NCBI GenBank assembly: GCA_016873845.1
Contig: VGVX01000024.1
Location: forward strand, 1 to 35,278
Reading direction: 5' to 3'
Origin: Ignavibacteria bacterium
GTDB lineage: Bacteria > Bacteroidota > Ignavibacteria > Ch128b
DNA: 35,278 nt
Below are positions 1-35,278 of this stretch, in pieces (position 1 is the first letter of the stretch; every line of letters starts with the position of its first letter). The position numbers and the translations under genes are program-made. The notes beneath the pieces are model-generated. The model saw only the letters and a list, made by a program, of their open reading frames with translations. It did no database searches and was not told where the DNA came from.

Positions 1-283
1 TCTTTTCATCGCTCAATATTGTAAAGGGAAGATCATATTTCTCCTCAAATTTCTTATGAGACTGAACCGAATCAGCGCTGACACCTATTACAACTGCATT
101 TTTTTTCTCGTATTTTTTAATGTTGTCGCGAAAGTCGCATGCCTGTTTCGTACAACCGGAAGTCATATCTTTTGGATAAAAATAAAGTATAACTTTCTTT
201 CCAAGAAAATTTTTCAATGATATTTTTTCTCCGTTCTGGTTCACCAAATAAAAGTTCGGCGCTTTGCTTCCAGCTTTTAACAT
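1..283 (-). CDS. bcp: Bcp-type peroxiredoxin (thioredoxin-dependent thiol peroxidase), 3' end cut by window
   Basis: This is the N-terminal 94 codons of an atypical 2-Cys peroxiredoxin that reduces hydroperoxides in the cytoplasm using thioredoxin. The reading starts MLKAGSKAPNFYLVNQNG. The active site TSGCTKQAC places the peroxidatic cysteine at residue 44 and the resolving cysteine at 49; the five-residue spacing is the one seen in E. coli Bcp. The motif FYPKDMTSGC just before it is also family-typical. The ATG at 283 is preceded by a good ribosome binding site (TTTAGGAG), which overlaps the end of the upstream membrane-protein gene. The C-terminal half lies beyond base 1, so length and integrity cannot be judged. 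It lies in the same minus-strand run as a second, AhpE-like peroxiredoxin. Confidence 0.9.
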   Translation of the reverse strand, partial: MLKAGSKAPNFYLVNQNGEKISLKNFLGKKVILYFYPKDMTSGCTKQACDFRDNIKKYEKKNAVVIGVSADSVQSHKKFEEKYDLPFTILSDEK

Positions 284-291
284 TCAATCTC

Positions 292-786
292 CTAAAATTG
301 ATTTAAAAAAATTAATATTAATCCAAGTACGATATTAATTATAAAAATTGAGTATGAAATTCCATGAAAAACAGAAAATCTTCTTTTAAACGGATTCTTT
401 TCTTCTTGAATTTTCACTAATGTTATTTTTTTCTTGGCGTTTTTCATTAGCGGACGAATCACCAACCTCGAAACAGCCGCGAGCAAAGTCATTATTGAGA
501 ATAGAATTAAATGGATTTGAAATTGTGATTTTAAAATTGGATTTCGAGCAGAATTGACTAATTCTATTAAAATTGCTAACAAAAAAATAAAAATCGAAAT
601 AATAATAAAATAGTCAAACCGTTCTAAAATTTGCCCGACAAAATTACCTGCGTCTTCTTTCTTAGAAAATGCTTTGAAGCTGTATGGAGTGATAATCACA
701 GAAATCAAAATCGACCCGCCAACCCAAATCACAAGTGATAAGATCTGGAGAAAAAAAGAAACCCGATTAAGAAACTCAAATTCCAT
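292..786 (-). CDS. DUF4149-like four-helix membrane protein
   Basis: A 164-residue inner-membrane protein with four predicted hydrophobic segments at about residues 10-32, 58-75, 90-110 and 143-162. The pattern WVGGSILISVIITPYSFKAF followed by AGNFVGQILERFDYF matches my memory of the DUF4149/TMEM205-like family (a WxGG in helix 1, then a GRIL-like segment before helix 2). The biochemical role of that family is unknown to me. Its stop codon lies within 10 bases of the bcp start, so the two are probably co-transcribed. It is separated from the peroxiredoxin gene upstream by 58 bases. The family call rests on motif recall only. Confidence 0.6.
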   Translation of the reverse strand: MEFEFLNRVSFFLQILSLVIWVGGSILISVIITPYSFKAFSKKEDAGNFVGQILERFDYFIIISIFIFLLAILIELVNSARNPILKSQFQIHLILFSIMTLLAAVSRLVIRPLMKNAKKKITLVKIQEEKNPFKRRFSVFHGISYSIFIINIVLGLILIFLNQF

Positions 787-844
787 TTTAATGAAGTATC
801 AAATTATTTTGGATTGAAACTGCATTGATTAACTAGTGCAAGTT

Positions 845-1327
845 TTATTTTAGAGATTCAAGAACTGATTTAATCGATTCATAATTTGGTTCTTTACCTG
901 GATCATCCAACACTTCCGTGTATTGCACAATTCCATTCTTATCAATCACAAATGCAGAGCGTTTTGCAACTCCTTTAAGTCCCCATTTTGCTGGCACCCA
1001 ATTTTCTTCCAATACTCCGTAAAGCTCTGATACTTCTTTATTGAAGTCACTCAATAAATCGAAACCAAAATTAAACTTATCATTCCAAAGTTTTAGTGCA
1101 AATGGGCTGTCGACACTAATCGCAAATACTTTCGCATTTAGATTTGCATACATATCCATATTGTCCCTAGTTGAGCAAAGTTCTTTCTCACATACTCCAG
1201 TGTTAACGAATGGAAAAAAAAGCAGAATTACGTTTTGCTTTGAAATATATTCGTTCAAATTTACATTTTCAAATTTGTGATTTTTCAGATTGAAATTTTT
1301 ATAGGTATCACCTTTTTTTATAGCCAT
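845..1327 (-). CDS. AhpE-like peroxiredoxin (AhpC/TSA redoxin fold)
   Basis: A 160-residue complete peroxiredoxin. The active-site block FFPFVNTGVCEKELCSTRD has the peroxidatic Cys46 with Thr43 and a conserved downstream Arg, and a second cysteine at 51. The FPF-x3-GVC-x3-LC-x2-RD arrangement is that of the AhpE/Bcp-like branch rather than typical 2-Cys AhpC, which lacks the nearby second cysteine. It would reduce hydroperoxides in the cytoplasm; the reductant cannot be told. The ATG at 1327 has a ribosome binding site (AAAGGAAA). It lies 10 bases downstream of the dodecin gene and is likely in one transcript with it. Together with bcp it gives two distinct peroxiredoxins within 1.3 kb. Confidence 0.88.
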   Translation of the reverse strand: MAIKKGDTYKNFNLKNHKFENVNLNEYISKQNVILLFFPFVNTGVCEKELCSTRDNMDMYANLNAKVFAISVDSPFALKLWNDKFNFGFDLLSDFNKEVSELYGVLEENWVPAKWGLKGVAKRSAFVIDKNGIVQYTEVLDDPGKEPNYESIKSVLESLK

Positions 1328-1337
1328 AGATTTTCCT

Positions 1338-1538
1338 TTAATTTAATTTTCTTCCGATATTTACTGTAGCTTGAAACTCTAAGTTCCCATCAGGTAAAAC
1401 TCGTCCACGGTGCTCTTCTACTTTAAACCAATTTACTGTTCCTTCTTTTGCTGCCTCTTTTACGGCTTGTTCAACCGCATCGGAAAAACTTTTTGTAGAA
1501 ATACCAACGCGGACAATTATTTCAAATGAATTTGCCAT
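1338..1538 (-). CDS. Dodecin family flavin-binding protein
   Basis: A 66-residue protein with the dodecin pattern: an N-terminal strand (FEIIVRVGIST), one amphipathic helix (SFSDAVEQAVKEAAKEG), then two strands carrying WFKVEEHRGRV and FQATVNIGRKL. The Trp in the NWF motif corresponds to the aromatic that stacks on the flavin isoalloxazine ring in known dodecins, which assemble as dodecamers that store or buffer FMN/riboflavin. Length is usual for the family (about 65-75). The start at 1538 has AAGG seven bases upstream. It heads the minus-strand run of peroxiredoxin genes, which fits a role in limiting flavin-driven oxidant formation; that link is inference. Confidence 0.88.
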   Translation of the reverse strand: MANSFEIIVRVGISTKSFSDAVEQAVKEAAKEGTVNWFKVEEHRGRVLPDGNLEFQATVNIGRKLN

Positions 1539-1700
1539 GATTAACCTTATTGTTTTTTTATTTTATTTCAAATTAAAGATTTTGTTTTTTTCAATCAATT
1601 ACAGTTAGTGCTTTTTAAAAGCTAAATCTTTATTACTAACAAAGACAGTTAATTTTTAATTCCATGCATAATTCGTCAAAAGTTATTTTAAAAAATCCAC

Positions 1701-1729
1701 TTGCTTTCTTAATAAAAATCTTCTAATTT
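1701..1729 (+). promoter_or_regulatory. Candidate promoter of the fur-feoAB operon
   Basis: A -35-like TTGCTT (1701-1706) and a -10-like TAATTT (1724-1729) are separated by 17 bases. The -10 overlaps the palindromic operator at 1726-1744. The true promoter consensus of this lineage is not certain, so this is a moderate guess. Confidence 0.35.
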
Positions 1730-1744
1730 AGACTTAGTCTAAAT
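1726..1744. promoter_or_regulatory. Perfect 19-bp palindrome, likely Fur-family operator
   Basis: ATTTAGACTTAGTCTAAAT is a perfect inverted repeat of two 9-base arms around a single base. It ends 12 bases before the start codon of the Fur-family regulator gene and overlaps the candidate -10 element. Size and form (about 19 bp, AT-rich, dyad with a one-base centre) match Fur/PerR boxes. The obvious reading is autoregulation of the operon and repression of feoAB when iron is sufficient. I saw no second copy elsewhere in the window. A role on the divergent dodecin gene is possible but its start is about 190 bases away. Confidence 0.75.
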
Positions 1745-1756
1745 AGTAATTGATTA

Positions 1757-2227
1757 ATGATTGCGAACATTACACATGCGGTGGAGATATTCACGAACTT
1801 TCTTCGGAAAGGTCCATATCGTGTTACACCCGAACGTTTCGAAGTACTTGAGAATGCTTATGCAAGGAATGAACACTTCAGCGCCGATGAATTATATCTA
1901 AGCATGAAAAATGATGGTTCGAATATTTCACGGGCAACAGTTTATAACACTTTAGAATTACTTGTCACTTGTGGATTGCTTTCGAAACAAAATTTTCTGG
2001 GTAAAGAAGCTCGATTCGAAAAAATTATCGGTGTACTTGATCACAATCATATTATTTGTGTGAATTGCGGCAGAATCACTGAGTTCAAGTCTTCCGCTAT
2101 TCAAAAAGTTCAGGAATCTATTTGTGATGAATACAACTTCGTTGCAGTCAATCACAGTTTCAATATTTATGGTTACTGCAAGGACTTAAAAAAATGTAAA
2201 TCTGGAACATCAATCGAGAAAAATTAA
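1757..2227 (+). CDS. Fur-family metal-responsive transcriptional regulator
   Basis: A 156-residue Fur/PerR-type repressor. The N-terminal winged helix contains the recognition segment NISRATVYNTLELLVTCGLL (about residues 56-75), the hallmark SRATVYNTL of the family. The C-terminal metal/dimer domain has DHNHIICVNCG (Cys101, Cys104). A second cysteine pair, Cys141 and Cys147 in YGYCKDLKKC, is spaced by five residues rather than the usual two, so the structural zinc site may be altered. The stop codon directly abuts the feoA start, so it is the first gene of an iron-uptake operon and most likely an iron-responsive Fur, though PerR cannot be excluded because peroxiredoxins lie divergently. The start codon has no strong ribosome binding site. 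Confidence 0.87.
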   Translation: MIANITHAVEIFTNFLRKGPYRVTPERFEVLENAYARNEHFSADELYLSMKNDGSNISRATVYNTLELLVTCGLLSKQNFLGKEARFEKIIGVLDHNHIICVNCGRITEFKSSAIQKVQESICDEYNFVAVNHSFNIYGYCKDLKKCKSGTSIEKN

Positions 2228-2455
2228 ATGTCATTCACTTTAGATAAAGCTGCACCAGGCCAGAATCTCGTAATTAGTTTTTTACCAAATGGAGTAATCA
2301 AATCCCAGTTAATAAGATTTGGGATATGTGAAGGCGAACGAGTTCGCTGCATGGATAGAATTTTTGGCGGTACAGTTATTTTGCAAAAGAATAGATTAGA
2401 AATTGCTTTAGGATATGATTTGGCTAAATCGATAACGGTAACAAATGAGAATTGA
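2228..2455 (+). CDS. feoA: FeoA, ferrous iron transport accessory protein (SH3-like)
   Basis: A 75-residue single-domain FeoA. The order APGQNLVISFL, then LIRFGICEGERVRCMDR, then GGTVILQKNRLEIALGYDLAKSI, follows the SH3-like FeoA fold (a leucine-rich turn, GI-x-G-x-x-V core, and a terminal LG-x-x-x-A-x-x-I helix). FeoA acts at the cytoplasmic face and is thought to interact with FeoB in Fe(II) import. It begins at the base after the regulator stop codon and overlaps feoB by 11 bases, a tight translational arrangement that supports the assignment. The ribosome binding site is only a GAGA-like stretch inside the end of the regulator gene. Confidence 0.9.
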   Translation: MSFTLDKAAPGQNLVISFLPNGVIKSQLIRFGICEGERVRCMDRIFGGTVILQKNRLEIALGYDLAKSITVTNEN

Positions 2456-4472
2456 AAACTCCAGCAACGATCAGAACGAAGAAGATAACCTTTCCCAGCA
2501 AAATCTAGATTCAGAAAATTTTCCTAAAACGATTGTCATTACCGGCAATCCAAACGTCGGCAAATCTTTAATTTTTAATCATCTTAGTGGTTTATATGCC
2601 GAAGTTTCAAACTTTCCTGGAACAACTGTTTCATTACTTACTGGCAAATACAAAAACGCTCAGATCATTGATACACCCGGAATTTACGGTGTTTCCTCTT
2701 TTAATGATGAGGAGAGAGTCGCTCGTGATGTAATTCTAAATGCTGATGTGATCGTAAACGTAGTAAACGCTGTAAATCTTGAGCGCGATCTTTTCTTGAC
2801 TCTTCAATTAATCGAAATGGGTAAAAAAGTCTCCGTCATGTTGAATATGATCGATGAAGTCAAAAAAAAGAACATACTCATTGACTCAAAAAAATTATCT
2901 GAACTTCTTGGTGTAGAAGTTTTTGAAACAAGTGCAATCAGGAAAATCGGTTTCGAAAATCTTGATAATGCAATTCGTTCGGCTCGCCAGGGTAAAAGTG
3001 ATAAAACTCTTAATTCCAAACTCGAGGAATTAAAAAACATTTGTAATTCACAAGCAAGTTCACTTTTGCTATTAGAGGGTGATAAATATTTTTCAGATAA
3101 ATTCAATTACAAAGGTCCAGATTACCGAGAAGAGATCTACATAAACAGAAGAAATAAAGTCAAAGAAATTCTAGACTCAGTCGAAACGGAAGGAACAAAA
3201 CAAGGAATTTTCTTCTCCAAGCTTGGTAGATTATGCCTCAATCCAATAACCGGAATTCCAATACTATTCTTTGTATTAACTATAATGTATTTTTTTGTTG
3301 GGGATTTTGTAGCACAACGTGTGGTTGGTTTCACAGAAAATACAATCGGGAAAAATTACTTCGAATTTTATACAAAATCATTTGTAGCAAAATTTACCGA
3401 TACTTTGATAGATGTAAAAATCTTAGGAGAAGACGAATCCATATTAAATCAGAGAGTATTCAATTTCCCCGAAGGCACTAATTCGAGTCCCAATCTTTGG
3501 AAAGATTTAAGAAATTCTATTCATGAAAAAGAAAACCAGGTAGATTTTCATTTCACACATCCATTCCCTACTTTTCTGTTTGGTGAGTTCGGTGTTATAA
3601 CGATGACAATTAGTTATCTATTATTTTTATTGCTTCCGCTTGTTCTTGCATTTTATTTATCGCTTGCATTTTTGGAAGACAGCGGTTATTTGCCTCGCTT
3701 AGCAGCACTTGTTGATAAAACCTTCACAAAGGTTGGATTAAATGGAAGGGCTATCATTCCAATAATTCTCGGTTTCGGATGCGTAACCATGGCAACAATT
3801 ACAACTCGAATGCTAAGTACTGAACGAGAGAAAAGCATAGTGACTGCACTATTACAATTTGTAATTCCATGCTCGGCACAATTGGCAGTTATTGCAGTCC
3901 TTCTAAGCACTGCTGGATTTAAAGCATTGGTTATTTATTCAACCGTCATTTTATCGGTGATGATCGCTTCAAGCGCAATTCTTAATAAATTAGTACCAGG
4001 CGAAAGTCCACCCCTTTTGCTCGATCTCCCGCCAATGCGATGGCCAAGGATCAGTAATGTTTCCAAAAAAACTTTTTACAGAACATTTGGTTTTATGAAA
4101 GAAGCTGCACCATGGTTCTTTGTTGGTGCTGCAGGCATCGGAATTTTACAGCTTACAAATTTACTTCAGTTTTGGCACTCAGCATTGAGTCCGCTTACAG
4201 TCAATTTTCTACAACTTCCGAAAGAAGCATCAACAGCATTTGTCATGGGAATGATCAGGAGAGATTTCGGCGCAGCAGGTCTATTCGATATGAATTTATC
4301 TATTGATCAAATTGTTGTTGCATTAATTACAATTACTTTGTTTGTTCCTTGTATCGCTTCTTTCGTTATCATGCTTAAGGAAAGAGGGATCAAACAAGGT
4401 ATGATAATATGGAGCTTTGCATGGATCTTCGCGTTTTTGATTGGCGGAATTGTAAGTCAGATTTTAATTTAA
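2445..4472 (+). CDS. feoB: FeoB, GTP-dependent ferrous iron permease
   Basis: A 675-residue polytopic Fe(II) importer with an N-terminal G domain. Visible motifs are G1 GNPNVGKS (residues 34-41), G2 around FPGTTVS (58-63), G3 DTPG (76-79), G4 NMID (134-137) and a G5-like TSAIRK (162-167). A linker follows, then two Gate-type repeats of helices. The gate cysteines are present at 446 (GFGCVTMAT) and 476 (IPCSAQLAV), but the surrounding residues differ from the E. coli pattern, where the first gate reads GFGC-x-VPA. This is the shorter, divergent FeoB branch I associate with several deep-branching and anaerobic lineages. An N-terminal extension of about 26 acidic, Asn/Gln-rich residues precedes the G domain. 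No C-terminal FeoC-like part is seen. Confidence 0.93.
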   Translation: MRIENSSNDQNEEDNLSQQNLDSENFPKTIVITGNPNVGKSLIFNHLSGLYAEVSNFPGTTVSLLTGKYKNAQIIDTPGIYGVSSFNDEERVARDVILNADVIVNVVNAVNLERDLFLTLQLIEMGKKVSVMLNMIDEVKKKNILIDSKKLSELLGVEVFETSAIRKIGFENLDNAIRSARQGKSDKTLNSKLEELKNICNSQASSLLLLEGDKYFSDKFNYKGPDYREEIYINRRNKVKEILDSVETEGTKQGIFFSKLGRLCLNPITGIPILFFVLTIMYFFVGDFVAQRVVGFTENTIGKNYFEFYTKSFVAKFTDTLIDVKILGEDESILNQRVFNFPEGTNSSPNLWKDLRNSIHEKENQVDFHFTHPFPTFLFGEFGVITMTISYLLFLLLPLVLAFYLSLAFLEDSGYLPRLAALVDKTFTKVGLNGRAIIPIILGFGCVTMATITTRMLSTEREKSIVTALLQFVIPCSAQLAVIAVLLSTAGFKALVIYSTVILSVMIASSAILNKLVPGESPPLLLDLPPMRWPRISNVSKKTFYRTFGFMKEAAPWFFVGAAGIGILQLTNLLQFWHSALSPLTVNFLQLPKEASTAFVMGMIRRDFGAAGLFDMNLSIDQIVVALITITLFVPCIASFVIMLKERGIKQGMIIWSFAWIFAFLIGGIVSQILI

Positions 4473-4495
4473 TGAACTAAAAACTTAGGAGAAAG

Positions 4496-5599
4496 ATGAC
4501 TAAGATTACTGATAAATTAATTTTAAGTGCATTAGAACAAGTTAATGATCCTGATCTTAATAAAGATTTAGTCAGTCTTAAAATGATCAAAGACATTCAA
4601 ATTTCAGGTGACAATATAAAAGTAAAAGTTGAATTAACTACACCTGCATGTCCATTAAAAGATAAAATAAAGCAAGATTGCATTGATGCAATTCGAAAGG
4701 AAGTACCTCAAGTTAAAAATATCGAAATTGAAATGGGAGCCTCCGTCCGCAGTCATGTTAATGAAATTAAAGCCCAGCTTCTTCCGGGAGTAAAAAATAC
4801 TATCGCAGTTGCAAGTGGTAAAGGAGGAGTTGGTAAATCTACAGTTGCAGTTAATCTTGCAGTTGCCTTAGCAAAAGATGGTGCGAAAGTTGGCTTAATT
4901 GATGCAGATGTTTACGGTCCAAGTATTCCTTTGATGCTTGGCGTAAACGGTAAACCTAAAATGATCGGCAGAGAAGATAATTACAAAATTATTCCGCTTG
5001 AAAATTATGGTGTAAAGTTAATGTCTATCGGTTTTCTGGTAGACGATAATACCCCTGTCATTTGGCGAGGTCCGATGGCGAGCGGAGCGGTAAAACAGTT
5101 CATGTCTGATGTTGAGTGGAGCGACCTCGATTATCTCATATTTGACCTGCCCCCCGGTACAGGTGATATTCAACTAACACTCGTTCAACTCATTCCTTTA
5201 ACAGGAGCTGTTATTGTAACAACCCCGCAAGATGTCGCTTTAATTGATGCACGCAAAGGATTGAAAATGTTTGATCGGGTCAACGTAACAATTCTCGGTA
5301 TTATCGAAAACATGAGCTACTTTCTTGCTCCGGACACCGGCAAGCGTTATGAGATCTTTGGATACGGCGGAGGGCAAAAAGCTGCTCAAGAATTAAATGT
5401 CCCTTTCTTGGGAGAGATCCCAATCAATCCACAAATTCGAGTCGGGGGAGATGCAGGAAAACCTATTGTCATTCAAAATCCAGAATGCGAAGAAGCTAAG
5501 AAAATTCAAGAAATAGCAAGGAGCATGGCGGCACAAGTGAGCATTAGAAATGTTTCATCTCCAATCATTCCCAAGATAGAGATACTGACAAATAATTAA
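4496..5599 (+). CDS. Mrp/ApbC (NBP35-type) iron-sulfur carrier P-loop ATPase
   Basis: A 367-residue protein made of an N-terminal MIP18/DUF59 domain (about 1-85; the TTPACPLKD motif is at 48-56) and a ParA-like ATPase domain with the deviant Walker A GKGGVGKST (108-116), DADVYGPS (137-143) and the FDLPPGTGD block (216-224). Such proteins load or transfer Fe-S clusters to apo-enzymes in the cytoplasm. The position where many homologues carry a CxxC (ENMSYF-x-C-x-x-C-G) reads ENMSYFLAPDTG here, so that cluster ligand pair is missing. The start has a strong ribosome binding site (TTAGGAGAAAG). It follows feoB by 23 bases, suggesting co-expression with iron import, and precedes an Nfu gene. Confidence 0.9.
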   Translation: MTKITDKLILSALEQVNDPDLNKDLVSLKMIKDIQISGDNIKVKVELTTPACPLKDKIKQDCIDAIRKEVPQVKNIEIEMGASVRSHVNEIKAQLLPGVKNTIAVASGKGGVGKSTVAVNLAVALAKDGAKVGLIDADVYGPSIPLMLGVNGKPKMIGREDNYKIIPLENYGVKLMSIGFLVDDNTPVIWRGPMASGAVKQFMSDVEWSDLDYLIFDLPPGTGDIQLTLVQLIPLTGAVIVTTPQDVALIDARKGLKMFDRVNVTILGIIENMSYFLAPDTGKRYEIFGYGGGQKAAQELNVPFLGEIPINPQIRVGGDAGKPIVIQNPECEEAKKIQEIARSMAAQVSIRNVSSPIIPKIEILTNN

Positions 5600-5702
5600 A
5601 ACTTAACATTTGATTTGATTGGAACTTTTCGATTTCCAAATATCTTTTTGATAATTTCATTAAGTTTGTAAAGAAATTTTATTATACAATTCAGGATTAA
5701 AG

Positions 5703-5939
5703 ATGGAAGACCTCCGTAAAAGAATAGAAAAAGCAATCGATTCCGTAAGACCATATCTTCATGCCGATGGCGGTGATGTTGAGGTTGTAAATGTTACTGA
5801 AGATGGAATCGTTGAAGTAAAACTCGTTGGTGCCTGCGGTACCTGCCCTATGTCACAGATGACACTTCGTGCCGGCGTTGAGCGTGCATTGATGAGAGAA
5901 GTTCCGGAAGTAAAACGCGTCGAAGCGATAACTGGATAA
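5703..5939 (+). CDS. Nfu-type (NifU C-terminal domain) iron-sulfur scaffold
   Basis: A 78-residue stand-alone NifU C-terminal domain. The family motif LVGACGTCPMSQMTLRAGVER holds the cluster-binding CxxC (Cys45 and Cys48), preceded by the typical IRPYLHADGGDVE-like block, here SVRPYLHADGGDVEVV. Two such domains share one 4Fe-4S cluster at a dimer interface and pass it to targets. Its ribosome binding site is AGGATTAAAG just before the ATG. It is separated from the Mrp gene by 103 AT-rich bases that might hold a promoter, and is followed 30 bases later by the AI-2E-family gene. The pairing of Mrp with Nfu supports a Fe-S assembly role. Confidence 0.92.
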   Translation: MEDLRKRIEKAIDSVRPYLHADGGDVEVVNVTEDGIVEVKLVGACGTCPMSQMTLRAGVERALMREVPEVKRVEAITG

Positions 5940-5969
5940 AATCCATTTTGCAACTGGCAGGATATAGCT

Positions 5970-7025
5970 TTGACTCAAGATAATTTGACAAAAAAAATTA
6001 TCAAGTATCTTCTGATATTATTATCCATTATCGGAGTAGTATATTTTTCCATTCAGATTTTTAATTTGATAGTGATTCTTGCAGTTGCGATACTCATTTC
6101 ATTCATACTGAAACCGTTAGTTAAATATGTCGAGTTTTTTAAGATCCAAAAAACTTATTCTGTGATGGTTGTTCTAGGAAGTGCATTATTTCTGATTGGG
6201 TTTTTAGTCTATTACTTCATCCCGATATTTTCTAATCAATTTGAAAATTTACTTGTATCACTTCGCGACTTAAAAATTCAGGAACTCCTTAATAAATTAG
6301 ACAAGTCTATAACAGAAATTTTCCCACTTGTAAAGCCGGGAGAATTATCAGATAGATTATCCAGACTTATTCAAACGTCGGTTGAAAGTTTCTTTACGGA
6401 CATTTCCGGATTCGTTGGGGAGGTTCTATTATTTGCTGCGTTTTTGGTCATTGTACCATTCATCACATTTTTCATTTTGAAAGATGGAAGAGAATTGAAA
6501 CTTGGATTCATTAATTTGCTGCCGAATCGATACTATGAAATGGCATACAGAGTCATAAATAAAGTCGATAAGGAAATTGGCAGATTTGTTCGCGGCTGGA
6601 TACTCGATGCGTGTTTTGTTGGAGTGGCTTCAACCATAGGGCTTTATTTCTTAGGCATAGACAATTTTGCTATGATTGGTCTAATCGCAGGAATCGGTCA
6701 TTTGATACCTTACTTCGGTCCAATAATTGGTGGTATACCGGCATTGCTTGTTTCATTCTACCAGTTTGGCGATTTCTCGATGTTCATTCCGATTTTATTA
6801 CTATTCACTTTGATTTATACAATTGATAATGGCTTAGTTCAACCATATGTCTTTGCAAAAAGTGTGAACATGCATCCCGTAGTGATAATATTCTTAATTT
6901 TGACTGGTGGACAATTGATTGGAATTGCTGGAATGTTACTAGCCGTCCCCGTTGCAAATGTTGTTAGAGTTGCTGCTACAGAAATTTATAACGGATATAA
7001 AGAATACAAAATCGTTAGAACTTAA
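5970..7025 (+). CDS. AI-2E family (YdiK/PerM-like) membrane protein
   Basis: A 351-residue polytopic membrane protein of the AI-2E transporter family (PF01594). The layout is family-typical: two close N-terminal helices (about 10-48), a third (about 62-80), a soluble stretch (about 90-145), then the C-terminal helices with FIPILLLFTLIYTIDNGLVQP and the end block HPVVIIFLILTGGQLIGIAGMLLAVPVA. The latter, with PYFGPIIGGIPALL before it, is diagnostic. Members have been linked to export of AI-2 or to ion/proton antiport; the substrate here is unknown. The start is a TTG with a weak upstream GGCAGGAT; no ATG suits the conserved N-terminus better. It ends a run of same-strand genes and faces dsbD. 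Confidence 0.88.
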   Translation: MTQDNLTKKIIKYLLILLSIIGVVYFSIQIFNLIVILAVAILISFILKPLVKYVEFFKIQKTYSVMVVLGSALFLIGFLVYYFIPIFSNQFENLLVSLRDLKIQELLNKLDKSITEIFPLVKPGELSDRLSRLIQTSVESFFTDISGFVGEVLLFAAFLVIVPFITFFILKDGRELKLGFINLLPNRYYEMAYRVINKVDKEIGRFVRGWILDACFVGVASTIGLYFLGIDNFAMIGLIAGIGHLIPYFGPIIGGIPALLVSFYQFGDFSMFIPILLLFTLIYTIDNGLVQPYVFAKSVNMHPVVIIFLILTGGQLIGIAGMLLAVPVANVVRVAATEIYNGYKEYKIVRT

Positions 7026-7097
7026 AGCTCAAAATTTTATCTCACCAAAAAGAAAACGAAACTAAACATAAATCACTTAACCCGGTACAATCGAAAT

Positions 7098-8819
7098 TTA
7101 TTTTACACTTTTCATCAATTTCAAAAATTCAGCAGGTCTTACAAACTGAGTTATACGTTCAATTTCTTTCCCATCATCATTAAAAAAGATCACAGTCGGT
7201 ACCCCAACAATTTCAAAACGTTTCATCATTTTTTGAATTTGTTCATCACCGGTGTTTGTTAGATCAACCTTCAAAGTGCGAAAGCGTTTTGATTCATCTA
7301 TTACACTCTGATCAGTGAATGTAATCGCATCAAGTTCTTTGCATGGAATACACCAATCAGCATAGAAGTCAACAATTGTGGGCTGTCCGCCAAACTTGAT
7401 TTCAGATACTTCTTCCCACACAACTGAATTTGCAGAAGATGGAATCAAAAACCAGGCGCCAACAAAAACTACAATCGTCAAAAAAACTTTTTTAAATATA
7501 TTAAACGTACGAATCCCTTCTCCCATTCTATCAAAAAATAAAAGATAAAGTGACGCAAGGGTCATAAACACAGGTAATATATAACCAGAAATATTTTTAG
7601 GAAGTAATGGAAGAATAAAATAGAGTGCCATACCTACAAGAATAAATCCGAATATTTTCTTTACAGCAACCATCCACTCACCTGAGCGAGGCAGATTTTT
7701 AATTTTTCCAGAGAATACACCAAGAAATAAATAAGGCATGCCGAGTCCTAGAGCAAGAACAAAAAACATAAAGAATCCCAGCACTACATCTGCTTTTGCT
7801 CCGACAAATGTTAGGAGTCCAATTACAAACGGACCAATACATGGCGCAGCAACAATACCCATAGTTAATCCCATGAATAACGCACCAAAAGTTCCTCCCT
7901 TCGCCCCTCCAAATTTTGCCACCCAAGAACTTGGAAGCTGAAACTCATACAAACCGAACATACTTAAGGACAAGCCAATCAAAACAAGTGCAATAAAAAT
8001 TAATACAAATGGATTCTGAAGTGCGGCTCCGAACAAACTTCCGCTCAAAGCTGTAACCACTCCAATCGCAGAATATGTGATAGCCATTCCTAAAACATAA
8101 AGCCCGGAAAGCAAAAATAACTTTCCAGTTTTTTGTTCACTTTGCCCTCCAAAAAATCCAATTGTTATCGGAATTAAAGGATAAACGCAGGGTGTTAAAT
8201 TAAGTGCAAGTCCTCCAAGAAAAATTAAAATGAACGAAAGAAGTAAATTTTCTTCGTTGATCAGCGAGTCTTCAGTATTTTTTTTTTCGTCTACTTCTGA
8301 TTTCAATTCAGTACCTTGAAACAATTCGGAATTCACTTGTATAATAGGAGTACTAACACTCACAAGCTCAAATTTGAACGGTATCTTTATCCTTTTTGGA
8401 GGGAGGCAGGTCTGGTCATTGCACGCTTGATATTCAAAGATCACTTCAAATTCATAATTTCCAATTACCAAATCATTAGGAATTTGAATTATACCAATGA
8501 TATTATTCTCCCCTTCAAACACTGAAACAGGTTCATCTGAAAAACCAAGTTCAATATCATGCGGTTTGGGATAGGTTACATTTGAAAAAGTTAAACCGAT
8601 TTCTGATTTGATACTGATCTTAGTTGGTATTAAAAATTCGTCATTCGGTTTATGCGAATTAATATGCCATTCGGGATTTATCTTTAAATTCAGCGCAACT
8701 TTTAACTCCGAACCCGCATGAAGTTTTTCAAAATTTGATTTTCCGTCGATGGTCAAAACATCTCGACTGAATGATAAATTTGTAAGCACAAAAAGAATAA
8801 ATAAAATTCGCTTTATCAT
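7098..8819 (-). CDS. dsbD: DsbD, thiol:disulfide interchange protein (electron conduit to periplasm)
   Basis: A 573-residue three-part protein. A signal-like N-terminus (KRILFILFVLTNLSFS) leads to the periplasmic alpha domain with the CNDQTC cysteines (133, 138). A transmembrane beta domain follows, with one cysteine in LTPCVYPLIP (211) and one in VAAPCIGPFV (327). The C-terminal thioredoxin-like gamma domain has WCIPC (490, 493). All six redox cysteines are present. It takes electrons from cytoplasmic thioredoxin and delivers them to periplasmic thiol proteins, for example in cytochrome c maturation. I choose the ATG at 8819, four codons inside the longest frame, because GGAG lies seven bases upstream and no overlap with nadE is then needed. 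The nadE stop codon is at 8822-8824. Confidence 0.93.
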   Translation of the reverse strand: MIKRILFILFVLTNLSFSRDVLTIDGKSNFEKLHAGSELKVALNLKINPEWHINSHKPNDEFLIPTKISIKSEIGLTFSNVTYPKPHDIELGFSDEPVSVFEGENNIIGIIQIPNDLVIGNYEFEVIFEYQACNDQTCLPPKRIKIPFKFELVSVSTPIIQVNSELFQGTELKSEVDEKKNTEDSLINEENLLLSFILIFLGGLALNLTPCVYPLIPITIGFFGGQSEQKTGKLFLLSGLYVLGMAITYSAIGVVTALSGSLFGAALQNPFVLIFIALVLIGLSLSMFGLYEFQLPSSWVAKFGGAKGGTFGALFMGLTMGIVAAPCIGPFVIGLLTFVGAKADVVLGFFMFFVLALGLGMPYLFLGVFSGKIKNLPRSGEWMVAVKKIFGFILVGMALYFILPLLPKNISGYILPVFMTLASLYLLFFDRMGEGIRTFNIFKKVFLTIVVFVGAWFLIPSSANSVVWEEVSEIKFGGQPTIVDFYADWCIPCKELDAITFTDQSVIDESKRFRTLKVDLTNTGDEQIQKMMKRFEIVGVPTVIFFNDDGKEIERITQFVRPAEFLKLMKSVK

Positions 8820-8821
8820 TA

Positions 8822-10456
8822 TTATCTCCATCCTTGTACAATTGGGAATCTTCTTCCCGTTCCAAATGCTTTGTTTGTTACTTTTAGTCCTGGTGCAGCC
8901 TGTTTCCGCTTATATTCAGCTCTATCAACCATTTTCAATGTTTTTCTAACTAACTCACGTTCAAATCCTGATTTAATAATTTCATCCTCCTCCTTCGATT
9001 CTTCTATGTATTGATATAAAATCTTGTCTAAAATCTCATAAGGTGGTAGAGTATCTTGATCTGTTTGATTTGGTTTTAATTCTGCAGAAGGAATTTTTTG
9101 AATTATCTCTTCGGGAATGATTTCGGATTCTTTGTTCATAAATCTAGCAAGTTTGTATACAGTAGTTTTATATAGATCTGAAATCGGAGCTAAACCGCCA
9201 CACATATCACCGTATAAAGTTGCATAACCGGTGGCGAATTCTGATTTATTCCCAGTGGCAAGCAGTAAATATCCAAACTTATTAGAAAGTGCCATCAAAA
9301 GATTTCCTCTAATTCTTGATTGCAGATTCTCCTCAGCGATATCTTCATTTGTTCCAGCAAACTCATTTTTTAAACTTGTTTTATATTCATTGAATAACAT
9401 GTTGATTGGAATAGATGTTCCATTAACACCCAGATTATTTATCAACTTCTGAGAATCTTTAACACTTCCCTCACTTGAATATTGCGATGGCATCAGGACG
9501 CAAAGTACATTTTTAGGTTTAATAGCAGACGCTGCAAGAGCTGCAACCAATGCTGAATCAATTCCTCCGCTTAATCCAAGCACTATTTTATCAAACCGAG
9601 ATTTCGAGCAGTAGTCTCGAATTCCAAGAACAAGAGCGTTGAATATATCTTCGATGTCATCAGCTGGATTATAATCTAAAATGTCATATTTTTTTTCAGT
9701 ATCAAAAAACACTAATTGCTCATCGAATCGATTAGATGCAATAATCAGATTTCCGTTGCTGTCATATACCTTACATCCACCGTCAAAAATTAAATCGGTA
9801 TTTGCTCCAACTTGATTAACAAATATTATTGGAAGATTATTTTTTTTCGCGATTTGGGAAAACATCTCAGTTCGTATTTTTTCCTTCCCTATACTGAAAG
9901 GGCTCGCCGATATATTGATTAAAAAATCTGGTTTTTGTTTGACAATAAATTCAGCCGGATCATTCTCATACTTTCTATGCATCCAAAAATCTTTATCATT
10001 CCAAGCATCTTCACAAATTGAGATTCCAATTTTTTTTCCCCCAATCTGAGAAAGAAAAATATTTTTCGACGGTTCGAAATATCTAACCTCATCAAAAACA
10101 TCGTAGTTCGGCAAAAGGGTTTTATTGTGAATTGATTTAATCTTCCCCTTCTCGCAAAATATAGCGGAATTAAAATTATTTGTTCCAATCATATCCGTGT
10201 CGCGAGTTATACCTCCGACCACAATCGAAATTTTTTCTGATAACTTCGCAACATCATTTAATACCTCAATACACTCATCAATGAATGTCTTTTTATCTAA
10301 AAGATCCAATGGAGGATAGCCGCATATTGAAAGTTCAGGGAAAATAATTAAATCTGCTCGGCGATGAATTGCTTTGTTGACATTCTCCTTAATTTTCTTG
10401 AAGTTATAATTAATCTTTCCGACTGTCGGATTAATTGAAGCTAATGCGATTATCAT
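8822..10456 (-). CDS. nadE: Glutamine-dependent NAD+ synthetase
   Basis: A 544-residue two-domain enzyme that amidates nicotinic acid adenine dinucleotide to NAD+ with ATP and glutamine. The N-terminal carbon-nitrogen hydrolase (glutaminase) domain has the Glu-Lys-Cys triad: Glu41 in FPELSICGYPP, Lys112 in HNKTLLPNYDVFDE and Cys148 in ISICEDAW. The C-terminal synthetase domain has the P-loop SGGIDS (296-301) and the downstream GNKSE and PSAELKPNQTDQD blocks. Length matches the glutamine-dependent class with a shorter linker (about 540-570). Its last codons (Trp-Arg-stop) carry the ribosome binding site for dsbD, so the two genes are translationally linked. The start at 10456 lacks an obvious ribosome binding site. 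Confidence 0.95.
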   Translation of the reverse strand: MIIALASINPTVGKINYNFKKIKENVNKAIHRRADLIIFPELSICGYPPLDLLDKKTFIDECIEVLNDVAKLSEKISIVVGGITRDTDMIGTNNFNSAIFCEKGKIKSIHNKTLLPNYDVFDEVRYFEPSKNIFLSQIGGKKIGISICEDAWNDKDFWMHRKYENDPAEFIVKQKPDFLINISASPFSIGKEKIRTEMFSQIAKKNNLPIIFVNQVGANTDLIFDGGCKVYDSNGNLIIASNRFDEQLVFFDTEKKYDILDYNPADDIEDIFNALVLGIRDYCSKSRFDKIVLGLSGGIDSALVAALAASAIKPKNVLCVLMPSQYSSEGSVKDSQKLINNLGVNGTSIPINMLFNEYKTSLKNEFAGTNEDIAEENLQSRIRGNLLMALSNKFGYLLLATGNKSEFATGYATLYGDMCGGLAPISDLYKTTVYKLARFMNKESEIIPEEIIQKIPSAELKPNQTDQDTLPPYEILDKILYQYIEESKEEDEIIKSGFERELVRKTLKMVDRAEYKRKQAAPGLKVTNKAFGTGRRFPIVQGWR

Positions 10457-10510
10457 ATTTCAAATTTAGCTAAAGATAAAAGTTATATCAAAATAAATAA
10501 GAGGGAAGTA

Positions 10511-13198
10511 ATGAAAAGAGTTACAATCGTTTTACTTATCATTTTTTTTGTATCTGAGAGTTATCCAATTTCTCCAGGTAAAGATGGCATCAAAATCCCC
10601 AAACATGTTAATGAATTTCATTCTATGGTTCAAAAAGAATATTTGGAGGGATACTGGGCAAAACGAATTCGTGAACGTGAAGAAATTAGGAATCAAGTAC
10701 ACAAAGATATTTTACCTAAATCCGCTTTGGTTAGAGATACAGTAAATGCTCTGACATTATTAGGAAGATACTCAGACAGCTCACCACGTTACAGCAGAGA
10801 ACAATTTCAACAGCAGCTTTTTGACGGACCAAATCCAACTGGAACTGTAACTCAGTATTATAAAGAAGTCTCTTATGATCAAATGCACTTTTCGGGATTC
10901 TGTACGAATTGGTATCAAGCTCCTGGAACGATGATGTCGTATGTAGGATCAAATAATGGACTCTCGTCTTCTGGCGGACCAAAATTCGTTTTGGATCTTA
11001 TCAAAGCAGCGGATCCGACTTTCGATTTTTCGAAATACATAACATACTACGATAATAATGGAAATCCGCGAATCAGTTTCGTAGCTGCAGTTCATACAGG
11101 TGCGGGTGCTGAAGCTGGTGCAACAAATATATGGTCTCATCGATGGAACTTCCGAATGCTGACTGGCGGACAGCCCTATGAAACAAATGATGTAGATCCC
11201 AAATCCGGTAGGAGAGTATTGATCGATGGTGACTATGCTATTCAGCCGGAGTTAGCGGGAAGAGATAATTCAATCGGTGAGTTGATAGAAATCGGTGTTT
11301 TTACACATGAATTTGGACACATTTTCGGTCTGCCCGATTTATATGACACAGACAATACATCTGAAGGATTAGGGAACTGGTGCCTAATGGCTGGTGGTTC
11401 GTGGGGTGGGAATGGCGGAAGCCCGCACACACCTGTTCACATGAGCGCATGGTGCAAACAAAAAATGGGTTGGGTTTCTGCAATTGATATATCTTCGTTC
11501 CAAAAAAGTAAAATCATAAAAAATGCAGAGGAGCATGCAGAACTTTACAGAATTTGGCGTACTGGTACAATTTCAAACGAATATTTTCTTGTCGAGAATC
11601 GGCAGAAGATCGGTTTTGATAGATTCCTATACACAGGAGGAGTATTAGTTTTCCATGTAGATGATGCAATCGGTACAAATAGAGACGAAAATCACTATAA
11701 AGTCGGCTTAATGCAAGCCGATGGAAGAAGAGATTTAAATTTTAATAGGAATCGCGGTGACGATGGAGATCCGTTCCCAGGCTCGACAAAAAATACAAGG
11801 TTTGATCTGAGTACAAATCCAAACAGTAATGATTATTCAGATTCGACAACCTTAGTTTCAGTAAGAGACATTCGTCACAGTGGAAAGGATATGATAGTCG
11901 ATTTTGATATTGGTTCAATGCCGTACGTTATGATCAAAGATTTTTCACTCACTGAAAATACAACAGTTAAGAATGGGCGCCTTGAGCAAAATGAAATCGG
12001 TAATGTTAATTTTACGTTGCGGAATGTTGAGAGTATAAATTCAACTAATACTAAATTTAAAGTTTGGACTGACGATCCGAACCTCGAATTTTTATTCAAT
12101 GAGGTAAATACAGACGTAACAGGCAAGACGGAAAAACCCTACTCGATGCATAGTGCAATCAAAGTAAAACCGAATTTTGTGAGCCGTGCAGTTTACATTA
12201 AAGCAGAAGTTGATGGGGGGGGAAGTAAATTTTCTGACAGCTTTAAAGTTGTAATTGGAATTCCAAAAATCATGCTCATATCGAAAGGAGATAAACCAAG
12301 TCTAGCCGACTATTATCAATCATCGCTTTCAAATGCATCTAAGACATTTGAATTTATTGATAGTGAACCGGGGACCTTCTATTACGGCCGCGATATTATC
12401 TTGTATCTTACAGGAAAAAATAAGGAAAATCTTTTCTCAAATGCCGAGCTTGATTCATTAGATTTATTTCTAAATCGCGGAGGAAAACTATTTTTGAGCG
12501 GACAAAATATTGCGGAATTCTTGAATGCGAATGCTCCATCATTTCTTCAAAATACATTGGGAATAAATTATTTAAAAAACGCGAGTCTGTTCGCAAATAA
12601 AGTTTACGGCATTACTTCAGATTTGTTTGGAAAGAACATCTCGACATTACGAATTAACGGAACAGAGGGAGCAGCCAACGAAACTTCGATGGATATTATT
12701 GAGAGCCGTGGAAGTTTTAATAAATCCGTCGCATTTAAAACAGATGGTCAAGATGTAACCGGAGGATGGAATACATTCCCTAACGGCGGAAAATTATTTT
12801 TCCTTGGATTTGGATTTGAAAGTATCAATAACGATGAATCTACGATAAAACGTGATAGATTAATGCAAAACATTCTAAGCTGGTTCGATCCAACAACAGG
12901 AATCGAAAATTTTGATGAACTTGATAATCTAAGTTTTCAATTAAAACAAAATTATCCGAATCCATTTAATCCAGCAACAAATATCAACTACCAAATTTCA
13001 AGTCCTAGTTTTGTAACATTGAAAATATTTGATGTTATTGGAAAAGAAGTCGCAACATTAGTTAATGAAACAAAGAAGCCTGGCAGTTATAATCATCAAT
13101 TTTCAATTTTCGATTATCAATTACCGAGTGGAATCTATTTCTACCAGCTCAGAGCAGGTAATTTCGTTGAAACGAAAAAAATGGTTTTAGTGAAATAA
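10511..13198 (+). CDS. Secreted M6-like (immune inhibitor A type) metalloprotease with T9SS sorting domain
   Basis: An 895-residue exported protein. A signal peptide (residues 1-20) is followed by a protease domain of the M6 peptidase type with the zinc motif HEFGH at 266-270 and the family extension IFGLPDLYDTD. The central region (about 465-600) looks like beta-sandwich repeats; about 590-795 includes a segment (FLNRGGKLFLSGQNIAEFL) like the glutamine-amidotransferase-fold domains often found in such proteins. The C-terminus from about residue 811 is a type A T9SS sorting domain: NYPNPFNPATNINY, then VTLKIFDVIGKEVATLV, LPSGIYFYQLRAG and the KKMVLVK end. It is expected outside the cell or on its surface, degrading protein. 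A good ribosome binding site (GAGGGAAG) precedes the ATG. Confidence 0.9.
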   Translation: MKRVTIVLLIIFFVSESYPISPGKDGIKIPKHVNEFHSMVQKEYLEGYWAKRIREREEIRNQVHKDILPKSALVRDTVNALTLLGRYSDSSPRYSREQFQQQLFDGPNPTGTVTQYYKEVSYDQMHFSGFCTNWYQAPGTMMSYVGSNNGLSSSGGPKFVLDLIKAADPTFDFSKYITYYDNNGNPRISFVAAVHTGAGAEAGATNIWSHRWNFRMLTGGQPYETNDVDPKSGRRVLIDGDYAIQPELAGRDNSIGELIEIGVFTHEFGHIFGLPDLYDTDNTSEGLGNWCLMAGGSWGGNGGSPHTPVHMSAWCKQKMGWVSAIDISSFQKSKIIKNAEEHAELYRIWRTGTISNEYFLVENRQKIGFDRFLYTGGVLVFHVDDAIGTNRDENHYKVGLMQADGRRDLNFNRNRGDDGDPFPGSTKNTRFDLSTNPNSNDYSDSTTLVSVRDIRHSGKDMIVDFDIGSMPYVMIKDFSLTENTTVKNGRLEQNEIGNVNFTLRNVESINSTNTKFKVWTDDPNLEFLFNEVNTDVTGKTEKPYSMHSAIKVKPNFVSRAVYIKAEVDGGGSKFSDSFKVVIGIPKIMLISKGDKPSLADYYQSSLSNASKTFEFIDSEPGTFYYGRDIILYLTGKNKENLFSNAELDSLDLFLNRGGKLFLSGQNIAEFLNANAPSFLQNTLGINYLKNASLFANKVYGITSDLFGKNISTLRINGTEGAANETSMDIIESRGSFNKSVAFKTDGQDVTGGWNTFPNGGKLFFLGFGFESINNDESTIKRDRLMQNILSWFDPTTGIENFDELDNLSFQLKQNYPNPFNPATNINYQISSPSFVTLKIFDVIGKEVATLVNETKKPGSYNHQFSIFDYQLPSGIYFYQLRAGNFVETKKMVLVK

Positions 13199-13224
13199 AT
13201 TTTTAACTGATTTCGTAATAGTGG

Positions 13225-13273
13225 ATAAGTGAGTTTCAATCACTTTACTATCAAGAACTCATTTATTTTTTTT
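13225..13273 (+). terminator. Likely rho-independent terminator after the metalloprotease gene
   Basis: ATAAGTGAGTT (13225-13235) can pair with AACTCATTTAT (13256-13266) through 11 positions, one of them a G-U pair, with a 20-base loop. A run of seven or more T follows. The loop is long, so confidence is moderate. Confidence 0.5.
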
Positions 13274-13368
13274 AAGCCCTTAGGTTAAAGGAAAACTATT
13301 CGGGAATGGATCATTGGACGGTATAAAATTGGATAAAAAATAAAAAACAATTTCATGGAAAAATACAT

Positions 13369-13832
13369 ATGCCAGCTATAACACCATTTTTATGGTTTGA
13401 TAATAATCTTGAGGAAGCATTGAATTTTTATTCAACTATTTTTAATAATTCAAAAATGGGGGAAGTAAAAAAATCAACCTCTGACGGACCATTCGGGCCG
13501 ATAGTACTGCATCATTTGAAATTGAGGGACAAAAATTCATGGCAATAAATGGCGGTCCACATTTTAAGTTCTCTCCTGCTATCTCATTGTTCGTCCATTG
13601 CATAGCACAAGAAGAGGTTGATTATTACTGGGAAAAACTTTCTGAAGGAGGAGAAGAACAAATGTGCGGCTGGCTGAACGATAAATTTGGTTTGACATGG
13701 GAAGTAGTACCAAAAAAATTATTAGAATTTCTACAAGATAAAGACCACCAAAAATCAAAACGAGTAATGGATGCCATGCTTCAAATGAAAAAGCTCGATA
13801 TAAATATCCTGCAGAAAGCATACGAACAATAA
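13369..13832 (+). pseudogene. PhnB-like VOC-fold protein gene, broken by a one-base frameshift
   Basis: The first frame (ATG at 13369) reads MPAITPFLWFDNNLEEALNF and continues to GPFGPIVL, typical of the PhnB/3-demethylubiquinone methyltransferase-like VOC family (usual length about 155). It then runs out of the family pattern to a stop at 13546-13548. From about 13511 a different frame gives SFEIEGQKFMAINGGPHFKF and continues through CGWLNDKFGLTWEVVP to a stop at 13832, which is the rest of the family sequence. One base is therefore missing near 13508-13512. An ATG at 13539 could still start the C-terminal 97 residues, but that piece lacks half of the fold. The function of the intact family is unclear. 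A sequencing or assembly error is the main alternative. Confidence 0.8.
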
Positions 13833-13949
13833 CTTGAGGAGACGAGGGGTCAAGCTTACAGAAGATAATTTGTAATTTAGAATAGTGGAAATTCAAATGG
13901 GAATAGACTTCTTAAACTTATAGTATTTTAAAACAATAAAAGGGATCCA

Positions 13950-14366
13950 ATGATAAAACAAATTTTCATTAATCTTCCTGTAAAACAACTAAACATGTCA
14001 AAGGAGTTTTTTTCAAAACTTGGTTTCAATTTCAATCCTCAATTCACGGATGAAAATGCAGCATGTTTGATTCTCGGCGAAAACATTTATGCGATGCTTT
14101 TAGTCGATAACTTTTTTAATTCTTTTACATAGAAAAAAATTTGCGATTCATCAAACAGCAATGAAGCAATTTTTGCATTATCAACTGATTCAAAAGAAAA
14201 GGTTGAAGAAATGCTGAACAATGTGATAAGCGCAGGAGGAATCGAGCCGACCGAACCTCAAGATCATGGTTGGATGTATGGGCGCAGCTTTCAAGACATT
14301 GATGGACATCTTTGGGAAATTTTTATGCAGATGAAAGTGCAATGCCGACAAGTTGATAATAGTTGA
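13950..14366 (+). pseudogene. Glyoxalase/VOC-fold protein gene with an in-frame amber codon
   Basis: The frame from ATG 13950 (MIKQIFINLPVKQLNMSKEF) gives the N-terminal VOC half up to LVDNFFNSFT and then hits TAG at 14130-14132. In the same frame the sequence goes on with KKICDSSNSNEAIFALSTDS and later PTEPQDHGWMYGRSFQDIDG HLWEIFMQM to TGA at 14364-14366, exactly the C-terminal half of this family (glyoxalase/bleomycin-resistance-like, usual length 125-138). The total would be 138 codons including the TAG. This is a point nonsense change rather than a frameshift. The residues around it match family members without interruption, so the decay appears recent, or the codon is misread or a sequencing error. 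It sits 117 bases after another broken VOC gene. Confidence 0.82.
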
Positions 14367-14455
14367 TATCTTTCGTTCAAACCAAGAATTTAAGATAATT
14401 AAGAATCTGCTAGACAGACCATCAGAATTTCAATAATAACTACTTAAAACAATTA

Positions 14456-15241
14456 CTATTCTCTTTTAAATTCTGGTTTTCGTTTTTCTAAAAATGCAGA
14501 AGTTCCTTCTTTGAAATCTTTCGTTCCACAGCAGTAACTAAAAAGTTCGGCTTCATATTTTTGACCTTCGGCTTGTCCCATTTCGTGAGTAGCATTTATA
14601 GTTTTCACGGCCATTCTGACAGCGAGCTGTCCTTTGGAAAGAATTTTATTCGCAAGCTCTTCAGAAATTTTCATTAATTCAGTTAGCGGTACAACTTTAT
14701 TAACCAATCCAATATCACATGCAGTTTTTGCATCAATCATATCGCCAGTTAAAATCATTTCCATCGCACGACCTTTGCCAATTAACCGAGCAAGCCGTTG
14801 AGTTCCGCCGTAACCAGGAATAATTCCAAGGTTTACTTCAGGCTGCCCGAACTTTGCATTTTCAGATGCTAATCGTATGTGACAAGCGAGTGCAATTTCG
14901 CATCCTCCTCCTAAAGCAAATCCATTGACTGCGGCAATCACTGGTTTACCCAAATTTTCAATTGCATTAAAAACTTCCTGTCCCTTCAACGAAAAATCTT
15001 TACCGGTACCTGTATTAAGAGAATTTAATTCCTTAATATCGGCACCCGCAACAAAAGCTTTCTCTCCCGAACCAGTTAGGATTACTAAATCTACATTCTC
15101 ATCATCTTTAAATTTTATAAATAGTTCTTTCAACTCTGACATGACTGTAGAGTTCAGTGCATTTAATTTATCCGGGCGGTTAATAGTGACCCTCGCAATT
15201 TTAGTGTTTTCAATATTTTCAAAAAGTAATGTTGAATACAT
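14456..15241 (-). CDS. Enoyl-CoA hydratase/crotonase
   Basis: A 261-residue crotonase-fold enzyme that hydrates trans-2-enoyl-CoA, for example crotonyl-CoA to 3-hydroxybutyryl-CoA. It has the N-terminal INRPDKLNALNS block, the oxyanion-hole segment AFVAGADIKEL (62-72) and both catalytic glutamates: Glu115 in GGGCEIALAC and Glu135 in GQPEVNLGIIPGYGGTQRL. Having both glutamates favours a true hydratase over an isomerase. Length is standard. The ATG at 15241 has a very strong ribosome binding site (AAGGAGG). A 6-bp inverted repeat, GTCTGC/GCAGAC with a 3-base loop at 15254-15268, lies just upstream. No fatty-acid-oxidation partners are adjacent, so the pathway cannot be fixed. Confidence 0.92.
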   Translation of the reverse strand: MYSTLLFENIENTKIARVTINRPDKLNALNSTVMSELKELFIKFKDDENVDLVILTGSGEKAFVAGADIKELNSLNTGTGKDFSLKGQEVFNAIENLGKPVIAAVNGFALGGGCEIALACHIRLASENAKFGQPEVNLGIIPGYGGTQRLARLIGKGRAMEMILTGDMIDAKTACDIGLVNKVVPLTELMKISEELANKILSKGQLAVRMAVKTINATHEMGQAEGQKYEAELFSYCCGTKDFKEGTSAFLEKRKPEFKRE

Positions 15242-15270
15242 AAATCCTCCTTCGTCTGCCCTGCAGACAA

Positions 15271-15840
15271 TTAAAGTGAAATATAAACTGGCAACCTTAA
15301 TCTGAAATCAAATCCAACGTAAGGTTCGTAGGTTAAGTAGTAATATTTTGCAATGACGTCCACAAGAAAAACTGAGACTCCAGCACCAATGCTGAATCCA
15401 AATTTTTGGTCGAATGATGATGAAGTTCGTAGTTGTGAACTGTATTCGGTTTTTATTCGTTCGATGAAATTATATCTGATATCGAATGAAATGAACGGTA
15501 CAAAAATCGCTTCCGATGCAAAGACAGGATAAAATAAATATTCTGCTCCAAGTGAGAGACCATATATCGATTTTTGATGATAAGCATTATCGACTACTTT
15601 ATTTTGCGGGAAATAAGCATAAAGGAATTCTGTCTTTAGAAAAAATGGGAATGCACTAGTGGCATACTGGAGAGATCCCCCCAAACTGAATCCAACTTTG
15701 TACTTATCATAAGACTCACCCGACGGATATCGAACACCAATCTGAGGCGCTACGAATAATCCCCAAATTTCTTGTGAATACGAATTTCGTGGGATGAATA
15801 GCAGTAAAAAGAATGATGTAATAAATAATTTTTTTGTCAT
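15271..15840 (-). CDS. Outer-membrane beta-barrel-like protein, unknown function
   Basis: A 189-residue protein with a clear signal peptide (TKKLFITSFFLLLFIPRNSYSQ, cut near residue 22). The rest alternates polar and aromatic/hydrophobic residues in short strands (VGFSLGGSLQYA, FLKTEFLYAYF, YGLSLGAEYLFY, FISFDIRYNF, FGFSIGAGVSVFL) and ends in FDFRLRLPVYISL, as small outer-membrane beta barrels do. I do not recognise a named family. Its start overlaps the stop of the upstream membrane-protein gene by four bases (ATGA), so the two products are very probably made together and may act together across the envelope. Confidence 0.75.
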   Translation of the reverse strand: MTKKLFITSFFLLLFIPRNSYSQEIWGLFVAPQIGVRYPSGESYDKYKVGFSLGGSLQYATSAFPFFLKTEFLYAYFPQNKVVDNAYHQKSIYGLSLGAEYLFYPVFASEAIFVPFISFDIRYNFIERIKTEYSSQLRTSSSFDQKFGFSIGAGVSVFLVDVIAKYYYLTYEPYVGFDFRLRLPVYISL

Positions 15841-16664
15841 TTATTGGAGCGATTTTCTTTTCCCAAGTTAAAAAATATTACACTAAAAAAAATCATTAAT
15901 AGTATAAGTACTGATTCAGTTGGCACATTATTGATCAGTAAAAGATTGAAGAAGCCTTCCCATTCATCGTAATTTCTTGCGAAAAAAGTCTTGATCATGA
16001 ACTGATTCGTAGTCCCAAAAACAAGAACAACCGAATATACAAGAGTGAAAACTGAAAGTGCCGATGCCCAGAGTGAATTAGACCACATGAAGAATGAATA
16101 AGTATACAATGAAGCAGCGAATACAAGGGAGAAATTCACAGTGTGATTAATTAAATCGACTTCATAATAGTTGAACAAATAAAAAGCTGCTGCCGAAATA
16201 GAAATCAAAAATGAATCTCTGATCGCACTAATAATTTTTCCATCATGTATAATAATAAACCACAAATAAAGAAAGCTAACTAGAAAAGGGAGTGTCCAAA
16301 TAAAATACATTGGAAAATCAAGCAGCGAGGAAATCCCAAATTCATAGAAGTATTTGTTCTTCGGAATTCGAACTTTGCCAAAAGTGTATGCCGTTCCAAC
16401 AACAGCTGCCGAAAATACAATTGGCGTTAAGAGTGCCGATACCCAGTGCTTAAATCTACCAAATTTATTAAATGCAACAAAGAGATCGTCACTCAATCTA
16501 CGGTTATAGAGTAATATTAGAATCAGATTAAGCAGTAAAAATAAATTAAATCGGAATCCAAGGAAATAAACTTGTGGAATGAAATTAAAATGCAGCGAGC
16601 AAATGATAATTAAGTTTGTGCAGATAATAAATGAAGTTGCGATAAAAATTTTATTTGCGAACAC
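15837..16664 (-). CDS. Polytopic inner-membrane protein, unknown function
   Basis: A 275-residue protein with about seven or eight hydrophobic segments (roughly 5-25, 30-52, 73-95, 118-138, 148-170, 175-195, 198-222 and 248-268). It has few charged residues apart from a basic loop near 54-72 (NRRLSDDLF-x5-KFGRFKH). I see no catalytic motif; a CPBP-type intramembrane protease was considered but the Glu-Glu and His motifs are absent. The start codon is GTG at 16664 with a weak ribosome binding site. It overlaps the outer-membrane barrel gene by four bases (ATGA), so a two-component envelope unit is plausible. Nothing else in the sequence points to a function. Confidence 0.7.
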   Translation of the reverse strand: MFANKIFIATSFIICTNLIIICSLHFNFIPQVYFLGFRFNLFLLLNLILILLYNRRLSDDLFVAFNKFGRFKHWVSALLTPIVFSAAVVGTAYTFGKVRIPKNKYFYEFGISSLLDFPMYFIWTLPFLVSFLYLWFIIIHDGKIISAIRDSFLISISAAAFYLFNYYEVDLINHTVNFSLVFAASLYTYSFFMWSNSLWASALSVFTLVYSVVLVFGTTNQFMIKTFFARNYDEWEGFFNLLLINNVPTESVLILLMIFFSVIFFNLGKENRSNK

Positions 16665-16772
16665 TCTGTAAAATCACTAATAATTGCTGTATAAATTACA
16701 ATATTACATCAAATTTTCATAGTACATGTGTCACCTCAGGAACATAAATGATTCCATCTTGAAAGAGACTTA

Positions 16773-16808
16773 AAAGATTCCATCCCGACTTGTCGGGATG
16801 GAATCTTT
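16773..16808. terminator. 17-bp perfect stem hairpin, likely bidirectional terminator carrying a CCCGAC/GTCGGG core
   Basis: Bases 16773-16789 are perfectly complementary to 16792-16808 around a two-base centre. On the minus strand the stem ends in TTT and runs on with TTAAG, just after the end of the DUF2231 gene, so it can terminate that transcript. The core CCCGACTTGTCGGG resembles the TCCCGA...TCGGGA hairpin at 31162-31179 and may be a dispersed repeat serving as a terminator. Confidence 0.7.
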
Positions 16809-16829
16809 CTGTATGTTGGGAAGTCATCT

Positions 16830-17297
16830 CTACTTGGTTTTTATAATTTCTGTTCCAACACCATATTTATAAACCAATTCACCGCCATGCTCACCTGTCT
16901 GATAAATAAAATATGAACCAACGAGAGAAGCTACTAGAATAATAATTTGAATCCATCCCTTGAATTTATTTTTCAATGTTGTAAATAAACGGACAAACAA
17001 AATTACTGTAAAGAGCCATTGAGTGATTGAAGCATAAGATTGATGATCGGAAATCAAGCCAAGCGGAATACGAATCCCTTCATTTTCAAACAGCAATTCA
17101 GCAGATTGAGAGGCAGCATTGCCTGTGAGAACTGCAGCGATGGAGCCAAGAACACCAAACACTAACAAATAATTTGCGGCTATAGAAAACAGTTCCTTCT
17201 TGAAAAAGAAGAATAAAATTTCGAATAAGACATACACTAGCAGTAGTGCTATTGGGAAGTGGACAACTTTTGGATGAAGTGCTGACAGAAATTCCAT
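16830..17297 (-). CDS. DUF2231 family membrane protein
   Basis: A 155-residue protein with four transmembrane segments. It opens with LHPKVVHFPIALLLVY (His8 and His13), then TGNAASQS in the loop after helix 2, a conserved His in ISDHQSYA before helix 3, and ends with GEHGGELVYKYGVG. These are the marks of the DUF2231 family; the conserved membrane histidines suggest metal or haem binding, but no activity is established that I know of. The ATG follows the stop codon of the SRPBCC gene directly, and its ribosome binding site (GGAGG) lies in the last codons of that gene, so the two are translationally coupled. A strong hairpin follows the gene. Confidence 0.85.
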   Translation of the reverse strand: MEFLSALHPKVVHFPIALLLVYVLFEILFFFFKKELFSIAANYLLVFGVLGSIAAVLTGNAASQSAELLFENEGIRIPLGLISDHQSYASITQWLFTVILFVRLFTTLKNKFKGWIQIIILVASLVGSYFIYQTGEHGGELVYKYGVGTEIIKTK

Positions 17298-17750
17298 TTA
17301 ACCTCCGAATAGTAATTCCATTTTATTGTGACGAGATTCAAACATCTTTTCGATTTGGGACTTGATAATTGGTGATAGAATTTTTCCAATTATCCCGAAT
17401 CCAATCTCAAATGCGATCTCATCAGTCATAATAGTGGTTCCATCGAATAAATTCTCGAACTTGTGTTTGTGCTTCCAATATTTAAAAGGACCTTTTTTCT
17501 GGATATCGACGATTAATTTATTTTCAATTATACTTTCGATCACGATTACCCAGTTAACACCAACGAAAGGTAAAACGTTCAATTTTATTTTTATCTCAGA
17601 TTCTTTTTGAAGAGGCGAATGTGAAATAGAAATAATTTTAATTAAAGGATAGCGCGGCAATATTAATCTTAAATTTTTCGGATTCAAATGAAACGCGAAT
17701 ATCTTTTCAACGTCAGTTTTTAGTGATAGAGATTTTGTAATGTGATGCAT
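17298..17750 (-). CDS. SRPBCC (START-like) ligand-binding protein
   Basis: A 150-residue protein of the SRPBCC/polyketide-cyclase-like fold. It begins HHITKSLSLKTDVEKIFAFHLNPKNLRLILP, the first strand and the two short helices of the fold. Alternating strands follow (EIKIKLNVLPF, NWVIVIESIIENKLIVDIQKKGPFKYWKHKHKF, GTTIMTDEIAFEIGFG), and a long C-terminal helix (PIIKSQIEKMFESRHNKM) closes the cavity. The KGPFKYWKHKHKF segment matches uncharacterised members I have seen annotated as cell-division-inhibitor-like or CoxG-like proteins. The ligand is unknown. It has a ribosome binding site (GAGGAT) and is coupled to the DUF2231 gene. Confidence 0.8.
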   Translation of the reverse strand: MHHITKSLSLKTDVEKIFAFHLNPKNLRLILPRYPLIKIISISHSPLQKESEIKIKLNVLPFVGVNWVIVIESIIENKLIVDIQKKGPFKYWKHKHKFENLFDGTTIMTDEIAFEIGFGIIGKILSPIIKSQIEKMFESRHNKMELLFGG

Positions 17751-17789
17751 TGGAATTAATCCTCAATCATATACCTTTTAATAGAAAGA

Positions 17790-18548
17790 TTATCCGCATA
17801 GTACGCTTCCGCCATTTACATTTAAAATTTCCCCTGTGATATGATTTGCGAGATCACTCGCCAGGAACAATACCGGACCTGCAATATCCTCAGGCGCAGC
17901 AATTTTCTTCAAAGGAATATTTAGTCTTACTTCTTCTTCGTAATCTTCATTACAAAATACTGGGTCACACATTTCTGTATCAACCCACCCTGGTGCAACC
18001 GAATTCACAAGGATGTTATATTGGGCTAATTCGGTCGATAGTGACTTCACATAAGAAATTAACGCCCCTTTACTAGCGGCGTAATGTGAGTGAAATGCTT
18101 CCCCCCTTTGTCCAGCAGTGGAAGTAATGATAATAATTTTTCCTCCTCCGATTTTTTTCATAAATGGGATTACTTCTCTTGTGAATAACATCGATCCGGT
18201 TAAATTGATCGCAAGAGTTCGATTCCAGTTTTCGAGTGTCATTTTTTCTGCATCCCCGTATTCCCAAATACCAGCATTGCTTACAAGTATATCAATTGAA
18301 GAAAAATCAACGAAAACTTTGTCCACGGTCGATATGATGTCGGATTCACTTTCGAGTGAACATTTGTAAGCTTTAATTTTTTTTGTTTGAGATGATAAAT
18401 TTGTGATCAATTCATTTGCACGGTCATCTCGAACTCTATATGTTAAAGCAACATTCGCACCTGCACGAATAAAATATTCTACGCAGGCTTTTCCAATTCC
18501 GCGAGACCCGCCTGTGATAAGTACAGTTTTCCCTTTTAAGTTTATCAT
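17790..18548 (-). CDS. SDR family oxidoreductase (FabG-like)
   Basis: A 252-residue classical short-chain dehydrogenase/reductase. It has the NAD(P) motif TGGSRGIG (12-19), NAG (91-93), the catalytic Ser143, Tyr156 and Lys160 (YAASK), the PGWVDTEM loop and a C-terminal ITGEILNVNGG typical of 3-oxoacyl-ACP reductases. Arg16 in the glycine-rich loop fits NADPH preference. The exact substrate cannot be told; genomes carry many paralogues, and this one is not next to acyl-carrier or fatty-acid genes. The ATG has AAGGAG upstream. It begins 12 bases after truA on the same strand. Confidence 0.88.
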   Translation of the reverse strand: MINLKGKTVLITGGSRGIGKACVEYFIRAGANVALTYRVRDDRANELITNLSSQTKKIKAYKCSLESESDIISTVDKVFVDFSSIDILVSNAGIWEYGDAEKMTLENWNRTLAINLTGSMLFTREVIPFMKKIGGGKIIIITSTAGQRGEAFHSHYAASKGALISYVKSLSTELAQYNILVNSVAPGWVDTEMCDPVFCNEDYEEEVRLNIPLKKIAAPEDIAGPVLFLASDLANHITGEILNVNGGSVLCG

Positions 18549-18560
18549 AAACTCCTTTTC

Positions 18561-19289
18561 CTAATAATTGACTTTATATAGAAATAATCCTGAAGCCGGT
18601 GCCCATAATGGACTTTTTGTTTTTTTTTCAGAAAAAAACAAATTTTCAACCTCATCCAATGTTATTCTGCCACGACTTGTTTCAAGCATACAACCAACAA
18701 TTCCACGGACCATGCCATGAATAAATCTATCGGCCTTGATAATATAAAACAAAAAATCTTTTTTGAAGAACCATCGTGAATAGCTTACTTCACATTCGGC
18801 ATTGTCAATCTCATCTGTGTTTTTCGAGAAAGCATCAAAATTCTTTCTGCCGATAAAAAGTTCTTGAGTCCTCTTGAGCGAGTTGAAATCATGCTTCCCA
18901 AAGATTGTCCAAGAATAATTTTTGTAAAATATGTTTTTTCTCAATGATATTATGTAAAGATATTCTCTGCTCGTCGCAGAATATCTTGAATGGAATTCAT
19001 CATCTACGAATTCTAATGATTTTACTGAGATTTCATCTGGTAAAATTGCATTGATTGACTTTTGTACACTCGAAATATCAAATTCGCTACCAACTCGAAA
19101 ATTGAAAACTTGATTTAATGCATGAACACCAGCATCAGTTCTACCTGAACCAATTATTCTTGTATTTTCTCTAAATACTGTCGAAAGTGCGTCTTCTATT
19201 GTTTGTTGAATGGAATTAGAATTTGTTTGCCGCTGCCATCCGGAATAATTGGTCCCATCATACTCAACTATACCTTTGACGTTGTGCAT
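18561..19289 (-). CDS. truA: tRNA pseudouridine(38-40) synthase TruA
   Basis: A 242-residue TruA that isomerises uridines 38-40 in the anticodon arm. It shows VEYDGTNYSGWQRQ (8-21), the catalytic motif SGRTDAGVHA with Asp52, the FHSRYSATSREYLY block and the RFIHGMVRGIVGCM helix near the C-terminus. Length is slightly short of the usual 245-270 but complete. The start lies one base after the stop of the DUF5683-like gene upstream, so they share a transcript. It precedes the SDR gene. Confidence 0.95.
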   Translation of the reverse strand: MHNVKGIVEYDGTNYSGWQRQTNSNSIQQTIEDALSTVFRENTRIIGSGRTDAGVHALNQVFNFRVGSEFDISSVQKSINAILPDEISVKSLEFVDDEFHSRYSATSREYLYIISLRKNIFYKNYSWTIFGKHDFNSLKRTQELFIGRKNFDAFSKNTDEIDNAECEVSYSRWFFKKDFLFYIIKADRFIHGMVRGIVGCMLETSRGRITLDEVENLFFSEKKTKSPLWAPASGLFLYKVNY

Positions 19290-19290
19290 G

Positions 19291-20010
19291 TCAAAATCTT
19301 GTTGTTAGATTAAGTTTATAATCGATACCGCCAAAAATATTTTTTTCAAAACCTGTCCTAAAGCTTAATCCACTTGACTCAAGACCGCGATTGTATTTAT
19401 TTGTAACAATAACTGCATTGATTGCACTTACCAAATGGTTCACTACAATCATCGCAGCAGCAAATCTTACATTATTGAACGCACTTTCGCTCGATACCCA
19501 CATGGAGCGGTATTTTTTCCGAGCATCATTCGAAGGCCAATTCCAATAGTGAGTGTTGAGATCGAGAACTTTATGAAATTCACGATTTAAATATTTCTCA
19601 TTATTGTAATCGTTGATGTTTAAATAACTGCTGATCGTAGCAAAGTAATTTTCACTCTTGTTGGTTAAATCTATCCCTGCATGCACAGCTGCATAATCTT
19701 TGTAATTATCTCTCTGCCAATTTCCATAATAGTTTAGTCCGCTTAATCCTAACCACAAAACTCCTTCAGCAGCTGTGAAATATACTCCAACATCATAACG
19801 CTCAGCGTATAATTCACCCATCCCAGGAATTAAAAACGAATAAAGAAATGCGAGTGCTCCGCTTTTTTCTTCCTTTAAATTTGCCGTTAAACTCGCTTCA
19901 GAAATTGAGTTATGCTTGAGATTAATTTTAGATTTTAAAGAAATTAAAGTTTGAGCATTGGAAACTTGACCGCAGAAAACAATTAATAAAGAAACAATTA
20001 TGGATCTCAT
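19291..20010 (-). CDS. Exported DUF5683-like membrane protein, unknown function
   Basis: A 239-residue protein with a signal peptide (RSIIVSLLIVFCGQVSNAQ). A segment SGALAFLYSFLIPGMGELYAERYDVGVYFTAAEG (about 50-83) has the IPG-x-G-x-LY-x-xR pattern common in DUF5683/TM2-like proteins of Bacteroidota. A Tyr/Asn-rich soluble part follows (85-165) and another hydrophobic helix (MIVVNHLVSAINAVIV). The function is not known. It lies between mtaB and truA, 7 bases and 1 base from them, so it belongs to a tRNA-modification transcript by position only. The ribosome binding site is GAGG. Confidence 0.65.
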   Translation of the reverse strand: MRSIIVSLLIVFCGQVSNAQTLISLKSKINLKHNSISEASLTANLKEEKSGALAFLYSFLIPGMGELYAERYDVGVYFTAAEGVLWLGLSGLNYYGNWQRDNYKDYAAVHAGIDLTNKSENYFATISSYLNINDYNNEKYLNREFHKVLDLNTHYWNWPSNDARKKYRSMWVSSESAFNNVRFAAAMIVVNHLVSAINAVIVTNKYNRGLESSGLSFRTGFEKNIFGGIDYKLNLTTRF

Positions 20011-20017
20011 TTTTTCC

Positions 20018-21322
20018 TCAATTTAAATTAAGAGGTAATTCCCCTATACAATATTCGTTTTGAATTCCAGTTATCATGAATTCAGTTAGTTTATTAGTTA
20101 AATCGACATCAGGTTTATGAATCACTCGAACATAATTTGAGCTGAATCCCTTGAATGCATTATCTTCATCAGGATGTTCGAATAAAACTCTTTCTTTCTT
20201 TCCTATCATATCTGAGTAAAATAAATGTTTTTTCTTTGCACTTAAAATTCTTAATCGGTTTGTTCTTTCTTTTCGGATATTTTTTGGAATTTGATTTATC
20301 ATCTCAGCTGCGGGAGTGCCAGGTCTTTCGGAATATGTGAAAACGTGCAAATACGAAATCGGCATCTCATTTAATAATTTGTATGTTAGTTCAAAATCAT
20401 GCTCCGTCTCACCAGGAAATCCAACTATCACATCAACTCCAATTCCGCAATCGGGGATCAAACTTTTCACTTGTTCGATTCGATTCTGATAAAGTTCCGA
20501 AAGATAGCGTCTTCTCATCTGTTTTAAGATTAAATCACTCCCACTTTGTAGAGGAATATGAAAGTGTGAGCAAAGCTTTTCTTCATTGCGAACTAAACGA
20601 ATTATTTCATCAGTTAGCAGGTTTGGTTCAATCGAGCTAAATCGAATTCTGTAATCGCCTTCAGTTTTCAATAACCTTCTAACTAGCTGTGTGAGATCAG
20701 TATTTAATTTACTTCCATAGTCGCCAACATTCACTCCTGTAAGAACAATTTCCCTAAAACCTTGAAAAATTAAATTTTGAAACTGCTTTGCCGATCCGTC
20801 AATAGGTAAACTTCTGCTTTCACCTCTTGCTTGCGGAATCGTACAGAAAGTACAAGAATAATTACATCCATCTTGGATTTTTAAGAATGCACGTGTACGA
20901 TCATCATCTTTGTTTGAAAAGGCTGGGTCAAAATCTTGAAATGACTCTGTTGGAGTAGTGTGAATACATGCTAAATTTTTCTTCTCAAGATTATCTATAA
21001 AATTAAATATTTCAAATTTTTCATTCGAACCGAGAATTAAGTCAACTCCCTCGATTTTTTGTAAATCGGCTGGACGCAATTGTGCATAACAACCGGTTAC
21101 AATTACAAATCCTTTTGGATTACTTCGAAGTGCACGACGAACAACTTGCCTGCATTCCCGCTCTGCATTATCCGTCACAGTGCAAGTATTAATTACGTAA
21201 ACATCTGCTTTTGAATCAAAATCTGAGATACTAAATCCTCTGCTTTTAAAATCACTACCAATTGTAGAGGTTTCAGTATAGTTTAATTTGCAGCCAAGTG
21301 TATGTAAGGCAACTTTTTTCAA
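20018..21322 (-). CDS. mtaB: MtaB, tRNA t6A37 methylthiotransferase
   Basis: A 434-residue radical-SAM enzyme that adds a methylthio group to N6-threonylcarbamoyladenosine at position 37 of tRNA. The N-terminal UPF0004 domain has the auxiliary cluster cysteines Cys11, Cys47 and Cys78 (LGCKLNYTE, NTCTVTD, TGCYAQ). The radical-SAM core has Cys153, Cys157 and Cys160 (DGCNYSCTFCTIPQARG). A TRAM-like C-terminus follows. The CKLN motif and the length fit MtaB rather than MiaB or RimO. The start codon is TTG; it places the protein at the normal MKKVALHTLGCKLN N-terminus, and no ATG is available in frame nearby. The rpsA terminator hairpin ends only 24 bases upstream of the start. Confidence 0.93.
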   Translation of the reverse strand: MKKVALHTLGCKLNYTETSTIGSDFKSRGFSISDFDSKADVYVINTCTVTDNAERECRQVVRRALRSNPKGFVIVTGCYAQLRPADLQKIEGVDLILGSNEKFEIFNFIDNLEKKNLACIHTTPTESFQDFDPAFSNKDDDRTRAFLKIQDGCNYSCTFCTIPQARGESRSLPIDGSAKQFQNLIFQGFREIVLTGVNVGDYGSKLNTDLTQLVRRLLKTEGDYRIRFSSIEPNLLTDEIIRLVRNEEKLCSHFHIPLQSGSDLILKQMRRRYLSELYQNRIEQVKSLIPDCGIGVDVIVGFPGETEHDFELTYKLLNEMPISYLHVFTYSERPGTPAAEMINQIPKNIRKERTNRLRILSAKKKHLFYSDMIGKKERVLFEHPDEDNAFKGFSSNYVRVIHKPDVDLTNKLTEFMITGIQNEYCIGELPLNLN

Positions 21323-21340
21323 AGTATCAAGAATTCCATA

Positions 21341-21390
21341 TAAATAAAAATTGTCATTGCATTCCTAAAATGAAGGAACACAATGACAAT
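21341..21390 (-). terminator. Rho-independent terminator of cmk-rpsA
   Basis: On the minus strand, 23 bases after the rpsA stop codon, ATTGTCATTG (21390-21381 on the reverse strand) pairs with CAATGACAAT (21359-21350). An inner stem TTCCT/AGGAA lies above a small internal loop, and TTTTTATTTA follows immediately. It separates rpsA from mtaB, leaving little room for an mtaB promoter outside the hairpin. Confidence 0.85.
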
Positions 21391-21413
21391 ATCAATGATT
21401 TTTTATTTCTAAA

Positions 21414-23384
21414 TTAAGAGTTCTCTTCTTTCAAAGGTTCACTCGATGAATCATCTACAGGAGAAGAAGGCAATTCATCCTGCTGTGATGTAGTTTCCTC
21501 CTCAAGAGTCTGCTGAACATTAGTTTCTTCAGCACTTACAGTTTCCACTTCCTTCACTTCTTGTTTTGGTTTAGATTTTTCTTCAGCTTTTTTATCAGCT
21601 TTGGAGGATTTTCCTTTTTTGTGATCCTTTTCTTTAAAGAGATCTCCAATAGTCATTTTTTCGATCTTATGCTTGGCAATGTATTCTTCAACAGCTGCAT
21701 TCTCTTTATCTCTCAAAGCTTCAATTGCACTCAGCACAATTTTTTTATTTTCTTTATCAAATTCGATTATCTTAAGTGAAAGTGATTCCCCCTCAGGAAA
21801 ATTTGCTTTCAAGTTTTTAATCGGTGAGGTTGACAAGTGATTTGCAGGTACAAAGCCATCAACTTTCATAGGTAATTCAACAAGAATTCCTTTTTCGATG
21901 TGTCTTAGTACAGTTGCATCGACCTCTTTACCAACGCTGTACTCTCTTTCAAAAATATCCCATGGATTTTCTTCCAATTGTTTATGACCAAGAGAGATCT
22001 TTCGCTGTTCGATATCAATTCCAAGCACCATTACATCGATGGTATCTCCTTTTTTCACAATTTCGGCTGGATGACGAATTTTCTTCGTCCAACTGAGGTC
22101 AGAAATATGAATTAATCCATCAACCCCAGGTTCTAATTCAACAAACACACCAAAGTTTGTGAGATTACGTACTATACCAGAATGTTGTGAATCGATAGGA
22201 TATTTCTTTAACAGTTCTCCCCATGGATCTGGTTCGAGCTGTTTCAGTCCAAGAGAAATTTTCTTTTCCTCTTTGTCGATGCTTAGAATTACAGCTTCAA
22301 CGATTTGACCCATCGAAACAACTTGTGATGGATGTTTGATGTGCTGAGTCCAGCTCATTTCTGAAATATGAATTAATCCTTCGATACCTTTTTCAATTTC
22401 AACGAATGCACCATAATCTGTAAGTGAGACGATTCTTCCACTAACTCTTTGATTGAGTGCATATTTTTGATCTATTGTTTTCCATGGATGCTCTTGCAAT
22501 TGCTTAATACCGAGTGAAATTCTTCTCTTCTCTGTATCATAATCAAGAACAACACAATTGATTACTTCATCAAGTTTGACAATTTCAGATGGATGATTTA
22601 CTCTCCCCCAGCTTAAATCGGTAATGTGAATCAAACCATCTACTCCGCCTAGATCAATGAATACACCAAAGTCGGTGATTGCCTTAACTGTTCCCTGTAA
22701 GATTTGACCTTTCTCGAGACTGTCAAGGATTGCTTTTCGTTGGTCTTTGATTTCTTCTTCAATAAGAACTTTATGACTTACCACAACATTCTTTTGAGTA
22801 TGATTAACTTTTACAATTTTCAGATCTAAAGTTTTGCCAATAAAAGCATCGAAGTCTCTTATAGGTTTAATATCAATTTGTGAACCCGGTAAAAATGATT
22901 CAAGACCAAAAACTTCAGCAACCAATCCGCCTTTAATTCGTTTCAGAATTTTCCCTTGAATAACGGTTTGCTGTTCATGTGCATTCATAATTTTTTCCCA
23001 AAGCTTAGCAAAGTCTGCTAATTTCTTTGAAAGAACCAATTCGCCTTCTGTACCTTCAACTTTTTCCAATAAAATATCTATTTCGGTTCCGGGTATTAAC
23101 TGGTCTAAATCGGGAAATTCTTCTTTATGAATCGAGCCCTCTGATTTAAATCCAATATCAACAATAACATTATCACCTTGGACTCTAATTACTTTTCCTT
23201 TTATAATTTCCCCCTCTTTGAATTCGGTTAAAGTTTTTGAGTACAAATTTGCAAGAGTTTGAAATTCTTCGATCGAATATTTGTTCTCAAGATCGAAATT
23301 GTTTTTTTGTGCAAGAAGCGACTTATCAATTTCAACTTGGGTTGTCGGTTCTGCAATGTTTGTATTTTTTGTTTCTTCGGACAT
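21414..23384 (-). CDS. rpsA: 30S ribosomal protein S1
   Basis: A 656-residue S1 with six S1/OB domains at about 58-120, 139-203, 225-293, 312-380, 398-466 and 485-553. Domains 3-5 show the strongest consensus (DFGVFIDLGGVDGLIHITDLSW and close copies). S1 binds mRNA leader regions and the ribosome to start translation. After domain 6 is a long charged tail: a Lys-rich stretch (KEKDHKKGKSSKADKKAEEK) and then an acidic, Ser/Glu-rich end, which is longer than in E. coli S1. I start at 23384 (MSEETKNT), 15 codons inside the longest frame, because GGAGG lies just upstream. Following cmk on the same strand is the classical order. Confidence 0.95.
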   Translation of the reverse strand: MSEETKNTNIAEPTTQVEIDKSLLAQKNNFDLENKYSIEEFQTLANLYSKTLTEFKEGEIIKGKVIRVQGDNVIVDIGFKSEGSIHKEEFPDLDQLIPGTEIDILLEKVEGTEGELVLSKKLADFAKLWEKIMNAHEQQTVIQGKILKRIKGGLVAEVFGLESFLPGSQIDIKPIRDFDAFIGKTLDLKIVKVNHTQKNVVVSHKVLIEEEIKDQRKAILDSLEKGQILQGTVKAITDFGVFIDLGGVDGLIHITDLSWGRVNHPSEIVKLDEVINCVVLDYDTEKRRISLGIKQLQEHPWKTIDQKYALNQRVSGRIVSLTDYGAFVEIEKGIEGLIHISEMSWTQHIKHPSQVVSMGQIVEAVILSIDKEEKKISLGLKQLEPDPWGELLKKYPIDSQHSGIVRNLTNFGVFVELEPGVDGLIHISDLSWTKKIRHPAEIVKKGDTIDVMVLGIDIEQRKISLGHKQLEENPWDIFEREYSVGKEVDATVLRHIEKGILVELPMKVDGFVPANHLSTSPIKNLKANFPEGESLSLKIIEFDKENKKIVLSAIEALRDKENAAVEEYIAKHKIEKMTIGDLFKEKDHKKGKSSKADKKAEEKSKPKQEVKEVETVSAEETNVQQTLEEETTSQQDELPSSPVDDSSSEPLKEENS

Positions 23385-23475
23385 TAATCCTCCGTCGTGT
23401 TGGATAGAAAAAATGCTGCCATCAAACATTCACCTACCCTTTATTTAACTTTAGTTGATTAGGATGGCGCTAATA

Positions 23476-24162
23476 TTATTTTTTTAATTTCTTAATGATA
23501 GCTGTAGCTTTCTCATAAATAGCGTTAACTTGTTCACTAATGCTCATTCTTGTTGTATCAATAATAATTGAATCCTCTGTAATCATTAATGGGCTCGTGT
23601 CGCGGCTCGAATCGATCTTGTCACGGCTTTCAATATTAAGTTTTACATCATCTAGTTCGAGTTCGACACCTTTTGCTTTTAATTCAAGCATTCGCCTGTA
23701 AGCACGTATATCGATCTCGGCAGTTAGAAATATTTTAAGGTCAGCATTTGGGAATACGGTAGTAGTAATATCTCTTCCTTCCATTACAATTCTTCCACGC
23801 TTACCAAATTCCCTTTGTTTTTTAACTAATAACTTTCGGACTTCGCTAATTTTACTGTAAACACTTACATTCTTTGAGACTTCTGGCGAACGAATTGCTT
23901 CGCTGACATTTTCTCCATTCACCAAAAGCTCTTCCCCATTTTGGACGAATTGAAAATCCATTCTATCCACCAAATTGATAAGTTTCTCTGAAAATTCAGG
24001 ATTAATTTTCCGTTGGAGTGCAAAATGCGTAACAGCTCTGTACATTGCTCCTGTATCAACATAAATGTAGTCAAGTTTTTCGGCAAGATGCTTAGCAGTT
24101 GTACTCTTTCCAGAACCAGCTGGTCCGTCAATGGCTATTATTATACCTTTTTTATCGTCCAT
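23476..24162 (-). CDS. cmk: Cytidylate kinase
   Basis: A 228-residue (d)CMP kinase with the P-loop GPAGSGKST (13-21), DTGAMYRAVT for the substrate pocket (36-45), the EGRDITTTVFPNADLKIFLTA block and the lid RRM. A KLNIESRDKIDSSRDTSPL segment ends the substrate domain. It phosphorylates CMP and dCMP with ATP. Length matches the family. It precedes rpsA by about 90 bases on the same strand, the usual arrangement, and the pair ends in a good terminator. The start codon at 24162 has only a weak ribosome binding site; there is no better in-frame ATG. Confidence 0.95.
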   Translation of the reverse strand: MDDKKGIIIAIDGPAGSGKSTTAKHLAEKLDYIYVDTGAMYRAVTHFALQRKINPEFSEKLINLVDRMDFQFVQNGEELLVNGENVSEAIRSPEVSKNVSVYSKISEVRKLLVKKQREFGKRGRIVMEGRDITTTVFPNADLKIFLTAEIDIRAYRRMLELKAKGVELELDDVKLNIESRDKIDSSRDTSPLMITEDSIIIDTTRMSISEQVNAIYEKATAIIKKLKK

Positions 24163-24260
24163 TAAACAATAAATATATGGAGAAAGGTATGCTTTTCCTA
24201 ATTTGGATATTTACACTGTACTATCAGAACATGTTAAAAAATAGCCTATTTCAGGTCGAT

Positions 24261-24302
24261 AATCATATAAAGGAAAATATTTTCATGATAATCTATATGA
24301 TT
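24261..24302. repeat. Inverted repeat in the cmk/ppk1 divergent region
   Basis: AATCATATA (24261-24269) and TATATGATT (24294-24302) are perfect 9-base arms around a 24-base spacer. The spacer holds a 12-base perfect palindrome, GAAAATATTTTC (24273-24284). It lies between the divergent cmk and ppk1 starts, so it may be an operator or a leader hairpin, but AT-rich sequence produces such dyads by chance. Confidence 0.35.
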
Positions 24303-24346
24303 TTCATTTAATCTTGATTTCCTAGTTCGTAAATTGGTGTCCTAAA

Positions 24347-26452
24347 ATGAATTTAAAAGATTCAAAATATTATTTCAATCGTGATCTTAGCTGGATTGAG
24401 TTCAACCGGAAGGTGCTTGATGAGGCATTAGATCGTACTCTCCCACTGCTCGAAAGGGTAAAATTCTTATCGATTTTCTGTACAAATCTTGATGAATTTT
24501 TTATGATTCGAGTATCGGGATTAAAAGAACAAGTCTCCCTAAATTTGTTGAATGTTGGGATTGATGGTCTTTCTCCAATTGATACATTGAAAAAGATTGA
24601 GAGTAAAATTCGACCAATGCTGAAAACCTTTATGGAATGTTATAAAAACGACATTCTCCCCCAATTAAAAGAAGAAGGCATTGAAATTCTTGAATATTCA
24701 CAACTTACGAATTCGGAGCGTGAGTGCTTGAAATCTTATTTCGAAAAAGAGATATTTCCTGTGCTTACGCCATTGGCATTCGATCCGGGCAGACCGTTTC
24801 CACATATCTCTAATTTATCTTTGAGTTTAGCCGTTTCAATTGAAAAACCTGATGGCGACAGACATTTTGCACGGGTAAAAATACCAAGAACGCTCCCAAG
24901 GTTCGTTAATATTGATTTTATTCAAAAGAAATATCGACCTGAATCCTATTCAAATGGAAAAGCTCGATTCACATTGCTGGATCAAATTATTCAAGCAAAT
25001 CTTGATTCTTTATTCCCAAAAATGAAAGTGATCGAATCATTTATTTTTAGAGTGACTCGCGATACTGATATCGAAATCCAAGAAGATGAAGCAGACGATC
25101 TTCTTAAAATCATTGAAGAAAATATTAAGCAAAGAAGATTTGGAGCTGTAGTAAGACTCGAAATTGAATCGGACCTTTCGCCTATTATTAAAAATCTCTT
25201 GATGAAAAATTTAGAGATCGATGAAAACTCGGTTCATGTTTTAAATGGACCACTAGGGCTTGGTGAACTCATTAAACTTTTTGATCTTCCACATCAGCAT
25301 TTAAAATTGCAGCCATTCTATCCGGCAACTCCGAAGATTTTTGAAGAAGAAGAAAATGTTTTTGCAGCAATCAAGAAAAATGATATTTTACTACATCATC
25401 CCTATCATGCATTCTTACCGGTAATTGATTTTATTAAAAAAGCTTCAAACGATCCAAATGTTTTAGCAATCAAACAAACATTATACCGTGTTGGACCGAA
25501 TTCTCCTATTGTTGCAAGTCTTATTGAAGCCGCGGAGAACGGTAAACAAGTTGCCGTTCTTGTTGAACTCAAAGCAAGATTCGATGAGGAAAATAATATT
25601 CATTGGGCGAGAAGCCTCGAAAAAGTTGGAGTCCACGTTGTATACGGCCTGATTGGATTAAAAACTCACTGCAAGGTTGCACTAGTAGTACGCAATGAAA
25701 AAGATGGACTGAAAAGGTATGTTCATCTCGGAACTGGGAACTACAATGCTCAAACTGCAAAAATTTATACCGACTTCGGTTTATTTACTTGCAATGAAAA
25801 AATCGCTGCCGATGCATCTGAACTTTTCAACTATCTCACAGGATACTCAGAGCAGGATACTTACAGAGAACTACTTGTAGCACCAATAAATATGCGTGAA
25901 CGACTTTTAGAATTCGTTGATGACGAAATTCAATCGCATAAAAAATTTGGTAATGGCAGACTGATTTTCAAAATGAATTCTCTGACAGATCCAAAAATGA
26001 TCCAAGCCTTATACAAAGCTTCCTGTGCAGGAGTGAAAGTTGATTTACTCATCAGAGGAATTTGCATGCTTCGCCCTCAACTTAAAGACGTTAGTGAAAA
26101 TATTAACGTTGTGAGTATTGTTGGCAGATTTTTAGAACATGCAAGAATTTTTTATTTCCGCAATAACGGCGATTCTAAAATCTATTTGGGAAGTGCAGAT
26201 CTCATGGAGCGAAATCTAAATCGGCGTGTCGAAGTTCTTTTCCCGGTTTCAGGTGATAACATAAAGAATTTCATTCTCGAGAGTGTTCTTCAAGTCCAAC
26301 TCCAAGATAACTTCAACGCTAGATTTCTTTTACCAGATGGTTCTTACGAATTTGTTGACAGGAAAAATGGCTCAGAATCGAATGACAGCCAGATGACTCA
26401 AATTAGTTCAGCATCCATTGTTCAGAGTTGGGATCCAATCGGCAGAATTTGA
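24347..26452 (+). CDS. ppk1: Polyphosphate kinase 1
   Basis: A 701-residue PPK1 that reversibly makes polyphosphate from ATP. The N domain opens YYFNRDLSWIEFNRKVLDEALD. The head domain contains FDPGRPFPHISNLSLSLAV. The first C domain carries AIKQTLYRVGPNSPIVASLIEAAENGKQV and VELKARFDEENNIHWARSLE. The autophosphorylated histidine is His441 in KTHCKVALVVR. A second catalytic histidine is in the FLEHARIFYF motif. Length is normal. The ATG at 24347 has no strong ribosome binding site. It is alone in its direction; no exopolyphosphatase gene is adjacent. Confidence 0.95.
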   Translation: MNLKDSKYYFNRDLSWIEFNRKVLDEALDRTLPLLERVKFLSIFCTNLDEFFMIRVSGLKEQVSLNLLNVGIDGLSPIDTLKKIESKIRPMLKTFMECYKNDILPQLKEEGIEILEYSQLTNSERECLKSYFEKEIFPVLTPLAFDPGRPFPHISNLSLSLAVSIEKPDGDRHFARVKIPRTLPRFVNIDFIQKKYRPESYSNGKARFTLLDQIIQANLDSLFPKMKVIESFIFRVTRDTDIEIQEDEADDLLKIIEENIKQRRFGAVVRLEIESDLSPIIKNLLMKNLEIDENSVHVLNGPLGLGELIKLFDLPHQHLKLQPFYPATPKIFEEEENVFAAIKKNDILLHHPYHAFLPVIDFIKKASNDPNVLAIKQTLYRVGPNSPIVASLIEAAENGKQVAVLVELKARFDEENNIHWARSLEKVGVHVVYGLIGLKTHCKVALVVRNEKDGLKRYVHLGTGNYNAQTAKIYTDFGLFTCNEKIAADASELFNYLTGYSEQDTYRELLVAPINMRERLLEFVDDEIQSHKKFGNGRLIFKMNSLTDPKMIQALYKASCAGVKVDLLIRGICMLRPQLKDVSENINVVSIVGRFLEHARIFYFRNNGDSKIYLGSADLMERNLNRRVEVLFPVSGDNIKNFILESVLQVQLQDNFNARFLLPDGSYEFVDRKNGSESNDSQMTQISSASIVQSWDPIGRI

Positions 26453-26464
26453 TTTTATTTTTGA

Positions 26465-26593
26465 TTAATCCGCCTCATCGTGTAGCTTTCTGCTGCGTGA
26501 ACTTAAGACTTTCGAGAAACAATATATTAGAAGTGAAAAAACCGTTGTCCAAGCTACTGCCATAAAAATAATACCTTCAACTTTTAATCCCAT
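26465..26593 (-). CDS. Small single-pass membrane protein of 42 residues
   Basis: A short frame convergent with ppk1. It begins MGLKVEGIIFMAVAWTTVFS and continues with one hydrophobic helix to about residue 30, then a basic, Ser/Arg-rich tail (SSRSRKLHDEAD). The ATG at 26593 has a good ribosome binding site (TTGAGGATAAA). The type (a few N-terminal residues, one helix with a Trp, a short charged cytoplasmic tail) recalls the small accessory subunits of secondary transporters, such as MetS beside NSS-family carriers, but no transporter gene lies next to it. Its coding status is supported by the ribosome binding site and composition only. Confidence 0.55.
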   Translation of the reverse strand: MGLKVEGIIFMAVAWTTVFSLLIYCFSKVLSSRSRKLHDEAD

Positions 26594-26747
26594 TTTATCC
26601 TCAAGTATTTTGTTCCTTTCATCTACTTAATAAGCTAATATTTTTTTGCACGTATGCAAGTCTTTAGGATTTTTCTTAGTAAAACATCTGATATGTGTAG
26701 TTTATATCAGTGATGAAAACATTTTTTATTCGTAATTTACTAACGAA

Positions 26748-28073
26748 ATGAATTCCAAATTCACAATAAACTTTTGTTTACTGATTATCATATTTAGTTG
26801 CAGCATCTCCTATTCAGATACAACTTCTAATTGGAAAAAATTATCCACTCCCATTTCAACACACTTGAGAAAAGTTTTTTTCGTTGATTCACTTTCCGGC
26901 TGGGTTGGCGGGGACTCTGGAATTATTATCCACACAAACAACGGTGGAAATAACTGGCAAGTTCAATCAAGTGGAATCGAATCAGAGATAAGAGATATTT
27001 TTTTTCTCAATAATAGACTTGGGTGGGGAATTGCATGGAGTTATTCTGAAGAAACTCCAATCGGTTCAGTTATTCTATCAACAACAAACGGAGGGAGTTT
27101 CTGGCGCATTTCTGATTTTCCCGAAGAGAATGTTTTTTTGAATTGTATTCATTTTGTAGATTCTTCAATCGGATTTTTGGGAACTGGGAATGGAACTATT
27201 CTACGAACAATAGATGGTGGAATTAATTGGGAAAAAACTAAAATCACTACTGGTCCTTATTCTAATTTTCCAATTTTGGATTTTAAGTTTATTACTAAAC
27301 AATTCGCCTTTGCTAATGGAGGAATTCGTGATGTAGGAGGAGTGATTTGGCGAACTGGAAATTTTGGACTCGATTGGGATTCTGGACCCGTTGGACCTGA
27401 ACCTATCTTGCAAATCGATGCCATTGACTCGAACTATATTGTGGGCGTAGGAGGTGATTACGAGTTTGGAGCCGGTGTTGTAATTTCATCTGACGCTGGA
27501 ATTTCTTGGGATTATAGGTCTCTCGAAATATTTGGATTTGCACATTCTGTTTCTTTCAGAAAACCAACAGAGGGCTGGTCTACGATTGGAATTGAAAAAA
27601 AATTTTTACTAACAAGAGACTCGGCAAAAACTTGGGAAGTAATACCAACAATTGACAGTACTGCGATATATGAACTTCAATTTGTCGATTCGCTTACTGG
27701 TTTTGCAGTCGGTGAACGCGGTACTGTACTCAAGTATAAATATAAACCACCAATTGTTAATTCTATTGATGATGCCGTTTTAACTACTCCGATCGGTCAT
27801 AAATTATTTCAAAATTTTCCTAATCCTTTCAATCCCGAGACAGTTATTCGTTATCAGTTAATGGTTAATGGTCATGTTTCACTAAAAGTCTATGATATTC
27901 TAGGAAGAGAAGTGGCGACACTAGTAGATGAAATAAAAGATGCCGGCTTCTATCATTTTCCATTTTCCATCCGTCAGCTGACGGATCATTTTCCATTATC
28001 CAATGGGATTTATTTCTATCAACTTCGTGCAGGCTCTTATCTTGAAACAAGGAAGATGATTATACTAAAATGA
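26748..28073 (+). CDS. Secreted Ycf48/BNR-like beta-propeller with T9SS sorting domain
   Basis: A 441-residue exported protein. After a signal peptide (about 1-24, NFCLLIIIFSCSISYSD) come about six propeller repeats, each with an Asp-box-like turn (TNNGGNNW, TTNGGSFW, TIDGGINW, GNFGLDW, SDAGISW, RDSAKTW) and a DSLTGFAVG-like strand; this resembles Ycf48/HCF136-type and sialidase-like propellers. The C-terminus from about residue 360 is a T9SS type A sorting domain (NFPNPFNPETVIRY, VSLKVYDILGREVATLVDE, GIYFYQLRAG, KMIILK). In that domain, six extra residues are encoded by an 18-bp palindrome. The role on the cell surface is unknown. The next gene is a paralogue on the same strand. Confidence 0.85.
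   Translation: MNSKFTINFCLLIIIFSCSISYSDTTSNWKKLSTPISTHLRKVFFVDSLSGWVGGDSGIIIHTNNGGNNWQVQSSGIESEIRDIFFLNNRLGWGIAWSYSEETPIGSVILSTTNGGSFWRISDFPEENVFLNCIHFVDSSIGFLGTGNGTILRTIDGGINWEKTKITTGPYSNFPILDFKFITKQFAFANGGIRDVGGVIWRTGNFGLDWDSGPVGPEPILQIDAIDSNYIVGVGGDYEFGAGVVISSDAGISWDYRSLEIFGFAHSVSFRKPTEGWSTIGIEKKFLLTRDSAKTWEVIPTIDSTAIYELQFVDSLTGFAVGERGTVLKYKYKPPIVNSIDDAVLTTPIGHKLFQNFPNPFNPETVIRYQLMVNGHVSLKVYDILGREVATLVDEIKDAGFYHFPFSIRQLTDHFPLSNGIYFYQLRAGSYLETRKMIILK
27969..27986. repeat. 18-bp palindrome inside the sorting-domain coding region
   Basis: ATCCGTCAGCTGACGGAT is a perfect palindrome in the reading frame of the propeller protein, encoding part of the unusual SIRQLTDHFP segment. It differs at one base from the palindrome in the intergenic repeat at 31101-31118, which indicates a dispersed element rather than coding chance. 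Confidence 0.75.
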
Positions 28074-28092
28074 CAAGATTAAAAAAAATAAA

Positions 28093-29373
28093 ATGAGATT
28101 AACCTGGTTATTTGTAATTTTATTTATCCTTCGAAGTGAATTCGTATTCTCCCAATCGAAGTTTTCGGCATCAAATTCTGTACTTTATTTCCTTAACGAA
28201 AATATTGGAATGGTAGTTCGGACTGACAGCTCTATAAAAGTAACTTACGACGGTGGAGAAAGTTGGATTATAAGACAATTTGACTCTCAAATAATATGTT
28301 TTGCTTTTACTAAATCTGGAAAAGGCTGGGCAGCCTCGATGTCGAATCTCTATTTTACAAGTGATACATGCAGATCATGGTCTAAAAGTACGATTGATAA
28401 TTCAACACCATTTTTCACAGTTCATTTCCTGAACGATAGCGCTGGCTTTGTTGGAAGTTATAATAAAATTCTACGCACCAGCGATAATGGCAATTCTTGG
28501 ACTAATGCATATATTGATTCGCCATATAACGTATCAATAACCAATTTCAGTTTTTTAAATGATGTTGAAGGAATTGCGACTTCTGGCTCAACGTTATTTA
28601 AAACCACAGATGGCGGCTATATTTGGTTGAAACTTCCGATAGATCTACATTCATCGTATAGTAGCTTTTATCGATCATCCTATCTATCATCCGATTTTTT
28701 ATTATTGAGCGGATATCATATATATATTGTCGCTGAAGGATTTTTATTAAAATCGACTAATGGCGGTACTTCTTGGAGTCCATATGGGAATGGACAATAT
28801 TTTAAATTTGGGATTACTGACCAGCATTTCGCTTCGCAATTAAGAGGATTGGTAACCTCTAATGGCCTTATCTATTCAACTTTAAATTCTGGAAACACAT
28901 GGGATACAATTAATGTTAGCGTCTATCGCTTTCACTTTCTTGATGAAAATTCTGCCTGGGGAATTTCTGAGACAAAAACTCTAAAAACTACTGACAGTTG
29001 GAAAACTTTTAAAGTAATTGATTCCATTTCAACCAAGGTTGAAGAATCAAATTATAGACTGAATTCATTTCAATTATTTCAAAATTATCCAAATCCATTT
29101 GGCGAAGCCATCCATTCTGGTAATCCACATACAATCATCAGCTTTCGCTTGTCAGCTATCAGTAGAATTTCATTAAAAGTGTTTGATATACTTGGGAGAG
29201 AAATTGTCACCTTAGTCGATGAAGAACTTGATGGAGGAGTTCATAATTATCCATTCTCCATTTTCAATCTTGCCCGTCAGCAGACAGGTTTTCAATTAGC
29301 TAGCGGTGTATATTTTTATCAACTGAAATCCGGAGATTTTGTAACCACGAAAAAAATGGTCCTTTTGAATTGA
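28093..29373 (+). CDS. Second secreted Ycf48/BNR-like beta-propeller with T9SS sorting domain
   Basis: A 426-residue paralogue of the preceding gene, 19 bases downstream. A signal peptide (about 1-20, RLTWLFVILFILRSEFVFSQ) is followed by propeller repeats with Asp-box-like turns (TYDGGESW, TSDTCRSW, TSDNGNSW, TTDGGYIW, STNGGTSW, NSGNTW). The C-terminal sorting domain from about residue 331 reads NYPNPF then NPHTIISFRLS, VFDILGREIVTLVDEE, GVYFYQLKSGDF and ends KKMVLLN. It has two expansions relative to its relatives: about seven residues (GEAIHSG) after NPF and about nine before the LASG turn, the second over an imperfect palindrome, CCCGTC/GACAGG, near 29273. It is likely co-transcribed with its neighbour. 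Function unknown; probably surface binding or structure. Confidence 0.85.
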   Translation: MRLTWLFVILFILRSEFVFSQSKFSASNSVLYFLNENIGMVVRTDSSIKVTYDGGESWIIRQFDSQIICFAFTKSGKGWAASMSNLYFTSDTCRSWSKSTIDNSTPFFTVHFLNDSAGFVGSYNKILRTSDNGNSWTNAYIDSPYNVSITNFSFLNDVEGIATSGSTLFKTTDGGYIWLKLPIDLHSSYSSFYRSSYLSSDFLLLSGYHIYIVAEGFLLKSTNGGTSWSPYGNGQYFKFGITDQHFASQLRGLVTSNGLIYSTLNSGNTWDTINVSVYRFHFLDENSAWGISETKTLKTTDSWKTFKVIDSISTKVEESNYRLNSFQLFQNYPNPFGEAIHSGNPHTIISFRLSAISRISLKVFDILGREIVTLVDEELDGGVHNYPFSIFNLARQQTGFQLASGVYFYQLKSGDFVTTKKMVLLN

Positions 29374-29376
29374 ATT

Positions 29377-31005
29377 TCATTTGATGACAACAAGTTTTTT
29401 TGTCGAACTGAACTTTCCTGCAGTCAACGAATACAAATAAACTCCCGAAGGTAAATTAGATGCATTAAATTCAATTTCATATTTCCCACTTGGTTTTACT
29501 TCATCCACGAGAGTTATAATTTCTCTTCCTAATAGATCGTAGACTTTTAGTTTTACTTTCTCACTTCTTGATACTGAATATTCTATTCTAGTAGACGAAT
29601 TGATCGGATTAGGATAATTTTGAAAGAGCATGAAATCTTCAATCTGGATTTCATCATTAATAGATAAGCGAGTTAGATCAATTTTCGTTGACCAAACTTG
29701 GTAAATTCCCGTCGAATTATCCATCCAAACCGGCCACAAAATTTTTCTTGAAGATGTTAATCCAATATTATCACCTTGGTAACCTTGGCCAAGTCCGCCA
29801 ATTGGAGCAGGCTTGAAATTATGATCACTTATTTCATAATCAATCCAAGTATCCCCGCCATCTGTTGATCGGGAAAGAAATACACCTGACGAATCGTTAG
29901 TTGTATTTCTATCGTCATAATAGATAATATTTACACCGCCGTTATCATCAACATGAATTGCAGGAAAGAATTGAGTCTTGCCAGTGTTTACTGGATCTTG
30001 ATTGACTCGAATGCCTGCCGACCAAGTATTACCGCTATCCGTAGATCGTCTCAAAATTATGTCCGGATCATTACCGGCTGGTGATAAATTCTTTTCAGAA
30101 GTAACGATGTAAATCCAACCGCTCCGAATCCCTTCTGAATTATCAACAGCAATTCTCGGCAAACCATTTACTCTAATATTCTGTTTCGAGGAAAGCACTC
30201 CTTGTATTCCGCTTACATCAAACGCTTTTTCTTTTACATTCCAATCTATCCCGCCGTTTGATGAAGATGCAACTCCAACGTGCACTTCACTAAATGGAGA
30301 AACACTCGTCACTCCAGCCCAGCAAATAAATACGTGTCCTTGTTTATTAGTTGAAATATCTCCTCCTGCGCATCTTTGCGGAGGATTGTTTACCTGCTTT
30401 GGTGCTGACCACGTTGATCCGCCATTTGTAGTAAAAGAAGTCATAATAGGATAAGGAGGGATAAATTTCACCCATGTTGTGTATGTTCGTCCGTAAAATA
30501 GACTTGCAGTATTAACATCGCTGATTGTTGCGGCTCGCTCCAAATCATCGGTTGAAATATTTTTTTGATTCGACCAAGTTAAACCCATATCAGTCGAGAA
30601 ATGAGAGTAAAGTCCATAAAACGGAGTACGCCCTAAACGAGTAATGATGAATGTACCGTTTTTGTCAATCGTAATTCCAGGATCGCCGCCGTGAAAAAAA
30701 ACGTTAGCACCGTTGCAAGTATCACTTCCATACCAGCTGAATCCGAAATTCGTTGTAACGTAAATTCCTTCACTCAAAAAAAAGCTTGGAGTAAAACTTA
30801 TGGTATTGGCAGTTGAAAATAAAATATCTGGATTTGAAGGATGAACAGTAATAAATACTTCTGTTTGGGTTGTACTGCTGGGGAAAATCCGGAAATTATT
30901 TGAAATTGCTTGTGCCGATAGATTAGCAGCAGTTACCAGACAAAATAAAGATTGTAAACCAATAACTACCGTACCTAGAAATTTTTTCTGATGATGATTT
31001 TTCAT
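29377..31005 (-). CDS. Secreted sialidase-fold (BNR repeat) protein with T9SS sorting domain
   Basis: A 542-residue exported protein with signal peptide (about 1-32, ending LSAQA). Five Asp-box turns of the form S-x-D/N-x-G-x-T/D-W are visible: STDMGLTW, TTNGGSTW, SSNGGIDW, STDSGNTW and STDGGDTW. This indicates a six-bladed sialidase-like propeller, but the arginine triad and nucleophile of true sialidases could not be confirmed, so no activity is claimed. The C-terminus from about residue 459 is a compact T9SS sorting domain (NYPNPINSSTRIEYSV, VKLKVYDLLGREIITLVDE, NASNLPSGVYLYSL, KKLVVIK), useful as an unexpanded reference for the other three. It ends three bases from the convergent propeller gene. 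Confidence 0.87.
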   Translation of the reverse strand: MKNHHQKKFLGTVVIGLQSLFCLVTAANLSAQAISNNFRIFPSSTTQTEVFITVHPSNPDILFSTANTISFTPSFFLSEGIYVTTNFGFSWYGSDTCNGANVFFHGGDPGITIDKNGTFIITRLGRTPFYGLYSHFSTDMGLTWSNQKNISTDDLERAATISDVNTASLFYGRTYTTWVKFIPPYPIMTSFTTNGGSTWSAPKQVNNPPQRCAGGDISTNKQGHVFICWAGVTSVSPFSEVHVGVASSSNGGIDWNVKEKAFDVSGIQGVLSSKQNIRVNGLPRIAVDNSEGIRSGWIYIVTSEKNLSPAGNDPDIILRRSTDSGNTWSAGIRVNQDPVNTGKTQFFPAIHVDDNGGVNIIYYDDRNTTNDSSGVFLSRSTDGGDTWIDYEISDHNFKPAPIGGLGQGYQGDNIGLTSSRKILWPVWMDNSTGIYQVWSTKIDLTRLSINDEIQIEDFMLFQNYPNPINSSTRIEYSVSRSEKVKLKVYDLLGREIITLVDEVKPSGKYEIEFNASNLPSGVYLYSLTAGKFSSTKKLVVIK

Positions 31006-31091
31006 ACTTCGTTCATTTAATATTTAGAAGCGGATCAACTCCGTTATGATCCGTTTCAGTGTTAATTATATACTCAAGTTACGCAAAACAG

Positions 31092-31190
31092 CCATTCTGA
31101 ATCCGTCAACTGACGGATGAAGAATCTAACGATGCAATTTTCAGATTTTTTTAGATGTTTCGTCCCGATTCCTCGGGACTCAACATGACA
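31092..31190. repeat. Intergenic palindromic repeat element (CATTCTGAA...CAACATGACA type)
   Basis: The gap between the TonB receptor gene and the sialidase-like gene holds a structured stretch. CATTCTGA is followed by an 18-bp dyad ATCCGTCAACTGACGGAT (31101-31118), then GAAGAATCT (31119-31127), a spacer, AGATGTTTC (31153-31161), a hairpin GTCCCGA/TCGGGAC with a 4-base loop (31162-31179) and CTCAACATGACA. The arrangement resembles REP/MITE-like intergenic repeats I recall from Ignavibacteria and Bacteroidota genomes. No open reading frame of use lies in it. Copy number cannot be judged here. Confidence 0.6.
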
Positions 31191-31221
31191 AATAGTCCAT
31201 TCTGCGTACCTCAGTTATTTA

Positions 31222-33372
31222 TTAAAAAGTATATCCTAAGTTTATCGCTCCGAAGTAACTCCTGGGTTCTCCAGCTTCATAATATCTTCCCGAGGTTGAA
31301 TTAATATTGACGAATCCAACATACGTTTTATTAAACATGTTGTTTACGCCCATAGAAACTAAAATATTGAATCTCCCAAGGGTTAAATCTGATCCGAACA
31401 GCGTGTTCCAAACCGAATATGAATCTGTCGATTCAGAATTACGGTCATCTACTTGCATGCCGCTGACATAGATTAAATTTTCTTTCAAAAACAAAGTAAG
31501 AATTTGTAAAATTTTATACTCATATGATAAAGACAAATTCACATTATGCTTTGGCACACTTGGAACAGTATTATTCGAGAAGTCTTCAAGTTTAATCACA
31601 TCTCCTGTAATATTTGTTGATTTGGCAAGATATTCTTTATACTTAAAATTAGAAAATGCGTAAGCACATTTCAAATTTAATCTGCTCAATATTTCAGTTG
31701 TTAAACCAAACTCAAAACCGTTTCGACTTGTTTTGGCACTGTTGCGGTAATAAACCACTTTGTTAACTTCGAACGGAACGATTTCATCATTTATGCTACT
31801 GCTGAAAAATGTCGCTTCAAATAATACATTTCTTAAGAAAGATTTTTTATGATCTATGAGATTTCCTTTTACTCCAATTTCGAAATTCTTGGATTTCTGA
31901 GGTCTGAGATCCGGATTAATCAGAATTGCTGGCTGAGAACTAAATGGATAATTATCAAGTTCATTTCCAGCAGGCGAATCGAAACTTAATCCATACGAAC
32001 TGTACAAAGCGACAGTCGGGTGCAGCTTATAGTTCAATGCCAATTTCGGAGTGAACGCATTGAAACTTCTCTTGGAACTTCTTGAATTAAGAGCTTTATC
32101 AACGGCTTCAAAAACAACGTTATCATATCTTCCGGTGAGAAGTAAGGAGAGTTTTTTCTCGATCGCATCGAAAGAATTTGAGATAAAAAATCCTGCATTG
32201 CCGATTACTTCATCGGTGAGTTTATCAACTCCATCACCTCGCTGACCAAAAATGTTTTTGAATGATTCAATCGGTCCGGCTTGATAGAGCAAATCTCCGC
32301 CAATAGAAAATTCGTTACTGTGTTCAAAGAATTTTGATTTATTCATGAATTTGAAGCTGCTGCCTATTCCATATCTATTAATGATTCTATAATCTTTCGC
32401 CGTTCGCTCAAAATATTTTATAGTTCCATAGGCTGTTAATTCTATTTGATCATTTCTTGATTCATCGAAGAAGGATGAAAATCGAATCCCGACTCTTCCC
32501 TTCTTTGATATCCGTCTTGTATCTCTTGCTATTTCGATGGAATCAGCCATCATCGGATTGAACTTAAATTCATGCAATGTAAGCGAGCCAGGCAAACGAA
32601 TCAGACCTGAAACAAAGTAACCAAGAATTTGAAGTCGAGATAGATCATTCGGATAAGTCTCAAGAACTGTATTCAGTATATTCCAATAATCTGAACTGTG
32701 TGATCTATATCCTTGGTAATTGTGATAAGAATATGTCAGCAGATAGCCGTACTCAGGAGTGCGAATACCAAGTTTTAATCCATTTCTCTTTAAACCAAAT
32801 GAACCAAATTCATTAAAACTTGTCACGAATGATCGAGTGAAGTTGACATCATTAATAAAATTTACAACTCCGCCTGGCGCATTTGTGTAAAGTGAAGAAG
32901 AATTTCCCTTAACAATTTCAATATGCCCAATAGAATTAAAATCTATCGCTTCGATCCGTGTCTGACCGTCAGGTTCTGATTCCGGAATATCATCCAGCAA
33001 GATTCGTACACCTCGAATTCCGGAGTTTGATCTGCTTCCGAATCCACGAATTGAAATCCTAACATCATGATTGCCGTATCGTGACTGCATGAATAATCCA
33101 GGAACACTGCCAAGCACATCGCTAATCGAAATTTTTTTATCGTATTTATAATTCACATTACTTAATCGGCTGACCGAATAAGGAATATCAATAATTCGCT
33201 TACTTGTTCTTGTACCTGTCACAACCACTTCGTCCATTTCAAAAGTTAACGAATCTGAACGAGGGATGACGTAGTACCTATTTTCAATTTTATCTTCCTG
33301 CGCCATCAGTAAGCTTTGAGGCAAGCTGATATAAATGAAAAAGAGTGTAAGCCAAAAAAAGATTTTTGACAT
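31222..33372 (-). CDS. TonB-dependent outer-membrane receptor
   Basis: A 716-residue receptor. The signal peptide ends near residue 25 (SLLMAQ). A TonB-box-like segment FEMDEVVVTGTR (44-55) is followed by the plug domain: PYSVSRLSN, ISISDVLGSVPGLFMQSRYG, VRISIRGFGSRSNSGIRGVRIL, DDIPESEPDGQTRIEAIDF and IEIVKGNSSSLYTNAPGGVVNF. A 22-strand-type barrel follows and the protein ends SYFGAINLGYTF, with a terminal Phe. The GVRILLDDIP-x-x-x-PDGQ motif is of the FecA/siderophore-receptor type, so an iron complex is the likely substrate, though not proven. There is no carboxypeptidase-like N-terminal repeat and no SusD partner. The ribosome binding site is GAGGT. Confidence 0.9.
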   Translation of the reverse strand: MSKIFFWLTLFFIYISLPQSLLMAQEDKIENRYYVIPRSDSLTFEMDEVVVTGTRTSKRIIDIPYSVSRLSNVNYKYDKKISISDVLGSVPGLFMQSRYGNHDVRISIRGFGSRSNSGIRGVRILLDDIPESEPDGQTRIEAIDFNSIGHIEIVKGNSSSLYTNAPGGVVNFINDVNFTRSFVTSFNEFGSFGLKRNGLKLGIRTPEYGYLLTYSYHNYQGYRSHSSDYWNILNTVLETYPNDLSRLQILGYFVSGLIRLPGSLTLHEFKFNPMMADSIEIARDTRRISKKGRVGIRFSSFFDESRNDQIELTAYGTIKYFERTAKDYRIINRYGIGSSFKFMNKSKFFEHSNEFSIGGDLLYQAGPIESFKNIFGQRGDGVDKLTDEVIGNAGFFISNSFDAIEKKLSLLLTGRYDNVVFEAVDKALNSRSSKRSFNAFTPKLALNYKLHPTVALYSSYGLSFDSPAGNELDNYPFSSQPAILINPDLRPQKSKNFEIGVKGNLIDHKKSFLRNVLFEATFFSSSINDEIVPFEVNKVVYYRNSAKTSRNGFEFGLTTEILSRLNLKCAYAFSNFKYKEYLAKSTNITGDVIKLEDFSNNTVPSVPKHNVNLSLSYEYKILQILTLFLKENLIYVSGMQVDDRNSESTDSYSVWNTLFGSDLTLGRFNILVSMGVNNMFNKTYVGFVNINSTSGRYYEAGEPRSYFGAINLGYTF

Positions 33373-33457
33373 AATAACCTCTTAGGTCTTTACAATATTA
33401 AAAAATATCCTCAGCTCCCAGTTTTTATTGGAAACCATTTGATTTGAATTTTAATTG

Positions 33458-33997
33458 TTATGAATGTAGTGATTTAGGAGGAGGCGAAGGAATGTCAATG
33501 AAAACTTCATTTAAACTATATGTGAGGTTTAAATAATATTCACACTCTATCAAGTTATGATTCAAAATAAAAGATTGTTCAGAAATCGCATCTAAGTTCA
33601 ATATTTGGATTGAATTTTTAATTGGGATCGGAATTTCGTTACCATTAAAGTTATTGAAGATAAATTTCACTAATTGATGTTCAAGTTCTTCTTCCTTAGT
33701 ATCATTTATACAATGATAAATAATTCTATCTTCGAAAACTTGAATTTTGACAATGTCATACAATTTACCATTTAGCTTGAACTCTTTTTCGTCAATCTGA
33801 ATGAAATTAATTTTCCCGTTTTCAATATCACCTGAATATACTTCAATTTGTTCAATCAATTCAGAATGCAATCCAATTTCAATCTGCCTGTGCATTTCTA
33901 TTTTATAAAAAAACTTCAATTGCACTTGGAGATAAATGAATCCAAATGATTGCAGGATTAAAAGAAATATACAAAATATTGAAACTGTCTTTTTCAC
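33458..33997 (-). CDS. Anchored periplasmic protein upstream of the TonB receptor, unknown function
   Basis: A 179-residue protein with one N-terminal hydrophobic segment (about 5-25, signal anchor) and a soluble part with FIQIDEKEFKLNGKLYDIVKI, RIIYHCINDTKEEEL and an end PSPPPKSLHS. This layout (a KEF-x-x-x-GKLYD-I block, a YHCINDTKEE block and a proline-rich end) resembles short uncharacterised proteins that I recall next to TonB-dependent receptors in Bacteroidota, but I cannot name a family with certainty. It starts with GTG at 33997 and lacks an obvious ribosome binding site. It is 85 bases upstream of the receptor gene on the same strand, so a transport-linked role is possible. Confidence 0.6.
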   Translation of the reverse strand: MKKTVSIFCIFLLILQSFGFIYLQVQLKFFYKIEMHRQIEIGLHSELIEQIEVYSGDIENGKINFIQIDEKEFKLNGKLYDIVKIQVFEDRIIYHCINDTKEEELEHQLVKFIFNNFNGNEIPIPIKNSIQILNLDAISEQSFILNHNLIECEYYLNLTYSLNEVFIDIPSPPPKSLHS

Positions 33998-34103
33998 TAA
34001 TTAATCATTTTGTTAAATGTAATTAATTTCATTTAAATCGACATTACAATCATAGCAAACCTTTTACCAAAAGAAAAGTTCATTTGAGGGTTTAAGAAAT
34101 TTC

Positions 34104-35006
34104 TTAATGTTCCCCATATGTTTTTTCTCCGGCAGTGACCTCAAGCTTCAAATGATTCTGCGGAGGAGGTAAAGGACAAGTTGCATACGGAGTAAAAACA
34201 CAAGGCGGATTGTAAGCTTTGTTAAAGTCAATAATTACATTTCCATTTGAATCTGGTTTACTGCAGTAAAGAAATCTTCCCGCACCATAAGTTTCTGTTC
34301 CATTCGTCTCATCTGCGAAAAGCAGAAAGAGTTTATCTCCAGCATCAATTGCATCTATTGTATGAGTTTTATCATCGTAGTTGAAGCTGACCATACCTGG
34401 TGATTCTTCAATATCAATACTTCCAATAATATTGGAAATTTTAAGAAGTTTTGGTGTACTATAAGGGACAAACTTCGCAGAAATTTTCCAGTCTTCATTC
34501 ACGGGAAATCTATCAATTCCTTTAAACTCCTTTACCAAAGGTGCATTTAAATCCCGGACTCTCAGTGCATATTTTTTACCTCGCTTAAGAATAAAAAATC
34601 GTAATGATTCATATTCAAGAATAGTGAGTTTTCCAGTCATGTCATTTTGAAGTATTGCTGTTCTGATCTCTTTTCCATCACTTGAAATTTTAACGCCAGT
34701 ATCACTCTCAAATGTTACAATGCTGTCTTTAAGAGTAAATGTGCCAAGTTTATTCGGTATATCTAAATCAAGATTAAAGTCATTAGCATTGCCGCTTCCG
34801 AAAGTATTTTCCCCTTCCTTGAGAATAAACAGTCCAACAAGATTTAACCAACCAGAATCTTTCTTGAGACTTTCAATACGTTTGTTGTGCCATTGGTTGG
34901 CTTCAGCTAAATATTCGGGTGATCCTTTTTCGACTGGTGAATTGCACCCTACAAATCCAATTATAAAAAAAAGTGAAAGTAGAGTCGAAGAGATAGTAAT
35001 TTTCAT
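34104..35006 (-). CDS. DUF1684 family lipoprotein
   Basis: A 300-residue lipoprotein. From the chosen start (MKITISSTLLSLFFIIGFVGC) the lipobox FVGC puts the acylated cysteine at residue 21. The mature part shows the DUF1684 marks: a WHNKRIESLKKDSGWLNLVGLF helix and strand, LRVRDLNAP, and the end block DFNKAYNPPCVFTPYATCPLPPPQNHLKLEVTAGEK, which is characteristic. The family has no clear activity known to me. I prefer the ATG at 35006 over the longer frame from 35036, since only the shorter one begins with a proper lipoprotein signal; the nearest AGGA is 12 bases upstream, which is somewhat far. Confidence 0.87.
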   Translation of the reverse strand: MKITISSTLLSLFFIIGFVGCNSPVEKGSPEYLAEANQWHNKRIESLKKDSGWLNLVGLFILKEGENTFGSGNANDFNLDLDIPNKLGTFTLKDSIVTFESDTGVKISSDGKEIRTAILQNDMTGKLTILEYESLRFFILKRGKKYALRVRDLNAPLVKEFKGIDRFPVNEDWKISAKFVPYSTPKLLKISNIIGSIDIEESPGMVSFNYDDKTHTIDAIDAGDKLFLLFADETNGTETYGAGRFLYCSKPDSNGNVIIDFNKAYNPPCVFTPYATCPLPPPQNHLKLEVTAGEKTYGEH

Positions 35007-35113
35007 ATGGTTTCTATATCCTATTATGTTTTTCAAGTGTGGATTAACTTACAAAATATTTTTTAACTTGTCACAAAATTTTGATTTGAAAACTAAGAGA
35101 AATTTCCTTAAAC

Positions 35114-35142
35114 TTGCATCGCATTTTGAGACAATTTAAAAT
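35114..35142 (+). promoter_or_regulatory. Candidate promoter of tRNA-Asp
   Basis: TTGCAT (35114-35119) and TAAAAT (35137-35142) are separated by 17 bases and lie 21 bases upstream of the tRNA gene. The fit is good but not proven for this lineage. Confidence 0.5.
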
Positions 35143-35163
35143 GTATTTTAGTTCTTTAAATCT

Positions 35164-35238
35164 GGGGTCGTAGTTCAGTTTGGTTAGAACGCCTGCCTGT
35201 CACGCAGGAGGCCGCGAGTTCGAGTCTCGTCGGCCCCG
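35164..35238 (+). tRNA. tRNA-Asp (anticodon GTC)
   Basis: A complete 75-base cloverleaf. The acceptor stem GGGGTCG pairs with CGGCCCC (one G-U), the D arm is GTTC/GAAC, the anticodon stem CCTGC/GCAGG encloses the loop CTGTCAC with anticodon GTC, and the T arm is GCGAG/CTCGT with TTCGAGT. The discriminator base is G, as expected for tRNA-Asp. The CCA end is not encoded. A terminator follows within 15 bases. Confidence 0.97.
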
Positions 35239-35250
35239 CAAATAATAAAT

Positions 35251-35278
35251 AAGCTCAGTTTGATTCTGAGCTTTTTTT
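35251..35278 (+). terminator. Rho-independent terminator after tRNA-Asp
   Basis: AAGCTCAG pairs with CTGAGCTT around a 7-base loop, and the T run continues to the end of the window. Stem and T-tract are clear. Confidence 0.9.

Follow-up and report, generated by a model that had tools for sequence, protein, structure and literature searches.

How does a short palindrome that also lies between genes come to be read in frame inside a protein secretion signal? The question is raised by a gene in a 35,278-nucleotide stretch of an Ignavibacteria genome (the window), in which a perfect 18-bp palindrome, with a 16-bp core here called E, falls within a T9SS sorting domain (Table 1). With a probability of roughly 0.7, we propose that a small palindromic repeat resembling SDR or REP elements entered loops that were coded by heptads and tolerant of insertions, and that paralogous sorting domains subsequently came to share the loop, probably through recombination.

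Table 1. Positions of the features discussed, in the window unless another locus is named.
Feature	Position	Strand	Evidence or source
7-bp array without palindrome, same sorting-domain loop of the M6 peptidase gene 10511-13198	13087-13123	+	TRF
Host gene, 441 aa: YCF48/sortilin-like propeller and C-terminal T9SS type A sorting domain	26748-28073	+	ORF; PF14870, PF18962; TIGR04183
Palindrome-bearing T9SS sorting domain (CTD)	27816-28064	+	TIGR04183 match, protein residues 357-439
Second 7-bp array (GTTAATG), beta2-beta3 loop of host domain	27857-27872	+	TRF
Left part of 7-bp array, CATTTTC CATTTTC CA	27954-27969	+	TRF period 7, 27954-27970
18-bp perfect palindrome ATCCGTCAGCTGACGGAT; core E = TCCGTCAGCTGACGGA at 27970-27985; encodes IRQLTD, putative beta5-beta6 loop	27969-27986
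Right part of 7-bp array, CATTTTC CATTATC	27987-28000	+	Sequence
Sorting domain of next gene; different or degraded palindrome in same loop (NLARQQTG, site 29274-29287)	29086-29361	+
Separate insert GEAIHSG, PNPF loop of next gene's sorting domain	about 29101-29121	+
Sorting domain of sialidase-like neighbour; short turn FNASNLPSG, insert-free comparison	29386-29616	-
Intergenic 36-bp composite repeat, CATTCTGA - E variant - TGAAGAATCT; 10 genome copies	31092-31127
Partner hairpin, exactly same architecture as 36-bp composite, different tip	31155-31186
E-bearing partial tRNA-like copies	L031 1447-1640 (C29); L001 1440-1560 (C3)		This genome

The palindrome is exact at its coordinates and recurs with a single mismatch in the intergenic dyad at 31101-31118, as the first-pass annotation had described. 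Its placement in frame within a sorting domain also holds: the codons ATC CGT CAG CTG ACG GAT belong to the ORF of the host gene and lie within the TIGR04183 match. In a profile search the domain scores 35 bits against TIGR04183 (cut-off 23), which makes it a member of a family with 142 matches in this genome, and 25.4 against PF18962, slightly under the cut-off of 27. The annotation had further put the added length at about six residues, and the loop is indeed longer by that number than FNASNLPSG of the sialidase-like neighbour (15 versus 9 residues), but the palindrome alone does not make up the whole of the difference. The extra length sits within the CATTTTC array, and compared to heptad-type loops of the same genome the gain is four residues. 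These residues are not ancestral and conserved, since full-length orthologues from two other genera have short turns (FNAQNLSTG in G003, 44% identity; FYPEIKNSG in G005, 41%). An Rfam scan returned tRNA as its sole match, and a plasmid search gave distant sorting domains only.

Short palindromes are common and this one is only 16–18 bp long, so that its presence might be taken as a meaningless coincidence; we give that account practically no weight. Shuffles of the window are expected to contain none, the reversed pattern has no sites compared to 41 for E, and E recurs at one position of one domain, results which together refute a chance origin.

E is widespread and sporadic, and has multiplied in this genus. 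Allowing up to two mismatches, the 16-mer occurs at 41 sites in this genome and 179 in one genus-mate (G001), compared to 0–1 in genomes of the same family, and the reversed control has no sites in any of these genomes; a 14-mer of E, matched with the same tolerance, has 44 sites in this genome versus 4 for its reversed control. Many of the copies lie in other intergenic regions, where the first-pass annotation would have had to find none for its reading to fail. Exact copies are absent from 186 of 197 genomes of the class and number at most three in any outside the genus. In one variant, TCCGTTAGCTAACGGA, both arms have changed and the palindrome is still perfect. A scan of GTDB genomes with a 19-mer, in a pattern that fixes CA...T around E, found at least 119 external stretches, mostly in Bacteroidota, Neomarinimicrobiota and other phyla; among the matches listed none lies in a sorting domain, and E is often at the tip of terminator-like hairpins. 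One such hairpin with an E tip, AAAAAGCCA-E-TGGCTTTTT, is found in many Bacteroidota (L209-L327, e.g. L212, L250, L257, L285).

Eight of the 41 copies in this genome lie inside ORFs of at least 150 aa, and all eight occupy one and the same T9SS sorting-domain loop, compared to about 0.1 expected under uniform placement (142 loops of 54 nt); one of them (29274-29287) is a diverged or different palindrome. Alignment of the sorting domains and mapping of their palindromes, as the first-pass annotation had suggested, places a palindrome in this loop in at least eight domains besides that of the host gene. IRQLTD, or IHQLTN as its decayed form, is encoded in six of the 142 domains, and NDPS(A/T)DG, the same DNA in another frame, in three more; the majority have no E-derived loop. 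IRQLTD and DPSADG correspond to the two open frames of E; the third contains TGA and was never seen. In the genus-mate the same loop contains E or a one-base variant, read as IRQLTE, IRQLTK, IRQLTDDSRL or VRQPTD, and also other palindromes, TCCGCCAATGGCGGA as NSANGG and TCCCGACAGGTCGGGA as NPDRSGQ. The further domains, the second frame, the other palindromes and the nesting in 7-bp repeats described below are additions to the first-pass annotation.

The constant reading frame of the loop, together with the pattern FS-I-[RH]QLT[DN]-H/P shared by six domains, could suggest a peptide gained once by an ancestral domain, inherited by duplication and conserved because RQLTD has a role in secretion. 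We consider this most improbable, as the same DNA is read as DPSADG or DPSTDG in three other domains and also lies between genes, and most of the 142 domains do without the motif. Five copies of E are identical over 18 nt, and across the ten pairs that they form (a comparison made without C16) none of the 60 E codons differs, whereas among flanking codons that specify a shared residue 138 of 368 do (approximately 38%). Identity of E at every codon between flanks that differ so much indicates DNA history rather than selection on the peptide, and the two reading frames and the missing synonymous change largely rule out conservation at the peptide level.

Several other features of the sorting domains were observed. 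A third palindrome-like insert (MPSGRQVLN or MPGDRQVLN) occupies the same putative beta5-beta6 loop at C70:2188, C74:2531, C74:5229 and C56:1425 of this genome. The PNPF loop contains a GEAxxSG insert (GGCGAAGCC...TTCTGG) in four sorting-domain matches (window 29101-29121, C18:17045, C51:6618 and C72:11271), two of which fall within a duplicated stretch: C18:15404-26783 and C51:4977-16356, 11.4 kb each, contain the same series of sorting-domain genes with equal spacing and scores, and represent either a recent duplication or assembly redundancy. The sorting domain at C9:40911-41144 is interrupted by an in-frame TAA (DEV*EPG) and probably belongs to a broken cargo gene.

The association of E with 7-bp repeats is not restricted to the window. 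Six of the 41 copies in this genome lie in a tandem 7-bp context, as is characteristic of SDRs (at least 11/14 matches at lag 7, compared to 0.02 copies expected), and intergenic copies are likewise found inside heptad arrays. Under the same strict threshold (at least 11/14 matches), the loop that holds E is heptad-coded in 15 of 122 domains, compared to none for a control window of the same domains; its units include TCAATTC, CATTTTC and GATTAAC, in domains with and without E. Among 95 domains of the genome, 21 have such an array in the beta2-beta3 loop as well. In this genome, some two dozen domains have a putative beta5-beta6 loop that is coded by 7-bp repeats. We propose that E multiplied in the genus chiefly between genes, often within 7-bp repeats or at other hairpins' tips, and that it became nested in the array of this loop. 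In-frame combinations would be easily reached, since two of the three frames of E are open and each change in the number of 7-bp copies shifts the frame by one.

Flanking sequences were compared for a set of 67 copies, de-duplicated for similar flanks and drawn from this genome and the genus-mate. Direct repeats of at least 4 bp flank ten of these, compared to 0.68 expected from permuted flanks (for example TTCA-E-TTCA, TCAA-E-TCAA and ACTAA-E-ACTAA), and inverted repeats of at least 5 bp also flank ten (1.89 expected from permuted flanks). E is found nested in itself, as TCCGTCA-E-GACGGA, with the tetraloop AGCT down to one base. In two partial tRNA-Ala-like copies E occupies the D-loop where the adjacent intact gene has GCT (AGCTCA-E-GGGAGAGC compared to AGCTCA-GCT-GGGAGAGC). 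More generally, partial tRNA-Ala-like and tRNA-Arg-like copies lie beside intact tRNA genes, with three D-loop bases replaced by E or by E-in-E. An extension of our proposal, which we put forward as speculative and rather unlikely, is that E represents a class of 16-nt mobile hairpins that hit either 7-bp arrays, leaving a 4-bp duplication, or hairpin tips, where they would take the place of some 3 nt of the loop, as seen for the tRNA-like D-loops and for E within E. In combination with the arrays, such hairpins would continually rewrite the sorting-domain loops of the genus, so that the export signal would be diversified by repeat dynamics at the DNA level and not by point mutation.

E also forms part of longer repeats. 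The intergenic composite in the window folds into 5 bp, a 2x2 internal loop, 7 bp and a 4-nt loop, and the start of its partner hairpin, AGATGTTTCG, follows most other copies of the composite. A longer family, ATAACGGC...TTTTTAAGCCGCCGCCCA-E-CAGCAATGCCGC, has E near its middle (L005, L023, L193, L197 and L207) and is possibly a recombination site or structured repeat. As candidates for an integron attC site, the E copies in L005, L023, L197 and L207 have complementary segments without nesting like that of attC arms.

The first-pass annotation had concluded that a mobile or copy-prone palindrome apparently entered the secretion signal without breaking it. E is indeed dispersed, copy-prone and free of stops in several such loops; the conclusion does not extend to an entry into the window gene itself, because the part of the CTD upstream of E resembles paralogues and the loop or a larger cassette may have been exchanged. 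At the DNA level this upstream part shares 85% identity with C74:2531, where the insert is a different one, and 83% with C32, where it is the same; the part downstream is closest to C46 and again C74:2531. With such a mosaic of paralogues, exchange of loops or cassettes between them is likely, and the window copy, possibly acquired in this way, need not be an insertion in situ. No true empty site was found at this locus, the genus-mate having no full orthologue and the others being only 41–44% identical. The best near-empty paralogue, C48:5380 (YHFPFSILHYPL), differs by 12 nt from C74 and the window (YHFPFSIRQLTDHFPL), which would fit a gain of 19 nt (E with a short duplication) and a loss of 7 nt (one heptad).

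It is possible, though we think it the less probable course, that the window loop derives wholly from gene conversion or cassette exchange, with E inserted once or twice in an ancestor and now immobile. The mosaic just described points in this direction, as do the 41 identical nucleotides around E in two C56 domains and the scatter of E on a domain tree built without the loop, a poorly resolved tree on which E needs eight changes for nine rows, at least two of them forced. However, the same loop contains different heptad contexts, frames and palindromes in both genomes, which suggests more than one event. Exchange on this scale refines our preferred explanation rather than opposing it: after the entry of a repeat into heptad-coded loops, the E-bearing loop would have appeared later in several paralogues, probably via recombination between sorting domains.

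As to what might have moved E, one candidate is a REP-associated tyrosine transposase (RAYT), of which E would be the REP. This genome has one RAYT (NF047646), and G001 has 16 Y1_Tnp matches as well as more copies of E, with one IS200-type gene among four E-like sites; the last is a lead only. Given how densely E occurs, chance would provide about 1.5 such neighbours. We nevertheless judge it very improbable that a RAYT is responsible, because the RAYT of this genome has its own hairpin (CTGTCACCGAC...GTCGGTGACAG type) on both flanks and no E-like site in the 2.3 kb examined, its homologue in G001 shows the same hairpin pattern with its sole E-like site more than 1 kb away, and the IS200 genes have CCCCAGC hairpins. 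A RAYT is therefore not supported as the mobiliser: its genes are flanked by other hairpins, with no E within 1 kb. At the RAYT and IS200-type loci of the two genomes, no mobilising enzyme or transposase linked to E was found. Both genomes of the genus have a RAYT gene flanked by a hairpin family of its own (L396 on C71 of this genome; L395 on C154 of G001).

For the insert to persist, the loop would have to accommodate it. In an AlphaFold model of moderate confidence (pLDDT 76.7), the residues encoded by E (I69-D74) form part of a short helix (residues 69-75) between strands 61-68 and 81-89. The model has six strands of at least three residues, compared to the seven-stranded beta-sandwich of type A CTDs, and its Foldseek matches are weak (E-values of about 0.002-0.02), including the CTD chains 8glk_D, 8qb1_A and 8gl8_D and PorU 6za2. 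We read the loop as probably beta5-beta6, since the preceding strand follows the conserved LGREV strand (beta-4 in CTD nomenclature) and two strands only remain. In an RgpB mutant with 11 residues in place of 3 in the beta5-beta6 loop (+8), export, cleavage and activity were unchanged (PMC11285876). The E loop seems to have no part in recognition by the translocon, and the additional residues, a short helix in the model, would be tolerated. The natural insertions agree with the engineered one, and would mark the beta5-beta6 loop as free for inserts.

Among known repeats, the SDRs of cyanobacteria are reportedly hairpin-forming repeats of about 20 nt, scattered through the genome, often in tandem 7-bp repeats and nested within one another; they are not known to have an enzyme, and their host range is narrow. 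E answers to this description as a hairpin-forming repeat of less than 30 nt with many dispersed copies (41 and 179), nested and lying in heptamer arrays. It differs from SDRs in its sequence, its phylum, its length of 16 bp and its repeated occurrence in frame in a protein domain.

Rickettsia palindromic elements (RPEs; Ogata 2000) are found both between genes and in frame in protein genes, where they are tolerated, and also in RNA genes (PMC2229807). E resembles them in being palindromic, intergenic and present in frame in protein genes. Unlike RPEs, which are 105–146 bp long and occur in many unrelated proteins (PMC2229807), E measures 16–18 bp and in this genome is confined to a single loop in a single domain family. 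CGTC-tagged REPs, reported in Chlorobi and Bacteroidetes, are short hairpins that lack a transposase of their own (PMC3733652); they are marked by an unpaired CGTC or TGTC tag, a stem that starts with AT and a CCA-like tail. The composite at 31092-31127, which starts with (T/C)CATTCT, may be related to them, with E as its tip. It has the form ATTCT-GA-E-GA-AGAAT, with (T/G)TC before most copies and a tail CTA, and its stem and loop lengths differ; E alone has neither these features nor an unpaired CGTC tag or CCA tail. At the protein level, the CTDs of PorU and PorZ have a beta-hairpin in Lbeta5beta6 that is harmless to secretion when grafted into RgpB (PMC11285876). They share with the E loop extra residues at the same place, which derive from repeat DNA in the one case and form a protein hairpin in the other.

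Our literature text search found no report of palindromes in T9SS sorting domains. Provided that E and the 7-bp arrays are mobile to this day, the 100–140 sorting domains per genome would provide a test system for the copying of a tiny element with no known enzyme. We file E apart from the SDR, RPE and RAYT-REP families as a distinct small palindromic repeat, the SDRs being compared by description only. Translated repeat DNA is known from Rickettsia, as long elements dispersed among unrelated proteins. In the present case one small palindrome recurs, and several further palindromes with it, in a single loop of a secretion signal.
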